Source: Luminiphilus sp.
GTDB taxonomy: Bacteria > Pseudomonadota > Gammaproteobacteria > Pseudomonadales > Halieaceae
Direction: 5' to 3'
Assembly (NCBI GenBank): GCA_029242325.1
Contig: JAQWUD010000010.1
Span: 141,379-205,378, forward strand
Length of the DNA: 64,000 nt
Each line of letters opens with the position of its first letter. Position 1 is the stretch's first letter. Positions 1 to 64,000 of the stretch are shown in pieces. The notes below the pieces were generated by a model, which did no database searches, was not told where the DNA came from, and worked only from the letters and a program-made list of their open reading frames with translations. A program made the translations under genes and the position numbers.

Positions 1-1092
1 TCCGTTTCCCGAGAGGGTATCCATTTGCAACCCAGCGGCATGATTCTCAGCGAGCCTCTGTGTCACCTCTTTGTCGAATTGCTGTTCGAACGTCTGGAGC
101 AATGGCAGTAACTCCGCCTCAGCAAAGCCGGCCCGCAGACCTTTTAAAAGTGATGCCAAGCGATCCGCTACTCTGAAACAGGTATTCATTCCCATGCTGC
201 GCGCAGGATGCATGGCGTGCCTCGCATCACCAATCAGCACAGCCGCGCCGTCACCACGATAGGACTCTGCCTGTTGAGATACTGGCGGGTAGACGGCGCC
301 GAATGCGAGGTGCTCAAATTCCAGATTCGGACACCATTGCTGCAATTGATTATGCAGAACTGATTCTGGCTGGTTGCGCCACATAGACAGCTCATCACTA
401 GCGATCGGAAAACCGATTTTCGTTCCGCCGCCGGTTCGCGGAATCATGGAAACCATTCGCTCATGCAACAGATGCACGTCGAGCGTCCTCATTTCGGGGG
501 TATCCATCAGACGGCCATATAGCACCGCTATCGGATACTGATACCGATGCCGATCAATCCGGACACCCAATTTCGATCGCACAGGCGAGGCAGTGCCATC
601 CGCGCCCACCAATAGCGTACACCTGAGCGTTCCCGATTCTCCTGCGCCGGCCCAATGGATCTGCCAGCCACCGCGCACACGATCCAGAGACCAATCGGAT
701 ATGCCACTGATATCAATGGCGCCCTGCTCAACGGCATGGGTCAGCAGCACGTCACCAATCTGCTCATGATTCAAATAAAGAAATGCCGGTGCGCAGTCAG
801 CTCGCTCCGGCACCGGAATCTTGACCAACAGCCGTCCCTCGGTATCAAACCACCGGGTACCGTGTCGTTGCTCCGCCCCGCTCAATACAAGTGTATTCAA
901 GACCCCCCAACGCTCCAGTATCGGCTGCACTGCAGGCTGAATGTGATCTCCTCTGGCTGAATCGAGCCCTCCTTGTCGTCGATCCAATAACGCCACACTC
1001 AGACCGCTACCTGCCAAGGCAGCGGCCAGAGCGGATCCCGCAATGCCTGATCCGACAATACCCACGTCAACACACTGCGCCTCGCCTGGCAT
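1..1092 (-). CDS. FAD-dependent monooxygenase, UbiH/PHBH-like (3' end outside window)
   Basis: The frame runs off the left edge without a stop, so 364 codons are visible and the C-terminus is missing. It shows the three marks of class A flavoprotein monooxygenases: an N-terminal Rossmann GSGIAG dinucleotide site (about residues 13-18), a central GADGTASPVR 'DG' motif, and a C-terminal FAD-ribityl motif GDARHAMHP. Such enzymes hydroxylate aromatic or quinone-like substrates with NAD(P)H and O2. The particular substrate cannot be read from the sequence. ATG at 1092 is chosen because it lies nine codons before the Rossmann motif, with GGAG upstream; an in-frame stop lies further upstream. It is divergent from the MFS transporter, with 187 bases between. 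Confidence 0.85.
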   Translation of the reverse strand, partial: MPGEAQCVDVGIVGSGIAGSALAAALAGSGLSVALLDRRQGGLDSARGDHIQPAVQPILERWGVLNTLVLSGAEQRHGTRWFDTEGRLLVKIPVPERADCAPAFLYLNHEQIGDVLLTHAVEQGAIDISGISDWSLDRVRGGWQIHWAGAGESGTLRCTLLVGADGTASPVRSKLGVRIDRHRYQYPIAVLYGRLMDTPEMRTLDVHLLHERMVSMIPRTGGGTKIGFPIASDELSMWRNQPESVLHNQLQQWCPNLEFEHLAFGAVYPPVSQQAESYRGDGAAVLIGDARHAMHPARSMGMNTCFRVADRLASLLKGLRAGFAEAELLPLLQTFEQQFDKEVTQRLAENHAAGLQMDTLSGNG

Positions 1093-1279
1093 CGCCCACT
1101 CCAACTCTGGATCTGCATCCAACGCGCCTACTTTAACATCGCAACCTCGCGCATGACGCGACTCAGCCCGGTAACAGCCTCTTACCCCAAAAAGCAGGTG
1201 TTTGTTGGCACCCGTGTGCAGATTCCATGGACACCCCCGCTAGTGTAATGTCGCGCCTATCACGAGAGGAATCTATCCC

Positions 1280-2527
1280 ATGCCCATGCGCGCCAACAGT
1301 CACACAAAATGGAGCGTTCTGAGTGGTCTTTTTCTGGTCTACATGGCGTCAAACGGCATCACCCTTCACACTTTGCCCATGCTCTACCCGGAACTGATGG
1401 AAGAGTTTGGCTGGAGAGAAAGCGAGGTTACCCTTCCCGCCACCGTTTTTTTCGTCGTCGGCGCGATCACCTCGCCACCCGCAGGCTGGCTCCTCGACCG
1501 CTATTCATCCAGAGTAATAATCGCTCTGGGTAGCTTGCTTCTCAGCCTTGGTCTCATGGGTTACTCGACAACCCACACGTTGTGGCAGCTGGTTGCTATT
1601 TATGCAGTACTGGGCATCGCTCTCTCGCTGTGCGGCCTTGTCTCCAATATGGTCATGCTTACCAGTTGGTTCTCGGCGGGACGTGGCCGCGCGACCGGCA
1701 TACTGCTGATGGCCTCAAGCCTCGGGGGCGCTATTTTCCCACTGATGATCGGCATTGGCATGGAGGTATTGGGTTGGCGGCACACCATTCTGCTGGCGGG
1801 GATTGGCGTAGCTGTTACCATGCTCATGAGCTCATGGCTTTTGCTCAGGGATGGCCGTTCGCTCCGGGCGGGGCGAGTATCGACCTCGCCGACGGAGGCA
1901 CTTCAGCAGAACACGCCCTCTAACGGGCTATTTTCTGTAATGCGAGAGCGTCGTTTCCTCGCCATCATCTTTGTGACCGGCAGTCTCTGGTTCATCATCA
2001 TTGCACTCACCCAGCACCAATCGATTTTTCTCGCTCGAGACGTTGGGCTAGAGCGCGGATTATTACCCTCTGTATTCAGCCTCTTTTTCGCCAGCTCAGT
2101 GTTGGGAAAACTCGCATTCGGTCTGCTTTCTGACCGGTTTGACCTGCACAAGGTGATGAGCGGTGCTACATTGATGCTGGCTGCTTCGCTAGTGATCCTT
2201 AGTAGGGTCACGGCAATAGACCAGCAGCTGGTTTTTTTCTATGCAGTTTTAGCTGGCCTAGGTTTTAGCGGCGCTTTCACCTGCATCCAGATCTTGGTCG
2301 CCGCCCATTATGCAGGCACTCATTACGGCCGCATCCTGGCGGTGGTGGTACTGATTGATACGCTATTCGGAGCACTCGGTACCCGCACCATAGCCCTGAT
2401 ACGCGAATGGCAGGGAGAATATGTCTCTGGCCTGTTGGGCATGTCTGCACTCGCAGCGACCAGCGCGCTAGTCGTCATGCGGTTGAGTCGACCCCATAAA
2501 AAACAGCTTAGTCACTTAGAGAGGTAG
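1280..2527 (+). CDS. MFS transporter
   Basis: A 415-residue hydrophobic protein with about 12 predicted membrane spans, the usual size for a major facilitator. Both halves carry a motif-A-like loop between spans 2-3 and 8-9 (GWLLDRYSSR near residue 75 and FGLLSDRF near residue 277). It should be an inner-membrane proton-coupled porter. The N-terminal half resembles the monocarboxylate/oxalate-formate type of MFS, but the substrate is not determinable. ATG at 1280 has GAGAGGAAT just upstream; an ATG two codons later is an alternative. Its end overlaps the convergent thioesterase gene by 20 bases. Confidence 0.85.
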   Translation: MPMRANSHTKWSVLSGLFLVYMASNGITLHTLPMLYPELMEEFGWRESEVTLPATVFFVVGAITSPPAGWLLDRYSSRVIIALGSLLLSLGLMGYSTTHTLWQLVAIYAVLGIALSLCGLVSNMVMLTSWFSAGRGRATGILLMASSLGGAIFPLMIGIGMEVLGWRHTILLAGIGVAVTMLMSSWLLLRDGRSLRAGRVSTSPTEALQQNTPSNGLFSVMRERRFLAIIFVTGSLWFIIIALTQHQSIFLARDVGLERGLLPSVFSLFFASSVLGKLAFGLLSDRFDLHKVMSGATLMLAASLVILSRVTAIDQQLVFFYAVLAGLGFSGAFTCIQILVAAHYAGTHYGRILAVVVLIDTLFGALGTRTIALIREWQGEYVSGLLGMSALAATSALVVMRLSRPHKKQLSHLER

Positions 2528-3173
2528 CCAAAATACAGCGTTCCGCGGCCAGCAGATCTGCAACGGCAAAATAATCGGTAACCGCGGCTTTATATTCATT
2601 CATAAACGCCACACCGTCCTCGCAAATTCGCCGTCGCTGCAAGACACTACAAAAGCGACGCACATCTTCCTCAGTCTCCAGAATCAGCGGAGGCACCTCA
2701 GCGGTCAAACCATCAGCAGACTTAGCAAACATGGTGAAGTAGCACGTATTGGTGTGCTTGCTAGCCCCTTCCTGCAGATTCTCGGCAACCACCTTGATCC
2801 CGACAACAAGAGATTTCTTGCCTACATAGTTGACCGAACCCATCACAGAGACGCCTTCACCGACCTCTACCGGCAGCAAGAACTGTACGTTATCCACCGA
2901 CACGGTAACGCAATAATTACCTGCATGCTTGCTCGCGCAGACGTAGGCCAGCTTATCCATGAGCGACATTAGCGTGCCGCCTTGTACCTTACCGCCGGAA
3001 TTCGCGTAGCTCAGCACCATCAGCTCGGTGATGACGCTTCGCGAATACGCAACGGGATGCCCCTTAATATCAAAGCCCTCTGGATTGAGAGCTGTACGCG
3101 GGAACTCCCCGCGGGGATTAACCTGGCCATTTGTCGCCATCTCGCGCCGCAGGATGCGATTACCAGCATTCAT
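2508..3173 (-). CDS. acyl-CoA thioesterase, hotdog fold
   Basis: A 221-residue protein with one hotdog domain of the cytosolic acyl-CoA hydrolase (BACH/YciA) type. The central helix has GGTLMSLMDKLAYVCASKH, with the conserved Asp (residue 73) and the usual glycine pair before it. It should hydrolyse fatty acyl-CoA to free acid and CoA. The C-terminal part after about residue 160 is not a second full hotdog. Its start faces the CsoR-type regulator, and the two genes share a 92-base region containing two metal-repressor palindromes, so its expression might be affected by that repressor. ATG at 3140 is an alternative start. Confidence 0.83.
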   Translation of the reverse strand: MNAGNRILRREMATNGQVNPRGEFPRTALNPEGFDIKGHPVAYSRSVITELMVLSYANSGGKVQGGTLMSLMDKLAYVCASKHAGNYCVTVSVDNVQFLLPVEVGEGVSVMGSVNYVGKKSLVVGIKVVAENLQEGASKHTNTCYFTMFAKSADGLTAEVPPLILETEEDVRRFCSVLQRRRICEDGVAFMNEYKAAVTDYFAVADLLAAERCILATSLSD

Positions 3174-3194
3174 TCAAGCACCCAGCCGATGATA

Positions 3195-3222
3195 TTGACC
3201 TGATACCCATAGGGGGTATAAA
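3195..3222 (+). promoter_or_regulatory. sigma-70 promoter of the csoR operon
   Basis: TTGACC (3195-3200) and TATAAA (3217-3222) are separated by 16 bases. The first CsoR-type palindrome fills the spacer, which is the expected position for repression. A perfect TATAAT (3233-3238) lies further downstream but has no good -35 partner. Confidence 0.6.
3203..3219. promoter_or_regulatory. CsoR-type operator 1
   Basis: ATACCCATAGGGGGTAT is a 17-base inverted repeat of the ATACCC-GGGTAT type bound by CsoR/RcnR-family repressors. It sits between the -35 and -10 elements of the regulator's own promoter. Confidence 0.72.
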
Positions 3223-3236
3223 TTAAACGCTCTATA

Positions 3237-3253
3237 ATACCCCTGTGGGGTAT
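3237..3253. promoter_or_regulatory. CsoR-type operator 2
   Basis: ATACCCCTGTGGGGTAT has perfect 7-base arms around a 3-base centre and is the better of the two copies. It covers the possible GTG start at 3245, which favours the downstream ATG (3266) as the true csoR start. The two site centres are 34 bases apart. Confidence 0.75.
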
Positions 3254-3265
3254 GAGGTGCGGGCA

Positions 3266-3541
3266 ATGAGAGAGAAAACCCAGCGAAAAGCTGATGCCAG
3301 ATTGGCCAGAATCGAGGGTCAAATTCGCGCTGTGCGCAAAATGGTAGCGGCCGATCGCTATTGCATTGACGTCGTCAGGCAAGTGCAGGCGGCGCGTTCC
3401 GCCCTGAGCAGTCTCGAGACCCTCATTATCGATGATCACGTTGATACGTGCGTAGAGCACGCTCTAGAGGGAGGAGCGATGAGCGAGCGCAGGGAAAAGG
3501 TAACCGAGCTGGTCTCTATTCTCACGGGCCGAAAAAAGTGA
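3266..3541 (+). CDS. csoR: CsoR/FrmR-family metal-sensing transcriptional repressor
   Basis: A 91-residue all-helical DUF156 protein. Counting from the ATG at 3266, Cys33, His58 and Cys62 reproduce the Cys-x24-His-x3-Cys spacing of the Cu(I)-sensing CsoR triad. The nickel/cobalt sensor RcnR has His at the last position, and FrmR lacks this set. Family knowledge says metal binding releases the repressor from DNA. It is the first gene of an apparent operon, its stop overlaps the next start (GTGA), and two matching operators lie just upstream. GAGGTG at 3254-3259 is the ribosome site. Copper is the likely signal, but another soft metal cannot be excluded. Confidence 0.88.
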   Translation: MREKTQRKADARLARIEGQIRAVRKMVAADRYCIDVVRQVQAARSALSSLETLIIDDHVDTCVEHALEGGAMSERREKVTELVSILTGRKK

Positions 3542-4185
3542 GATTAGCGCTGGTTGTTGCGTTAGTCACCGCTACCTCGATCAGCAGTCTTAAAGCATGG
3601 TCAAGACCTGTTTCGTATGCCGGTGGCTGGACAATTATTGAAGAGTCAGACCGCCAGGCCAGCTCAGCTCTGATCCATTACACACCCTCGCCCAATTGGT
3701 CTGCGGGTATCAGAACCGAAGTCAACCGCGACGCGGATTACGCAATCTATAGCATTCACCCGACCTTTTTGGCCAAGCGCTGGTTCGGCGCGGACTATCA
3801 GGGCAATTTTTATATTCACGGTGGCGCGGGAGTTGCCACAGGAATCAATGACAACCCTCTTGGAGACGAGCTAGCTACTTATGGCGGCGTAATGGCCGAC
3901 TGGGAAACACGGACGCTCTTCATAGGTTATCGCAATCGTTACCTGAACTCGGGACATTTTGGTGATCAATTCATGCAAGCAGTCAGAGCGGGATTTGCCC
4001 CCTACAAGGGCGACAGTGGCGATTTGCACACATGGTTAATGCTGGAAATTGATCATCGCCCCAAGGATGGCGAACCAATGACTGCAACGCCATTAATTCG
4101 CCTGTTCAAAGGCCCCCTCCTATTGGAGGCCGGCTATAACCTCACCGTGAACCAACCCCTCTTTAACTTTACCTACCGCTTTTGA
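3538..4185 (+). CDS. secreted beta-rich (probably outer-membrane) protein of the metal operon
   Basis: I do not recognise a named family. The GTG at 3538 overlaps the csoR stop and begins a 215-residue protein with a signal peptide (about residues 1-18). What follows is rich in alternating aromatic/polar segments, such as repeated short strands with Tyr, Trp and Phe. It ends in Tyr-Arg-Phe, the terminal aromatic typical of outer-membrane beta-barrels. A longer reading frame from 3448 overlaps csoR and lacks a signal peptide at its start, so it is rejected as the true start. By operon position it probably takes part in metal handling at the outer membrane. Confidence 0.6.
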   Translation: MRLALVVALVTATSISSLKAWSRPVSYAGGWTIIEESDRQASSALIHYTPSPNWSAGIRTEVNRDADYAIYSIHPTFLAKRWFGADYQGNFYIHGGAGVATGINDNPLGDELATYGGVMADWETRTLFIGYRNRYLNSGHFGDQFMQAVRAGFAPYKGDSGDLHTWLMLEIDHRPKDGEPMTATPLIRLFKGPLLLEAGYNLTVNQPLFNFTYRF

Positions 4186-4201
4186 ACAGGAGGCAAGCAC
4201 C

Positions 4202-4723
4202 ATGCACCTACCGATATTGATGAGTTTTTTGGTGAATGTCGCCGCAATATTCAGCGTGACAGCGAACGCTCAGGAACACCCTGATCATAATCATCATGCT
4301 GAACATCAGCATACGATGGGCGTCGACCCGACTCAGGCTCAGCCCGCAGAGCAAAACCATGACAATGACGACGAATCACTCGACACCCATTCAGCAGCGC
4401 CCGCGTCGAAAACAACCGCCAATACAGCGGCCCTCACACGAACCGAGGACATTGATACCGCACTATCAGCGGGTGGAGAGCCCATCGTTGCCGATGTATT
4501 GGGCGTGGTTTGCGACTTCTGCGCTCTCGCCATGAATAAAATCTTCAGCAAAAGAGGTGAAGTCGCAGCGATTTATGTCGATCTAGATACCAAAACGCTT
4601 AATCTCGTACTGATCCCCGGTGCCACACTCAGTGACGGGCGTATTGCCGAGTTAGCCATTCAGGCGGGCTATCGGGTTGCCGGTATTCGGCGTGGCACTG
4701 AGGCGCTGGGTAGGACATCGTGA
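4202..4723 (+). CDS. periplasmic His-rich protein with HMA-like CxxC domain
   Basis: 173 residues. A signal peptide ends about residue 23 (ANA-Q). A His/Asp-rich segment follows (residues 25-63, including HNHHAEHQH), then an Ala/Thr linker, then a ferredoxin-like heavy-metal-associated domain (about 93-158). In the domain the metal site reads GVVCDFC (Cys104, Cys107) instead of the usual GMTCxxC. The rest of the domain keeps the HMA pattern, with a strand of alternating hydrophobics after the first helix. It is likely a soluble periplasmic metal binder or chaperone, analogous to MerP. AGGAGG lies just before the ATG. Its stop overlaps the next gene's GTG start. Confidence 0.75.
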   Translation: MHLPILMSFLVNVAAIFSVTANAQEHPDHNHHAEHQHTMGVDPTQAQPAEQNHDNDDESLDTHSAAPASKTTANTAALTRTEDIDTALSAGGEPIVADVLGVVCDFCALAMNKIFSKRGEVAAIYVDLDTKTLNLVLIPGATLSDGRIAELAIQAGYRVAGIRRGTEALGRTS

Positions 4724-5100
4724 AAGGTGACTGGCGGGACAGCGTCGTACCCACACTGGCGCTATTCGGTAGCGCCTCCACCTTACTGTGCTGTGCGCTT
4801 CCCGCGTTACTGATTTCTATTGGCGCCGGCGCTGTGATGGCCGGCCTCACCTCGGCGATACCCGGTATCATTTGGCTGTCCACTCACAAAGACATACTAT
4901 TCCTGCTATCTGGATTGATGATGGTCGCAAGCACGGGGCTATGGTGGCAGCAGCGCAACGCGCCCTGCCCAGTTGACCCCATCAAGGCGGCTGCCTGCAC
5001 ACGCCTCCGCCAAATCAACAAGTGGCTACTCTCTTCGGCCTGGCTCGCCTACATTTGCGGTATATTCTTTGCCTACCTTTGGGCGCGCCTTTTTTACTAG
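4720..5100 (+). CDS. MerT-like inner-membrane metal transport protein
   Basis: 126 residues with about three membrane spans (residues 12-43, 57-75 and 103-124). The first span has a vicinal pair Cys24-Cys25 in STLLCCALPALL, and the loop after span 2 has Cys83 and Cys93. Mercuric transporter MerT has this same plan: a Cys pair in span 1, a Cys pair in the cytoplasmic loop, and three spans. It is coupled to the preceding periplasmic HMA-like protein by a GTGA overlap, as MerP accompanies MerT. With a CsoR-type regulator instead of MerR, and no mercuric reductase nearby, the metal may be copper. Direction of transport is unknown. It meets the PepSY gene tail-to-tail with a 4-base overlap. Confidence 0.7.
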   Translation: MKGDWRDSVVPTLALFGSASTLLCCALPALLISIGAGAVMAGLTSAIPGIIWLSTHKDILFLLSGLMMVASTGLWWQQRNAPCPVDPIKAAACTRLRQINKWLLSSAWLAYICGIFFAYLWARLFY

Positions 5101-5780
5101 CCGGACCCTATCCGTCGAGTCTCACGATACAACCAGAGCCCCAAGATCGCGGTCAGTAATGCCATGACAGAGAAAATCTTCAGCAACCACGTGCCGATGG
5201 TATCGCGGTCTTCGTAGCTCATAATATGCAGGGACCACAGGAAGTCCCACCAGCGCCAGGCGCTGTGCCTTACCGCTATAACGTCTCCTGAGACCGCATC
5301 GATGTAAGCCACTTTCTCGGGACGGGTCGATTCCCACACCTTCCAAAGAGGTAGCGGCCCGCCACGAAATTCGCTGCCGGATACTTCAGACTCGATCCAC
5401 TCGGCTCGATCTGGCTTCAACACCGTGCGGGCGGTGGCGAGGGCTATCGCGTCGCCTTGTGTCAAGAACGCCAGCGGGTCACCCTGAACATCTCGCCACA
5501 CAACACCTTCTCGGGTCTGCACGCCAACAATAACCTCTCCAGGTAGGCGCCCCTGCATGCTGATACCAACCGCCAATTCATCCACACGTTGAAGGACTGA
5601 CAGGTCAAATGAGATCACTTCCGGCGCGACTCGGTACTGATGTCCCCGGACGTAGTCAATGTCTACGAAAGCAAAGTAAATACCGCTGATCGTCCACAGC
5701 AGCAGTTGCACCGAAGTAAGCATGGCAACAGCCCGATGCCATCGCCTGAGGCGTCGCTGCCACGACAGAGAAGACGCCAT
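5097..5780 (-). CDS. PepSY-domain membrane protein
   Basis: 227 residues with an N-terminal span (about 17-40, preceded by a basic WQRRLRRWHR stretch), a large periplasmic part and a C-terminal span (about 196-217). The periplasmic part has a PepSY-like segment ending in a conserved VAYIDAVSGDVIAV strand. The WWDFLWSLHIMSYEDRD region before the last span is typical of single-module PepSY-TM proteins found with metal or haem uptake and ferric-reductase genes. Function is not established. It is convergent with the metal operon, so any shared role is inference from position only. Confidence 0.75.
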   Translation of the reverse strand: MASSLSWQRRLRRWHRAVAMLTSVQLLLWTISGIYFAFVDIDYVRGHQYRVAPEVISFDLSVLQRVDELAVGISMQGRLPGEVIVGVQTREGVVWRDVQGDPLAFLTQGDAIALATARTVLKPDRAEWIESEVSGSEFRGGPLPLWKVWESTRPEKVAYIDAVSGDVIAVRHSAWRWWDFLWSLHIMSYEDRDTIGTWLLKIFSVMALLTAILGLWLYRETRRIGSG

Positions 5781-5785
5781 ATCAA

Positions 5786-6559
5786 CTACTCAGCACTATT
5801 TTGCGGCATGGAAAGTACAGTGCTCGGGTAGCAGATCTGCATTAATCTCCCGACCTCGTCGCGCTCATGACGACCATGGGGAAGACAGTGCCGCTGGGAA
5901 GGCTCCAACCGAGCCACTAATCCACACACCAGCGCGTCCAGAATGTCATCCTTGGCCAGCCGCGATCGTGGGGCAAGCGAGAGCGCCGAACTCACTAAAT
6001 GTGGCAGCTCCGGATACGCCATGTGGCGCTCCAAAACAGCAAAGCGCTGACGATAACCAGCGCTCGTCTTTTTTGACTCAGTCATTGGCATGCCCCCGTT
6101 TAGCGCTGAAAAGCACAGTTCGGGATGACACTCTACCCAGTGCTCGCAGCGGCCTGCATTTGCGGTCAAATGCTGCTCCGTTTCGCGAATCTTGGGTAAT
6201 AAAAAAAAAGCCTGCTTGCTGATCCCCCTGCCGCAATGACGCTTACTCGCCGCATTGAGCTCCGGATAGTTTTTATCAGACAGCGCCAAGCGAGGAGGAA
6301 CCGCGAACACGCTACCGCGCCTTTCGCCCAAAAGCTTTCGCGCTTCAGTATCACAAGCCCGCACGCCGCTGTCCGAGAGACCTATTGGCATATCAATGCA
6401 CACGGTTGCCCCGGGGTTAATACACGTCAGCGTCGCCTGAAGATCTTCAAACAGCACCATGGACCAGTTGCGACCGTCCCAACCCGCGCACACCCAGCCA
6501 CCCCGGCACCCATCCATGCCAGCTGAAATGAACGAGTTAGCGGGCAACACAGGCGTCAC
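5786..6559 (-). CDS. DUF429 family protein (predicted RNase H-like fold)
   Basis: The protein begins its conserved part with AGMDGCRGGW, the hallmark of DUF429, followed by CIDMPIGL (second acidic motif) and DDILDALVCGLVARL near the C-terminus. These acidic positions are laid out as in RNase H-like nucleases, but activity has not been shown for the family as far as I know. The start is uncertain. The frame stays open to 6649, but that would overlap the P450 gene. GTG at 6559 or 6550 and ATG at 6517 are all possible, and none has a clear ribosome site. It follows the P450 gene in the same direction and may be co-transcribed. Confidence 0.72.
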   Translation of the reverse strand: MTPVLPANSFISAGMDGCRGGWVCAGWDGRNWSMVLFEDLQATLTCINPGATVCIDMPIGLSDSGVRACDTEARKLLGERRGSVFAVPPRLALSDKNYPELNAASKRHCGRGISKQAFFLLPKIRETEQHLTANAGRCEHWVECHPELCFSALNGGMPMTESKKTSAGYRQRFAVLERHMAYPELPHLVSSALSLAPRSRLAKDDILDALVCGLVARLEPSQRHCLPHGRHERDEVGRLMQICYPSTVLSMPQNSAE

Positions 6560-6591
6560 CGCAGCGAGCCGCTCTCCAAGCAACCACTCCC

Positions 6592-7833
6592 CTAGAAACG
6601 ACTGACCTTGACGGGCAGGTGCGTGAACCCGCGAATAAACAGATTGCACGTCCGCTTGGGCTCACCGGCCAGTTCTATCGTTTTAAAGCGTAAAAGGGCT
6701 TCTTCCCACAAGATACGGAGCTGCATTTCTGCCAGACGATTCCCCATACATCGGTGAATGCCAGCGCCAAAAGACAGATGGCTTCTGACATTCGGGCGGT
6801 CAATCCAAAAATCATTCGGTCGCTCGATGACGGTCTCGTCGTAGTTTCCCGACACGTACCAAAGCACCACTTTTTCCCCTTTGCGAATCGCTTGGCCATT
6901 AAGCTCGACATTGCGGGTCGCTGTTCGCCGCATGTGCGGCAAGGGCGTTTGGAAACGGATAATTTCAGAGACCATGGAAGGAATGAGCTCTGGATTGCGA
7001 CGCACCTTGGCCATTTGTTCCGGGAACTGATTGAGAAACACTATGCCGCCGGACATGGAGTTTCTCGTTGTGTCATTGCCGCCTACGATGAGCAGCATGA
7101 TGTTTCCCATGTAGGTCAGTGGATCGTCCACCATATTCGCGGTATTCGGATCGGCCTGCAGCATTCTTATAAGATCAAAGGCTTGCTTGCCGTCATCTTT
7201 CCGCTCGTGCCAGAGCTCGGTAAAACGTTGCAGACACGCTGTCATATGCTCAACAATCACCTCACGCGGAACACCCTCACCCGCAGTGATTCTCTCATCA
7301 TTGGTAAACATATCAGACCACTGGGTCAGGTTGTTGCGCTCCTCCCACGGATAATCAAACAACGTAGCTAGCATTTTGGTGGTCAAATCGCGGCTCACCA
7401 GCTTGACCCAATCAAACGGCTCGTCCTCCGGCAAGGCATCAAGCACCTCGGCAGTGCGCGTCCGTATTAGCGATTCGAACTCTGTCAAATTGCGTGGTGC
7501 AACGACGTGGTGGACCGCCCGCCTCTGGTCATCGTGCTCTGGGGGATCCATCGCAATAAACATCTTGAGGATCATATCGGGCTCTGGATCGAGAATGGCG
7601 ATGGACGGCTCTGACGAAAACGTGTCGGTATCGCGCTCGATCGCGACGATATCCTCGTACCGAGATACTGACCAGAAGGGACCCGCGGGACTGTCTGATT
7701 GAAAATGCACCGGTGAATCCACTCGCAATCGAGTGAACAAATCGTGCCAGTAATCGTGCTCGAACATCCGCGGATCCGAGACATCAAGGTCCTTGACTTC
7801 CATTTCACGATAGTTGGGCTTGGGGACGGTCAC
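6592..7833 (-). CDS. cytochrome P450, CYP153-type alkane hydroxylase
   Basis: 413 residues, complete. The I-helix oxygen-binding motif is GGNDTTRNSMSGG (251-263), the ExxR pair is Glu290/Arg293, and the haem loop FGAGIHRCMGNRLAE places the thiolate at Cys362. The GGNDTTRNS motif and RCMGNRLAEMQ are characteristic of CYP153 enzymes, soluble omega-hydroxylases of medium-chain alkanes and fatty acids. GTG at 7833 is preceded by AGGA at good spacing. The electron donor is very likely the ferredoxin encoded 65 bases upstream. A ferredoxin reductase, normally the third component, is not in the cluster. Confidence 0.93.
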   Translation of the reverse strand: MTVPKPNYREMEVKDLDVSDPRMFEHDYWHDLFTRLRVDSPVHFQSDSPAGPFWSVSRYEDIVAIERDTDTFSSEPSIAILDPEPDMILKMFIAMDPPEHDDQRRAVHHVVAPRNLTEFESLIRTRTAEVLDALPEDEPFDWVKLVSRDLTTKMLATLFDYPWEERNNLTQWSDMFTNDERITAGEGVPREVIVEHMTACLQRFTELWHERKDDGKQAFDLIRMLQADPNTANMVDDPLTYMGNIMLLIVGGNDTTRNSMSGGIVFLNQFPEQMAKVRRNPELIPSMVSEIIRFQTPLPHMRRTATRNVELNGQAIRKGEKVVLWYVSGNYDETVIERPNDFWIDRPNVRSHLSFGAGIHRCMGNRLAEMQLRILWEEALLRFKTIELAGEPKRTCNLFIRGFTHLPVKVSRF

Positions 7834-7898
7834 GGGAGCATTCCTAAAATCATCTTATTCAACAACTTATGATCACCATCTAAAATAAAACCTGAATG

Positions 7899-8213
7899 CT
7901 ACATCTGAAACTCTGGCAGCCTTACCGTGATATCCGCCATCCCGTCCGAGACCATAATCTGACAGCCCAAACGGGAATTACTGGCGCGATCCGGCCGCAG
8001 GCCAAGCATCGCCGTCTCCTGCGAGTCCGGCGCGGGTAAATCGCCTGAGATTTCGACAAAGCAATGACAAGTGCCACAAATTGCGCCGCCACCGCAGTCC
8101 GCATCAATACCGGGTATGTCGTGCTTAAGAGCGGTCTCCATCAACGAGAGCCCAACGTCACCGTCGACCATGCGCTCTGAGCCATCGTGCTGTATGAATG
8201 TGATCACTGTCAT
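7899..8213 (-). CDS. [2Fe-2S] ferredoxin, putidaredoxin type
   Basis: 104 residues with cluster ligands Cys40, Cys46, Cys49 and Cys84 (CGGGAICGTC then Cys after 34 residues). This is the spacing of putidaredoxin/adrenodoxin-like ferredoxins that serve P450s. It lies directly upstream of the CYP153 gene on the same strand and should deliver electrons to it from an NADH-dependent reductase encoded elsewhere. An ATG start and full-length domain make it an intact gene. Confidence 0.93.
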   Translation of the reverse strand: MTVITFIQHDGSERMVDGDVGLSLMETALKHDIPGIDADCGGGAICGTCHCFVEISGDLPAPDSQETAMLGLRPDRASNSRLGCQIMVSDGMADITVRLPEFQM

Positions 8214-8290
8214 GCCCTACTGTTTCCTTTTCTTTGTTTCCAAGAGTATCTACCTGAGCCGCGCCTCCAAGGACAGCCACAGACGCTATA

Positions 8291-9469
8291 TTACCCCGCA
8301 ACAGCCTGATCAGCCTCAAACGCCTCATGAAAAGCGGCAAGTGTGCTTTGCTCATGACTTTGTGCTTCAGAGGTATCCAATGGTCTCTCGAGCTTAACCC
8401 AGTCTATATCGCCGTCGTCCGACATCGTCTCATATTCCAGAATCCCGAGCTCCTCGAATCGCGGCCGAATGCTGTCGGTCAGGAGTCCAATTCTCCGCAG
8501 ATTCGGCACCACTCTCTGGAATAACAAATTGCGGAAAGTAGACATCACAAAACCGTCGAGCACCTTCCGTCGACTCTCCTCCACATCCCAACCAAAATGT
8601 CGGAATACATCCGTTGCCACCAGCCGCTCTCGACTGATCGCGCAGGCCTCAAAAGCAAATACTGCCCGCTCCTCACGTTCCTCCTGGGTGAGTGTCTTGA
8701 CGTACTCTTCCAGATAATTCACGCCAAAGGTGACGTGCCGTGCCTCGTCCCGCGTCACCAGATACACGATATCCTTCAATACTGGGTCCGGAGTGGTCTC
8801 CCGTGTGGTATTGAAGGCTGAAAGCGCCAGTCCTTCGATCACGATCTGCATCCCAATGAATTTGAGGTCCCACCTTGGATCGGTGAGTATTTTGTCGATG
8901 ATGCTTTGGAGGTGCCTGTTGATTGGGTACATAAGCCCAATCCGCTTCTGAATGTACTGATTGAACACCTCCACGTGCCTTGCCTCATCAAAGGTCTGCG
9001 AGGCGGCATAGAGCTTGGCATTGAAGGTAGGGGCGCAAGAGCACAACTGACTGGCCACCAGCAGCGCGCCCTGCTCACCATGCAGAAACTGTGACAGCGA
9101 CCAGGCGTTCATATGCAACCAAAATTCGTCACGCTCCTTATCTGACAGTGCCAGGTAAGGGGGGTAGTCATGCAGATTCATGAGCTCCGCCTGTCGCTCT
9201 TCCTCGGGCCAGGGCCGCTCCCAGTCGATATCCATCTGGGGGTCCCAGTTAAGCTGCTTGCCCAGTTCATAGAGCTTTTTAATGCGATCGTCCTGCACTG
9301 AATAGTCCCAGTTATAAGAACCGGTCAGCGGTGTCTGGAAGATTTGAGCAACATGATTGACATCGGCGCTGGTCAGCACATCCTCCAGATCAGGGTTAGC
9401 CGAGGGGTAATCCGCATTGGCGAAATGCTGGATTTTTCTGGGGGTTTCTTCGGTCCACGCAATTTTCAT
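8291..9469 (-). CDS. di-iron ferritin-like (R2-like) oxidase/oxygenase
   Basis: 392 residues. Two helix-pair motifs provide a full six-ligand carboxylate di-iron site: Glu132 (HGEQGA), Glu162/His165 (DEARH), Glu212 (IEGLAL) and Glu242/His245 (RDEARH). This places it in the ferritin-like/ribonucleotide-reductase-R2-like superfamily, near the AurF-like and 'ferritin-like domain' oxygenases. It is not an iron-storage ferritin, being much too long. The substrate is unknown. It is first in a same-strand run with the ferredoxin and CYP153, so it may draw electrons from the same ferredoxin or act on the same alkane-derived substrate. It is divergent from an AraC-family regulator. Confidence 0.82.
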   Translation of the reverse strand: MKIAWTEETPRKIQHFANADYPSANPDLEDVLTSADVNHVAQIFQTPLTGSYNWDYSVQDDRIKKLYELGKQLNWDPQMDIDWERPWPEEERQAELMNLHDYPPYLALSDKERDEFWLHMNAWSLSQFLHGEQGALLVASQLCSCAPTFNAKLYAASQTFDEARHVEVFNQYIQKRIGLMYPINRHLQSIIDKILTDPRWDLKFIGMQIVIEGLALSAFNTTRETTPDPVLKDIVYLVTRDEARHVTFGVNYLEEYVKTLTQEEREERAVFAFEACAISRERLVATDVFRHFGWDVEESRRKVLDGFVMSTFRNLLFQRVVPNLRRIGLLTDSIRPRFEELGILEYETMSDDGDIDWVKLERPLDTSEAQSHEQSTLAAFHEAFEADQAVAG

Positions 9470-9483
9470 GGGTCACACTCACT

Positions 9484-9501
9484 TGATGTCTTCTGACATC
9501 A
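9484..9501. promoter_or_regulatory. palindrome in divergent CYP153-cluster/araC region
   Basis: TGATGTCTTCTGACATCA has perfect 7-base arms and a 4-base centre. It begins 15 bases upstream of the di-iron gene start and may be an operator for that promoter. Confidence 0.5.
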
Positions 9502-9514
9502 TCCTACTAGGATG
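9500..9514. promoter_or_regulatory. second abutting palindrome
   Basis: CATCCTACTAGGATG has perfect 7-base arms around one base and abuts the previous palindrome (they share two bases). Together they form a 31-base symmetric block between the divergent genes. Confidence 0.45.
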
Positions 9515-9571
9515 CTCAGGACTCAAGGTGATAGCTTGCCAAATAAAGGTCATTTATGGCCAAATGTGCCG

Positions 9572-10603
9572 ATGGAAGCCTCAATTCCCAGTCAGTACCT
9601 CCTCGTTCTCATCGGACTTACCACTGCTCAGGGACACGCTATCGCTTCGCTCTGCGAGGGCACCAAAGTCACCCTGGAAACCTTAAGCACTCAGGGAGCC
9701 CGCGTGGACGCTGATGAGGCCGATCAGATCATCGCTAACGCACTCAGGGTCACCGGGGATCCGGCACTGGGCCTGGCGGTAGGACAGCAACTCAATCTGG
9801 GCGCCCACGCGGTGGTAGGACAAACTCTGATGGCTTGCTCAGATCCGAACGACGCATTGGAGACGCTGGTGCGATATGGCGCCCTTCTGACTGGCAGCCA
9901 GGCTGCACTTTCACGCTTCTCTGACACCAGCAACGATCGTGCCGGCCTGATACTGTCAGTTAACCTCGGCGCACAATCAGTACGCTTCTTTCATGAAGTG
10001 ATTTTTTCAGCAGCACAAAAGACGCTGTCAGATCTGCTGCAAAACCCGATCACGGACCTGCAGGTCGCATTTCCGTACGATCCCCCATGCGATACCACGC
10101 CGTTTATCCGGATATTCGGCGAACAGGTGGGATTCAACGCAGAGGACGCCCTTTTCAGTTGCCCCGGATCGCTCATGCGCCGCCGACTTCCGACTTCCAA
10201 CGAAACGTTGAGAGCGCTGTATGACGCAGAGTGCGCAAGATTACTGAGCGATCTCTCCGATACAGCAGGGTATAGTGACCGCACCCTAACAGCGCTGAAC
10301 AGGCTGCAAGGACAATACCCCCGGCTTGATCAGATGGCAGCCATGCTAAACCTCAGCACGCGCACCTATCGAAGGCGCCTGCAGCAGGAGCACACCACCT
10401 TTAGGGTGCTACTCGACAGAGTTCGCCTTAAACGCGCAAAACAGCTTTTGCTCAAAGGCACACTCTCCGTAGACACAATTGCGCTGTCGCTGGGATTCAC
10501 GGATACGTCGAATTTTCGGCGTGCATTTATAAAATGGAGCGGTGAATCTCCTGTGCAATGGCGGCGCCGCGGAACAAGCTCATCCAAGCCATCGATGGAC
10601 TAG
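9572..10603 (+). CDS. AraC-family transcriptional regulator
   Basis: 343 residues from the ATG at 9572. The N-terminal two-thirds is an arabinose-binding-like sensor domain (PF12625 type, opening with SQYLLVLIGL), and the last 100 residues are the double helix-turn-helix. The second HTH reads LSVDTIALSLGFTDTSNFRRAFIKWSG in pattern (positions about 300-326), with the canonical FRRAFxxWxGxSP signature. Regulators of this class control alkane, ester and sterol catabolism in several proteobacteria. Its divergent placement makes it the likely activator of the CYP153 cluster. An upstream ATG at 9512 lies inside a palindrome and is less likely to be the start. Its stop overlaps the GST gene stop. 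Confidence 0.87.
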   Translation: MEASIPSQYLLVLIGLTTAQGHAIASLCEGTKVTLETLSTQGARVDADEADQIIANALRVTGDPALGLAVGQQLNLGAHAVVGQTLMACSDPNDALETLVRYGALLTGSQAALSRFSDTSNDRAGLILSVNLGAQSVRFFHEVIFSAAQKTLSDLLQNPITDLQVAFPYDPPCDTTPFIRIFGEQVGFNAEDALFSCPGSLMRRRLPTSNETLRALYDAECARLLSDLSDTAGYSDRTLTALNRLQGQYPRLDQMAAMLNLSTRTYRRRLQQEHTTFRVLLDRVRLKRAKQLLLKGTLSVDTIALSLGFTDTSNFRRAFIKWSGESPVQWRRRGTSSSKPSMD

Positions 10604-11514
10604 CATTTTACGAGGTCGAATCCTCGAACCGGAAAGTGCAGATATACGCGCATGGAAGATGAAATTTGTCGTCGTATCACGACTCGCTCTGTATCCAATG
10701 CGATCAGTTCGCCCTCCGTTTTATCGCGAGCGTAATCAATGGGGCTTAACGCTACTGAATCACCATAGCGATACAGTGAACTCACCTCCCCCGCGATCTC
10801 GGCTTGATCGTTTTCGACCGCCTCCGTGACGGCCTCAAGCGAGTAGCTCCTTGATACTCCTCGCGGCATTTGATCCAGCCGCAGCATCCACTCACAAACC
10901 TCCTTAGGCCAATGCAACATCAGGGTGCGGTCAATTTTCGCGGCCATCCACAGCGGGTGATAACAAAACAGATCAAGGTAGCCGAGGGAGGCGCCTGAAA
11001 GATAAGGCTCCTTGACGAGCTGGCGGCCCAGATGCAACACATACTGAGCGATCTTTTCTGCTGCCAGGTGACGCTTGGGCGCCATGACAGTGGCGCTTCG
11101 CATCATTTGCATGCGATCGCAAACAAAACTGATAGTGCCCGCCAACCCCAACTGCCCGCGCAAATATTTGAACACGCGGAACTGCGGGGCGGCGGCAATG
11201 ACCGAGAAGAAAATATCCTGCTCCGCCATTTGCCGAAGGGCCTCATCCTCTGCGTTGAGCCTACTGGCTGACACCCTCGCATCATGCAGTGCATCAAATG
11301 CCAGGCGTGAGTCACAATAAAAGTGAGCGCCCATTTGAAGCACGGGGATACGACGATAACCGCCAAGTAAAACATCAAGTGCGCGCCTTGGTGGACGAGC
11401 GGGGACGACCACAGAGCCCCACTCCTGCGTTGTCGCGCCCAACGCCAGGCGTAATTTCTCAGAGTAGGGTGACATTGCGTAGTGATAGAGAATCGGCGTC
11501 TGCATCACCGACAC
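10600..11514 (-). CDS. glutathione S-transferase family protein
   Basis: 304 residues. The N-terminal thioredoxin-like half has the SPYSEKLRLAL helix start, the cis-proline motif RRIPVLQ (about 54-60) and the glutathione gamma-glutamyl contact CDSRLAF (about 68-74). In that contact Asp replaces the more usual Glu before Ser. An all-helical C-terminal half follows, and then an extra tail of about 90 residues (after about 215) that is not part of a standard GST. The tail may be a small added beta domain. Substrate is unknown. It is convergent with the AraC regulator. Confidence 0.78.
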   Translation of the reverse strand: MSVMQTPILYHYAMSPYSEKLRLALGATTQEWGSVVVPARPPRRALDVLLGGYRRIPVLQMGAHFYCDSRLAFDALHDARVSASRLNAEDEALRQMAEQDIFFSVIAAAPQFRVFKYLRGQLGLAGTISFVCDRMQMMRSATVMAPKRHLAAEKIAQYVLHLGRQLVKEPYLSGASLGYLDLFCYHPLWMAAKIDRTLMLHWPKEVCEWMLRLDQMPRGVSRSYSLEAVTEAVENDQAEIAGEVSSLYRYGDSVALSPIDYARDKTEGELIALDTERVVIRRQISSSMRVYLHFPVRGFDLVKC

Positions 11515-11582
11515 TGCCTCATCATCCTCGGGTCCCGCCTAGGTCAGCCAACGCGTATTTCATTGGCATTTTTTTAGTGCCA

Positions 11583-11610
11583 TAAAAAAGCCGGCGCAAT
11601 GGCCGGCTTT
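11583..11610 (-). terminator. intrinsic terminator of the histone-like gene
   Basis: Perfect 9-base arms AAAGCCGGC/GCCGGCTTT (11587-11595, 11602-11610) with a 6-base loop. On the minus strand the stem runs into a T-tract (TTTTTTA). It lies 40 bases after the stop of the Lys/Ala repeat gene. Confidence 0.85.
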
Positions 11611-11649
11611 GTCATTAAATGTCACTCCCAAACGTGACACTCACACTGA

Positions 11650-12024
11650 TTACTTCTTTTTGGCTGCCTTCTTCTTTGCGGGAGCCTTCTTCTTTGCGGG
11701 AGCCTTCTTCTTTGCTGCTACCTTCTTCTTGGCAGGAGCCTTTTTCTTAGCTGCTGCCTTCTTCTTGGCAGGAGCCTTCTTCTTAGCTGCTGCCTTCTTC
11801 TTGGCAGGAGCCTTCTTCTTAGCCGCTGCCTTCTTCTTGGCAGGAGCCTTCTTCTTAGCCGCTGCCTTCTTCTTGGCAGGAGCCTTCTTCTTCGCTGCTG
11901 CCTTCTTCTTGGCAGGAGCCTTCTTCTTCGCTGCTGCCTTCTTCTTGGCAGGAGCCTTTTTCTTAGCTGCTACTTTTTTCTTAGCAGCGGGTTTCTTTTT
12001 TGTTGCTTTCTTCGCAGCGGCCAT
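11650..12024 (-). CDS. histone H1-like Lys/Ala-repeat DNA-binding protein (AlgP type)
   Basis: 124 residues made almost entirely of Lys, Ala and Pro. After MAAAKKATKKK come seven 12-residue units of KKKAPAKKKAAA pattern and two shorter KKKAPA units. Such proteins resemble the C-terminal tail of eukaryotic histone H1 and Pseudomonas AlgP. They bind DNA through charge and are thought to affect chromosome packing and transcription. There is no folded domain. AGGAGGG lies at good distance before the ATG. The gene has its own terminator. The repeat number is likely to vary between strains. Confidence 0.88.
   Translation of the reverse strand: MAAAKKATKKKPAAKKKVAAKKKAPAKKKAAAKKKAPAKKKAAAKKKAPAKKKAAAKKKAPAKKKAAAKKKAPAKKKAAAKKKAPAKKKAAAKKKAPAKKKVAAKKKAPAKKKAPAKKKAAKKK
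11713..11964. repeat. 36-base coding tandem repeat, seven units
   Basis: Seven consecutive 36-base units encode the KKKAPAKKKAAA repeats of the H1-like protein. The units differ at only a few third positions, which suggests recent expansion or recombination. They are in frame, so changes in copy number would keep the gene open. Confidence 0.85.
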
Positions 12025-12108
12025 AAGTCCCTCCTAGTGTGCCCAGCCTCGTGGCTAACGCTATCAAGCTTTATATTTATTCACAAGGTCGGTAGTCACA
12101 ATTCACAC

Positions 12109-12777
<669 letters not shown>

Positions 12778-12813
12778 TTAAGCGACGTGCCGCCTAAGCT
12801 ACACACGGAGTTC

Positions 12814-13653
12814 TCAAGTCGCAAGCCCATCGCTGACGAGCCGTCGCTTCGCTTTTTGCCATCGTTCTTCGAGTCTGTCCAGAGACTCTGACTCCAGCGC
12901 ACTGCCCTCTTCTTTAGCTGACCGCTCCATCTCCCGAAACCGGCTCTCAAACCGCGCATTGGCAAGCCGAGTCGCCGCCTCAGCATCCACATCAAAATGT
13001 CGCGCTAGGTTCACTACGGCAATCAGAACGTCTCCAATCTCCGCCTCAATGCTGCACTGATCTTTATTGGCTATCGCTTCCATCAACTCCGCTATCTCTT
13101 CATCGACCTTTACCCACACACCTGTTGCGTCTGGCCAATCGAAACCGATCCTCGCGGCTCTCTTCTGAAGCTTTTGTGCCCTGCTAAGTGCAGGCAACGC
13201 GAGCGGTACGTCATCAAGCACCCCCTCCAATCTTTTCTGTTGACGCTCTTGCTGCTTGATATACTCCCAACGCGCCTCGACTCCCGACTCGCTGATATGG
13301 CGCTGCAGCACCGCGGGCTCGTCTCGCGCTTCGAAGACATGCGGATGCCTTCGAACCAGCTTGTCAGTGATGCGCTGAACCACTTCAGTGAAATCAAACA
13401 GTCCCCTCTCGGCGCCCAACTGAGCGTAGAACACAACCTGAAACAGCACGTCCCCCAACTCATCAGCGACCTGCTCAAAATCCTCTGCCTCAATGGCATC
13501 AACCAGCTCATAAACCTCTTCAAGGCTGTAGGGCACAATAGTGGAAAAATCTTGGCGCAGATCCCAAGGACAGCCAGACTCAGGATCGCGCAATTGACGC
13601 ATCACTTCCAAGAGCCTCTGCATCTGATCAACTGGTTCTCTCTCTGTGCTCAT
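12814..13653 (-). CDS. mazG: nucleoside triphosphate pyrophosphohydrolase MazG
   Basis: 279 residues with two tandem MazG (all-alpha NTP-PPase) modules. The first contains the metal-binding pattern SLEEVYELVDAIE...ELGDVLFQVVFYA (about 46-80), and the second contains EEIAELMEAI...EIGDVLIAVVNLAR (about 182-214). The C-terminal LEERWQKAKR is also typical. It hydrolyses NTPs to NMP and pyrophosphate and helps remove damaged nucleotides. In many gammaproteobacteria it follows relA; here it follows cysM directly. Confidence 0.95.
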   Translation of the reverse strand: MSTEREPVDQMQRLLEVMRQLRDPESGCPWDLRQDFSTIVPYSLEEVYELVDAIEAEDFEQVADELGDVLFQVVFYAQLGAERGLFDFTEVVQRITDKLVRRHPHVFEARDEPAVLQRHISESGVEARWEYIKQQERQQKRLEGVLDDVPLALPALSRAQKLQKRAARIGFDWPDATGVWVKVDEEIAELMEAIANKDQCSIEAEIGDVLIAVVNLARHFDVDAEAATRLANARFESRFREMERSAKEEGSALESESLDRLEERWQKAKRRLVSDGLAT

Positions 13654-13692
13654 GCCTGCCTCGACGGATCCTATTCAGAGATTCGGCTTCAC

Positions 13693-14604
13693 TTACTCCC
13701 CCCCAGGCGGATCGAACACACCGGTAGAGAGATATCGATCACCACGGTCACAAATAATGGCGACGATTGTTGCGCCCTCGACCTCCGCACTGATACGAAG
13801 TGCCGCAACGACGGCTCCCCCTGAAGAGACTCCAGCAAAAATTCCTTCCTCTCGGGCCAATCTTCGCATCATCGCTTCGGAATCTCCTTGGCTAATGTCC
13901 ATTACCCGGTCCACGCGGGAGGCCTTATAAATTTTGGGTAGATAAGCCTCCGGCCAGCGCCTGATACCTGGAATTTGAGCGCCATCAGTCGGCTGCAAGC
14001 CTATGATTTGCACATCAGGGTTCTTGCTTTTGAGAAATTGGGATACGCCCATGATCGTACCCGTAGTGCCCATAGACGATACAAAGTGCGTAATTCTGCC
14101 TTTCGTCTGGCCCCAGATCTCGGGCCCCGTGGAGGCAAAATGCCCTGCAGGGTTGTCGGGGTTGGCGAATTGATTCAGTACAGTGCCCTCGCCCCGGGCC
14201 TCCATATCAAGGGCAAGATCCCGCGCACCTTCCATGCCATCCTGCGGAGACACATCAATCAATGCGGCGCCATAAGCGCGCATCGCACCTTTACGCTCTT
14301 CACTCTGATTGGCGGGCATAATCAACCGAAGTCGATACCCTTTCACGGCAGCGGCCATTGCGAGAGCAATGCCCGTGTTGCCGCTGGTTGCCTCGATCAA
14401 GGTATCGCCGGGAGAAATGACGCCACGCCGCTCCGCTTCGCGAATCATGCTCATCGCCGGCCGGTCTTTCACAGAGCCCGCGGGATTGTTACCTTCCAAC
14501 TTACATAAAATGACGTTCGACGTTTGACCCGCTACCCGCTGCAAGCGCACCAACGGCGTGTTACCTAGGGTGTCCTCCACCGAAGGGTAGTCACTGCCGT
14601 CTAC
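13693..14604 (-). CDS. cysM: cysteine synthase B
   Basis: 303 residues from the ATG at 14604, which has GGAG eight bases upstream; the in-frame ATG at 14628 lacks this. The PLP lysine lies in NPAGSVKDRPA (about residue 43). The phosphate loop is ATSGNTGIA, and the SSMGTTGT segment is present. The RPA.SMI context and RRWPEAYLP loop are of the CysM rather than CysK subtype, so it should make cysteine from O-acetylserine and sulfide or thiosulfate. It lies divergently near nothing; recO follows upstream on the same strand. Confidence 0.94.
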   Translation of the reverse strand, partial: VDGSDYPSVEDTLGNTPLVRLQRVAGQTSNVILCKLEGNNPAGSVKDRPAMSMIREAERRGVISPGDTLIEATSGNTGIALAMAAAVKGYRLRLIMPANQSEERKGAMRAYGAALIDVSPQDGMEGARDLALDMEARGEGTVLNQFANPDNPAGHFASTGPEIWGQTKGRITHFVSSMGTTGTIMGVSQFLKSKNPDVQIIGLQPTDGAQIPGIRRWPEAYLPKIYKASRVDRVMDISQGDSEAMMRRLAREEGIFAGVSSGGAVVAALRISAEVEGATIVAIICDRGDRYLSTGVFDPPGGE

Positions 14605-14684
14605 CATGAAATAACTCCAAGGTTGCAAAGTGAGGGGACCACACCACCGCTTTTTCCAACAGAATATGATATTGATCTGCCCAC

Positions 14685-15422
14685 TTATGAGTGCGCCGAC
14701 GGTTGTTTGAGCGAGCGCAGAATGCCTCGACTGTTAATCGGACGCCCTGCCGTCAGAGCCGATACCGCAGATCGTGTCACACTTTTCATGAACGGTAGCG
14801 CCTCGTCGTCAAGCAACTCACTGGTGGTCAGCGCGTCATCAATGCCCAACAACACCCTCCCGGGAATACCCGGCCGGCCGTGCACGCTATCCTGAGTCGT
14901 CTTCACAACGAACCCTCTTCCCACCTCGTAAAGATAAAGCTTGGCGGCACTAATCGGCTCGCCGGATTCGTCGATACTCCATTGAATACGGTAACCCAGC
15001 TCTCCCAACAACACCAATTCGAAGCGACGCAAGGCCAGCTCCGGCGGCCCTTGCTGCAGTGCCTGAACAGCCTCACCGTATTGGAGAAACAAAGCAGGGT
15101 GAGGATCAAATCGGGGGAGCACCCGCGTCAAGAGTTCATTGAGGTAAAGGCCGCTGATGAGACTCTCCGCTCTCAGGGTGTAGCCGGCGGTCGGCGCCTC
15201 AACAGCCGCGAGCGTTTTGAGCTCCCCTCTACCGGTCAATTTAATGAGAAGCGGACGAAAAGGCTGCAACAATGCGGCTAGATTCCCTCCCGGCTTCCTG
15301 CGGAACACGCCCCGCGCTACGGCCCCGCAGCGTCCATCACCTCCCGCAAAAAACTCAACCAGCAGGCCATTATCACCGTAGCTTCGCCGACCCAGCACCC
15401 AGCTAGGCTGCAGATCGGTCAT
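14685..15422 (-). CDS. recO: DNA repair protein RecO
   Basis: 245 residues with the N-terminal OB fold (WVLGRRSYGDNGLLVEFF) and a helical C-terminal half. It lacks the four-Cys zinc motif of some RecO proteins, as usual in gammaproteobacteria. RecO loads RecA on SSB-coated DNA with RecR in gap repair. Its ATG overlaps the era stop (ATGA), indicating translational coupling. The usual partner pdxJ does not follow; instead cysM comes next. Confidence 0.94.
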   Translation of the reverse strand: MTDLQPSWVLGRRSYGDNGLLVEFFAGGDGRCGAVARGVFRRKPGGNLAALLQPFRPLLIKLTGRGELKTLAAVEAPTAGYTLRAESLISGLYLNELLTRVLPRFDPHPALFLQYGEAVQALQQGPPELALRRFELVLLGELGYRIQWSIDESGEPISAAKLYLYEVGRGFVVKTTQDSVHGRPGIPGRVLLGIDDALTTSELLDDEALPFMKSVTRSAVSALTAGRPINSRGILRSLKQPSAHS

Positions 15423-16324
15423 GAATCACCGACCGGGTCCAGCCCCAGAGTTTTGAGCGCCCGCAAATCATCTGACCAGCCCGTCTTCACTTTCACCCAG
15501 AGCTTCAGCATCACTTTGCAATCAAAGGTCATTTCCATGTCCTTTCGCGCCGCAGTGCCTATCGATTTGAGGCGCTCTCCTGATTCACCAATCAGAATTT
15601 TTTTTTGTCCGGCCCGCTCCACGAGAATTAGCGCATTGATATGCAACACTCCCCGCTCATCCTCTGCAAAGTGCTCTATCTCGACCGCGGTGGCGTAGGG
15701 CAACTCGTCACCTAACTGACGCACTATTTTTTCCCGCACCAGCTCGGATGCGAGAAATCTCTGGCTCTTATCCGTAACATGATCCTCGGGAAAGAGGTGC
15801 GGGCCCAATGGCGCGAGGCTCTCGATATAACTCACCAACTCCAATAAGCCCTGCTTGCGCAATGCAGAAACCGGGAATATGGCATCCAAACGCGCGCGCT
15901 CCGCCAACTCATTCGTAAAAGGAAGCAAAGCGCCTTTATCCTGAAGCAGGTCAACCTTGTTAATGACGAGCGCCACTGGTCCTTCCTGGCGAGAAACCCA
16001 CTGCAGGGCCAAATCATCCTCTTCCGTCCAGCGCGTGCGGTCACATAACATCAAAGTGACATCGACCTCTGTCATTGCCGAAGCCGCGGATTTGTTCATC
16101 AACTTGTTCATGGCCTTGGGTTGACCGATATGAATGCCCGGCGTATCAATAAAGATAAGCTGTGAAGTCCCCTCTGTTCTGACGCCGAGAAGCTGCTGCC
16201 GAGTCGTTTGCGGCTTACGCGAGGTAATACTTAACTTTTGCCCCAGCAAATGATTGAGAAGCGTGGACTTGCCAACGTTGGGCCGCCCCACAATTGCAAC
16301 CAAAGCACATCGTGTCTCAGTCAC
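15419..16324 (-). CDS. era: GTPase Era
   Basis: 301 residues. G1 GRPNVGKS (about 13-20), G2 region TTRQQ, G3 DTPG (about 61-64) and G4 NKVD (about 125-128) are all present, followed by a C-terminal KH domain with the FDCKVMLKLWVKVK end. Era binds 16S rRNA and is required for 30S maturation. A GTG start overlaps the end of rnc by eight bases, so rnc, era and recO form a coupled operon. Confidence 0.96.
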   Translation of the reverse strand: MTETRCALVAIVGRPNVGKSTLLNHLLGQKLSITSRKPQTTRQQLLGVRTEGTSQLIFIDTPGIHIGQPKAMNKLMNKSAASAMTEVDVTLMLCDRTRWTEEDDLALQWVSRQEGPVALVINKVDLLQDKGALLPFTNELAERARLDAIFPVSALRKQGLLELVSYIESLAPLGPHLFPEDHVTDKSQRFLASELVREKIVRQLGDELPYATAVEIEHFAEDERGVLHINALILVERAGQKKILIGESGERLKSIGTAARKDMEMTFDCKVMLKLWVKVKTGWSDDLRALKTLGLDPVGDS

Positions 16325-17012
16325 CGCTCACCCCAGTTAATTTACCCAGCATCAGCTCAGCCGCAGCCTGCTCTGCTCGCCTGCGCGCAGTGCCTACAGC
16401 CTCCGTAGCAAGCTTTCTGCAAGGGAGCACACATTCAACCCGAAATGACTGTTTATGGTCTTGTCCCAAGACCTCAATCACCTGATATTCAGGCAATGGC
16501 TCGCCGCGCGCCTGGAGCCATTCCTGCAGTCTTGTTTTTGCGTCAGCGGCGGCGTTCGGCGAGGCTGCATCTAGAGACTCGGCCAGCCATCGTGCTACCA
16601 CAGTCTGCGCTTCTGTATGTGTTGCGTCCATCATCACCGCGCCGGCGAGCGCTTCGAGCGCATCAGCCAGAATCGAGTCGCGGTGACGACCACCACTTTT
16701 ACGCTCACTCTCCCCGAGAAGCAGAAAATCGGACAGATCAAGCTGCCTGGCCACCTGCGCCAAAGCGCGGCCGCTAACGACACTCGCCCTCAACCGACTC
16801 AACGTACCTTCATCAACGTCGGGAAAACGATCGAAAAAAATTTGCGCCACGATAAATCCAATGAATGCGTCACCCAAAAATTCGAGACGCTCGTTATGCT
16901 CGCCGACCGCACTGCGGTGAGTAAGCGCGCGAATCATCAGCGCCTGATCGGAAAATTCATAACCCAGCCGGCGCTGCAAGGTCGCCAAAGCTGCTTTACT
17001 GATCGTACTCAA
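16317..17012 (-). CDS. rnc: ribonuclease III
   Basis: 231 residues from a TTG at 17012 with GAAAGGG five bases upstream; the TTG overlaps the stop of the preceding short ORF (TTGA). The catalytic signature NERLEFLGDAFIG (about 40-52) and the second acidic cluster DALEALAGAVMMD are intact. A dsRNA-binding domain fills the last 70 residues. It cleaves double-stranded RNA in rRNA and mRNA processing. The order lepB, DUF4845, rnc, era, recO is the common gammaproteobacterial one. Confidence 0.95.
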   Translation of the reverse strand: MSTISKAALATLQRRLGYEFSDQALMIRALTHRSAVGEHNERLEFLGDAFIGFIVAQIFFDRFPDVDEGTLSRLRASVVSGRALAQVARQLDLSDFLLLGESERKSGGRHRDSILADALEALAGAVMMDATHTEAQTVVARWLAESLDAASPNAAADAKTRLQEWLQARGEPLPEYQVIEVLGQDHKQSFRVECVLPCRKLATEAVGTARRRAEQAAAELMLGKLTGVSGD

Positions 17013-17263
17013 GGTTGCCCTTTCAACGCTGCGTCGAATACCAGATCTTCGTGCTTCATGAACCCGTCGAAAATCCAAAAAAGAGCGAAGCGCTCTTCAT
17101 ATCCTGCGTCACTGACCATAACACCGCGCTCTCGATATAACGTTATCTCGTCAACGCCTTGGCCATCGACCTGATTTATCCTCAGTCGATCGGCGAGCAA
17201 AGATTTCACCTCACGCGCAAAACGCAACGAACGTCGTGTTCCTATGAGATCAGTCAATGGCAC
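17009..17263 (-). CDS. DUF4845-like ORF lacking its N-terminal membrane part
   Basis: An 84-residue frame sits between lepB and rnc, exactly where gammaproteobacteria carry a DUF4845 protein of about 120 residues. Its body (REVKSLLADRLRINQV, then ITLYRERG, then GYEERFALFW) matches the C-terminal half of that family. The N-terminal transmembrane segment and about 40 following residues are absent. The possible GTG (17263) or TTG (17257) start overlaps the lepB stop, and the upstream frame lies inside lepB with no family similarity. Its stop still overlaps the rnc start (TTGA), so translation may be kept for coupling. It could be a decayed gene or a genuine short form. Confidence 0.55.
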   Translation of the reverse strand: MPLTDLIGTRRSLRFAREVKSLLADRLRINQVDGQGVDEITLYRERGVMVSDAGYEERFALFWIFDGFMKHEDLVFDAALKGQP

Positions 17264-18092
17264 CAGACCGCGAGAAGGACGGCACGCTGAGAAAGTCCTC
17301 CCAATGCATCCAAATCGCCACCGCCTTGCCCACAATATCTTTTTCTGGCACCTGACCCCACACACGGCTGTCGCTGCTGTTATCGCGGTTGTCTCCCATC
17401 ATGAAATAATGGCCCGGCTTCACCACCACGGAAAAATTGCGGGCGCCACGACGGTTATCGATGCGCATAAGATACCCGTCCGATCCAGGAAGCGCTTCGC
17501 GGCCCATCTTGACGCTGTAGCGCCCGGACGGCAATTCCGCGAGCCATTCTTGCGGCACAGGCTCTCCATTTACATAAAGCTGCTTGCCACGATAGGCGAT
17601 CTTATCGCCCGGCTTACCAATGACGCGTTTTATGTAGTAGGTGTCGTTTTCATGAGGCGGGAAGAACACCATCACGTCTCCTCGCTCGGGCGAACCTGTT
17701 TCAAATATCTTGGTGCGCGTAACCGGGAGTCTCAGGCCGTAGGAAAACTTATCAACCAGAATGTAATCACCCACCTCGAGGGTTGGGACCATGGAAGAGG
17801 ACGGAATCTGAAAAGGCTCGTAGAGAAATGACCTCAGGATCAACACAACCGCCAGAACTGGAAAAAAAGAGCGCGCGTACTCGACAACCGTCGGTTCAGC
17901 CGTCTCTATTGCGCAGGCGTCAGAGAATGCTTGCGCGGCCTTTGAGCCTTCTTGCTCATGACCCAGATACTGCCGCGCCAACTCATCACGGCGCCTGCTT
18001 CGACCACTCGCAAGCAATAGGCTGTCCAGCAACCAGATAGTGCCGCTGCCGAGTACGATAATCACAAGCACGAGCGGGAAATCAATATTCAT
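17250..18092 (-). CDS. lepB: signal peptidase I
   Basis: 280 residues with two N-terminal membrane spans (about 4-28 and 76-92). The catalytic Ser100 lies in IPSSSMVPTL and the general-base Lys155 in YYIKRVIGKPGD. Box E, GDNRDNSSDSR, is also intact. It removes signal peptides from exported proteins on the outer face of the inner membrane. It follows lepA by 66 bases on the same strand, the usual order. Confidence 0.96.
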   Translation of the reverse strand: MNIDFPLVLVIIVLGSGTIWLLDSLLLASGRSRRRDELARQYLGHEQEGSKAAQAFSDACAIETAEPTVVEYARSFFPVLAVVLILRSFLYEPFQIPSSSMVPTLEVGDYILVDKFSYGLRLPVTRTKIFETGSPERGDVMVFFPPHENDTYYIKRVIGKPGDKIAYRGKQLYVNGEPVPQEWLAELPSGRYSVKMGREALPGSDGYLMRIDNRRGARNFSVVVKPGHYFMMGDNRDNSSDSRVWGQVPEKDIVGKAVAIWMHWEDFLSVPSFSRSGAID

Positions 18093-18158
18093 AACAACTC
18101 TCTAGCTACGGTCCAGTTAAAGCCGAAAACCGATCATAAAGCTCCGTCCGGATCCTGA

Positions 18159-19958
18159 TCAGCTATCAACCTGAAGTACAGCAAGGAATGCGGACTGCGG
18201 GATTTCCACATTGCCAACCTGCTTCATGCGTTTTTTGCCTGCTTTCTGCTTTTCGAGCAGCTTTTTCTTTCTGGTTACATCGCCTCCGTAACACTTGGCG
18301 GTGACATTCTTCCGAAGCGCCTTCACCGTCTGTCGTGCCACAATTTTCCCTCCTACAGCGGCCTGAATGGCTACATCGAACATCTGTCGGGGAATCAACT
18401 CCTTCATTTTTTCTGTCAGGGCGCGGCCGCGCGACTGCAAGTGGTCTCTGTGCACAATGATTGCCAAAGCGTCGACCTTGTCTCCGTTTATGAGAACGTC
18501 GAGGCGAGACAGGGGAGCAGCCTCAAACCTCTCAAAACCATAATCGAGCGAAGCATAACCCCGACTGACTGATTTCAGGCGGTCGAAAAAATCGAGAACC
18601 ACCTCTGCCATTGGAATGTCGTAGATAAGCTGCACCTGCTGCCCCAGAAACTGTAAATCGACTTGGGCGCCTCTCTTCTCCACACATAAAGTAATGGCAG
18701 CACCGAGATATTCCTGGGGCGTCAGAATCGTGCACCGGGCGATAGGCTCTCGCATGGACTCAATATCACCGACATCTGGGAGTTTGGAAGGATTGTCAAC
18801 GTAGACCACCTCTCCACTCTTTTTAACAATCTCGTAAATCACCGTTGGCGCGGTGGTGATCAAGTCGAGATCATATTCCCGCTCAAGCCGCTCCTGAATA
18901 ATTTCCATGTGCAGCATGCCCAAAAAGCCACAGCGAAAACCAAAACCCAGGGCATCAGAGGTCTCAGGCTCATAGAAGAGTGATGCGTCATTAAGCGTGA
19001 GCTTCCCCAGCGCATCTCTAAAGTCTTCGTAGTCATCAGAGTTCACGGTGAAGATCCCGGCGTAAACCTGGGGCTTGACGCGCTTAAAGCCAGGCAAGGC
19101 CGGCGTATCCTGATGAGAGGCCGAGATCAGCGTATCGCCGACCGGCGCTCCCGTGATGTCCTTGATGCCGGCAACGATAAAACCAACCCCTCCCGCCATC
19201 AAAACGCCCGTTTCCGTTCTCCGCGGCGTGAACACTCCGATCATGTCAGCCTGATGCTGCTTGCCGGTCGACGCGACGATGAACCGGTCACGCTTGCTGA
19301 GCTGCCCCTGCTTCACCCTGACCAGCGAAACAACACCGAGGTAGTTATCAAACCAAGAGTCGATGATCAATGCCTGGAGTGGCGCATCCCGGTCACCCTC
19401 GGGTGCTGGGATGCGCTGTATAAGCTGCTCCAGCAAATCCTCAATACCCATCCCGGTCTTCGCGCTGGTGGCCACTGCCTCCGTTGCGTCGATGCCAATA
19501 ATCTCCTCTATTTCCTGCTGCACTCGCTCTGGATCAGCTTGCGGCAGATCCATTTTATTGAGTACCGGCAGTACTTCGAGGCCTTGCTCGATGGCGGTGT
19601 AGCAATTTGCCACGGATTGAGCTTCTACGCCCTGACCCGCATCAACGACCAGCAGAGCGCCTTCGCACGCACTTAGCGAGCGGGACACTTCGTAAGAAAA
19701 ATCAACGTGCCCGGGCGTATCAATGAAGTTGAGTTGAAACGTTTCACCATTGCGAGCGGTATAGTCGAGCGTAACGCTTTGCGCCTTGATCGTAATACCT
19801 CGCTCTCGCTCGAGATCCATCGAATCCAGAACCTGAGCAGCCATTTCACGCTTAGACAAGCCGCCGCAGTGCTGAATGAAGCGATCCGCCAATGTCGACT
19901 TGCCGTGGTCGATATGAGCGATGATCGAAAAATTTCGTATATGACTGAGTTCAGCCAA
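18159..19958 (-). CDS. lepA: elongation factor 4 (LepA)
   Basis: 599 residues, full length. G1 AHIDHGKST, the G3 DTPGH and G4 NKMDLP motifs, and the LepA-specific C-terminal domain ending [15 protein letters not shown] are all present. It is a ribosome-bound GTPase that affects translation initiation and back-translocation. The start codon is TTG with GAGG ten bases before it. An intrinsic-terminator-like hairpin ends 17 bases upstream of the start (see the terminator and promoter entries). Confidence 0.96.
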
Positions 19959-19974
19959 CGCGCGATTACCTCGA

Positions 19975-20007
19975 TAAAAATACGGGGCAGCAGAAGCGCA
20001 GCCCCGT
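19975..20007 (-). terminator. terminator/attenuator hairpin between mucD and lepA
   Basis: ACGGGGC/GCCCCGT arms (19982-19988, 20001-20007) with a 12-base loop, followed on the minus strand by A and five T. It ends the rpoE-mucD transcript. It may also lie inside a lepA leader if the extended -10 just upstream is used. Confidence 0.72.
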
Positions 20008-20023
20008 GGAAATCAGGATGAAT

Positions 20024-20032
20024 ATTTTAGCA
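20024..20032 (-). promoter_or_regulatory. possible extended -10 promoter for lepA
   Basis: On the minus strand TGCTAAAAT matches an extended -10. No good -35 is seen. Transcription would begin about base 20017, ten bases before the hairpin, making that hairpin part of the lepA leader. Confidence 0.4.
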
Positions 20033-20096
20033 TGTCATGCGCCAGATTAACCGGCGCAAGGACCGTGAATGTAATGACGGTAGAAATTGAGGCGAA

Positions 20097-21494
20097 TTAA
20101 TCATCCGACCGGGGCACGCGGATGCCAATAAACAATGGACTACCCCGCCGTATAAGCCTCGCAGGAACAGAGCTACCCGGCGTTAAGTCTGCCGTTATCT
20201 CCCGCAAATCCTGCATTCGTGAAACAGGCGCACTCCCCAGACGGGTAAGGATGTCACCCTCCCGCACTCCAGACTCGGCGGCCGGGGACTTCGGTTCGAC
20301 CTCTGCGACCAACACACCGCCTGTCAAACCCAATTCGCCGAGTACCGCTGGATCCGCAGCCGCAATCCTCATACCCAAAAGAACAGTAGCGCCGTCAGAG
20401 GACATACCTGTATCCATTCGCGCTACTTGATCGGCAGCCAACCCACCAATCTCTACTTTCAGAGATTGCTCGGTGCCGTCGCGAATGATGAGGGCCATGC
20501 AGACCTTTCCCGGAGCAATCAGCCCCACGACATGGGGCAGATCTGCAGAGGTTTCGATATCCTCACCATCAAACTGCACAATCACATCTCCTGACAGCAG
20601 CCCGGCTCTCTCCGCTGGGGACTCCTCACCTACCTGAGCAATCAGCGCGCCTCGCGGTCGATCCAGACCGAAAGAGTCCGCCAGATTGCGATCGACGTCC
20701 TGAATACTTACTCCAAGCCACCCACGCTCAACCATGCCATTGGCCTGAATTTGCCCGACCACGTTATTGACTACCGATGCCGGGATAGCAAAAGACAGTC
20801 CGATAGAGCCTCCAGAACGAGTGAATATTTGTGAATTGACGCCGATGACCTCACCGTCGAGATTGAAAAGAGGCCCCCCAGAATTTCCCGGGTTAATCGC
20901 TACGTCGGTTTGGATAAAGGGCACATAGTTATCGCCCGATTCGGTGGGCAAGCTTCTACCTAAAGCACTGACGATCCCTGCGGTCACGGAGAAATCGAGG
21001 CTAAACGGTGAGCCTATAGCCAACACCCACTGCCCTACTTTGACATCAGCATCATCAGCGAGAGAGAGCGCAGTCAGGCCGTTGGCCTCGATTTTTAAGA
21101 CAGCCAGATCAGATCGGGGATCTGTACCGATGATCTCCGCGTCGTACTCTCTGCGATCCGACAGTCTGACCACGACCTTTCTCGCGTTATCGACGACGTG
21201 ATTATTCGTGACGACATAACCATCCTGTGACACGACAAAACCAGATCCCATTCCTGCTCGTTCTCTAGGCACGGGCGGCCCACCACGAAACTCAAAAAAG
21301 CGCTTCAGGTACTCTGGAAGTTCTTCCATTTGGTCTTGATACTGTGACTGATCCGTCTGGTACTCCACCAGAATCTTTACCACCGCGGGGGAAGATGCAT
21401 CGACTATTTCCGTAAAATCGGGCAAATCTGCGCTGGCACTCCGCACCACCGACAGCGCTGCGAAAAGTGTGAATAAAAAGGCGCGAACCGTCAT
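20097..21494 (-). CDS. mucD: DegP/MucD-like periplasmic serine protease
   Basis: 465 residues from the ATG at 21494, which begins a signal peptide (about 1-22, SASA-D). Catalytic triad: His99 (TNNHVV), Asp129 (RSDLAVLK) and Ser205 (GNSGGPLF). Two PDZ domains follow (about 265-350 and 380-460). MucD is a periplasmic quality-control protease/chaperone that limits activation of the envelope stress sigma factor. It closes the rpoE-mucA-mucB-rseC-mucD operon and is followed by a terminator hairpin. Confidence 0.93.
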   Translation of the reverse strand: MTVRAFLFTLFAALSVVRSASADLPDFTEIVDASSPAVVKILVEYQTDQSQYQDQMEELPEYLKRFFEFRGGPPVPRERAGMGSGFVVSQDGYVVTNNHVVDNARKVVVRLSDRREYDAEIIGTDPRSDLAVLKIEANGLTALSLADDADVKVGQWVLAIGSPFSLDFSVTAGIVSALGRSLPTESGDNYVPFIQTDVAINPGNSGGPLFNLDGEVIGVNSQIFTRSGGSIGLSFAIPASVVNNVVGQIQANGMVERGWLGVSIQDVDRNLADSFGLDRPRGALIAQVGEESPAERAGLLSGDVIVQFDGEDIETSADLPHVVGLIAPGKVCMALIIRDGTEQSLKVEIGGLAADQVARMDTGMSSDGATVLLGMRIAAADPAVLGELGLTGGVLVAEVEPKSPAAESGVREGDILTRLGSAPVSRMQDLREITADLTPGSSVPARLIRRGSPLFIGIRVPRSDD

Positions 21495-21528
21495 GTCCGA
21501 ACTCCCGTGGTCACAATAAAAGAATCGA

Positions 21529-22020
21529 TTAGGTTGCAGCGAGCGTCCCGGCTTGTTGCCCAGTGGCAGCGCCTGCCTTTCCTGCAAGGCGGGGCTCCGA
21601 AAACCCAGGAAGCGCGCCGCCGCTGCGTTGCCCTATCAGCCGAAGGATAGCAAATGACGACACCAACCCCACAGCAAATGCGACTGCGGCGTATAAATCA
21701 CCGAAACCCGATAGCGCAAGGGAAGCGCCGGTTGCCACCACCAACGGGACGCCATAGAGGAAGAAAGTGCCGCTGAGCAGCGCCGTTTCGGGCATCCGTA
21801 TCCACACCTGATCGCCTATCTCACATTCGGAGGCAGCAAGCAGGTCTCCCGACAGCGCTTTGACGCGTCCCTTATCATTCTGCAGCAGCGCCGACAGCGC
21901 GCCGTGACCGCAACCAGCTCGCGCGGCGCAGCGACCGCAAGCGGAACTCCTGTCTGCCTCAACCCACACCGCATCAGGTTCCACGGCAATCACCCTACCC
22001 ATCTCGACGAGCCAGCCCAT
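21529..22020 (-). CDS. RseC/MucC family SoxR-reducing/sigma-E modulating membrane protein
   Basis: 163 residues. The N-terminal part carries a four-Cys cluster (CGRCAARAGC plus nearby His) and the DQVWIRMPE strand of the RseC family. Two membrane spans follow (about 78-98 and 104-126). In other bacteria RseC modulates RpoE signalling and, as RsxC-associated RseC, takes part in SoxR reduction. Its ATG shares a base with the mucB stop. It corresponds in position to mucC of Pseudomonas. Confidence 0.87.
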   Translation of the reverse strand: MGWLVEMGRVIAVEPDAVWVEADRSSACGRCAARAGCGHGALSALLQNDKGRVKALSGDLLAASECEIGDQVWIRMPETALLSGTFFLYGVPLVVATGASLALSGFGDLYAAVAFAVGLVSSFAILRLIGQRSGGALPGFSEPRLAGKAGAATGQQAGTLAAT

Positions 22021-22901
22021 CAGGAGCCGCTCGCTGAGGGACGCACAGCATCCGCTAGTAACCTCGCCGTCACCAGAGGCACCTCCCCCAGAACACTGAT
22101 AAGAATCGCCCCCGACGAAGTCTGAACACCCCGGGTATAGGTCAGCGTTGCGCCATTGGTAACAACACCCTCCCCAACAGGAACCGCCCCAGACAATGGC
22201 TCGATAAAGACGGAGGCCGTCGCCAGACCATCAGTCACCACGAAGCTGCCCTGAGATGCATCCTCAGACACGAGAAAATAACCGGGCAAAACCACTTTTT
22301 GCGCGTCTAAGCGTAGGCTTTGTATTGATTTGACAGACTGCGGAGCTGCTGACCGCGCTGTCTCGTTGAACTCCACCGCTATCGTTGCAAATTCGTATCG
22401 CTCCAGCGCTCTACCATCAGACCCAATGGTCAGCATGGCCAGCGTCAAACCGGTGAGGTCATCGACTTCGGCGACATGTCCGAGGCGGAGTGTATCCCTT
22501 GGTTTGAGAGACAGGCGCTGGGTCGATCGCCCAGCAATTACCCTGCCAGGCTCAACCGAGATGATGTAGGCCTGAATGAGAGCACAAAGCCGGCCCGCAG
22601 AGTCAACAGGAGCCGGCCAATCCTCCGCTCGGGGATCTACTGCTCCGTTCATCCGCTTCAATACGCCGGTATCGGAGCCTGCTGGCCATTTGATTGTCAG
22701 AAATTGACGCTGCCCCGCACGCTCAAACAAAACCGATGCTGAATAAGACACACCACTGTGCGCATCTAACATGCGGGCTAGAAGCCGATGTGGTTCATCT
22801 GTTGTCCCACAGGGATCCAGTGCAGTCTGGGCAGTGGCCCAGGGGGGCATCAAGATGGTGCCGCTGAAAGCCGCCCAGAGAAACGCCCGATAGAGAATCA
22901 T
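22020..22901 (-). CDS. mucB: sigma-E regulatory protein MucB/RseB
   Basis: 293 residues with a signal peptide (about 1-24). The N-terminal LolA-like domain begins LLARMLDAHSGVSYSASVLFERAGQ in pattern (about 40-64), and a smaller C-terminal domain follows. MucB binds the periplasmic part of anti-sigma factor MucA and shields it from proteolysis until lipid/LPS signals release it. It overlaps mucA by four bases. Confidence 0.9.
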   Translation of the reverse strand: MILYRAFLWAAFSGTILMPPWATAQTALDPCGTTDEPHRLLARMLDAHSGVSYSASVLFERAGQRQFLTIKWPAGSDTGVLKRMNGAVDPRAEDWPAPVDSAGRLCALIQAYIISVEPGRVIAGRSTQRLSLKPRDTLRLGHVAEVDDLTGLTLAMLTIGSDGRALERYEFATIAVEFNETARSAAPQSVKSIQSLRLDAQKVVLPGYFLVSEDASQGSFVVTDGLATASVFIEPLSGAVPVGEGVVTNGATLTYTRGVQTSSGAILISVLGEVPLVTARLLADAVRPSASGS

Positions 22902-23515
22902 TCGTCAGGGAGCGACTCGTCCGCCAACTCAGCGGCTCGCGCATGGGTAATGTAGGGCGCCGGATGAATCGGCGCAGACGCTGCAGAGTGGCGCTCACTA
23001 AGCTTGCGATAACGATCGCTGGCAAGCCGCTCGTAGAGTGCTGCCGTTTCAACTGATCGACGGTTGTTCAAATCAGACTGCTGGACCTGTAACGGGACTG
23101 ACTGGGTATCAAGACTGGCTTGTATTGGCTGCGCCCCACCAACAGGCACAACGACCCCTCCGAGTTCGCTGACGGCAAAGGGCGTGACTACACTGTCCTC
23201 AGGAACGAGTAATTGCTGCCCGCCCATCACAACCGCTAGCGTCACTGACGCCGCCACCGCAACGCTCCAGATAGGGCCGCGGCCGACGGAAGACCCATCA
23301 GACAGTGCCTCAGCAACGCCTGCAGAAACATCGATTCCAGTATTAGCGAGCCGCCTCTCCTGCAGAACCTCTCGGACCATGTGCTGTCGCCGCCAACGGG
23401 CCCTGAGCTCGGTGTCAGAACCAACTGAAACCAGCAGGCGCCGCAGCTCCAAATCCTGCACCTCTCCGTCCATCAGGGCCGATAGCGCCTCCAGATCCTT
23501 GTCGTTTGTGTTCAT
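22898..23515 (-). CDS. mucA: anti-sigma-E factor MucA/RseA
   Basis: 205 residues. The N-terminal cytoplasmic anti-sigma domain opens with LEALSALMDGEVQDLELRRLL-like sequence (about 8-28) and carries the RWRRQHMVREVL helix. One membrane span follows (about 82-100), then a periplasmic tail. It holds RpoE inactive at the membrane until cut by site-1 and site-2 proteases. It overlaps rpoE and mucB by four bases each, so all are translationally coupled. Confidence 0.9.
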   Translation of the reverse strand: MNTNDKDLEALSALMDGEVQDLELRRLLVSVGSDTELRARWRRQHMVREVLQERRLANTGIDVSAGVAEALSDGSSVGRGPIWSVAVAASVTLAVVMGGQQLLVPEDSVVTPFAVSELGGVVVPVGGAQPIQASLDTQSVPLQVQQSDLNNRRSVETAALYERLASDRYRKLSERHSAASAPIHPAPYITHARAAELADESLPDE

Positions 23516-24102
23516 CTGATCCCTGAACTCCCTTCTAGCTGCTCTCTTACCCGCTCATCGACCGCATCCCGAGCGCGAAAAATTCGTGATCTGACTGTTC
23601 CCACCGGACAACCCAGTACCGAAGCAATGTCGTCGTAACTCAAACCTTCAAACTCCCTCAAGGTGAGTGCGGCTCGAAGCTCCTCGGGTAGCGCTGCCAG
23701 CGCAGATTCCACCACTTTATATAACTCCTCCCCCATCGCTAACGCCTCAGGCGTGCCGGCGTCGGCAATTAGGTCACTCTGCTCAAAGGACTCGACATCC
23801 TCGATCACTACATCTGCACTGGGGCGTCGTCCCTTAGCGGCCAGATGGTTTTTTGCCGCGTTTGCCGCAATGCGATATAGCCATGTATAAAAAGCGCTGT
23901 CCCCGCGGAACTTGGGTAAGGCTCGGTAAGCCTTAATGAAAGCTTCCTGCGTCACGTCTTCGGCCTCGCCGGGGTCTGCTACGTAGCGACTCACCAACGT
24001 CCCGATACGCCCCTGATACTTCAGGACAAGCAAATCGAAAGCCCGCAGCTCCCCGCGTTGCGCTCTCTGAACCAGCTGTTGGTCTGTGTCAGAGCCTGTC
24101 AC
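23512..24102 (-). CDS. rpoE: RNA polymerase sigma-E factor (AlgU/RpoE)
   Basis: 196 residues from a GTG at 24102; the open frame continues upstream but only this start gives the canonical [19 protein letters not shown] opening. Region 2 contains [19 protein letters not shown], and region 4 contains [19 protein letters not shown] and [11 protein letters not shown]. It is the extracytoplasmic-function sigma factor for envelope stress. A well-matched sigma-E promoter sits upstream, so it is probably autoregulated. It diverges from nadB, as in Pseudomonas and E. coli. Confidence 0.95.
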
Positions 24103-24165
24103 AACCGCGTCTTTACCCTGCTCAGCATATCCGGGTGCCCGCTTCGTCGGACAACCATCGCCTAT

Positions 24166-24193
24166 TATGATCGCGGCGAAGGCAAAAAGTTCC
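24166..24193 (-). promoter_or_regulatory. sigma-E-type promoter upstream of rpoE
   Basis: On the minus strand GGAACTT (24193-24187) and TCATA (24170-24166) are separated by 16 bases. This agrees with the known GGAACTT-N16-TCxxA pattern of RpoE/AlgU promoters. It lies 64 bases before the chosen rpoE start. Confidence 0.75.
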
Positions 24194-24255
24194 CGATAGA
24201 TTACAATTCTATCCTCACTATACCGCACAGACCCCCACCCAGCGGCCAAATAAAC

Positions 24256-25893
24256 ATGTCCACTATTCACCGTTACGACGTACTGATCATTGGTAGCGGC
24301 GCAGCCGGGCTCAGTCTGGCGCTGCAGTTACCCAGCGCCATGAAAGTGGGCGTGGTCTCCAAAAGCCAACTGGCCGCGGGTTCTACGTTCTGGGCACAAG
24401 GCGGTATGGCGGCCGTTTTGCACGACAGAGATTCGGTTGAAGCACATGTGGCCGATACCCTCAGTGCGGGCGCCGGCCTTTGTCACGAACCGGCAGTCAA
24501 CTTTACCGTCAAACGAAGTCGTCAGGTCGTCGACTGGCTAGTGTCACAAGGCGTCAATTTTGATCTTCGCGAGGACCGAGCGGACGCAGAATTTCGAGAG
24601 TTTCACCTCACCACCGAGGGCGGGCACAGCCATCGTCGGGTCATTCATGCCGCCGATCAGACAGGCCGCGCCATTTCTGAGGGCCTGGCAACTCGCATAG
24701 CAGAGGCTAACAATATCTCGCTGCTGATCGATCAATGTCTGGTAGATTTGATCAAATCAGGGAGCCGGGTGGCCGGCGCTCACTTACTCAGCGCTGACGG
24801 CAGTTCAGTTGAGACGCTTCATGCGGACGCAGTGGTATTGGCTACCGGGGGCGCCAGCAAAGCCTATCGCTATACCACCAATCCGGATGGTGCCAGCGGC
24901 GACGGTATCGCAGCAGCGTGGCGCGCGGGATGCAGGGTGGCAAATCTGGAGTTCAACCAGTTCCATCCGACTTGTCTTTTTCATCCCGATAGTCGCTCTT
25001 TTCTGATCACCGAGGCACTGAGAGGTGAAGGCGCAACGCTGCATCTGTCTAACGGCGAGCGGTTTATGCCTGGGTTTGACCAGCGAGGAGAGCTGGCGCC
25101 GCGAGACATTGTTGCGCGCGCCATCGATCATGAGATGAAACGGCTCGGTGCCGAATGCGTGTATCTCGACATCAGTCATCGACCCGCCGACTTTGTCATG
25201 CGTCACTTTCCACAAACCTATGAGCGGTGCTTGGAACTGGGTATCAACATCACACAACACCGGATTCCAGTAGTGCCTGCCGCGCACTACACCTGCGGCG
25301 GCGTCCTGGTGGATCAGTTCGGTGCAACGGATGTACCAGGTCTATACGTGGTGGGTGAATCGGCTTGTACCGGACTGCATGGGGCGAACCGAATGGCAAG
25401 TAACTCACTCCTCGAGTGCTTCGTCTATGCGCAGTCAGCAGCAGGCCACATCGCCGAGTCGCTGGTGGCGCGCCAAACCGCACTCTCGCCTTGGGATGAT
25501 AGCCGCGTGAGAAACTCAGACGAGGAAGTCGTTATCCAGCATAATTGGCAGGAGCTCAGGAGACTCATGTGGGACTACGTGGGTATCGTCCGGACGTCTC
25601 GCAGGCTCGAGCAGGCCGCAAGGAGAATTTCGCTTTTGGAGAGTGAAGTCGCCGGCTACTACGCACGCTTTCAGATCACACGACCACTGCTCGAACTCAG
25701 AAACCTGGCACGCGTGGCGAGCTTGATGGTCGAATGTGCCGCGGGTAGAACGGAGAGCCGCGGCCTCCATTTCAATTCAGATCACCCGCAGCAATCGTCG
25801 CAAGCACGTGACTCGGTGCTCATACCGCCCAACTTCAACTCGGAAACCGCTTTACCGGGGACAACGGACCAGCTTCCACCCTACCAAAGCTGA
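24256..25893 (+). CDS. nadB: L-aspartate oxidase
   Basis: 545 residues from the ATG at 24256; the frame is open further upstream, but that part overlaps rpoE. The FAD-binding [11 protein letters not shown] motif, the [12 protein letters not shown] flavin contact, HRRVIHAAD, and the catalytic-region GEGATLHL and HYTCGGV motifs are all present. It oxidises L-aspartate to iminoaspartate in NAD biosynthesis. A divergent position to rpoE is conserved across gammaproteobacteria. Confidence 0.95.
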
Positions 25894-25914
25894 CTGCCAA
25901 ACATGCCCTCCGTC

Positions 25915-26172
25915 CTATCCGTCAAGTTGGTGGTAGGCGCGGATCTCGGCGATAACAGGCAGGAAATCGGGCATTGCCACCTCTGAACGTCCCATGATCC
26001 ACTCCAACAGGTCCTGATCGTCCTGATACAGCATGTCGCGATAGAGCTGCCTGAGAGCGGGCTCCAGACTCACAAACTCGTGCTCCACAAATGGCGACAG
26101 CAGAAGATCCAACTCCAACAAGCCCCGTCGACTGGCCCAACGCGCTCGATTCCATTCTTCTCGCTGATCCAT
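25915..26172 (-). CDS. sdhE: FAD assembly factor SdhE
   Basis: 85 residues with the family's RWASRRGLLELDLLL stretch, which holds the RGxxE motif needed for flavinylation, and the DDQDLLEWIMGR segment. It helps attach FAD covalently to succinate dehydrogenase and fumarate reductase. It is convergent with nadB and divergent from ygfZ, the same triplet order seen in Pseudomonas. Confidence 0.93.
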   Translation of the reverse strand: MDQREEWNRARWASRRGLLELDLLLSPFVEHEFVSLEPALRQLYRDMLYQDDQDLLEWIMGRSEVAMPDFLPVIAEIRAYHQLDG

Positions 26173-26237
26173 GCCGACCGTCTAATCCGCAACCTGAATC
26201 TAGTAGTATAGGCGTTCTTTCTTAGAGCGTAAGCACC

Positions 26238-27140
26238 GTGACCCAATCGCCATCAGAGACTCAGACACCGTACAGTAGCCATACCGACTGCGTGATGCGC
26301 ATGACGGGAGCAGATGCGCGAACCGTGCTGCAAGGTCAGACTACAGCTGACTTTGAACGAGCCCGCCCGGGCGAGCATCTCTTCGCTATATTTTGCAACC
26401 CCAAAGGGAGGGTTATCGCCGATACGCTGGCGCTCGTAGCGAGCGAGGATACGGTCTTTTTACGCGGCAGAATCCCCGTGATGACGCAACTCGCAAACCA
26501 TCTCAAACCTTATCTCGCATTCTCAAAATCTACTCTCGAGGACACGGGCTGGATAGTGAGCTGCGACCGGCTCAAAGATCAGGCAGAACAGGCCGAGGGC
26601 GCTCAGCTGTCTCGGCATGCCGATGTCATCATTGGTGCTCAAGTGAACCGCGGCCATGGATTTGTGGAGCACTGGCGCTCCCCAGAGCACGAGGCACCAG
26701 CCGCCAGCGCGGCATTGCTATCGCTAGCAGAAGTGGATCTGCATACCGCCCGGGCGCGAATTGAAATAGAAACGATAGGAGCATACCTAGTTCAGGATTT
26801 GGATTATGACCTCAACGGCTCGGTGAGCTTCAGCAAGGGCTGCTACACAGGCCAGGAAATCATCGCCCGTCTTCATTACCGGGGCACACCCAAGCGCAGG
26901 CTTCATCGCGCCGTCGTTAGAGGGAGCTCAGAGCATCTCCCTCCGGGCATCCCCCTTGTCGACGAGCAGGGCAAAACGGTCGGCAGTCTAGTCAATGCCG
27001 TGGCCCTGTCGTCCGACTTGGGTGCCTTAATTGAACTGATCCCGGCGGCGGCAGCTGAAAAGGTGCTGATCAAGGGACAGTCTGCGCATTTGAGTGCGAT
27101 TGAAGCCTGTCATTCAGCGAGCGACCAATCAACGGGCTGA
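26238..27140 (+). CDS. ygfZ: tRNA-modifying/iron-sulfur folate-binding protein YgfZ
   Basis: 300 residues from a GTG start. The family motif KGCYTGQEIIARLHYRG (about 197-213) with its Cys is intact, and the N-terminal half has the GcvT-like folate-binding fold (LQGQTTADF). YgfZ supports maturation or repair of certain Fe-S enzymes, including MiaB, with folate. Its last 31 bases overlap the convergent ung gene. Confidence 0.92.
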   Translation: MTQSPSETQTPYSSHTDCVMRMTGADARTVLQGQTTADFERARPGEHLFAIFCNPKGRVIADTLALVASEDTVFLRGRIPVMTQLANHLKPYLAFSKSTLEDTGWIVSCDRLKDQAEQAEGAQLSRHADVIIGAQVNRGHGFVEHWRSPEHEAPAASAALLSLAEVDLHTARARIEIETIGAYLVQDLDYDLNGSVSFSKGCYTGQEIIARLHYRGTPKRRLHRAVVRGSSEHLPPGIPLVDEQGKTVGSLVNAVALSSDLGALIELIPAAAAEKVLIKGQSAHLSAIEACHSASDQSTG

Positions 27141-27811
27141 CGTCCATGAGCCGTCAGAAAAGCGTTAGCCTGACTGAAGTGTCGACAACCCAAAAATCCC
27201 CTGTGGGCAGATAGCGGGGACGGATGCGGGGCTCGCAACACACAGTGTCTGGCGGAATGAATAGCGGCTCCCTTACGCTGCGCATGAGCCCCCCAGAGCA
27301 TGAATACGATGGGCTGATCGCTATCGTTTATTGCGGATACAACGGCGTCGGTAAAAATCTCCCAGCCCTGGCCTTGGTGCGCCCCGGCCTGACCATGCTC
27401 CACTGACAGGACAGTGTTGAGCAACAACACGCCCTGTCTCGCCCAAGCAGTCAAATCGCCGTGACTGGGAAGAGCTATACGAAGATCGGACTGCAACTCC
27501 CGAAAGATGTTTTGCAATGAGGGGGGTATACGAACCCCCCTTTTGACTGAGAAGCTCAATCCATGCGCCTGTCCCGGACCGTGATATGGATCCTGACCAA
27601 GAATCACTACCCGGACGGATGCAGGCGGAGTCTGATCCAATGCGGCAAAAACCGCTTCGCCCCGCGGATAGATCACCTTACCGGCCGCCTTCTCTGCTCG
27701 TAGAAAAGATCGTAAATTGGCCATATATGGCTGCTCGAATTCTCGACCCAAGAGATCCAGCCATTCCGAGCGGAGCCGGACCTGACCGTTGACACGTGAG
27801 GACTCTCTCAT
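27110..27811 (-). CDS. ung: uracil-DNA glycosylase
   Basis: 233 residues from the ATG at 27811, which overlaps the rarD stop (ATGA). The water-activating GQDPYHGPGQAHGLSFSV motif (about 65-82), the LLLNTVLSVEHG segment and the leucine-loop HPSPLSAHRGF motif are all present. It removes uracil from DNA to start base-excision repair. Confidence 0.95.
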   Translation of the reverse strand: MRESSRVNGQVRLRSEWLDLLGREFEQPYMANLRSFLRAEKAAGKVIYPRGEAVFAALDQTPPASVRVVILGQDPYHGPGQAHGLSFSVKRGVRIPPSLQNIFRELQSDLRIALPSHGDLTAWARQGVLLLNTVLSVEHGQAGAHQGQGWEIFTDAVVSAINDSDQPIVFMLWGAHAQRKGAAIHSARHCVLRAPHPSPLSAHRGFLGCRHFSQANAFLTAHGRQPVDWSLAE

Positions 27812-28707
27812 CCAGCGGCCCCGCGCATACGTCGCAATAGCCGGACAATACCCTGTCCCGATACCAGCAATACGCCGGCCCATACCAACGCGAAAGAAGC
27901 CAAGGTAGTCAGATCAATGCTTTCTCCCAGCAAGGTTTGCGCAACCAGCAATTGCAGCGTTGGCCCAAGATAAGAGGTCAAACCCACAACGCTCAGGGGC
28001 AGGAGCCTCGATGCGGCAACATAGGTCAAAAGCGGCGCCGTCGTGTAAATCCCTGCCATAATTAAAAAGAGGTCGACCTTGACGCCGTGCTGCCCGAAAC
28101 CTGCCCCATCGGTAAGCCACAGCCAAGCGAGGGCGAAAGGTGCCATGCACATCGTCTCCATAAACAGACCCTGTATAGTATCTGCCATGATTTTTTTGCG
28201 GATTGCCCCATATATGGCAAAGGAGCTGGAGACGACTAAGCTGATCCAGGGCAGGCTGCCGTAGGAGATCAACTGTAACGCTATGGCGGCAATCGCCAGC
28301 GCAATAGCCACGCGTTGTGCCCAGCCAAGAGATTCTTTAAATAGCAGGCGCCCGACGACAATGGTCAGCAAAGGCAGCATGAAATAGCCCAGGCTTGCCT
28401 CAGTCGCGCGGCCGGCGGTCACCGCGTATATAAAAACGCCCCAATTGAGGCTCAGCATACCGGTAGCCAGCGCACTCCATGCCAACGTAGCAGGTGACTT
28501 GAGTAACGCCCATGTCGCGCGCAGACGGCCGGCCAGTACTAGCACCAGTAACGCCACAGGAAAACTCCACACAGCGCGATGCGCAACAACATCCCCGGGC
28601 GCTACGGGCTGTGTCTGGATCCAGTACAGCGCAGCTACTCCCCAAATAATATTGGCTACCACGGCAAGCGTGAGACCTTGCCGTAACTGGTCGGGCGAGT
28701 ACTGCAA
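27808..28707 (-). CDS. rarD: RarD-type EamA-family transporter
   Basis: 299 residues from a TTG at 28707, preceded by AGGAGAAGCAGG. There are ten predicted membrane spans in two EamA halves. The RarD-type opening is GLTLAVVANIIWGVAALYW, followed by AHRAVWSFP. RarD proteins are drug/metabolite exporters of uncertain natural substrate, first noted as chloramphenicol-sensitivity proteins. The reading frame stays open upstream to 28782, but that extension looks non-coding. Confidence 0.9.
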   Translation of the reverse strand: MQYSPDQLRQGLTLAVVANIIWGVAALYWIQTQPVAPGDVVAHRAVWSFPVALLVLVLAGRLRATWALLKSPATLAWSALATGMLSLNWGVFIYAVTAGRATEASLGYFMLPLLTIVVGRLLFKESLGWAQRVAIALAIAAIALQLISYGSLPWISLVVSSSFAIYGAIRKKIMADTIQGLFMETMCMAPFALAWLWLTDGAGFGQHGVKVDLFLIMAGIYTTAPLLTYVAASRLLPLSVVGLTSYLGPTLQLLVAQTLLGESIDLTTLASFALVWAGVLLVSGQGIVRLLRRMRGAAG

Positions 28708-28869
28708 CCTGCTTCTCCTGATGAACCGACAGCCTCGAGCTGGCCGAGGATGCAAGAGCGCGGAGCATACACCAGCAGGCAACGTGAACGGACGAATTCA
28801 GGATAGACTGTGTCCCGAGCCACCCCCCGCTCATAGGTAAGCACAGTTTGTAACGAGGCGCCGCCGCTT

Positions 28870-29619
28870 ATGCTGCCAACCCGCATTTATGTTGCTCTGA
28901 CTCAAGTTGTTTTAGCGAACTGCCTGTGCATCTGGCTGATAGCAGACGCCGCAAGCGACCCGACAGAGAGACACCAAGTAGCGACACCGCGCTGGCACGA
29001 AGCGGTCGTCAGGATTGAGGTTCCGATTACGCGCAGTCAAAGCCGATTCACAAAGCATTTTATTGAGCACTGTACCGCCACGATTATCTCCCCGGGCCCA
29101 CGACCCATCCTACTCAGCGCCTGGCACTGCTTCGATGGCTACTCGAGTCTGGGGAACCCGATCATCGCATTTACCGTGGCCGGGAAGAAAACAGCGCTCA
29201 GTCTGATTCAAACAGGAGGGTCGATGTCGGAGGATTGGGCACTACTGACCACACAGGAGGCCATACCGAACGCGGTATGGATCCCTGTTTCTCCTGATGG
29301 TGGACACCAAGATATGCGTCTCGTCGCGGCGGGTTTTACCAGAGCCGACGAGCCACCCGGAGCAACGACACCGACCACGGGGGATAGACTACTGGCGCTG
29401 CACGATGGCTGCCGCCTGATTGAGGCCGCTAACATACCGCAGCTATCAAGCTGCGTCGCCAGAAAGGGAGCATCTGGTGGACCAATCCTCAGTCGCACAG
29501 ACAGCGGCAGCTATCGACTATATGGCATTATCTCTGCCGGTGACGGAGAGAGCGTCAGCTACTTTTATCCTTCGCACTCACTCCTTGGGCGTATCAGTGA
29601 GCTCAGCAGCTCTCATTGA
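28870..29619 (+). CDS. secreted trypsin-like serine protease
   Basis: 249 residues with an N-terminal signal sequence (hydrophobic to about residue 28). The S1-fold triad is visible: His in LLSAWHCF (about 79), Asp in SEDWALL (about 119) and Ser in [10 protein letters not shown] (about 205). Four or more Cys could form disulfides (including one near HC and one in SSCVARKG). It lacks PDZ domains, unlike DegP. Its role and target are unknown. It overlaps the convergent trhO gene by 42 bases. Confidence 0.78.
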
Positions 29620-30564
29620 AGTCTGGCGCGCCGGTGGAGGCCCGCCAATGTGACAATATCCGCCCTTGGCAGCCAGCTCCACTTGCTTTTGACGTTCGCG
29701 AAACCGCGCCTGCTGGTCGTCGGTAAGCGTTTGGTAACACCGGGGGCAACAAACCCCTTTTTCATAATAAACGGACCTCTTGTCATCCTCGGTAATAGGA
29801 TGACGACACGCATAGCATTGATCAAAACTACCCTTTTCTAGCCGATGATTGACCGCAACGCGCGCGTCGAACACAAAGCATTCCCCCTCCCAGCGGGATT
29901 CCGTTTCGGGAACCTCCTCCAGATACTTAAGAATACCCCCCTGAAGATGCCATACCGCCTCGAAGCCTTCTGATAATAGAAAAGAAGTTGACTTCTCACA
30001 CCGAATTCCGCCCGTACAAAACATCGCTATTTTTTTATGTTGATCTGGCTTGAGATGATCTCTCACCCACTGCGGGAAGTCGCGAAAGCTCTGCGTCGCT
30101 GGATTCACAGCGCCCCTGAAACTGCCAATGGCCACTTCGTACGCGTTGCGCGTGTCGACAACCAAGCATTCAGGATCATCAATCAATGCGTTCCATTGCT
30201 GCGGAGTGGCATAACAACCGACACAAGCGGTGGGGTCAATATCGTCTATCCCCATCGTGACGATTTCTTTTTTTAACTTCACTTTCATCCGGTGAAACGG
30301 ATCAGCGGTATGGAAGGACTCTTTCCAGTGGAGCGCCTCAAGGCGAGGATCGCCGCGCAGCCAGTCAATCACGCTATCTACCGCCCCCCGACTGCCCGCA
30401 ATCGTGCCATTGACGCCCTCATGCGCAAGCAAAAGCGTGCCTTTGACGCCGGCCTTTTCGCACACTGAGAGCAACGGCTGCCGAAGCGACTCAAAGTCTT
30501 CAAGCTTTACAAATCGGTAGAGTGCCACAACAACTCGCTCTTCCGACGAGGTGCCTCGGGTCAC
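29578..30564 (-). CDS. trhO: tRNA uridine(34) hydroxylase TrhO (rhodanese family)
   Basis: 328 residues from a GTG at 30564 that overlaps the bolA stop (GTGA). The N-terminal acylphosphatase-like domain has [16 protein letters not shown], and the rhodanese domain has the active Cys in [10 protein letters not shown] (about 177-186). A C-terminal zinc-like Cys cluster (CYAC...CCPRC) is also present. It makes 5-hydroxyuridine at the wobble position in an O2-dependent way. The final 14 residues overlap the convergent protease gene. Confidence 0.93.
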
Positions 30565-30872
30565 AGACCCGTTCCTCCGCGACAATCGGGCGAATCCGGC
30601 GCACCCTCGCTGGCCCGCCACTCCACCTCTGTGAAGATGTGCAGCGCAAGCGCATGTACGGGGCCCGCTAACCAATCCGCGAGCACGCCATACACCGCCT
30701 GATGTCGCTTCACGCTCCGCTGGCCGGCAAAAACTTCACTGACCAAAGTCACTTTGAAATGTGTTTCAGAATCCGGTGGTACATTGTGCCGATAACTCTC
30801 ATTCTCAACGCGTAATGCGGACGGCCGGAAAGCTTCCGTTAGCGCATTAGTCATTTCTTCTTGTACTGTCAT
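30561..30872 (-). CDS. bolA: BolA family protein
   Basis: 103 residues with the BolA class II KH-like fold: [22 protein letters not shown] and RHQAVYGVL with the conserved His. BolA proteins bind [2Fe-2S] clusters with monothiol glutaredoxins and influence morphology and stress responses. The C-terminal 20 residues beyond the domain are a Gly/Pro tail. It is coupled to trhO and diverges from the RDD gene across a palindrome. Confidence 0.88.
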
Positions 30873-30891
30873 GATCGTGATCTACCTGAAG

Positions 30892-30909
30892 GACGTAATA
30901 TTTTACGTC
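30892..30909. promoter_or_regulatory. palindrome between bolA and RDD gene
   Basis: GACGTAATATTTTACGTC has perfect 7-base arms and a 4-base AT centre. It lies 20 bases before bolA and 35 bases before the RDD gene. It may be an operator for an unidentified regulator. Confidence 0.45.
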
Positions 30910-30943
30910 TAATTGCGAGCAACTGCTGCCAGCCGGAAATTTT

Positions 30944-31402
30944 ATGCCCTCAAGTCCAGCCCCGTCATCGTCCGCCCTCATTGTACCGCTGTGGAGACAC
31001 GCACTCGCAATGCTTTACGACTCCTTGCTCATCATCCCGCTGTTCATGGCAATGCAAGCCGTGTGGGTGTCGATATGGGGGCCGGTAAACACGATTCAGG
31101 AACAGGCTGTACCACCAGCCGTTCAATGGAGCGGCTGGATCGTTATTCTGACTATCTTCTTCGGCGCCTTTTGGCGTAGAGGGGGGCAAACATTGGGTAT
31201 GCAAGCCTGGCGCGTCAAGCTGATCACAGAAACAGGCCAAAAACCCACCTGGCGGCAAGTTGTGGTGCGCTTGGTTGGCGCTGTGTTATCTGCCGCCGCA
31301 CTGGGCATTGGCTATGCCTGGAGGGCTGTTCCACCGAGCAGAAGATATTGGCATGACACTCTGTCGGGCACGCATCTCGAGTTGATGCCGAAACGCGAAT
31401 AA
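30944..31402 (+). CDS. RDD family membrane protein
   Basis: 152 residues with the RDD layout: span 1 containing RHALAMLYDSLLIIPL (Arg and Asp of the family name), span 2, and a C-terminal span after the GGQTLGMQAWRVKLI motif. It ends with the typical SRRYWHDTLSGTHLEL. Function is unknown, with transport suggested. The gene sits divergently from bolA and convergent with lptG. Confidence 0.86.
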   Translation: MPSSPAPSSSALIVPLWRHALAMLYDSLLIIPLFMAMQAVWVSIWGPVNTIQEQAVPPAVQWSGWIVILTIFFGAFWRRGGQTLGMQAWRVKLITETGQKPTWRQVVVRLVGAVLSAAALGIGYAWRAVPPSRRYWHDTLSGTHLELMPKRE

Positions 31403-31406
31403 AACC

Positions 31407-32483
31407 TCAAGTTTTTCGCCACAGGAACCCAACACCACCCACCCAGCAGACCGCAATGGGCACAAGTGCTGCCAGCAGCGGGTCGTAACCGAAAATCAAA
31501 CTTGCCGGGCCAAAGAAGTCCTGACTGATCCGAAACACCACCCCGACGACCACGCCAACGAAGACGCGCGCGCCCATCGTACCCTCACGTAAAGGCCCGA
31601 AAATAAAAGACATGGCTACCAAAACCAGGCCCATTGTCGCAAAGGGTTGTAACAGTTTTCGCCAAAAAGCCAGCTCAATGTCAGCAAATACCATACCCTG
31701 CTGTTTTAAATATTGGGCGTAAGGCCATAGCTGAAAGAGGGACAGTGTCTCAGGCTCCACGACATCGAGAGTAAGCAGCTGCGGTGTGATGGCCGTATCC
31801 CATCGCCACAGCGTCGCCTCCTCTACGGTCGTGCCAAGCTCACCCAAACGGGTCAAGCTGACCTGCTCGAGCAACCAGTGATCTCCCACATGCGTGCCTC
31901 TGTCGGCCTTCAATGCGCTACTTAACTGACGGTTATCATCGAAACTCAGCAAGGTCACACCGTAGGCAATCCCACCACGCTGCACGGCATCCACATGGAC
32001 AAATGTATTACCGTCTCGATTCCACGCGCCAAACCGGCCCGCCACAGCGGACTCTGAACGCTGGGCGAGGGCTCTATAACTCATCGCGAGCTGCTCGGCG
32101 TGGGGCGCGATCAACTCCCCGACCGAAGCGCCAAGAAGCGCTATCAGGAGGGCAGGCTTTAACACCATAGCGGACATCCGCAGCATGGATACCCCCGCCG
32201 CTCTCATCACCACTAGCTCGCTCGACGCCGCCAACTTGCCGAGCCCAATCAGAGCGCCGATCAACGCAGCAAAGGGAACAAATTCATGAATACGCCGGGG
32301 GATGGTGTAGCCGACGTAAACGAGGATGTCGCCAAAGCGATAGTCGCCATCGATGTCATTGGCTTCGTCAATAATAGAAGTGAGGGCGTCCAGTCCCACG
32401 AGGAGAGCGAGTACGCCAAGAGCAGCCATGAGCACTGCCCTCCCGACATAGAGATCAAATTTGAGCACGGGCAACCTTGACAT
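31407..32483 (-). CDS. lptG: LPS export ABC transporter permease LptG
   Basis: 358 residues with six membrane spans (three at each end) around a periplasmic beta-jellyroll domain. The opening LKFDLYVGRAVLMA and the helix LIGALIGLGKLAASSELVVMRAAG are typical of LptG. With LptF and the ATPase LptB it moves lipopolysaccharide from the inner membrane to the Lpt bridge. The ATG at 32483 overlaps lptF by 29 bases. Confidence 0.94.
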   Translation of the reverse strand: MSRLPVLKFDLYVGRAVLMAALGVLALLVGLDALTSIIDEANDIDGDYRFGDILVYVGYTIPRRIHEFVPFAALIGALIGLGKLAASSELVVMRAAGVSMLRMSAMVLKPALLIALLGASVGELIAPHAEQLAMSYRALAQRSESAVAGRFGAWNRDGNTFVHVDAVQRGGIAYGVTLLSFDDNRQLSSALKADRGTHVGDHWLLEQVSLTRLGELGTTVEEATLWRWDTAITPQLLTLDVVEPETLSLFQLWPYAQYLKQQGMVFADIELAFWRKLLQPFATMGLVLVAMSFIFGPLREGTMGARVFVGVVVGVVFRISQDFFGPASLIFGYDPLLAALVPIAVCWVGGVGFLWRKT

Positions 32484-33549
32484 GCTTGCTGATGCGCTCC
32501 CATTGCAGAAGCATAAGCGCCAGCAACCCAAAGGCGCCATGCACGCTCAATAAGAGCATCGGACCCTGCCCCGCTTCCAGAGCGCCGCGGCCTTGAGTGA
32601 GACCCAAGAAATAGATCAATAACACCACCATCGCTGGACCGATCTTCGCGTACCGCCCCCGCCGCGCATCGGTCCGGCTCACCGCGAGCGCAATAACAGC
32701 TAATGCGGGGACCATCAACGGCAGCGATATTCGCCACCACAATGCACCCTGTAGCTTCGGTTCGTCGCTATGCCACAGCTTCATCGTTGAGATTGATTCA
32801 ACTTTGCCAGACCTGCGCAGGCTGTTTTCCGCTTCGGGAATAAGCTCTCCGTAGCGCTCAAATGTCACCTCTTCGAGCTCCAGCTGACCTGGCGAGCCTC
32901 GATAGCGGCTACCCCCCCTCAACTCGAGGTACCTGCGCCCACTCCCACCGTCAAATATGATCTCGCCCTCTCGCGCAAAAGTGGCCGTGTAGAGGCCGGG
33001 GACAGTGCCCGGACGGCGCTCGAAAACGAAAATATTATGCATCAGTCCCGCATCATCGATTCGTTCGGCATAGGTCACGTAGTGTCCGCCCTGCTGCTTT
33101 CTGAAACGCCCCTCATTCAGCATATGAAGCCCCTCGGCGGAGCGCGGATTATCTAGCAATCGCTGCGCCCTCGATGAGCCCTCTGGAGCAATATAAAGGG
33201 AGAGGATTGACACCAGAACCATCACAAGAGAGGCGGGCACCATGACATACAGACTCAGCCTTCCGGGCCCGACGCCGCAGGCGCGAAGCACCACCATCTC
33301 GCTCTCTGCATACAATCTGCCTAGGCTCAGAAGAATCCCGATAAACAAACCGAGCGGCAGGATCATCTCGAAAAACCCGGGAAGCTTGAAAAACATGATG
33401 GGCAAAAGGACGTTGCCCGTAAGCGACCCCACCGCGGCTTCAGCGAGATAGCGAATGAATCTACCGGCAAAAACCACAAGAAACAGCACGAAGCTCACAG
33501 CCAGCGTATGCAGCAGGATATCTCGCGTAAGGTAAGTAAGAATGCGCAT
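32455..33549 (-). CDS. lptF: LPS export ABC transporter permease LptF
   Basis: 364 residues with the same six-span plan and central periplasmic domain as LptG. The FIGILLSLGRLYAESEMVVLRACG helix is the coupling-helix region of the family. It is first in the lptF-lptG pair and diverges from pepA, the arrangement known in Pseudomonas and other gammaproteobacteria. Confidence 0.94.
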   Translation of the reverse strand: MRILTYLTRDILLHTLAVSFVLFLVVFAGRFIRYLAEAAVGSLTGNVLLPIMFFKLPGFFEMILPLGLFIGILLSLGRLYAESEMVVLRACGVGPGRLSLYVMVPASLVMVLVSILSLYIAPEGSSRAQRLLDNPRSAEGLHMLNEGRFRKQQGGHYVTYAERIDDAGLMHNIFVFERRPGTVPGLYTATFAREGEIIFDGGSGRRYLELRGGSRYRGSPGQLELEEVTFERYGELIPEAENSLRRSGKVESISTMKLWHSDEPKLQGALWWRISLPLMVPALAVIALAVSRTDARRGRYAKIGPAMVVLLIYFLGLTQGRGALEAGQGPMLLLSVHGAFGLLALMLLQWERISKHVKVARAQI

Positions 33550-33657
33550 AGGCTGACGCTGCGGAGAGGTTTTGGAGTCACTTGTTTCGAATTATGCGTC
33601 AGCATCATACACTAGCGCCCGTTTTAATCGCCCTTTCACCACTGACTAGGATTCGTA

Positions 33658-35160
33658 ATGGCCCATCTCAATATTACCGCCCGCACGGTGAGCAGCCTCG
33701 ATCAGATCAAAACCGCCGCTCTTGTGGCACTGGTTCCCGATCGAAAGACCATGCCAGCACCGATCAAGGCACTCGACAAGCTGCTAAACGGCACGCTGTC
33801 ACAAACAGTCCGCAATGGAGATTTCACCTCCGCCATCGGGTCCCACTGTTGGTTACCCGGCGCAGCTGGAATCCAGAGGGTCTTACTGGTGGGCGCTGGC
33901 AGCAACGACAGCCCCAATGTGGCCTCGGACAAGAAGCTGGCAGAAACACTTGCCAAAGCCTTGCTCGTTGGCTCCGCTACGGAGGCGGTAGTGTGGACAG
34001 ACGGCCTGACGCAGAAAATGAAGCAACCGGAGCGTCTGCTGGAGCAGATCGCCCTGCAATTGGCGCTGGCTCATTACCAGTACAACCATACTTTGAATCA
34101 TAGAAAAAAACCCGCGAAAGCGTTGAAGCGGGTTGCCGTATCCCCGGGCTCATTGTGCGCGCTGGCAGCAGCGCGGCGGGCACTGCAAGTCGGAGCTGCG
34201 ACGGGCGAAGGCGCGAATTTAACAAAGGAGCTTGTCAACCTGCCCGGCAATATCTGCACGCCCCGCTACCTGGCCAGTGAGGCGCGGAAAATGGCGCGGA
34301 AACACCCGAAGATCTCCGCTTCTATTCTGGACGAGCGCAAAATGGCTGAGCTGGGCATGCATTCCCTGCTGTCAGTGGGCAACGGTTCGGACCAACCGTC
34401 ACAATTGATCACGCTGAAGTATCAGGGAGCATCACCCAAATCGCGACCATATTGCCTAGTCGGCAAGGGCATCACTTTTGATACTGGAGGGATCAGTCTC
34501 AAGCCCGGTGCAAAAATGGATGAGATGAAGTTTGACATGGGAGGCGCGGGCTCGGTCTTTGGCGCGATCCACGCGGTAGCTGCCATGAAACTACCAATCA
34601 ATGTTGTCGGAGTCATCGCAGCCGCGGAAAACATGCCCAGCGGCCGGGCAACCAAACCCGGGGATGTGGTCACCAGTCTGTCCGGAAAAACTATCGAGAT
34701 TCTCAACACAGATGCCGAGGGGCGCCTCGTCCTCTGCGACGCACTCACCTACGTCTCGCGATTCTCACCAGTAGAGGTCGTCGATATCGCCACCTTAACC
34801 GGCGCAATTATCGTCTCGCTTGGGCATGAAGCAACCGGTATTTTCTCCAACGACAATGACCTTGCCGAGAGCTTGCTTGCGGCAGGCGACAGAACCTATG
34901 ACCGAGGCTGGCGCTTTCCGATATGGGAGGAGTACCACCGGCAATTGGAGAGTCCTTTTGCCGATCTCGCAAACATTGGCTCGGGTGGTGCTGGAAGCAT
35001 CACCGCAGCATGCTTCCTGTCGCAGTTTGCGGAAGAGTATAAGTGGGCTCACCTCGATATCGCAGGGACCGCGTTTAGGAGCGCACCCAAAGGCGCCACC
35101 GGGAGGCCTGTTCCATTGCTGGTCAACTACTTGCGGGAACGCGCCGGCGCCGCGCTATGA
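33658..35160 (+). CDS. pepA: leucyl aminopeptidase (PepA)
   Basis: 500 residues. The M17 C-terminal catalytic domain carries VGKGITFDTGGISLKP (metal and catalytic Lys), DMGGAG and the family signature NTDAEGRLVL (about 350-359). The N-terminal macrodomain-like part is intact. It removes N-terminal amino acids, and in E. coli PepA also acts as a DNA-binding regulator and Xer accessory factor. It diverges from lptF and its stop overlaps holC (ATGA). Confidence 0.95.
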   Translation: MAHLNITARTVSSLDQIKTAALVALVPDRKTMPAPIKALDKLLNGTLSQTVRNGDFTSAIGSHCWLPGAAGIQRVLLVGAGSNDSPNVASDKKLAETLAKALLVGSATEAVVWTDGLTQKMKQPERLLEQIALQLALAHYQYNHTLNHRKKPAKALKRVAVSPGSLCALAAARRALQVGAATGEGANLTKELVNLPGNICTPRYLASEARKMARKHPKISASILDERKMAELGMHSLLSVGNGSDQPSQLITLKYQGASPKSRPYCLVGKGITFDTGGISLKPGAKMDEMKFDMGGAGSVFGAIHAVAAMKLPINVVGVIAAAENMPSGRATKPGDVVTSLSGKTIEILNTDAEGRLVLCDALTYVSRFSPVEVVDIATLTGAIIVSLGHEATGIFSNDNDLAESLLAAGDRTYDRGWRFPIWEEYHRQLESPFADLANIGSGGAGSITAACFLSQFAEEYKWAHLDIAGTAFRSAPKGATGRPVPLLVNYLRERAGAAL

Positions 35161-35576
35161 CTCAGGTTGATTTTTACGTACTGCCGCAAAGCGGCAGCTT
35201 CACCGTTGGCGAAGCAGTCGGGCGGCTGGCCGAAAAGGCACTCTCCCGCGGGCATCGCATATTCGTGCATGTCAGCGACGAGCAGCAAGGCCATCACCTG
35301 GATTCTGAGCTTTGGACATTCCGGCCGGAGAGCTTTATCCCCCACGCATTGCTGGGATCAGATACCACCGAGCGCGTTACCATTGGCTGGGATGAACCCC
35401 CGCTCGCGGAAAACGACGTGCTCATAAACACGACTGCTATCGTGCCCAATTTCTTTTCCCGCTTTCATCGCCTGGCGGAGATCGTGTCTCCCGACGAGGC
35501 CGCTTTGGCGGCCTCGCGAGAGGCATGGCGCTACTACCGCGATCGGGGTTACCCGCTGGCAAAATACGATCTATAA
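35157..35576 (+). CDS. holC: DNA polymerase III chi subunit
   Basis: 139 residues opening with TQVDFYVLP and a [19 protein letters not shown] helix-strand unit. The [16 protein letters not shown] segment is also typical of HolC. Chi links the clamp loader to SSB on lagging-strand DNA. It is coupled to pepA by a 4-base overlap and followed by valS after 38 bases; pepA-holC-valS is a conserved gammaproteobacterial operon. Confidence 0.93.
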
Positions 35577-35614
35577 CCCGTTGCTTCATCGATAAAGGCC
35601 GATACCCCGTGACC

Positions 35615-38383
35615 ATGGATAAAACATTCTCACCCGCTGACATCGAAGCGCATTGGTATAACAAGTGGGAGTCATCAGGATACTTTGCGCCATCAGGGAA
35701 TGGGCCCGCATTCTGCATTCCTATCCCACCACCCAACGTCACCGGCACACTTCATATGGGGCATGGCTTCCAGCAAGCCATTATGGACGCACTAATCCGT
35801 TACCACCGCATGCGGGGGCACAACACGTTGTGGCAGGTAGGCACTGACCACGCGGGCATCGCAACGCAAATGGTGGTCGAGCGCCAACTGGAGTCCGAGG
35901 GCACCTCTCGCGAGGCACTTGGACGAGAGAACTTCGTGAAACGCGTATGGGAGTGGAAGGATCAATCTGGTGGCGCGATTACACAACAGCTCAGACGACT
36001 CGGGACTTCCCCCGACTGGCGGCGTGAACGTTTCACCATGGACCCTGGTCTATCGGCTGCGGTTCAACGTGTCTTTATCGAGCTCTATGAACAGGGCCTC
36101 ATCTATCGGGGATCGCGTCTGGTCAACTGGGATCCACAGTTCCACACCGCCATATCAGACCTCGAAGTCGTTCAAGAAGAAGAGCAAGGATACCTGTGGC
36201 ATCTTCGCTACCCCCTCAGCAACGGTAACGGGCACCTCGTCGTAGCGACTACGCGTCCGGAAACAATGCTTGGCGATACGGCCGTTGCCGTTCACCCGGA
36301 GGATTCACGTTATCAGCACCTCATTGGGCAGACCATCGCGCTTCCGCTCACCGGCCGCATCATTCCCATTATTGCCGATGACTACGTCGACCCGGAATTT
36401 GGATCCGGGAGCGTAAAGATAACCCCGGCGCATGACTTCAACGACTACGCTATGGGTGAGCGGCACCAGCTACCCGTAATCAATATTCTGACGGCCAATG
36501 CTGAAATCAACGACGCCGCACCAGAACGCTTTCAAGGTATGGATCGTTTCGACGCCCGCGTGGCCGTCATTGCCGAACTCGAACAATACGGCTTGGTAGA
36601 AAAAATCGAACCGCACACATTGAAGGTTCCCCGAGGAGATCGTTCTGGCTCGGTTATCGAGCCCTGGCTAACGCCTCAGTGGTATGTCGACGCAAAAAAG
36701 CTTGCCGAACCCGCCATAAAAGCTGTCGAAGACGGCGATATCCAGTTCGTTCCAAGGCAGTGGGAAAATACCTATTTCGCGTGGATGCGAGATATTCAGG
36801 ACTGGTGTATCAGCCGCCAGCTGTGGTGGGGGCACCGCATCCCGGCTTGGTATGACCAGGACGGTCATGTTTACGTTGGTTCTAGCGAGGAACAGATCAG
36901 AGCCACACACGACCTCGCGGCCTCGACTGAACTGACGCAGGATGACGACGTTCTCGACACCTGGTTTTCAGCGGCATTGTGGACGTTTTCTACGTTGGGC
37001 TGGCCTGAGCAGCATAAAGACCTCGAAACCTTCCACCCCGCATCCGTTCTCGTAACCGGGTTCGACATCATCTTCTTTTGGGTCGCCAGAATGATCATGA
37101 TGTCTCTGCATTTCATGAAAGAAGTGCCCTTTCACACCGTTTATGTGCATGGCCTCGTTCGTGATGGAGAGGGCCAGAAAATGTCCAAATCCAAAGGGAA
37201 CGTGCTCGACCCGATTGACCTTATCGACGGCATATCGCTGCAAGACCTGATCAACAAACGGACTGCAAACATGATGCAGCCGCAGTTGGCGGCTAAGATT
37301 GAAAAAGTAACGGGCAAGCAATTCCCCGATGGCATTCCTGGCTATGGCACCGATGCACTGCGCTACACCTTTTACTCTCTTGCCTCAACTGGCAGAGACA
37401 TTAAATTCGATCTTGGCCGAATGGAGGGATACCGCAACTTCTGTAACAAGATCTGGAATGCCGCGCGCTATGTGCTAAGCCATACCGATGGCCATGACCT
37501 GAGCGGCGCACCCCACACGCTTTCGTTGACAGACCGGTGGATTCAAAGTCGGCTGCAATCTACGCTGAACAGTGTCGATAGCGCCGTCGCAAACTACCGC
37601 TTTGACCTTGCTTCTCAAGCACTTTACGACTTTATGTGGAATGAATTCTGTGACTGGTATCTAGAACTATCCAAACCCGTTCTTTGGCACAAAGACCATG
37701 ACACCGCGGCCGCCTGCGGAACGCGCAAAACCCTGATCGAGGTGCTCGAGCAGGTGCTGCGAATGCTACATCCGTTTATGCCGTTCCTGACAGAGGAGAT
37801 CTGGCAGAACGTCAGTAGACTCACTGGGCCGCAATCGGACAGCATTATGCTCGCGCCGTGGCCACGATCAGATCCAGCACTGGACGACCCATCTGCAGAA
37901 GCGGAGATTGAATGGCTCAAGGGCGTCATCGTTGCAATCAGAACCATCCGCTCAGAGGCCAATATCTCACCGGCTACCGAGCTAAAGCTCTACTTAGCCA
38001 AGACCACTTTAGAGGACCGCGCGCGCATCAAAGACAATGCCGCATACTTGTCCAAATTGGCAAAAGTGGGTGAGGTCAAGGTTTTGGAGGCAGGAGAATT
38101 GCCCCCCCCTAGTCTGATGGCTTTGTATGGAGAGCTTGAAATCAGAGTGCCCATGGCCGGCGTGGTGGACATTGAGTCGGAACTATCGAGACTGGAAAAA
38201 GAGCTCAGCAGACTGGCTTCAGAGATCACGCGACTCGACAAAAAGCTGGGGAACGAAGCCTTTATCAAAAAAGCGCCAGCGGAGGTGGTGAGCGCCGAAA
38301 GGGGGAAACTTCAACAGGCTTCCCTTTCCCTGAAGACCCTTGAACAGCAACGCGCCCAGATTGAGGAGTTGCGTTCCGGTTAA
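35615..38383 (+). CDS. valS: valyl-tRNA synthetase
   Basis: 922 residues from the ATG at 35615 ([18 protein letters not shown]); an earlier open frame overlaps holC and is not family-like. The class I motifs [11 protein letters not shown] (HIGH) and [10 protein letters not shown] (KMSKS) are intact, the editing domain includes [15 protein letters not shown], and the C-terminal coiled coil begins about residue 850 ([20 protein letters not shown] in pattern). It charges tRNA-Val and edits threonine. Confidence 0.97.
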
Positions 38384-38434
38384 AGCCCTGATAAGACTAC
38401 GTATGTAAATAACTCGAACGCGGTGGAGTCAGGC

Positions 38435-38647
38435 ATGTCAGACCGCCATGTTGGAACCGTAAAATGGTTCAATAACGCAAAGGGGTTCGGTTTTATTACC
38501 ATGGCCGATAAGCCCGACGATGTTTTCGTGCACTTTCGGGCCATTCAGGGTGACGGTTATCGAAGCCTGAATGAGGGAGATGAAGTAGAGTTCTCTCTGG
38601 TCGAGGGTCCAAAGGGCTTGCAGGCAGAAGAAGTCCTAAAACGCTGA
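38435..38647 (+). CDS. cold-shock domain protein
   Basis: 70 residues, a single OB-fold cold-shock domain with both RNA-binding motifs, KGFGFI (RNP1) and DVFVHF (RNP2). The ATG at 38435 has GGAG upstream. The earlier in-frame GTG (38423) is too close to that site. It should bind single-stranded RNA and melt secondary structure. Which Csp paralogue it represents cannot be decided here. Confidence 0.95.
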
Positions 38648-38704
38648 TACACAGCCCTTTGCAGGTTTGCTAAGCTCGCGCTCTTTTTGAATGCGAGACT
38701 CACT

Positions 38705-39385
38705 ATGGCGTCCCGAACCCCCTCGTCAAAATCAAGTCCCAGCAAAAATGCCAGAAAACTAAAATCTTCGGCCGCAGATAAAAAATTGCGCCGATTCAGG
38801 GGAGTCGTTATGCCCTACTCGGGTCATCCGAGTGTTCGAGCCGTCAAGCGGGCTGGGCACGAGCCCAGCATCCACGGGACCAAGCTGTGGAAGTCAAGCT
38901 GTCTCATCATTGACTATTTAAAGAAAAACCCGCCCAAGCGAACCCAGCACGTACTAGATGCGGGGTGCGGCTGGGGGGTAACCGGCATCTGGTGCGCCAA
39001 GCAATGGGGTTCGAAAATCACATCAATGGATGCAGATCCAGCGGTGTTCCCCTACCTCGATGCAGTGGCGGCATTGAATGGCGTCTCGACGCAGGCTTGG
39101 GTGCAAGGCTTCGAGAAAGTGCGCAAGAAAGACCTTGAGAATATCGACGTCTTGGTGGGAGGCGATATCTGCTTCTGGGATGAACTGGTAAAACCGGTTG
39201 GCAAAATGATCGATCGCGCCATCGACGCGGGCGTGGGAACCATAGTGATAGGCGACCCCGAACGCCCTACCTTTCATGAAATGGCCGAGCGCGCGCTCAA
39301 AAAACATGGGGGTGAACTACTGGACTGGCGCTTGGGTGGTAGCGTGAAGGCAACTGGAGCGCTACTGGTCATCCACAATGACTGA
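38705..39385 (+). CDS. class I SAM-dependent methyltransferase
   Basis: 226 residues. After a Lys/Ser-rich N-terminus (about 1-30) comes a Rossmann methyltransferase fold with motif I DAGCGWGVTG (85-94), motif II SMDADP (107-112) and a post-I VGGDICFWDE segment (151-160). It resembles METTL/Nnt1-type small protein or lysine methyltransferases, but the substrate is unknown. The basic tail may bind nucleic acid. An upstream TTG at 38687 is possible. It ends base-to-base against the convergent TPR gene. Confidence 0.78.
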   Translation: MASRTPSSKSSPSKNARKLKSSAADKKLRRFRGVVMPYSGHPSVRAVKRAGHEPSIHGTKLWKSSCLIIDYLKKNPPKRTQHVLDAGCGWGVTGIWCAKQWGSKITSMDADPAVFPYLDAVAALNGVSTQAWVQGFEKVRKKDLENIDVLVGGDICFWDELVKPVGKMIDRAIDAGVGTIVIGDPERPTFHEMAERALKKHGGELLDWRLGGSVKATGALLVIHND

Positions 39386-40591
39386 CTAATCGAAAAATAC
39401 TAACTTTAGCTCTAGCCGCTCCGTTTCATTGGTCTCTTCACAATTGGCCAGCGCTGGACGAAAGAGCGTGTTCCGCATCGCCCGCCGCAACCGACCCGGG
39501 CGCTCCTGCGTCTCCTCCACCCATTGCGCATCACGCGCCTGACCGCGCTCGTTGACAGCCAGGGATACGTACCCAACTTGTGCGGCAGGCTGAAAGGCCT
39601 GCCACCGCTTGATCGGCGGGTATTCCGGCAAAGGTGCAGGGTACGAGAAGCGCGCGGGGCGCAGCCGACAGGCTTCACGGTAAAACTCCATAGCCTGGGA
39701 ACGTTTGCGATAGAACCAGTACCAGTCTGCCATCGCCGATAAGGCATCGTGATCATTGGGCGCAACCGCTACCAATCTTGAGAAGTTCTTTTCGCCCTGT
39801 CGAAACAGGCGACGCTGAAGTGCCTCTAAGCGCGGCTCTCTGCCCATGAATTGCCACTCGGGGTCGGTATATCGCGGTTCGAAACGAGCATCATCAACAA
39901 ACACGTCCAGCTTATACTCTAGAACATAATAAAACTGCCCCAAGCGAAAGGAGAGCGGCTCACACCACCCCGCCTGTACCGACGACGACTCACACACGGC
40001 ATCGGTCATCGCCTCAAAACGATCGTGAAATACCAGTATCTCATTGCCTCTCCCCGCCCAAGACACACCCATCAAGGCATCCAAAGTGGCATCGAAAAAC
40101 TGCGCTGCCGCCTGCAATTCGGCTGCATCAAAAGGCGGCAGCCCCGACCCCATTAGCCGCAGTTGATATGCCGCCCGCTCCTCGAATCCCTGACGGTCAC
40201 CGGACAACAGGTAAAGGTCTAGCAAACCGCGGAGAATGGGCAGTTGCTGATCGCCATACAGGCCGTTATTGATGCGTGCGTTGTGCAAGGCTTTGTCATA
40301 CAGGCTCGCGGCTAAGTCGAATTTTTCGGCTCTGACGGCGAGCGAGGCAACATCGATTGTCTGTGCGGCCAAGCCTGGATGATAAGGGCCCAGCTGTCGC
40401 TCCAGATCACGCAGAGCCAGTTGCGCCTCATCAAGCGCAACCGGCAACGGCTCTGCCTCTTCCGACAAGGGCTGGGCAGGCTGGGGAGCCTCGTCGGCGT
40501 AACCCAACTCTAGCCCAAACGGCATGGGCGTATCACCCCAAGCAGGTGCTGAAAGACAGCTCAAAAAAAACAACAGATACTGCAAGGACAT
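39386..40591 (-). CDS. exported TPR-like protein with TonB-C-like end
   Basis: 401 residues from the ATG at 40591, which begins a signal peptide (about 1-19, APAWG-D). The middle is helical with TPR-like repeats (for example FDLAASLYDKALHNARIN and the later NDHDALSAMADWYWFYRKRSQAMEFYREA pattern). The last 65 residues resemble a TonB C-terminal domain (VGYVSLAVNERGQA... then RAMRNTLFRPALA). No membrane anchor other than the signal peptide is seen. It may be a periplasmic scaffold; function is unknown. A structured RNA lies just upstream. Confidence 0.6.
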   Translation of the reverse strand: MSLQYLLFFLSCLSAPAWGDTPMPFGLELGYADEAPQPAQPLSEEAEPLPVALDEAQLALRDLERQLGPYHPGLAAQTIDVASLAVRAEKFDLAASLYDKALHNARINNGLYGDQQLPILRGLLDLYLLSGDRQGFEERAAYQLRLMGSGLPPFDAAELQAAAQFFDATLDALMGVSWAGRGNEILVFHDRFEAMTDAVCESSSVQAGWCEPLSFRLGQFYYVLEYKLDVFVDDARFEPRYTDPEWQFMGREPRLEALQRRLFRQGEKNFSRLVAVAPNDHDALSAMADWYWFYRKRSQAMEFYREACRLRPARFSYPAPLPEYPPIKRWQAFQPAAQVGYVSLAVNERGQARDAQWVEETQERPGRLRRAMRNTLFRPALANCEETNETERLELKLVFFD

Positions 40592-40624
40592 CGGCCCCAG
40601 ATAGAAGTGTGAAGCAAGAATATA

Positions 40625-40741
40625 ACGCAAAAAAACCCGCCTCGGAGAGGCGGGCAAAAGCTTTTTCGGACTCAGGGAGCGCAGCGTTCTGAAGCGAGAG
40701 AACACAACGTCGGTTATCAGAACCGAAGGGCATGTTGTACT
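40625..40741 (-). ncRNA. candidate structured small RNA or leader upstream of the TPR gene
   Basis: Read on the minus strand, three hairpins follow one another: TCGGTT/AACCGA (40726-40710, 5-base loop), GTTCT/AGAAC (40703-40686, 8-base loop) and a strong intrinsic terminator (40654-40629). This is the build of a Hfq-type small RNA or of an attenuated leader for the TPR gene, whose start is 34 bases beyond the T-tract. The promoter is not clear. It matches no RNA family that I recognise. A 66-codon open frame passes through it but looks like translated hairpins, not a gene. Confidence 0.45.
40629..40654 (-). terminator. strong intrinsic terminator on minus strand
   Basis: CCCGCCTC/GAGGCGGG perfect 8-base stem with a 3-base loop and seven T on the minus strand. 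No protein gene on the minus strand ends just before it, so it must end a short RNA or act as an attenuator. Confidence 0.85.
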
Positions 40742-40807
40742 AGCTAAATCATTACCGCTAATGTATTTTTGTGATCATACGCAGTCCCTGATGTTATAAG
40801 GCAAAAA

Positions 40808-41749
40808 GTGAACCTCAACCGCCTAGCAAGAATTGACCTTAACCTGCTGGTTTCGCTGCATATCTTACTAGAAGAAGGCAGCGTGTCCCGTGCGGCTGAT
40901 CGCTTGTCTATCACACAGCCCGCGATGTCAAAAACACTAGGCAGACTCCGCGAAACATTTGGGGACCCCCTGTTTGTCCGCAGTAAGCGGGGCATACAAC
41001 CCACTCCAAGGGCTCTGAGTCTCGTTGCCGAACTCAAAAGTGTTCTCGGGCAAATAGATGGCCTACTCGATGTAGGTGAATTTTCTCCTCTTGAGTATCG
41101 CGGAGAGATCACTCTGGCTATTTCAGAATACGTGGGGTTCACCTTGTTACCACCGCTACTTGCGCGACTGCAATCAAGCGCACCGCGCCTCCGACTGCGC
41201 ACAATTACACGGGCAGAGAGACAACTAGACAAGCTAGCAAACGGGGAACTGGATTTCGCCATTCAGATCCAGCGTGAGGAATACGCTGCCGAATTTTCAG
41301 TTTCACCGCTTGCCGCGTCACCACTGGCGATCTTTGTGAGACAGCAGCACCCCCTGGTAGAGCAGACGCCGACCCGCGAACTCATGCGGCAGTACCCCCA
41401 GGTGGCGCTGTATGTCGCGGACCGGGAAGAACTGATTGGCGGAGAAATGATGGCAAGAGGGCTATTCGAAAGTGATCGGGGAATCCTCGAAACATCTCAC
41501 TTACTCACCGCGTTTGAGATACTGCGCGAAACAGACTACCTGCTGATTTGTCCTGCCTATCTGGCCCGTAACGAGGGCGCCACCCGCGATATAGCGGCTC
41601 TGACGCTGCCGCCGGATATGACGTTTAACGTCCAGTATTCGCTGATTGCCCATAAGAGGACCGAGCTTTCTCCGGTGCACCAGTGGCTGTGGCAGGAAAT
41701 CATTGAGACGGTCCAATCAATGCGCTTCCGCATCGTCCACAGGGGATGA
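40808..41749 (+). CDS. LysR-family transcriptional regulator
   Basis: 313 residues from a GTG start. The N-terminal winged HTH (LEEGSVSRAADRLSITQPAMSKTLGRLRE in pattern, about 21-49) is followed by the DPLFVRSKRG wing and a C-terminal periplasmic-binding-like effector domain. The NodD-like opening LARIDLNLLVSLHILLEE is notable. Its target is unknown; it faces the candidate RNA and TPR gene divergently, and tatD lies downstream. Confidence 0.9.
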   Translation: MNLNRLARIDLNLLVSLHILLEEGSVSRAADRLSITQPAMSKTLGRLRETFGDPLFVRSKRGIQPTPRALSLVAELKSVLGQIDGLLDVGEFSPLEYRGEITLAISEYVGFTLLPPLLARLQSSAPRLRLRTITRAERQLDKLANGELDFAIQIQREEYAAEFSVSPLAASPLAIFVRQQHPLVEQTPTRELMRQYPQVALYVADREELIGGEMMARGLFESDRGILETSHLLTAFEILRETDYLLICPAYLARNEGATRDIAALTLPPDMTFNVQYSLIAHKRTELSPVHQWLWQEIIETVQSMRFRIVHRG

Positions 41750-41812
41750 TTGCGGTTGCCGGCTGATCGCTCAATTGTGCGATACTTCGCGCCCCCGAGA
41801 AGTGGCAATCTC

Positions 41813-42616
41813 ATGAGCCAAAGCACAGACAACGCGATCCCCCGCTTCGAGACGCCCATAGTCGAGACGCACTGCCATCTCGACTACCTTGACGACGAGG
41901 GTCTGCACGAGACACTTGACGCCGCGCGCGTCAGCGGTGTTGAGCGCATCGTCACGATCGCGGTATCTCACAGTAATCTCGACACTGTTCGCCAAATCGC
42001 CTCGGAACATAAGCAGGTGTGGTGCACACAGGGCATACACCCTCACGAGGCAAACGACTGGAACAGTGAAGTAGGAGCGCAAATTGCCGCGGGATGCAGC
42101 GACAACCGCACGGTGGCAGTAGGCGAAATCGGGCTGGACTATTATTACGACCACGCCGATCGCCGCGCACAGGCCGCCGCTTTTGATGCGCAATTGGCCA
42201 TCGCTGCCGAGCAGGACCTGCCTGTCGTCATCCACACGCGAGATGCCGATGCGGATACCCGCGCCGTTTTGGCCAATCATAGCCGCGCATTACACCGGAA
42301 GGGGGTTATACACAGCTTTACCAGCTCTCTGGAACTAGCTGAATTTTGCCTCGACGAGGGGTTTGTGCTCGGATTTAATGGTATCACCACCTTTGCCAAT
42401 GCAGACAATGTGCGCGCCGTGGTCGCGGCGACTCCGGCGGATAAAATTGTGCTGGAGACCGACGCGCCCTACCTCACACCCGCGCCATTCAGGGGGCGGC
42501 CCAATGCACCTCGTTATCTACCCGTCATTGCCGCAAGAATCGCTGACATCAAGTCGCTCGAAATCGAGTCTTTTTTGAAGTTAGTGCGCCAAACCAGCCA
42601 CCAGCTCTTTTTTTAA
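41813..42616 (+). CDS. TatD-family metal-dependent hydrolase
   Basis: 267 residues from the ATG at 41813 (frame open from 41750). Metal-site motifs ETHCHLDYLDD (first HxH), AVGEIGLDYYYD and VIHTRDADADT are present, as is the final ETDAPYLTPAPFRGRPN. TatD proteins are 3'-5' DNases or tRNA exonucleases with a TIM-barrel amidohydrolase fold. Which paralogue (TatD, YcfH, YjjV) it represents is uncertain. It is followed by rapA one base after its stop. Confidence 0.9.
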   Translation: MSQSTDNAIPRFETPIVETHCHLDYLDDEGLHETLDAARVSGVERIVTIAVSHSNLDTVRQIASEHKQVWCTQGIHPHEANDWNSEVGAQIAAGCSDNRTVAVGEIGLDYYYDHADRRAQAAAFDAQLAIAAEQDLPVVIHTRDADADTRAVLANHSRALHRKGVIHSFTSSLELAEFCLDEGFVLGFNGITTFANADNVRAVVAATPADKIVLETDAPYLTPAPFRGRPNAPRYLPVIAARIADIKSLEIESFLKLVRQTSHQLFF

Positions 42617-42617
42617 C

Positions 42618-45368
42618 ATGAATGATACCTTTCTGCCCGGCCAGCGCTGGGTGAGTCATGCTGATAGCTCGCTTGGGCTGGGGATTGTTACCCAAGCCGA
42701 CGAACGCCGCGTCACACTGCACTTCCCCGCGGTGGAGGAGGAGCGCGTGTATGCGACGGATCGCGCCCCTCTCACCCGCCTGCTTCTAAAAGCAGGAGAC
42801 CGCTTGATTCGACTCGATGGCCATGAATACACGGTAAACTTCGTCAGCGAGCACGCCGGCGTGGTCACTTACGAAGCCGAGGACGCCAGCGGCGCGCCTC
42901 ACAAGATCACCGAGACAGAACTCGACGCCCACATTGAGCTGAACACGCCCATCGAACGCCTGCTGAACAATCAGCTCAGCAAAGCGGGTGATTTTGATCT
43001 TCGGCGAACTACTCTGGCGCATACCGCCTCGGCCGAGGGCTTTGGGCTCGGCGGCTTGCTTGGACCGCGTACCGCTCTACTCTCACATCAGCTCTTCGTT
43101 GCGGCTAGCGTTGGCATGAGATCAGCGCCTCGCGTTCTGCTGGCGGACGAAGTGGGGCTGGGCAAAACGATTGAAGCAGGCTTGATTCTGAGCCAGCAGC
43201 TACTGCGCCAACGCGTTGAGCGCGTATTGATTCTGACGCCTGAAACACTCACTCATCAGTGGCTGGTCGAGATGCAGCGGCGCTTCCATTTCACATTTTC
43301 GCTCCTCAACAAGGCGCGCCTCGAAGAGACGGATCCCGTTGAGGAATACGCGGACAATGCGCTGATCATCTCTCCTACGCAGCTCTTCGCCGACGACCCG
43401 GATCTCGCAGAGGTTGTTACTCAACTCCCGTGGGACATGGTTATCATCGACGAGGCACACCACCTCAGCGGCCTCAGTGAACCCAGATCTCCACTCGGCG
43501 CGTTTGCCCATAAACTTGCCAGCACCACGCGCGGGCTGCTGCTGCTGACGGCCACACCCGAACAAGCTGGCCTGAAAAACCACTTCGAACGGCTACAACT
43601 CATCGACCCGGACCGTTTCCCCGATTTTGAGCAATTCCGCACGGAGCAAGAACAATTTACGCTCTGGAACGCCATTATTGAACAGATCGAGGACGGCCTC
43701 AGCCCTGATCTGCCCGATGGAATTGACGCCTCAGCTGATACAGACACCCAAATTCAGCAGATGCTGGATCGCTATGGCACCGGCCGCGTGCTCTACCGAA
43801 ATTCAAGGCGTTCTATTGCTGGTTTCCCCAAACGCCATCTCCACGAGTACCCGCTGACCTTGCCCACGCTCTATGGCATGCAGAAAAATATCCTGCACCC
43901 AGAGCTAGGGCAACCAGAGGCGCTGTGGATCAAAGAGGATCCCCGCGTCTCGTGGCTGGAAGACACACTGAAGCAACTCAGACCGGAAAAAGCACTGGTC
44001 ATCTGCGCCCACAAGGAAACGGCGCTGGCTATTGAACACCACTTGCATCTCAAGGCAGGTATTCGCTGTGCAGCCTTCCACGAAGCGCTCAGCCTCATAG
44101 AACGTGATCGAGCCGCCGCGTACTTCGCCGAGGAAATCAGCGGCGCGCAGGCACTGATCTGCTCTGAGATTGGTAGCGAAGGCCGTAACTTCCAATTCGC
44201 CAAGCATCTGATCTGCTTTGACCTACCGGCACACCCCGATCTTCTAGAACAACGCATCGGGAGGCTAGACAGAATCGGGCAGGGCACTGACATTCATATC
44301 CACGTCCCGTATCTCGAGGATTCCGCGCAGACTGCGCTTTTTAAATGGTTACATGAGGGGCTCGATGCTTTTTCGACCACCTGCTCCATGGGCCACCAGA
44401 TCTTTACAGAGTTCGAGACAGTGCTAGACGCGGCCATGCGCGGCGAACAGAGCCTGGCGCCGCTTCTGTCAGAAACACGCTCAAGGCGAACTCAACTTAC
44501 CCTTGAAACTGAGCGGGGCCGAGATCGACTCCTCGACCGGCATTCTCATGACACGTCAAGAGGCGCGCAGATTATTGCATCACTTGAGGAACGTGAATCC
44601 TCGGCCACCCTATATGATTTCACAGAGTATCTGTTTGATCGCATGGGTATCGAGCAGGAATATCTCGATGAGAATCTCAGCCTGATCAGGCCGACAGAAA
44701 ATCTCATTACCGGACAACTGCCCGGTCTTGATGAAGATGGCGTCACTGCAACGTACGATCGGGAAACGGCGCTGAGCAGGGACGACGTCATGTTTCTAAC
44801 CTGGGAGCATCCCGTAGTCGTTGAATCGATGGCGGCACTGCTGGGTAGCGACATTGGCAAAGCCAGCTTTGGCACCTTCTCTCACCGCGGCGTTCCTGCG
44901 GGCACTGTGTTGCTGGAAGCCCTCTATCGCATTGAATGTCTGGCGCCCCGCCACCTTGAAATCGGACAGTTCTTGAACCAGACGCCGCTGAGAATGTTGC
45001 TCACAAAAGAGGGAAAAGACGTCGGCGATAAACTAACAGCCGCTTTTTTAAGTAGCGCGCTCAACTCTGTGCCGGGTGCCACCAGCGCCGCCGCTCTCAG
45101 CAAACTCAGACCTATTCTCGAACCCCTTTTTAGCACGATGGAGCAACTTTCCGTGCGTGAAACTGAAGGGCGATGGCAGAAAGCCCTCGCCAGCGCAGAG
45201 GCCTTTTTTGAATCTGAGGGCAGCCGTTTGTCCTACCTTAAATCGATTAACCCGACGATCTCAGATAGTGATATTGCAGAAGCGCAGAGGCAACGAGATG
45301 CCTGCATCCACGCCTTGCAACAAAGCAAGCCGGTATTAGAAGGGTTGCGAGTCTGTGTCGCGGTGTAA
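42618..45368 (+). CDS. rapA: RNA polymerase-associated helicase RapA
   Basis: 916 residues, a little shorter than E. coli RapA (968). An N-terminal Tudor-like pair precedes the Swi2/Snf2 ATPase core, with Walker A ADEVGLGKTIEAGL and the DEAH box IIDEAHHL, then the helicase C lobe (SEIGSEGRNFQFAKHL, RIGRLDRIGQ). The C-terminal RapA-specific region follows. It recycles RNA polymerase after transcription. It is convergent with the DUF3604 gene with only four bases between. Confidence 0.94.
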   Translation: MNDTFLPGQRWVSHADSSLGLGIVTQADERRVTLHFPAVEEERVYATDRAPLTRLLLKAGDRLIRLDGHEYTVNFVSEHAGVVTYEAEDASGAPHKITETELDAHIELNTPIERLLNNQLSKAGDFDLRRTTLAHTASAEGFGLGGLLGPRTALLSHQLFVAASVGMRSAPRVLLADEVGLGKTIEAGLILSQQLLRQRVERVLILTPETLTHQWLVEMQRRFHFTFSLLNKARLEETDPVEEYADNALIISPTQLFADDPDLAEVVTQLPWDMVIIDEAHHLSGLSEPRSPLGAFAHKLASTTRGLLLLTATPEQAGLKNHFERLQLIDPDRFPDFEQFRTEQEQFTLWNAIIEQIEDGLSPDLPDGIDASADTDTQIQQMLDRYGTGRVLYRNSRRSIAGFPKRHLHEYPLTLPTLYGMQKNILHPELGQPEALWIKEDPRVSWLEDTLKQLRPEKALVICAHKETALAIEHHLHLKAGIRCAAFHEALSLIERDRAAAYFAEEISGAQALICSEIGSEGRNFQFAKHLICFDLPAHPDLLEQRIGRLDRIGQGTDIHIHVPYLEDSAQTALFKWLHEGLDAFSTTCSMGHQIFTEFETVLDAAMRGEQSLAPLLSETRSRRTQLTLETERGRDRLLDRHSHDTSRGAQIIASLEERESSATLYDFTEYLFDRMGIEQEYLDENLSLIRPTENLITGQLPGLDEDGVTATYDRETALSRDDVMFLTWEHPVVVESMAALLGSDIGKASFGTFSHRGVPAGTVLLEALYRIECLAPRHLEIGQFLNQTPLRMLLTKEGKDVGDKLTAAFLSSALNSVPGATSAAALSKLRPILEPLFSTMEQLSVRETEGRWQKALASAEAFFESEGSRLSYLKSINPTISDSDIAEAQRQRDACIHALQQSKPVLEGLRVCVAV

Positions 45369-45372
45369 GAGT

Positions 45373-47268
45373 TCAGGGGCGATACCATATAGATGACGTA
45401 TACGCTCGCTCCTGAATGGTATCCGGCCGACGGGTATCAATATCGCTGTCGCCCAGCGCCAGCTTATCAAGGAAGGAGTGCCTGGCCGTCGGGATTTGCA
45501 ATACTCGTACGTAATAAAACGCCGACTGAGCAGGATTGAATCCGGGATCACGCCACACAGTCTGCAAACGGGGGGCACCAATGGTATTGGCGGTCAAGCC
45601 CGTCTTCAAATCCACAGTATTACCCACGGGCAACAGCAAACCGTCAGCCTGCAAGCGACCCTCTCCCGCCCAGGCAGCATCGAACACACGCTCATGACTG
45701 ACACCTTGCTCGTCAATCCAACCCTTCACTACCTGCACCCGGTCAAGGAAAGCCCCCTCGGGGTCTGCTTGCGCCTCAATCAAAATGGTCAATTGATCTG
45801 AGTTATCGGCTCCCATAATTTCGCCACCCATAGGCACCGCCTGATCAATAATATTGTGCGGAAACGTGGGTGCCGCCAGCGCAGCATCAGGTAAGTTCAA
45901 GCCACCGAATGTTCTCACACCAATGCGGGACCCGCTGGTTGCGTAGACCTCGCGACGACGCATGGCCGCAAGGATGCTCTCCCTTGTATTCTCAGTGGCC
46001 CATACAGCCGCCAAGCCCGAGGCACTCATCCCCCAGCCAAATGTGCCGCGGGCATCATCAGACCATCCACCCGACTTCCTCGAAGGTATCGAATCGGTAG
46101 CCATTTTGCCGTGAAAATTGTCCTCCTCCGCGGAAGGTAGCGCGGTATGGGCATCCGTCGAGCCGACCACACCAAACTGATAAGGGTTCACCCCCACCGA
46201 TTCTTGCAGCAGCAAGCCTGTTTTCAGCGCGCTGCGAATGTAGTCGCCGCTCTGAGGCGAATAGTTAGTCCACTCGCGCTGAATGTAATAGGGGTAGGTT
46301 TCAAAATCGGCAAAGCGATCCTCTGGTGAGAGCGCTGGATGAGTCTCCGAATCGCCCTTGATCTGAGTGATTTCGACCACGGGCTCCCAATAACGCCTTA
46401 TCTCAGCATAGTCTGGGCCTATTTTGTCACCACGAATGTCACGAACATCAAACATAGATCCTTTGGAAATATTCGAATTATGTGGAATGGCAATGAAATT
46501 GCCCCCTGTCGCTGTGCTCGTCTGTTCCAACCAAGCCCACAGATCACTCGGAAATGAGCTGTCATCAAACCCAAACGGAGCAAATGTCTGAGCCTGCTCG
46601 GCGTTGATATCGGCCATAACGACGCGGTGCAAGTTAGCGCCACCGGGGATCAGCGAATATTCCCAACCAATCAACGCAGTGAATTCTCCCGGCTGATTGT
46701 GAACATCCGCTACTTCAGTAATCAGTTTCCAGGTGTCCAACTCAACCGTAGGTTGTCGCGGGATCAAACCACTGACGCGGGCTTTATCCCAGCCCTCCAT
46801 CGCGGCCACCGCATTATCGGCCGGTTTGGGAAGGATCGAGGTAAACAGTTCCCTCCCCGACTGTTCTTCAATTGCATCGCGCACCAAGTACTGTACAAAG
46901 CGTGTCCACAGGCGCTGCTTCCATGTCAGCCCCTCCGTGACCATTGGATTAAAATACAGGCTACGAATGACACCCAGATACTCCGCATGATCCGAGACCA
47001 CCAGAAAATCGAGAGGAGTGCCGATCTGCACTCGAGCCTTGTGCCCGGGGTGAACAACTGGCATCCCTTTGGCATAGCGGTAAGCGGTGTCGGGCGTTGC
47101 GGTGAGGTTGCCATTGGTGAAAGCATCGGAAGAATACGTAGAGTGAAGATGGGTGTCGCCCCACAACAGCTGTTTGTCCTGCGCCTGCGCCTCGATGCCG
47201 GTGGAGACCCATAAAACAACGCCCAAAATAGCGGCCGCCGGCAAGCGACTGATTCGACCTCGAGACAT
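45373..47268 (-). CDS. DUF3604 family exported protein
   Basis: 631 residues from the ATG at 47268, which opens a signal peptide (about 1-29, AQA-Q). The conserved start of the domain is LLWGDTHLHSTYSSDAF, with a PHP-like HxH metal pair; DFLVVSDHAEYLG and GSTDAHTALPSAEEDNF add further His/Asp. DUF3604 proteins are thought to be metal-dependent hydrolases of the PHP/amidohydrolase type, but their substrate is not known to me. It is exported, so it would act in the periplasm. It lies downstream of the meta-cleavage genes on the same strand and may belong to the same catabolic unit. Confidence 0.85.
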   Translation of the reverse strand: MSRGRISRLPAAAILGVVLWVSTGIEAQAQDKQLLWGDTHLHSTYSSDAFTNGNLTATPDTAYRYAKGMPVVHPGHKARVQIGTPLDFLVVSDHAEYLGVIRSLYFNPMVTEGLTWKQRLWTRFVQYLVRDAIEEQSGRELFTSILPKPADNAVAAMEGWDKARVSGLIPRQPTVELDTWKLITEVADVHNQPGEFTALIGWEYSLIPGGANLHRVVMADINAEQAQTFAPFGFDDSSFPSDLWAWLEQTSTATGGNFIAIPHNSNISKGSMFDVRDIRGDKIGPDYAEIRRYWEPVVEITQIKGDSETHPALSPEDRFADFETYPYYIQREWTNYSPQSGDYIRSALKTGLLLQESVGVNPYQFGVVGSTDAHTALPSAEEDNFHGKMATDSIPSRKSGGWSDDARGTFGWGMSASGLAAVWATENTRESILAAMRRREVYATSGSRIGVRTFGGLNLPDAALAAPTFPHNIIDQAVPMGGEIMGADNSDQLTILIEAQADPEGAFLDRVQVVKGWIDEQGVSHERVFDAAWAGEGRLQADGLLLPVGNTVDLKTGLTANTIGAPRLQTVWRDPGFNPAQSAFYYVRVLQIPTARHSFLDKLALGDSDIDTRRPDTIQERAYTSSIWYRP

Positions 47269-47393
47269 GTGTCTACCCCCATCAATGGATAAATTAGCCC
47301 CAAACGAACCACCTCGGGGCACCGACAGCTTACCAATTACCGGCACGGATTCCTTCGCGGCGTTCGGGTACATCATCCGGGCTTATTTGCCAG

Positions 47394-48437
47394 TCAATTT
47401 GCAGTGCGCTTTTGCTCCTTGAGCATAGTCAGAGCGGTATCCTCGATCATGTCTTCTTGGCCTCCAACCATCTTTTTTCTTCCCAGCTCAAGCAGAATAT
47501 CCTTGGGAGCAATGCCATACTTCTCACCTAGCCGATTCGCATGGAGCAGAAACGTAGAGTAGACACCCGCATACCCCAACGTCAGTGAAGAACGGTCGAT
47601 ACGCACAATATGGTCCATCATTGGGAAAACCAGATCCTCGGCCATATCCATCAGCGCAAACATGTCGCAGCCCGTCTCGATACCCATACGATCGCACACA
47701 GCGACAAAAGCCTCGAGGGGCGTGTTACCAGCCCCCGCCCCCAAGCCTGCAACCGAGCAATCAACGCGCGACGCACCAGCGCGCACCGCGGCAATGGAGT
47801 TGGCAATGCCCATACCCAAGTTGTTGTGCCCGTGGAAACCAATCTCGGTGTTCGCGTCAAGGCTGTCCCGGAGCGCCATCACGCAGGCAGTCACGTCTTC
47901 CGGCAACATGTAGCCGGCAGAGTCTGTGACATAAACCGTCTGCGCTCCATAAGACTCCATTTTTTGTGCTTCCTCAGCCAGCCCCTGTGGCGTATTCAAG
48001 TGGGCCATCATCAGAAAGCCTGACGTGTCCATGCCCAGCTCCCGACCGCAGGCAATATGTTGCGGCGAGGTATCAGCCTCGGTGCTGTGGGTTGCAACAT
48101 GAACGCTACGAACACCATGCGCGTGCGCTGAGCGTAGTTCCTTCATTGTGCCGAGGCCAGGGATCAGTAACACCGACATCACCGTCTTTACCAGCACCGG
48201 CGCCACAGCATCCCAGTATTCTTCGTTGCTGTGCGGAGCAAATCCATGCTGCAAGGAATTTCCACCCAGACCTGCACCATGACTCACTTGAATCATGGGT
48301 ACCCCCGCATGCTCCATTGCCGACGCGAACGTGCACATTTGCTCGGTAGAGATCTGCTCACGCTTGGCGTGCATACCGTCGCGAAGACACATGTCATGAA
48401 CGAGGACATGCCGCCCGAATAGATCTGACTGACTCAT
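47394..48437 (-). CDS. 4-hydroxy-2-oxovalerate aldolase
   Basis: 347 residues from the ATG at 48437. HMGL-like TIM barrel with the catalytic/metal motif RDGMHAKR (about 19-26) and GFHGHNN (about 198-204). A C-terminal domain contacts the partner dehydrogenase. It splits 4-hydroxy-2-oxo acids into pyruvate and an aldehyde that is channelled to the dehydrogenase. The start overlaps the dehydrogenase stop by four bases. It matches BphI/MhpE/HsaF; which catabolic pathway it serves cannot be told from the enzyme alone. Confidence 0.93.
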
Positions 48438-49339
48438 ATGGCCTCCGCCACTAGGCTGAGCTTTCCACTGATGATTTTCTCGGCATACATCTCTGCAGTG
48501 CGGCACGCCGCGGCCGTCATGATGTCGAGATTCCCAGCATAGGTGGGCAAGTAATCCCCCAACCCAGCAACCTCCATGAAAACACCCACCTTATTGCCTT
48601 CGAAAACTGGGCCATTTACCAACTTGTATCCCGGAACGTATTCCTGGACACGGCTAATCATATCCAGAAGCGACTCGGTAATACGCTCCTGATCTGGCAC
48701 ATCGTCAGTCACACAGTAGATCGTATTGCGCATGATCATGGGAGGCTCCGCCGGATTGATGACACACAGCGCCTTGCCACGTCTAGCCCCCCCTACCTCG
48801 CACACCGCACCCGAAGTCGTATAAGTGAATTCGTCCAGATTGGCGCGGGTACCAGGCCCGATAGATTTAGAAGCAAGGCTCGCAATGATCTCCGCATAAT
48901 CAACCGCCTGAATACGGCTCACACCATGCACAATCGGTATCGTTGCTTGCCCCGCGCAAGAGATCATGTTGACGTTCATGGTGGCGCCCAGTTCATTCAG
49001 GTTGACACAAGGCAGACAAAGTGGGCCAATTGCAGCGGGTGTCAAATCGACTATGAATACACCCAGCACGTTCATTTTTGCTGCGTTTTCCTCATGCACG
49101 TAGGCCGAGGTGGCATCGAACGCGATTTGAACCCCATCGGCTACAAGATGCGGGGCCGCGCCGTCCACCCCCTCAAACGTGGTCTTTAATCCGAGATCAC
49201 GCGCGCGCGCCAACCCCTCTGACTCAGGTTCAATGCCGATCATCCATACAGGCTCAAGCACTTCACTGCGCATGATCTTGTAGAGCAGGTCAGTGCCGAT
49301 ATTCCCCGATCCAATGAGAGCACACTTCACTTTTTGCAC
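48434..49339 (-). CDS. acetaldehyde (or propionaldehyde) dehydrogenase, acylating
   Basis: 301 residues. Rossmann motif [12 protein letters not shown] (about 10-21), catalytic Cys in [12 protein letters not shown] (about residue 132) and the C-terminal dimer region are all present. It converts the aldehyde from the aldolase into acetyl- or propionyl-CoA with NAD and CoA. It is the BphJ/MhpF/HsaG partner, coupled to the aldolase, and divergent from the hydratase. Confidence 0.93.
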
Positions 49340-49460
49340 GCGTATTTCCTCGCCTTTTTTCTATGCTGTTCTATTTTAGGCCGAAGCGCGTCCTCCCTTT
49401 GAGCTAATTTGCCTTGTATTTTGAAAGCCAATAGTATGCCCAGCGAAACCCGAGGCTATA

Positions 49461-49487
49461 TCTGAGTGAGAGAATAATTGACTCAGA
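49461..49487. promoter_or_regulatory. inverted repeat in hydratase/dehydrogenase intergenic region
   Basis: TCTGAGT (49461-49467) and ACTCAGA (49481-49487) are perfect 7-base arms with centres 20 bases apart, a two-turn dyad that suits a dimeric regulator. A possible -35 TTGACT (49478-49483) overlaps the right arm, with TAGTCT 16 bases on as a weak -10. Confidence 0.45.
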
Positions 49488-49564
49488 GAGCACAATGCGT
49501 AGTCTCGGCACCGTCCACCCTAGACCCCCTACCCTCTGCGAACTGAGCAGGAAGAAAGCGAAAC

Positions 49565-50347
49565 ATGGATTCCGAGACGATCAAGCAAGTCAGCGACAAA
49601 TTATTCGAGGCGCTCGAGAGCAGAACCACTATGGAGCCCCTCACCAGCACGTATCCGGACATCACTATTGAGGATGCCTACACGATCTCGCTGCTGCTGC
49701 TCGAGCGGCGTCTTGCAAGAGGCGAAATAGTAGTCGGCAAAAAAATTGGCGTTACCAGCGAGGCAGTGATGGACATGCTCGATGTCCGCCAGCCCGACTT
49801 TGGGTTCATCACCGATGCAATGCGATACGACACTGAAATGCCTGTCTCCAGTCATCTCATCCAACCTCGGGCAGAGGGCGAACTCGCTTTCATATTGAAG
49901 AGGGACCTTGTCGGACCCGGCGTTACGAACGCCGATGTCATCGCCGCGACCGACGCCGTATTACCCTGCTTTGAGGTAGTCGATTCGCGCATCGAAAACT
50001 GGCGAATAAAAATTCAGGATACTGTGGCTGACAATGCCTCGTGCGGCTTCTTTGCCTTGAACGAGGCCGCCGCTATTCAACCAAGCAAAATAGCGCTACC
50101 CGATTGCCGCATGATTGTGACCAAAAATGGAGAGGTCATCTCGCAAGGACTGGGAGCCGCGGCGATGGGAGATCCCGTTAACTGCATTGCCTGGCTGGCT
50201 AACACCCTGGGAGAGTATGGCATTACGTTGCGCAGCGGCGACATCATTCTGTCCGGGAGTCTGGTGCCTCTGGAGCCCGTGCATGCGGGAGACGTGATGA
50301 CAGTGTCGGTCGACGGCATGGGAGACTGCTCTGTCAGCTTTGTGTAG
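49565..50347 (+). CDS. 2-keto-4-pentenoate hydratase
   Basis: 260 residues of the fumarylacetoacetase-like hydratase family. Conserved parts are VVGKKIGVTSEAVMDML, PRAEGELAFILKRDL (metal Glu), EVVDSRIENW and the GDPVNCIAWLANTL helix. It adds water to 2-hydroxypenta-2,4-dienoate to give 4-hydroxy-2-oxovalerate, the substrate of the nearby aldolase. It corresponds to BphH/MhpD/HsaE. AGGAAG lies before the ATG. A short hairpin follows the stop. Confidence 0.92.
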   Translation: MDSETIKQVSDKLFEALESRTTMEPLTSTYPDITIEDAYTISLLLLERRLARGEIVVGKKIGVTSEAVMDMLDVRQPDFGFITDAMRYDTEMPVSSHLIQPRAEGELAFILKRDLVGPGVTNADVIAATDAVLPCFEVVDSRIENWRIKIQDTVADNASCGFFALNEAAAIQPSKIALPDCRMIVTKNGEVISQGLGAAAMGDPVNCIAWLANTLGEYGITLRSGDIILSGSLVPLEPVHAGDVMTVSVDGMGDCSVSFV

Positions 50348-50367
50348 GGATGCGGCCAGAGCATCCC
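50347..50367. terminator. weak hairpin between convergent genes
   Basis: GGGATGC/GCATCCC (50347-50353, 50361-50367) forms a 7-base stem beginning at the end of the hydratase stop. There is no T-tract, so it may be a Rho-dependent or processing site. An overlapping ATCCCC/GGGGAT alternative hairpin is also possible. Confidence 0.35.
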
Positions 50368-50397
50368 CGGGGGATCGCCGTCAACAAGAAAACGACT

Positions 50398-51192
50398 TTA
50401 CCTGCCCTTCCACTCAGGATTTCGCTTTTTGAAAAAAGCCTTGATCGCCTCGGTAGCGTCATCGCTTTCAATACAATATGCCTGCAACGCAGCCTCCTTG
50501 GAGATGGTGTCCGCAAGATTGTGAGATGCGCCAAAAGATATGGACTCCTTCGCGCACCGCAGCGCCAAAGGTGAGCGATTGGCGAGCTCCTGAGCAAATG
50601 CCATCGCGTGTTCGGCAAAACCCTCATCGGGCAACACGCGGTTTGCCAGCCCCCACTCGACCGCCTTGTCTGCCGAGAGCTTTTCGCCAAAGGCCATTAG
50701 CTCATAGGCGCGCTTGGCACCCACAAAATTTGGCAGTAACCAGGTCGCACCGCCATCAGGGACAAGCCCTAAACCCACAAATGGCTGGAAGAGATAGCCA
50801 CTTTCCGACATCACCATCAAATCACACGCCATCGCATAAGAGTAAGAGATACCGGCGCATGGGCCATTGACCGCTGCGATCCAAGGTTTGCGGGCATGGT
50901 GTACAGCAAGAATACCCGGCTTATATTCTGCATTGAGCTGATCCTCTATGCCCTCGCCGCCATTGGGCATTGGCTCAGACGCGTCCGTCAGGTCTGCACC
51001 CGCGCCGAATGCTCTGCCTACACCCGTTAACACTACCACCCAGATGTCATCGTCGGCATTGACCTCTTGCGCCGCACGGGTAAATTCCCGCCTCAAGGCG
51101 CCATTGAAGCTGTTGAGTTTCTCTGGACGGTTAAATGACACGCGGGCAACGCGCTTGTCACGCTCTATCAATATGGTTTCGTAGTCACTCAT
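50398..51192 (-). CDS. enoyl-CoA hydratase/isomerase (crotonase family)
   Basis: 264 residues from the ATG at 51192. The oxyanion-hole segments are FGAGADLTD (about 65-73) and NGPCAGISYSYAMACDLMVM. The second catalytic region reads GLVPDGGATWLLP, with Asp instead of the usual Glu, as in PaaG-type isomerases/hydratases. The C-terminal KRNPEW.GR end is typical. It probably hydrates or isomerises an unsaturated acyl-CoA in the local acid-degradation pathway. It lies 19 bases downstream of the AMACR-like gene. Confidence 0.88.
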   Translation of the reverse strand: MSDYETILIERDKRVARVSFNRPEKLNSFNGALRREFTRAAQEVNADDDIWVVVLTGVGRAFGAGADLTDASEPMPNGGEGIEDQLNAEYKPGILAVHHARKPWIAAVNGPCAGISYSYAMACDLMVMSESGYLFQPFVGLGLVPDGGATWLLPNFVGAKRAYELMAFGEKLSADKAVEWGLANRVLPDEGFAEHAMAFAQELANRSPLALRCAKESISFGASHNLADTISKEAALQAYCIESDDATEAIKAFFKKRNPEWKGR

Positions 51193-51211
51193 GATTTCTC
51201 TCCTTACTATG

Positions 51212-52354
51212 TCAACTGCCCGCGATCGCCGCGCCTGAGCACAGCATTGCTTCGATATCTGTATCCGAGATACCCGCATCACGCAAAACCGCAGCCGTGT
51301 CTGAACCCAGTGCCCGGGTGCCATGACGTATCTCAGACGGCGTACGCTCAAAACGCGGTGCGGGAGAGGGATGCGTCAGGCCCTCTACCACTTGGTAAAC
51401 TGATCGATCCGTATTCGCGGCGTATTGTGTGGCTTCGACCATCGTCAGCACTGGCGCGAAACAGGCATCGCTACCGGCCATCAAAGCATCCCATTCGTCA
51501 CGTGTCCTCGTCTTCAACACTTGGCCGAGCTTGTCTTTCAACTCGGGCCACTGTGAGGATTCATGCTGAGCAACAAACTGCGGGTCAGTCACGTCGGCTC
51601 GCGCCAGCAACTCTGCGTAAAACTGCGGCTCGATTGCACCAACGGCCACGTACTTGCCATCGGAGCATTCATACGTATCGTAAAAGTGCGCAGCACCGTC
51701 GAGGAGATTAGATTCTCGCTCCTCTGCATTCCATGCCCCAATTTGCTGAAAGCCCTGCATCATCCACATCAACTGAGCGGTGCCGTCCACCATCGCCACA
51801 TCTACAACCTGCCCCTTACCGGACTGAGCTGCCTCGAGTAAACCGCCCATGACACCGGTCACAAGCAGCATTCCACCACCTCCAAAGTCACCCACCAGAT
51901 TCAGGGGCACAACGGGGCGCTCTCCCTTTCGTCCAATGGCATGTAAGGCGCCGGTGATGGCGATGTAATTCAGATCGTGCCCCGCCGCCTGCGCGAGGGG
52001 GCCGCTTTGCCCCCAACCAGTCATCCTTGCAAATACCAGGCGCGGATTCCGAGCAAGACAAATATCGGGACCGAAGCCCAGCTTTTCGCACACTCCGGGG
52101 CGATAGGGGTCGATAAAGGCATCCGCCTTTTCAACCAGCGCCAGAAGGGCTTCTCGCCCAGCTTCCTGCTTCAGGTCCAGAACGACTGATTTTTTGTTTC
52201 GACCACTAATCGGTTCGGCCGACTTTGGGTCTGCTGCTCCAGGCCGCTCGATGCGAATAACCTCCGCGCCCATATCAGCAAGGATCATTGCACCCATGGG
52301 CGCGGGGCCGATTCCCGCCAGCTCAATGATCGTATACCCGTGCAAAGATCCCAT
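51212..52354 (-). CDS. alpha-methylacyl-CoA racemase-like, CaiB/BaiF family
   Basis: 380 residues, class III CoA-transferase fold. The opening IIELAGIGPAPMGAMILADMGAEVIRIE pattern (about 9-36) and RNKKSVVLDLK are the CoA-binding parts, and the GHDLNYIAITGAL motif (about 125-137) has the His used as a general base in AMACR/MCR enzymes. Racemisation of 2-methylacyl-CoA would allow beta-oxidation of branched isoprenoid or sterol side chains. A plain CoA-transferase activity is the alternative. It is between the acyl-CoA dehydrogenase and hydratase genes on one strand. Confidence 0.83.
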   Translation of the reverse strand: MGSLHGYTIIELAGIGPAPMGAMILADMGAEVIRIERPGAADPKSAEPISGRNKKSVVLDLKQEAGREALLALVEKADAFIDPYRPGVCEKLGFGPDICLARNPRLVFARMTGWGQSGPLAQAAGHDLNYIAITGALHAIGRKGERPVVPLNLVGDFGGGGMLLVTGVMGGLLEAAQSGKGQVVDVAMVDGTAQLMWMMQGFQQIGAWNAEERESNLLDGAAHFYDTYECSDGKYVAVGAIEPQFYAELLARADVTDPQFVAQHESSQWPELKDKLGQVLKTRTRDEWDALMAGSDACFAPVLTMVEATQYAANTDRSVYQVVEGLTHPSPAPRFERTPSEIRHGTRALGSDTAAVLRDAGISDTDIEAMLCSGAAIAGS

Positions 52355-52366
52355 CGTACAAGCTCC

Positions 52367-53542
52367 TCAGAAATTGCGCTGGTTAAACGGATCGTAATGG
52401 TCACCCAGACAATGGCGGCCGATAATCAGCTTCATGATCTCGGAGCTGCCCGCGTAGATGGTGGCAATCTTTGCGTCGGCGGATTGTCGGCTAATCGGAT
52501 ACTCATCCATAAATCCGGCACCTCCGTGCAATTGCAGTCCTTCATCTGCCACTCTCTGCTGAAGCTCTGATGTCTTGAGCTTGGCGGCAGCAGCGTCCTC
52601 GGCAGAAAGCCTCCCATTATTAAAAGCTAGTGCCGCCTGATCAACAAAACACTGCGCGATATCCAGTTCAGTTCGCAATTCGGCCATTTTAAATTGCGTG
52701 TTCTGCATAGCAGCCAAGGGCTTGCCGAATACTTCACGCTCGCGCACAAAATCTGCCGTCAAATCCCAGGAGAGCTGCGCAGCAGCGAGATAACCCATGG
52801 CGCCCAACAGCCTTTCCTCAGCGAGGCCCTCCATCAAATAGTAGAACCCCTTATGCGCCTCCCCGAGCACATTGCTCTTGGGCACCCTCACATCGGTAAA
52901 AAAAAGCTCAGCGGTATCCTGGGCTTTCAATCCGAGCTTTTTTAGGTTGCGCCCTTTTTCGAATCCCTTCCACCCCGCCTCAACTAAAAACAGCGTCATG
53001 GCATGAGGATTGTTTTGGGGGTCGGTTTTTGCGGCCACCACAACTAAATCACAATTAATGCCGTTGGAGATATAGGTCTTTTGGCCATTCAGTATCCAAT
53101 GATCATCATGCTCGACAGCCTGCGTCCTCATACCGGCCAAATTACTCCCGGCATCGGGTTCGGTCATTGCCACCGCAAGGATGATGTCACCCAACACGGC
53201 GCCAGGAATATAGCGCTGTATCTGATCCTCTGATCCAAAACGAGTGATATAGGGTGCCACTATGCGGCTGTGCAACGAACCGAACCAGTCGCTGCAGCGT
53301 GCATAGGCCAGCTCTTCGATGATGACCTGCTCCCATCGGATATCGTAATCGTCCATGCCGCCGAAGCGCTCCTCCGGCCATACCATCAAAAAACCCTGCG
53401 CACCCGCCTTTCTGAATATCTCGCGCTCGACTACGCCCTCCTCTCGGAAACGCTCCATATGAGGGACAACCTCCTCCGCGAGAAACCTGCGATAGGCCTC
53501 CCTGAACATGGATTGCTCCTCGGTAAACTGCCTAGTGAGCAT
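52367..53542 (-). CDS. acyl-CoA dehydrogenase
   Basis: 391 residues. FAD and acyl-CoA contacts are LAVAMTEPDAGSNLAG (about 130-145) and WILNGQKTYISNG. The C-terminal end is QLHGGAGFMDEYPISR, then IYAGSSEIMKLIIGR. In this final motif Ala stands where the medium-chain enzymes have the catalytic Glu, so the base probably lies on another helix, as in long-chain and isovaleryl types. It starts the ACAD/AMACR/hydratase run, each with short gaps. It likely oxidises a long or branched acyl-CoA. Confidence 0.92.
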   Translation of the reverse strand: MLTRQFTEEQSMFREAYRRFLAEEVVPHMERFREEGVVEREIFRKAGAQGFLMVWPEERFGGMDDYDIRWEQVIIEELAYARCSDWFGSLHSRIVAPYITRFGSEDQIQRYIPGAVLGDIILAVAMTEPDAGSNLAGMRTQAVEHDDHWILNGQKTYISNGINCDLVVVAAKTDPQNNPHAMTLFLVEAGWKGFEKGRNLKKLGLKAQDTAELFFTDVRVPKSNVLGEAHKGFYYLMEGLAEERLLGAMGYLAAAQLSWDLTADFVREREVFGKPLAAMQNTQFKMAELRTELDIAQCFVDQAALAFNNGRLSAEDAAAAKLKTSELQQRVADEGLQLHGGAGFMDEYPISRQSADAKIATIYAGSSEIMKLIIGRHCLGDHYDPFNQRNF

Positions 53543-53750
53543 GTCACACGCCTCCTTTAAATACTGTGCTGACCACCAACGCTCCGCCTTCGCGGGCCCA
53601 TCCTTTTGGGCACGCCAACCATTGTCAGATCACCCTGAATCCACAACGCCGCGTTAAAACGGCCGAAACGCTAAACGATTCATGACTGGCTTCCGAGCAA
53701 ACAGCCCTTAGGGTATTGGGAGCAAATCTAGCGGCACACCTGTACGGCCT

Positions 53751-55460
53751 TTAATCCGCCGAACCGGGATCCAGCACCTCGCGCAACTCTCGCTTCAGAA
53801 ACTTGCCATTGGCATTACGTGGCAATGGCTCCGACAAGAACCACACGTATCTGGGCACTTTAAACGCCGCCAAACGAGACCCCATATGCTCTCGCAAACC
53901 GGGCGCATCCATTATTGCTCCCTCTATGAGATGAACCGCAACACCGACCTCTTCACCGAGACGGTCATCGGGCACCGCAAAAGCGACTGTCTCAAGCACA
54001 GCGGGATGGGTGTAGAGCGCTCCCTCCACCTCAGCACAGTAAATATTCTCGCCTCCTCGCAGAATCATGTCCTTCACACGGTCCACCAGGTAGAGAAATC
54101 CATCCTCATCGAAATAACCGATATCGCCGGTATGTAACCAGCCGTCGACTATTGTCTCTGCAGTCGCTTCGGGGCGGTTCAAATAGCCCTTGATCACGGG
54201 CGCGCCTTTCACCAGCAGTTCACCCGCCTCACCCACTGGCAAGACATCCCCCGCCTTGTTGACAATTTTTCCCTCGAGGGTGGGTACCAGCGGGCCACAA
54301 CTTTGTGGCCGAGCGAGAAAGAGATCGCCTGTGGTGTAGGTACTGATACCGCACACTTCAGTCATCCCATAACCCTGCGCAGGCTTGGCGCGCTGAGTCG
54401 TCTCCACCACCTTGCTGGGCAAATCTGGATGCATTGCTGCACCGCCACCACCCAAGGAATTCAAGCTGGAAGTGTCGTACTCCGCAAAGTCAGGGTGTGC
54501 CAGTAATTCCCGCGTCATCATCGGAACCGCACTTAGCGTATTCACTTTTTCACGCTCAATGAGCTTCAACGCTTCCTCGGTATCCCACTTGTACATCAAC
54601 ACAAGCTTCCCACCACTGATGGTTGCCCCGTGCATAACGCAATTGTTTGCGGTTACGTGGAATAGTGGCGTCGCAACTAACGAGGTTGCCGCGGGCGCCG
54701 ATATAGGAGCCTCGACAGGCTCTCCTCGGTTCATCGCTTGGGTGGTGGCAAATATCTGCCCCATCGCCGCGACGTTCATGATGTTATGGACGCACCCCCT
54801 GTGGGTCAACTGCGCCCCTTTGGGCCGACCAGTCGTCCCCGAAGTGTAGAAAATGCAAGCGTCATCATTTGTCTGAATGTCGGGCATGGGTAAATCAGCC
54901 GGCACACGCACCGCCTCCTCCCACTGAGTGGCCGCCACTGGCGGGCTGGACTCTCTCACTGCGACGACCCTAAGGCCCTCAAAATCAGCCGCAATGTCGG
55001 CAAATACGGCTAGCCTCCGATCATCGGCTACCAACAATTTGGGCTCCGAATCGTTCAGGGCATAGGCCATTTCATCAGCCACCCACCAGGCGTTCATACC
55101 GACTACGACCCCGCCAACGGCAATCACACCCCAGTAAGCGAATATCCACTCTGGATAATTTCGCAAAGCGATCGCCACGCGATCACCTGACCCAATCCCC
55201 TGGGATTGCAGCCAGCTCGCAAAGTTCGCGACGATTTGGCCCGCTTCAGAAAAGGTCCATCGCTCCTCGCCGTATACAATATATTCCTGATCAGCAAAGC
55301 CCTGTCCCAGCAACCACAGATCGCGCATTGATCTTGGCGCGTGCTGGTAGGCCTTCAGCGCCTGACCGTCCGCCTCAATAGTGGTGACTTCAAGAAATGC
55401 GCCCGGCGCAGTGACCATTGCCACCGCGCTTCGGTAGTGGTCCATGACCTGATTACTCAC
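53751..55460 (-). CDS. acyl-CoA ligase, FadD-like (class I adenylate-forming)
   Basis: 569 residues. ATP site YTSGTTGRPKGAQLTHRG (about 209-226), GYGMTEVCG, the WLHTGDIGYFDEDGFLYLVDR hinge (about 447) and the C-terminal catalytic Lys in NANGKFLKREL are all present. It adenylates a carboxylic acid and couples it to CoA. A striking 18-base palindrome lies 35 bases upstream of the ATG. Gap of 208 bases to the dehydrogenase gene downstream holds no gene that I can see. Confidence 0.92.
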   Translation of the reverse strand: MSNQVMDHYRSAVAMVTAPGAFLEVTTIEADGQALKAYQHAPRSMRDLWLLGQGFADQEYIVYGEERWTFSEAGQIVANFASWLQSQGIGSGDRVAIALRNYPEWIFAYWGVIAVGGVVVGMNAWWVADEMAYALNDSEPKLLVADDRRLAVFADIAADFEGLRVVAVRESSPPVAATQWEEAVRVPADLPMPDIQTNDDACIFYTSGTTGRPKGAQLTHRGCVHNIMNVAAMGQIFATTQAMNRGEPVEAPISAPAATSLVATPLFHVTANNCVMHGATISGGKLVLMYKWDTEEALKLIEREKVNTLSAVPMMTRELLAHPDFAEYDTSSLNSLGGGGAAMHPDLPSKVVETTQRAKPAQGYGMTEVCGISTYTTGDLFLARPQSCGPLVPTLEGKIVNKAGDVLPVGEAGELLVKGAPVIKGYLNRPEATAETIVDGWLHTGDIGYFDEDGFLYLVDRVKDMILRGGENIYCAEVEGALYTHPAVLETVAFAVPDDRLGEEVGVAVHLIEGAIMDAPGLREHMGSRLAAFKVPRYVWFLSEPLPRNANGKFLKRELREVLDPGSAD

Positions 55461-55495
55461 TTAGCAATGCCCCTTATTGTTTTTGCCTGCCCTTG

Positions 55496-55513
55496 TCGGT
55501 GTTGTAACACCGA
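55496..55513. promoter_or_regulatory. 18-base operator-like palindrome upstream of the ligase
   Basis: TCGGTGTTGTAACACCGA has perfect 8-base arms and a 2-base centre. It is placed to control the minus-strand ligase and perhaps the divergent phosphotransferase gene. Its size suits a TetR-type dimer; no such regulator gene is in the window. Confidence 0.6.
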
Positions 55514-55567
55514 GCGCCCGCACGATAACCTATGGCGCCGGCATCGGCTAGTTGCCACGGCGGCTAA

Positions 55568-55588
55568 ATTGGCACGTATGATGCCAAT
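55568..55588. promoter_or_regulatory. second inverted repeat upstream of the phosphotransferase gene
   Basis: ATTGGCA (55568-55574) and TGCCAAT (55582-55588) are perfect 7-base arms with a 7-base spacer, 60 bases before the plus-strand start. The sequence differs from the palindrome at 55496, which suggests a different binding protein. Confidence 0.45.
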
Positions 55589-55647
55589 AGCTTTAGACGC
55601 ATACCAGCCCATCACTGCGCTGTTATCTTGCATGATTGAGGACCTCC

Positions 55648-56664
55648 ATGAGCACCCAAGACCTTGAACTCCCCCGGCTTGAACCCTGGCTTCGCAAACA
55701 CGTTCCAGATTTCTCCGGCCCGCTGAGCGCTGAGAAATTTGCTGGCGGACAATCGAACCCGACCTTTAAGTTGACCGCGGGAGACAGGCAGTACGTTCTG
55801 CGGCGCAAGCCACCGGGTGAGCTGTTGGCCTCAGCCCACGCTGTAGACCGGGAATACCGGGTTCTGGATGCGCTCCGCGATACTGATGTACCCGTGCCTG
55901 AGGCGGTCGCGCTGTGCGAGGACGACGGCCTAATCGGCTCCATGTTTTACGTCATGGAGCATCTTGAAGGTCGCATATTCTGGGACCCCGCGGTGCCCGA
56001 GGTGAATAACGCAGAGCGTGGCGCCATCTACGACGAGATGAATCGCGTTATGGCAGCCTTGCACTCAGTGGATGTGGAGGCTGTGGGGCTGGGGGATTAT
56101 GGCAAACCCGGTAATTATTACACGCGTCAAATCGGGCGATGGACAAAACAGTATCGTGCCTCAGAAACTGAGCCCGTCGCCGATATGGAAGCCCTGATCG
56201 AGTGGCTTCCCGAGCACGTGCCAGAAGGCGAGGAAAAAGTGGCGCTCGTCCACGGAGACTATCGGCTGGATAACATGATTTTTCACCCAACGGAGCCTCG
56301 CATTATAGGCATCCTGGATTGGGAGCTTTCAACGCTGGGTGACCCTCTCGCCGATCTGGCCTACCAACTCATGGCGTGGCAGTTTCCGCGGGAAGGAGGC
56401 ATCGCTGGGCTGGAAGGTCTGGATCGCACCCAACTGGGCCTTCCCTCAGACGAAGATTACATCGCGGCATATTGCCAACGCACAGGACGCAGCGGCATCG
56501 ACAACTGGCCGTTTTACATGGCGTTCTGTTTTTTCCGCATCGCTGCTATCTTGCAGGGCATCAAGAAGCGAGCACAAATCGGCACTGCATCGAGTGCTGA
56601 GGCTGACAGCAGGGCGATTATGGTGGGCCCGCTAGCGGCACTGGGTGCCGCCTGCATACCGTGA
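55648..56664 (+). CDS. phosphotransferase family protein, ACAD10/11-N type
   Basis: 338 residues with an aminoglycoside-phosphotransferase/kinase-like fold: FAGGQSNPTFKL (nucleotide loop, about 31-42), the catalytic loop LVHGDYRLDNMIF (about 210-222) and the metal Asp in GILDWELSTLGDP (about 230-242). Stand-alone members like this sit next to acyl-CoA dehydrogenases in bacteria; human ACAD10/11 fuse the two and phosphorylate 4-hydroxyacids so they can be degraded. A similar role on a hydroxylated acyl-CoA is a fair guess. GAGGA precedes the ATG. Confidence 0.85.
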   Translation: MSTQDLELPRLEPWLRKHVPDFSGPLSAEKFAGGQSNPTFKLTAGDRQYVLRRKPPGELLASAHAVDREYRVLDALRDTDVPVPEAVALCEDDGLIGSMFYVMEHLEGRIFWDPAVPEVNNAERGAIYDEMNRVMAALHSVDVEAVGLGDYGKPGNYYTRQIGRWTKQYRASETEPVADMEALIEWLPEHVPEGEEKVALVHGDYRLDNMIFHPTEPRIIGILDWELSTLGDPLADLAYQLMAWQFPREGGIAGLEGLDRTQLGLPSDEDYIAAYCQRTGRSGIDNWPFYMAFCFFRIAAILQGIKKRAQIGTASSAEADSRAIMVGPLAALGAACIP

Positions 56665-56684
56665 GGATAACCGCACCCTAGTAG

Positions 56685-58316
56685 TTAGGCAGCGCTGGTT
56701 TTAGCCGAAGCACTCTTTCCTCTAGCTCGGGACCCAGCCGTGGAACGGGGGCCTCCTCTGCTTGACTGCACCGACCGCGTTCGCGCTTCTGCCTTCAGCG
56801 CTTTCATCTGCGTAGCCGTGGGTGGCGGCCTGCGGCGTGAGCTCTTTGGCCTTCGATAGGAGCCGGGTACGGGACGAAGGTCTCCATACTCAAATCGATG
56901 CAGGATTTCTTCCAAAGTTCGGGAAATCTGAGTGCAACGCCTTATGGATTCGATGCGACTGTAGGTCGCGCGCTCGCCTTCCTTTACCAGCGCACGCAGC
57001 TCTGTCTCGTTGGGCTGCTTGATCAAATGAAGCGGATTGGAAAGACGAAATCGGGGTACGATATTAATGTCGCCTGAGTACTCCTGGTCAAGCAGCGCAT
57101 GAGCACTGTGCATCATCATGTTGAATTTAGGCCAGTTTTCTCCGTATTTTTTGGCAACGCCTCGATAGAAATTCAACACCTCACGGCCGATACCAACTCC
57201 CAAAGACGTGGCTGCCTGTCGTAGCGGGCGGGCCCTGTCATCGCGAGGCAAGAAAGCTCTGGCAATCGGATTGACCATACTGACGATGTAATGGTTGGTT
57301 GAGAACAAGCGAGAAAGACGCTTGGCTGGCAGGTCATCCGCTACCGACCCGTCTACCCAGCGACGAGCAGGCAAATAAGGTAACGACTCGCCCCGCTCAT
57401 TTTTCGCCTTCAACATCACCGCAGGAAATACCCCCGGAATGGCGCATGACGCCATTGCAGCAGAGCGGAGATAAACGTTGGGCGAAGACACCGCATTGAG
57501 CAATCTTGATCGCTGATGCGGTTCGGCCGGCGCAACAGTTATGCTGACCTGACGACCCGTTTTTGCGTAAGCCTCGGCGAACGTCAAATCAGGGATGGTC
57601 GCCTCAATCAACCGCTCAGTATCCTCAACGCTCAGCCGACTAGTTGCGCCAGAAATCCACTGCTTGATCACGCCGGCCCCTTCCATTTCAGCAGCTTCCA
57701 GCAGGCCAATCAGATCCAAAGCGGCCATTTCCTCGTCTGTATGCGTCGCCAGGGCGGCAGCAACAATTGACCCTGCGCTGGACCCCGATATCACGCGCGG
57801 CAGCAACCCATGTTTCAAGAGTTCAGTCACAACACCCACGTGCAAAAAGCCAAGCACCCCTCCACCACTCAACATCAGCGCTGAGCGCCCGTAACAGACG
57901 TTACTGCGGTAGAAAAAATCCAGCTTCTGCTGGGTTGGGATAACCTCATCGGGCAACTCAGCGAGTCGCCTTAGCGCGTCATCTATCTCTTGGATGTATT
58001 GCTCAATGAGCAACTTGGTGCCCGATTTTGCCTGCCGGTACAGGACGCTTTTCCCCATCCCACCCATGTTGCCGTGGATGCCCTCGTTCAGGGCATAGAG
58101 CAACCCGGTCCAGTCCTTTTGCTTGCGAAACTTGCGAAGCCGATCCAGTCGGTAACGAATCTGTGCATGGTCATAGAGGTCCGAAACCTCCTCCTGCCGC
58201 CATTCAAGCTGTCCCGTCACCTCATCGTGCGCCTGTGCGGCAGCGAGCCAATCACCATAATTGCTCGCAACCTCCATATTTTGCTCTAGATCACGCAGTT
58301 CAGCTTTTGCCGCCAA
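56685..58316 (-). CDS. DUF3336 plus patatin-like phospholipase with basic tail
   Basis: 543 residues. An N-terminal DUF3336 region (about 1-140) is followed by a patatin domain with oxyanion loop SGGGVLGFLHVG (150-161), nucleophile Ser180 in GSSAG, and the dyad Asp in WVDGSVADDLP (about 320). A final segment of about 60 residues is very rich in Arg, Ser, Lys and Pro. The DUF3336-patatin pair is known from yeast and bacterial triacylglycerol/phospholipid lipases. The tail could bind membranes or nucleic acid. Its neighbours suggest it may free fatty acids for the nearby ligases. Confidence 0.86.
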   Translation of the reverse strand: MAAKAELRDLEQNMEVASNYGDWLAAAQAHDEVTGQLEWRQEEVSDLYDHAQIRYRLDRLRKFRKQKDWTGLLYALNEGIHGNMGGMGKSVLYRQAKSGTKLLIEQYIQEIDDALRRLAELPDEVIPTQQKLDFFYRSNVCYGRSALMLSGGGVLGFLHVGVVTELLKHGLLPRVISGSSAGSIVAAALATHTDEEMAALDLIGLLEAAEMEGAGVIKQWISGATSRLSVEDTERLIEATIPDLTFAEAYAKTGRQVSITVAPAEPHQRSRLLNAVSSPNVYLRSAAMASCAIPGVFPAVMLKAKNERGESLPYLPARRWVDGSVADDLPAKRLSRLFSTNHYIVSMVNPIARAFLPRDDRARPLRQAATSLGVGIGREVLNFYRGVAKKYGENWPKFNMMMHSAHALLDQEYSGDINIVPRFRLSNPLHLIKQPNETELRALVKEGERATYSRIESIRRCTQISRTLEEILHRFEYGDLRPVPGSYRRPKSSRRRPPPTATQMKALKAEARTRSVQSSRGGPRSTAGSRARGKSASAKTSAA

Positions 58317-58410
58317 TTACCGCTCCTTGTCCGTTCTGCCGCATTGTGTAGGTACTCAGACCCAGAGCTTAGAGGGTCGCCGCGATCAGCGCCAGCTTGA
58401 CAGCTGACAT

Positions 58411-59952
58411 TCATACTGCGCCACGGTAAGCGGCCTGCAGGTGGCGTTTATAGAGCTTCCCGTTATCCATGCGCGGTAACTGCTCTAGGAAATCGACTCG
58501 GCGGGGAACCTTGACCGTAGAGAGCCGATCCCGCATCCACTCAATCAGCTCCATTTCCGTCTGCTCGTTGGCATCAGACCACTGCATGGGCTGCACAACC
58601 GCCATCACTTCCTCCCCGAATTCGGGATGAGGGATGCCAAATACCGCTACGTCAGCCACCTTCTCATGTGAAATCAAAAGGCCCTCGATCTCCGCTGGAT
58701 AAACATTGACTCCCCCGGTAATGATCGTGAAATTTTTGCGATCGGTCAGATACAGAAAACCCTCTTCATCCAGATAGCCCACGTCCCCCATCGTGCTCCA
58801 ACCCTGCTCATTAAAGGCATTTTTTGTTTTCTCGGGTTCATCGAAATACTCAAAGGGCCGGCTATTGGCAAAGTAGACATCGCCTACCTCACCCGGACCC
58901 AGAACCTCTCCGTCATCTCTTAGAATCCTCGGCTCGCCGATGATTGCCTGGCCCACCGACCCTTTGTGGGTCAGCCAGTTTGCAGAATCGATGATCGTGA
59001 ATCCGTTGCCTTCACTGCCCGAGTAATACTCAATGATCACAGGTCCCCACCAATCGATCATGGCCTCCTTAACATCAATCGGACACGGCGCCGCTGCGTG
59101 AATCGCACACTTCATAGAACTCAGGTCGTATCCGGTTCTGGCTGCCTCGGGCAGCTTCAACATGCGAACAAACATAATGGGGACCCATTGACTGTGGGTC
59201 GTCTTATACCGCTCGATCAACTCCAGAGACTGCTCTGGGTCAAACTGCTCCATGATCACCGAAGTGCCTCCAAGGCCCAGCACCATCAAGTTGTAGTGCA
59301 GGGGGGCGGCATGATAGAGCGGCGCCGGAGAAAGATAGATGGTGTCGACGCCGAACCCGAAAAAGGCGCCTACGCTGCCTGACATAGGGTGATCAGTGTG
59401 GATGCTCTCTGCGTGCGGCGCCCAGTAAACGCCTTTCGGTTTACCCGTTGTGCCAGATGAATACAGCATCGGAGCGCCCAGATATTCATCCTTGATAGGC
59501 GTCTCGGGTAGACCCACCAATTGCTCACTCAGCGATTCAAAGCCGGGGATCTCACCGCCAACGCACAAACAGCGATTCAATCCCGCCGATGCGGCGGCAG
59601 CCTCGGTAGCCACCTGCGCCAGCGCCGCTGAGGCAATAAACAGCTTCGCACGACAGTTGGTAATGATGTAGCCCGTTTCTTCCTGCTTGAGGTGAGTGCT
59701 AATAGGCGTAAAGATAACGCCTGCGCGATTTGCGGCCTGAGCAACCTGCAAAAACTCTGAGCAGTTCTTCATCATCATGGCAATATGGTCGCCGCGTTGA
59801 ACCCCAGATTGCCTGAGCAGGTGTGCAATCTGATTTGAGCGCCGATCCAGCTCACTGTACGTCACCACTTCGCCGGAATTCGCCATGATGTAAGCGGGTC
59901 TATCAGGCGTCTCGGTTGCATAAACAGAAAAATGCGCCATGCTGTTCCTCAT
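58411..59952 (-). CDS. acyl-CoA synthetase (class I adenylate-forming)
   Basis: 513 residues. ATP-binding [16 protein letters not shown] (about 165-180), the GSEGNGF A5-like region, the [22 protein letters not shown] hinge and a final catalytic Lys in [10 protein letters not shown] are all present. It activates an acid to its CoA thioester; the FadD13/FadD19-like subtype of steroid and long-chain acid users is possible. It stands divergent to the 5-oxoprolinase-type operon with 43 bases between. Confidence 0.91.
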
Positions 59953-59995
59953 TTGGGATTATTATCTGGGGTCACTATACAATTTCGAGGTGAAG

Positions 59996-60793
59996 ATGGT
60001 AGCGGTTGCCTCAAACCTAAGGCCTGAAGCTATCCGAGCGCGCTGCAGGGATGCTCAGTTCTGTGCCAAGACATCCGGGCTCGCAGCGGGTTATGTGCAG
60101 TGTAACGTTGTCATCCTCCCCTCCGACGTCGCCTCTTATTTTCAGACGTTTTGTCAACGCAATCCAAAACCCTGCCCGCTACTGGCGATGAGCCCGCAAC
60201 CCGGTGACCCTTCTCTACCTGATCTGGGAAACGACATCGATATTCGAACTGACGTGCCGAGATATCGAATATGGCGAGACGGCAAACTCAGCGCCCAAAC
60301 CGAAGACATTGCAGACCTATGGCAAAGTGATTGGACGGCTTTTGCGCTCGGATGCTCCTTTTCATTCGAGGAAGCGCTTTTGGATGCCGGGATTGAGATA
60401 CGAAACATTACTGAGGACGTTAACGTGCCGATGTATCGCACTAACATGCCCTGCGCTGGGTCGGGACCTTTTCAGGGGAATATGGTGGTCAGCATGCGCC
60501 CTCTCCCCGCCGCAGATGCCATCCGAGCGATTCAGATTTGCTCTCGCTTTCCCTCGGTTCACGGCGCACCGGTTCATCTCGGTGATCCGCGTCAAATCGG
60601 CATCGACGACATCGCCAGTCCTGACTTTGGTGATCCGGTGTCTATACGTCCGCATGACATTCCCGTTTTTTGGGCCTGCGGTGTGACACCACAGGTCGCC
60701 CTGGAGGCCGCCCGACTCCCTCTGGCCATCACCCACGAGCCTGGTCATATGCTGGTAACTGATCTGAAAAACGCTGAGCTGGCGATCTTGTAA
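59996..60793 (+). CDS. DUF1445 protein, N-terminal-half homologue of D-glutamate cyclase
   Basis: 265 residues from the ATG at 59996 with GAGGTGAAG upstream. The DUF1445 ('putative hydro-lyase') body is complete: [36 protein letters not shown], the PMYRTNMPC segment with its Cys, and a final [11 protein letters not shown] with a His. In mammals this domain is fused to DUF4392 in D-glutamate cyclase (DGLUCY), which turns D-glutamate into 5-oxo-D-proline. Here the DUF4392 half is a separate gene four genes down. It shares one base with the pxpA start (TAATG). Confidence 0.87.
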
Positions 60794-61533
60794 TGAAACG
60801 AGTACTTACCCTCAACTGCGATATGGGCGAGAGCTTTGGCCCCTGGAAAATGGGCGACGACAAAGCCATTATGCCGCTGATTGACGCCGCCAACATTGCC
60901 TGTGGTGGCCACGCTGGCGATCCCACCACGATGAGACGCTCAGTCGAACTGGCGAGGCGTCACAATACCGAGGTCGGCGCCCACGTCTCTTATACCGATA
61001 AACAGGGATTTGGTCGTCGCGCCATGGACGTCAGAGGGCAGGAGCTGATTGATCTAATCCACTTTCAGATTGGCGCACTTGATGGCATCGCTCGGGCTCA
61101 TCGGACCAAGGTTAGCTTCGTCAAACCCCACGGAGCGCTCTATCACGCCATGCTCGCGGATCCAGCGATCATGAATGACATCATGCGAGCGGTGTCGAGC
61201 TGGCACGCCGAGTTAGCACTGGTGGTTCTCGCCACGCCAAGAGACCGCAAGACGGTGCAACTCGCTGTTGAGCACGGACTGACCCTACGCTACGAGGCTT
61301 TCGCTGACCGCGGCTATACCAGTCGAGGACTGCTCTTGGCGCGAGATAAGCCTGGCGCGCTGCTTAACGTAGAGTGCGCCGCAGAACAAGCCGTTGCGAT
61401 TGCCAAAGATGAGCTGAAAACACCTCGGGGCAGGCGTATTCCCGTTAATGCTGACACGCTGTGTGTCCACGGGGATACACCGGGTGCCATCAGAATGATC
61501 AAGGCGATTCGCACCGCGCTGGATACAATGTGA
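60793..61533 (+). CDS. pxpA: 5-oxoprolinase subunit A (LamB/YcsF family)
   Basis: 246 residues. The family's opening LNCDMGESFGPWKMGDD (about 6-22), ANIACGGHAGDPTTM (about 35-49), the GAHVSYTDKQGFGRRAMD region and VNADTLCVHGDTPGA near the end are all intact. With PxpB and PxpC it hydrolyses 5-oxoproline to glutamate using ATP. It is immediately followed by pxpB with no spacer. Confidence 0.94.
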   Translation: MKRVLTLNCDMGESFGPWKMGDDKAIMPLIDAANIACGGHAGDPTTMRRSVELARRHNTEVGAHVSYTDKQGFGRRAMDVRGQELIDLIHFQIGALDGIARAHRTKVSFVKPHGALYHAMLADPAIMNDIMRAVSSWHAELALVVLATPRDRKTVQLAVEHGLTLRYEAFADRGYTSRGLLLARDKPGALLNVECAAEQAVAIAKDELKTPRGRRIPVNADTLCVHGDTPGAIRMIKAIRTALDTM

Positions 61534-62226
61534 ATGCGCTTTGAGGTTGGACCAGCGGGTGATCTGGGCCTGCGCCTCATGTTTGCGGCTTCACCCGCAC
61601 CGGCGCTCACCCATAAGCTGCTATCGATTCAGAAAGCCGCGCAGCAGCAGTTTGCAAACAGCTTGACTGACAGCGTCGTAGGCTACTCAACGCTCACCCT
61701 CTTTTACCGCCCACTCACGCTAGAGCGTAACCGAGCCACTGAGTGGCTTATGGAGCAGGCAGAAGCGGCGAGTAGTTTTGATATCGATCCCGCCTCCCGA
61801 GACGAAATCATTGTACTGCCGGTGCTCTACCACCCCAGCGTTGCGCCAGATCTTGAATGGATTGCGGACAGTAAGTCTCTCAGTATCGATGCGATAATCA
61901 ATTTACATTGCGGCGCCGATTACTTTGCCTACGCAACCGGCTTTGCACCGGGCTTCTGTTATCTCGGTGAAATTCCACAACAGCTTGCGACGCCTCGTCT
62001 CGGTGCGCCGCGGCCGCTCGTGCCAGCGGGAGCGGTCGCGATTGCAGACAGACAAACCGCCGTCTACCCCTGCGAATCACCTGGCGGCTGGCGCCTCATA
62101 GGCTCGTGTCCGACCACGCTTTTTAGTCTCAATTCCGCGCCCGCCGCCAGACTGTCAGTCGGCGATACGGTGCGATTTCAGCCTGTTTCCGAAGCAGACT
62201 ATCAGTCTTTGAGGAACGCATTGTGA
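61534..62226 (+). CDS. pxpB: 5-oxoprolinase subunit B (KipI-like carboxyltransferase domain)
   Basis: 230 residues. The signature GFAPGFCYLGEIPQQLATPRL (positions about 148-168) is of the allophanate hydrolase/KipI type, followed by VPAGAVAIADRQTAVYPCESPGGW. In B. subtilis KipI also inhibits the sporulation kinase KinA, but in an operon like this the 5-oxoprolinase role is much more likely. Its stop overlaps pxpC (GTGA). Confidence 0.93.
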   Translation: MRFEVGPAGDLGLRLMFAASPAPALTHKLLSIQKAAQQQFANSLTDSVVGYSTLTLFYRPLTLERNRATEWLMEQAEAASSFDIDPASRDEIIVLPVLYHPSVAPDLEWIADSKSLSIDAIINLHCGADYFAYATGFAPGFCYLGEIPQQLATPRLGAPRPLVPAGAVAIADRQTAVYPCESPGGWRLIGSCPTTLFSLNSAPAARLSVGDTVRFQPVSEADYQSLRNAL

Positions 62227-63161
62227 GGGCGCTTGCGCTCCTGCGGGCAGGTATCGCCAGCACTGTTCAGGACACCGGGCGTCCTGGAAGACTTCAGGAA
62301 GGCATTCCACCCGCAGGGGCTATGGATTGGCTGGCGCTGAAGAGCGGTCAGTTTCGCCTAGGCCATCGGGAAGACGAGGCGGCATTGGAATTTGCCTACG
62401 GTGAGTTACAAGCGCGACCGACACACGAGTGCACTATTGTGGTGACAGGAGCACCGGTGAATCTCAGTATCGACGGCGAGCCCGTCGACCCGGAAACGGT
62501 GCACACTGTGCCACCCGGAGGGCTGATTGCCGCATCTGCTTCTACGTCGGGCGTTTATAGTTATCTGCACGTCGGAGGAGGAATCGACACGACTCCCTGT
62601 CTGGGCAGCCGAAGCACATCACCCAGAGAGGGCATTGGCGGCCTGAATGGCGGCTACCTGCGAAATGGAGACACTCTGCCCTTGGGTGACCAGAATCAAC
62701 CGGAGGTAGCTGCCGACCCCGGACTGATTAGAGCGCGCGAGCGGGACGTGCTTTTGCTACGGTTCGTTCCCGGGTTTCAATTTGGTGCACTCCCCTCCCA
62801 TACGCAGAGATCGCTGCAGGAACAAACGTTTTGGGTCACGTCTAAAGGCAATCGTATGGGCATCACGATGAAGGGCCTCCCCCTTAAAACCAAGATCCAA
62901 ACACTGCTCTCCGAAGCTACTTGCCAGGGGGCCATTCAAATACCTGCCGATGGCAACCCAATTGTCTTGCTCAATGATCGGCAGACCGTCGGCGGCTACC
63001 CCAAGGCTGGCGCTGTCATTACCGGAGACTGCCAGCGGCTGGCACAATCACGACCCGGACAACGGGTGAGATTCGCTGAAATCAGCCCCGAAGAGGCTGA
63101 CAGTGTGCGCTGGCTGGAGCATCATTACACCGAGACAAAGCTTCAGTTAGGCCAGAGATGA
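62223..63161 (+). CDS. pxpC: 5-oxoprolinase subunit C (KipA-like, biotin-dependent carboxyltransferase family)
   Basis: 312 residues from a GTG. Opening SIGL-type strand with VQDTGRPGRLQEGIPPAGAMDW (about 15-36), later YSYLHVGGGIDTTPCLGSRSTS and the final VLLNDRQTVGGYPKAGAVITGD are typical of the KipA/PxpC family. It pairs with PxpB to form the carboxyltransferase-like part of 5-oxoprolinase. Its stop overlaps the DUF4392 start (ATGA). Confidence 0.93.
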   Translation: MRALALLRAGIASTVQDTGRPGRLQEGIPPAGAMDWLALKSGQFRLGHREDEAALEFAYGELQARPTHECTIVVTGAPVNLSIDGEPVDPETVHTVPPGGLIAASASTSGVYSYLHVGGGIDTTPCLGSRSTSPREGIGGLNGGYLRNGDTLPLGDQNQPEVAADPGLIRARERDVLLLRFVPGFQFGALPSHTQRSLQEQTFWVTSKGNRMGITMKGLPLKTKIQTLLSEATCQGAIQIPADGNPIVLLNDRQTVGGYPKAGAVITGDCQRLAQSRPGQRVRFAEISPEEADSVRWLEHHYTETKLQLGQR

Positions 63162-64000
63162 CTCAAACGGCAATCACCGTAGCAACATCAAACATCGAGT
63201 CACTGCTTGTCCGCAATAATCACCGAGGCATGGAGAGGGTACGTCGGCATCTTCAGGCCGGGTATCTCGCAAGAGCGGCGGAACTTATCCGTCACAGCGC
63301 GGGCAACGCCTATATTGTGACGGGCTTCCCGGTAGCAGGCACTTTTGAGACAGATGGACCTGCCGGTGCCATGGCGCTTTACCGGTTATGTGAACGCAAC
63401 AACCTCGCGCCAACGATCCTTGCTGAACCGGCGCTCACCAGAGCGCTCTGCGATCGCTTCAGATGTGTAGATCTGGCGACCGGCTCCCCCGATCAGATCA
63501 TCGACGAGGTCACAGCGCTTTACCGCAGTGCCCCACCCGGTCTGTTCATTAGCATTGAAAGGCCCGGAGCCGCAGCGGACGGCCGTTACTACAACATGGC
63601 GGGGCAAGACATCTCTGACCATTGCGCGTGGGCAGAGCCCTATCTGGAATTGGCGAGCTGCCCCACTATTGCAATCGGCGATGGCGGTAATGAGTTGGGA
63701 ATGGGAAGTGCTATCGAGGCAATCTCTACACTCGCTGTAAAACCAGCAGCTAGCACCTGCGACGAATTGGTCGTAGCAGATGTTTCCAATTGGGCCGCTT
63801 ACGCACTGTGCGTGCTAACAGACGTGATGAGCGGCGATATCACCGATATAGGGGCAGATATTCGGGGAGACCTCAGCTATCTTGTTCAGCAGGGGGCTGT
63901 GGACGGAGTCACGGGGCTGCCCACCGCGACAGAAGATGGCTTTGCGGAAAACGCGGGTAATGCCCTGCTTGAGGAGATCATACCAATGGCGTTGAGAGCC
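63158..64000 (+). CDS. DUF4392 protein, C-terminal-half homologue of D-glutamate cyclase (3' end outside window)
   Basis: 281 codons are visible with no stop, so the C-terminus is cut off. The conserved marks of DUF4392 are present: YIVTGFPVAGTFETDGPAGA (about 48-67), ERPGAAADGRYYNMAGQDI and IGDGGNELGMG. In mammals DUF4392 forms the second domain of D-glutamate cyclase. The ATG overlaps the pxpC stop, so the gene belongs to the same operon as DUF1445 and pxpABC. Confidence 0.88.
   Translation, partial: MTQTAITVATSNIESLLVRNNHRGMERVRRHLQAGYLARAAELIRHSAGNAYIVTGFPVAGTFETDGPAGAMALYRLCERNNLAPTILAEPALTRALCDRFRCVDLATGSPDQIIDEVTALYRSAPPGLFISIERPGAAADGRYYNMAGQDISDHCAWAEPYLELASCPTIAIGDGGNELGMGSAIEAISTLAVKPAASTCDELVVADVSNWAAYALCVLTDVMSGDITDIGADIRGDLSYLVQQGAVDGVTGLPTATEDGFAENAGNALLEEIIPMALRA

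Follow-up and report, generated by a model that had tools for sequence, protein, structure and literature searches.

Positions 3195-5100 of the window (the whole 64,000-nucleotide stretch of DNA analysed) hold a csoR-OMP-HMA-MerT-like operon in a Luminiphilus genome. It encodes a CsoR regulator, an outer-membrane protein (OMP), an HMA-type protein, and a MerT-like inner-membrane protein. With somewhat more confidence than doubt, we read it as a copper-excess response, most likely a detoxification in which Cu(I) is passed outward or bound. The operon layout, the operators, the conservation, the exchange of regulators, and the failure to find textbook pumps were all computed. We infer which metal is involved, how the operon responds, and, most of all, that the direction is outward.

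Operon layout and the CsoR operators

The promoter occupies 3195-3222 on the forward strand. It presents a -35 element (TTGACC, 3195-3200), a 16-bp spacer, and a -10 element that probably lies at TATAAA (3217-3222), judging by the aligned consensus TTGACT..TATACT. A promoter scan instead puts the -10 at TAAATT (3219-3224). These elements surround the first putative CsoR operator, ATACCCATAGGGGGTAT (3203-3219), recognized by pattern search and promoter alignment. The second, ATACCCCTGTGGGGTAT (3237-3253), lies 34 bp downstream of the first; neither is assigned to a strand. The preliminary description had proposed two ATACCC-GGGTAT operators here. Both are perfect, and they are the only zero-mismatch ATACCC-N5-GGGTAT sites in the 64 kb. 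The mean chance expectation of 1.03 sites applies to up to two mismatches, not to perfect sites. A search with the spacer N4 (ATACCC-N4-GGGTAT) missed both operators; N5 is the right spacing.

Across 13 hand-chosen Luminiphilus promoter stretches (a 14th row, all N, was left out), all 21 columns with at least 90% conservation fall inside the two operators. The Luminiphilus loci L049, L058, and L069 have a single site, and the operator is absent from the stretch searched at L091.

The csoR gene (3266-3541, forward strand, 91 aa) starts at ATG 3266, the same as in its relatives; an in-frame GTG at 3245 falls within operator 2. Its product belongs to the family by Pfam PF02583, scoring 87.4 bits with a cut-off of 22.8. 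C33, H58, and C62 (counted from ATG 3266) do not vary among the 10 aligned CsoR proteins, the window's included. These residues bear out the Cys-His-Cys copper triad described earlier. The best solved matches of the CsoR profile are the CsoRs 4m1p and 4adz, with which the triad aligns.

From this layout and from the family, CsoR would sit on both operators when surplus Cu(I) is absent. One lies in the promoter spacer and the other just downstream, so transcription would be blocked. Cytosolic Cu(I) bound at C33-H58-C62 would release CsoR from DNA, as is known for the family. Derepression would then allow the coupled genes to be made: the MerT-like protein with its four Cys, the secreted HMA protein with its CxxC and His-rich tail, and the 12-stranded barrel.

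The OMP gene (3538-4185, forward strand, 215 aa) begins with GTG 3538, which overlaps the stop codon of csoR. It is followed by the HMA gene (4202-4723, forward strand, 173 aa). The MerT-like gene (4720-5100, forward strand, 126 aa) starts at GTG 4720 and overlaps the HMA stop. A convergent neighbour on the reverse strand (5097-5780) encodes a PepSY_TM protein by Pfam match. It is present in 20 of 20 loci, the window's included, and its His15 and His185 are kept in 17/17 proteins. This protein is a possible partner of the cassette; a role as metal reductase would be a guess.

The proteins of the cassette

Pfam and NCBIfam gave no name for the window OMP, HMA, or MerT-like protein. Weak matches to DUF7477, Ploopntkinase3, DUF4079, and DmeF were dismissed as chance hits.

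The OMP has a signal peptide, followed by a predicted 12-stranded outer-membrane beta-barrel (structure model with mean pLDDT 93.4). The preliminary description called it an extra surface protein. It is instead predicted to be this barrel, and it is not an extra, since it belongs to a widespread cassette. As an outer-membrane barrel within a copper operon, it resembles PcoB/CopB. PcoB (7pge) appears among the fold matches at rank 29 (Z 11.3, rmsd 4.2 over 161 residues). However, autotransporter and KdgM-type barrels fit the model better, so likeness in fold does not amount to membership of one family. The CopB/PcoB family PF05275 matched neither the window OMP (E up to 1) nor any of 64 aligned OMPs (E up to 0.1). 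Within this aligned set, 7/64 match BBP2 and 5/64 match PagL. A PDB sequence search with the OMP gave nothing. The fold matches comprise many unrelated barrels, so we deduced no function from the fold. Except for the start Met, the OMP alignment has no invariant or near-invariant Cys or Met; thus, nothing marks this protein as a copper binder.

The N-terminus of the HMA protein resembles a signal peptide, judged by eye. Nine His precede its CxxC, which is CDFC (C104-C107). This motif had been described as standing in place of the usual CxxC context. It is instead a CxxC motif itself and the most frequent form: all 55 aligned HMA proteins have CxxC, as CDFC (41), CAFC (9), CSFC (4), or CDLC (1). 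At E up to 1, PF00403 misses the window protein, and at E up to 0.1 it matches 51 of the 55. The profile of the aligned proteins matches CopZ, CopA, and MerP chains. The MerT/CopZ fusion-like heavy metal transport selenoprotein (NCBIfam NF045683) also has MerT-like and HMA parts, and the window HMA protein shows a very faint match (E 0.068) to its C-terminal portion. It is a fusion, whereas the window has separate genes. On a Vibrio plasmid, a protein that appears to be an NF045683-like fusion adjoins a GDCCVxC protein; CsoR and a barrel are not annotated there.

Four Cys are kept in 46/46 aligned relatives of the MerT-like protein, as CC in the first helix and a Cys pair after the second. The model (pLDDT 78.9, pTM 0.58) places, with medium confidence, C24-C25 in the first helix. 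By the same model, C83 falls in the loop that follows helix 57-79, and C93 at the start of the last helix. A fold search with this model gave zero matches at E up to 0.001. A PDB sequence search gave only weak matches to cytochrome oxidase subunit 3 (best E 0.029). The MerT family PF02411 finds nothing in the window protein even at E up to 1, which leaves it below the curated cut-off, and has no match anywhere in the window's genome. With a best E of 0.0022, four of the 46 aligned proteins match it at E up to 0.1. The hhalign comparison with 19 fetched MerTs (the 20th, L168, was left out) gave 92.7%, and 20 column shuffles gave at most 1.0. The reversed-alignment control scored 84.3, and with this control the hhalign score does not decide MerT membership. 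With the MerT profile, hmmsearch finds 21/46 at E up to 0.1, against 2 reversed rows, and CC aligns with CC in the two alignments inspected.

Like MerP/MerT mercury operons, the cassette combines a secreted CxxC HMA protein with a small membrane protein that has CC in its first helix and two further Cys. Unlike them, it has CsoR and not MerR, an outer-membrane partner, a later Cys spacing of C-x9-C (C-x5-C in the fetched MerTs), and no Pfam MerT match. In mercury operons MerT imports, and this inward polarity speaks against the detoxification reading.

A periplasmic buffer is a less probable explanation. The His-rich HMA protein would mainly bind copper, and the MerT-like protein and the barrel would load, anchor, or release, with no net transport across the envelope. 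Among the 55 HMA proteins, the ten richest in His before CxxC are all encoded in cassettes headed by CsoR, as a buffer would suggest. However, seven other CsoR-bearing loci (L072, L074, L075, L080, L081, L083, and L094) are outside those ten, the median is 2 His, and the four Cys are kept in all 46 aligned MerT-like proteins.

Distribution of the cassette and exchange of its regulators

We examined 80 loci, the best 80 of 459 when ranked by likeness to the MerT-like protein. The OMP-HMA-MerT-like trio occurs in strict order in 65 of them, in Alpha-, Beta-, and Gammaproteobacteria, Bdellovibrionota, and one Dadabacteria. Six of the 15 others have no detected OMP: L047, L064, L068, and L112 start at a contig end, and L072 and L075 have another barrel. 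The remaining nine fail by the spacing rule (L078, L084, L087, L091, L092, L098, L105, L106, and L109). A plasmid search gave 9 records, and the full annotated trio was not found in the three regions examined. We did not recognize a description of the cassette in the literature searched, a search whose scope excluded most subscription journals.

A TACC-N4..9-GGTA site, looked for from 900 bases upstream of the OMP start to 60 bases within the gene, is present in 31/35 CsoR-bearing loci vs 3/45 without CsoR (Fisher p 1.7e-14, with loci not independent). This census of 80 loci took the OMP-positive ones of the best 80 plus L025, L026, L028, L033, and the window. CueR, above its curated cut-off, adjoins the cassette in L086, together with a CopA-type ATPase, and in L089.

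Of the 57 loci outside Luminiphilus, 32 have a Cys-rich leader ORF before the OMP, with Pro-Pro at its end. The 80 loci contain 1393 ORFs between 80 and 180 aa long, and 44 of these pass the leader motif rule, the leaders themselves counted. We rejected the label DUF2946 for these ORFs, since 0/25 matched this Pfam family at E up to 0.1; so "CutF-like" refers to features only. As Cys-rich ORFs ending in PP just upstream of the OMP gene, they match the features described for CutF/CruR (DUF2946-type) leaders. The difference is that the window uses CsoR, and the cassette is not named as downstream neighbour in the sections examined. Under copper, CutF favours its target and CruR shuts its target off (PMC9973294, PMC9426467), so leaders of this type can act either way, a point against the detoxification reading.

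On a tree of 43 loci with all three proteins aligned (quick method, hand-entered regulator labels), the regulator labels shift repeatedly, and CsoR requires at least 5 gains or losses. Control of the cassette varies yet looks copper-type: CsoR with its operator, CueR in a few loci, or a CutF-like leader. Three such kinds of control beside the same three genes point to copper as the most likely metal, in agreement with the preliminary description. Its proposal of CsoR control and its division into outer-membrane, periplasmic, and inner-membrane parts are also supported.

That the operon detoxifies a different soft metal (Ag or Hg) in the manner of mercury systems seems very improbable. Such a role would be consistent with the distant likeness to MerT, and CueR reportedly also answers silver and gold (PMC10141476). 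Against it, the copper triad is present in CsoR, and the regulators that replace one another look copper-type. Moreover, MerR and MerA were not found among eight genes tested within and beside the operon (MFS, 4HBT, CsoR, OMP, HMA, MerT-like, PepSY_TM, and DUF429), which do not form a mercury operon.

Copper handling in Luminiphilus and the direction of transport

Textbook bacterial copper tolerance consists of CopA-type ATPases, multicopper oxidases, and Cus pumps. Among 57 Luminiphilus genomes, CsoR is present in 37 and the cassette in 34. Both occur in 33, the cassette only in 1, CsoR only in 4, and neither in 19 (p 2.5e-10, with genomes not independent); CsoR and the cassette go together. 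Because many of these genomes are incomplete, a single absence says little, and ten cassette genomes at least 90% complete carry the argument. A P-type ATPase was not found in nine of the ten, and the tenth has one that is CcoI-like by its neighbours. A multicopper oxidase was found in 0/10, a heavy-metal RND above cut-off in 1/10, and the cytochrome oxidase COX2 in 9/10. The lack of a P-type ATPase, noted earlier for the operon, extends to the whole assembly that contains the window: PF00122 finds none, and TIGR01511 gives only a 19.7-bit partial match.

With ATPase, multicopper oxidase, and heavy-metal RND mostly not found in these ten genomes, the cassette operon is probably the main recognizable copper-excess system of these Luminiphilus. 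RND pumps below the heavy-metal cut-off are present in 57/57 genomes and could handle copper; CopC/CopD, metallothioneins, and CDF pumps lay outside this survey. In G056, which has CsoR and where the cassette was not found, CsoR adjoins a copper-resistance multicopper oxidase and CopB. The cassette, CsoR, a Cu-ATPase, and a heavy-metal RND above cut-off were all not found in G007, G026, and G042 (93-100% complete), so a Luminiphilus can live without these four. Outside the genus, a Cu-ATPase above cut-off is present in 31 of 50 genomes behind other fetched loci (L078 is from a Halieaceae). Thus, in general, the cassette does not stand in for CopA.

The operon shares with CsoR-controlled copZA/copA-type efflux operons the C-H-C triad, ATACCC..GGGTAT-type operators, an HMA protein, and an expected Cu(I) induction. 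It differs in having no P-type ATPase, in adding a MerT-like protein and a barrel, and in an HMA protein that looks secreted. Most likely, the trio would remove Cu(I) from the cytosol, the periplasm, or both, and pass or bind it outward. A point against this is that the cassette encodes neither an ATPase nor any other source of energy, so export would have to be driven by a gradient or a sink.

The preliminary description suggested possible import or buffering for cuproenzymes. In a MerP/MerT-like importer, the barrel would admit copper, the HMA protein would catch Cu(I), and the MerT-like protein would move it to the cytosol. The conserved Cys of the MerT-like protein and its CxxC partner fit such a route, as does the inward polarity of MerT, and the genomes need copper, given COX2. 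The DUF2946-type leader ORF CruR has a TonB-dependent transporter under its control and shuts it off with copper (PMC9426467). In B. subtilis, the title of one study connects CsoR with ycnJ, an uptake gene. Nevertheless, CsoR and CueR are described as sensors of excess cytosolic Cu(I) that turn on efflux (PMC7558416). Cytosolic copper would then switch on its own importer, which would feed its own inducer, and nine of the ten genomes show no P-type ATPase to remove the imported copper. We consider import rather unlikely for these reasons and prefer detoxification.

A bolder form of the detoxification reading is tentative. The MerT-like protein might be an ATP-independent exit for Cu(I), which together with the HMA carrier and the barrel would replace CopA, CueO, and CusCBA in Luminiphilus. 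The trio might then be a general efflux module, repeatedly rewired to CsoR, CueR, or CutF-like control.

In good genomes of a marine genus, the textbook copper systems were mostly not found, and a copper-sensor operon with an unstudied trio is kept. If the proposed reading is true, MerT-like proteins would gain a role outside mercury. Likewise, widespread hypothetical genes behind CutF-like copper leaders would get a name.

The CsoR-headed operon and its operators

The operon lies in an assembly of 2.76 Mb and consists of four genes in a single direction (3195-5100). The first, csoR, encodes 91 amino acids from an ATG at 3266. The gene of the outer-membrane protein (OMP) starts with GTG at 3538 and overlaps the csoR stop, with no gap between the two. 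The genes of the HMA-type protein (ATG at 4202) and the MerT-like protein (GTG at 4720, overlapping the HMA stop) follow. A PepSY_TM gene on the reverse strand (5097-5780) converges on the operon end. In all 20 loci examined, the window's own included, its protein is encoded next to the cassette. Two histidines are invariant in all 17 full-length sequences, and it is perhaps a metal reductase. In HTCC2080 this gene is co-directional and located after a histidine kinase. Further along the window, a cytochrome P450, a ferredoxin, a 392-aa protein and an AraC-type regulator, read by eye, are clustered at 6592-10603. The reverse strand at 11650-12024 encodes a Lys/Ala/Pro protein made highly repetitive by AAKKKAPAKKK repeats, which by eye resembles histone H1.

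CsoR matches PF02583 with 87.4 bits (cut-off 22.8), and its top solved-structure matches are CsoRs. The preliminary description had claimed a Cys-His-Cys copper triad and two operators, and both hold. C33, H58 and C62 are invariant in the ten aligned proteins. Perfect ATACCC-N5-GGGTAT sites occupy 3203-3219 and 3237-3253, and they are the only ones in the window. We aligned a hand-chosen set of Luminiphilus promoters, of which 13 were usable; a 14th consisted of N only. Conservation of at least 90% was reached in 21 columns, and every one of them falls inside the two operators. In the consensus, the first operator sits between TTGACT and TATACT, the -10 placement being our reading (a mechanical promoter scan placed it two bases later). 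This would be the right place for a repressor.

The cassette proteins and their spread

A high-confidence model of the OMP (mean pLDDT 93.4, pTM 0.80) predicts a signal helix followed by 12 strands. The folds it matches are barrels of a general kind (autotransporter domains, KdgM and, further down, PcoB), which imply no family or function. The profile built from the HMA proteins hits domains of CopZ, CopA and MerP. CxxC is present in 55 of 55 HMA proteins, as CDFC in 41. PF00403 is matched by 51 of these 55 aligned sequences; the window's own protein gives no match. The ten richest in histidine before CxxC all come from CsoR-headed cassettes (the window, L053, L054, L058, L069, L082, L088, L091, L107 and L113), and seven further CsoR-bearing loci fall outside this group.

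All 46 MerT-like proteins carry CC plus C-x9-C. Against 19 fetched MerTs, hhalign gives 92.7 with CC on CC; 20 column shuffles give at most 1.0, and the reversed control 84.3. With hmmsearch, the fetched MerTs match 21 of the 46 (reversed rows, 2). Because the reversed control scored so high and Pfam does not recognise the protein as MerT, we do not file it as such. We read it as working like MerT and as perhaps a distant relative. On a Vibrio diabolicus plasmid (L130:5736-6668), a GDCCVxC (seleno)protein adjoins an annotated heavy metal-associated protein. The start of the latter matches the MerT-like protein, and it looks like a MerT-HMA fusion.

A search with the MerT-like alignment recovered 459 relatives in genome contigs, and the best 80 were fetched. 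Their hosts include Luminiphilus, other Halieaceae, Kordiimonas, Eilatimonas, Parvularcula and Hellea, as well as Burkholderiales, Nitrosomonadaceae, Bdellovibrionota and one Dadabacteria record. A strict script rule finds the gene order OMP-HMA-MerT on one strand in 65 of these 80. The cassette is rare in the window's taxonomic order (OMP in 4/293 and HMA in 5/293 sampled genomes, the window's own counted). In two genomes from another family of that order, csoR is last, not first, and a TACC..GGTA site lies at the OMP start. Two loci, L072 (3665-5669) and L075 (3717-5662), carry a different barrel, Phenol_MetA_deg (PF13557), between HMA and MerT, with CsoR again present, downstream of MerT. 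So, an outer-membrane part seems to be wanted whatever its family. On a quick tree of 43 rows, a fully supported set of ten joins the window, two other Luminiphilus-group rows and seven alphaproteobacteria. This nesting suggests transfer of the cassette between the classes.

Copper-type regulators beside the cassette

The devices that control the cassette indicate copper. Of the 80 OMP-carrying loci, 35 bear CsoR, and 31 of these have a TACC..GGTA site in the searched stretch, versus 3 of the 45 without CsoR (p = 1.7e-14, overstated because the loci are related). Only a single site is found in L049, L058 and L069, and none in the stretch searched of L091.

In 32 of the 57 non-Luminiphilus loci among the best 80 of 459, the OMP is directly preceded by a Cys-rich ORF with PP at its end. 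The leader motif rule passes 44 of all 1393 ORFs of leader size in those 80 loci, leaders included. These features match those published for CutF/CruR copper leaders, in the available text of PMC9973294, PMC9426467 and PMC8456105. Pfam DUF2946 matched none of the leader ORFs in 25 loci between L051 and L110, which possibly form a new CutF-like group.

A CueR above its curated cut-off adjoins the cassette in L086, where it stands next to a CopA-type ATPase, and in L089. In L076 CueR gives the best match but stays under cut-off, and a MerR-type gene in L066 could not be assigned. In L085 a CopA-type ATPase comes directly after MerT. On the 43-row tree, the CsoR label must have been gained or lost at least five times, every change being forced by starred branches. 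The three regulator labels together need ten changes; equally low values arose in 1/500 and 0/200 label shuffles. These regulators back copper as the most likely metal, which the preliminary description had put first, and a metal other than copper is very improbable.

Copper handling in the host genomes and the probable direction of transport

Of 57 Luminiphilus genomes, the HMA gene was found in 34 and a single CsoR in 37. Both are found in 33, in some of them on different contigs, and 19 have neither. In one genome the cassette occurs without CsoR, and there it lies at the end of a contig. Four have only CsoR; three of these are interrupted by contig ends, with an OMP stub following in two. 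In the fourth (G056, locus L146), CsoR adjoins a copper-resistance multicopper oxidase and CopB.

The Cu-ATPase model TIGR01511 gives a match in 14 of 14 control genomes. Among the 57 Luminiphilus genomes it scores clearly (>200 bits) in 9, and among the 34 cassette-bearing ones in 4. The one match inspected, in HTCC2080 (G003), sits in an apparent cco oxidase-assembly cluster (gene names are our reading), so it looks like CcoI. We counted absences in the ten cassette-bearing Luminiphilus genomes that are at least 90% complete. In nine, the window's included, PF00122 detected no P-type ATPase whatsoever (controls 14/14); the exception is HTCC2080. Multicopper oxidase (PF07732) was found in none (controls 8/14), and heavy-metal RND above cut-off in G019 only (controls 3/14). 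RND matches below that cut-off occur in 57 of 57 Luminiphilus genomes. COX2 is present in nine of the ten. These are copper-using bacteria that carry CsoR, and few or none of the textbook removal routes turned up. With the search covering P-type ATPases, multicopper oxidases and heavy-metal RND pumps, the strongest recognisable candidate for copper removal in these Luminiphilus is therefore the cassette. Three genomes (G007, G026 and G042, 93-100% complete) count against it: no cassette, CsoR, Cu-ATPase or above-cut-off heavy-metal RND was found in them. A simple "CopA substitute" rule is countered by the 50 genomes from which other loci came (one of them a Halieaceae), since a Cu-ATPase exceeds the cut-off in 31 (5/13 CsoR-bearing versus 26/37 others, by our tally).

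CsoR and CueR switch genes on at excess cytosolic Cu(I), in the available text of PMC7558416. A useful response to surplus copper would have to lower free copper, because the MerT-like protein is the operon's sole inner-membrane protein and most genomes show no other dedicated pump. Import, as the preliminary description had proposed, would run the other way. In mercury operons, MerT works inward, and this is the main argument against an outward route. CsoR is also reportedly linked to the uptake gene ycnJ in B. subtilis. We still regard import as rather unlikely. Pure buffering, the other role proposed for cuproenzymes, is also doubtful; an outward route is held likelier than either. Given what computation shows (the operon layout, the operators, the conservation, the recurrent copper-type regulators and the textbook pumps mostly not found), the leading reading, with a little better than even chances, is that the cassette removes or binds copper with a net outward route.

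No description of the OMP-HMA-MerT trio was found in the available text of the literature searched. The parts of the cassette are of known kinds. What looks new is the way they are combined, how widely the trio occurs and the range of copper sensors that control it.
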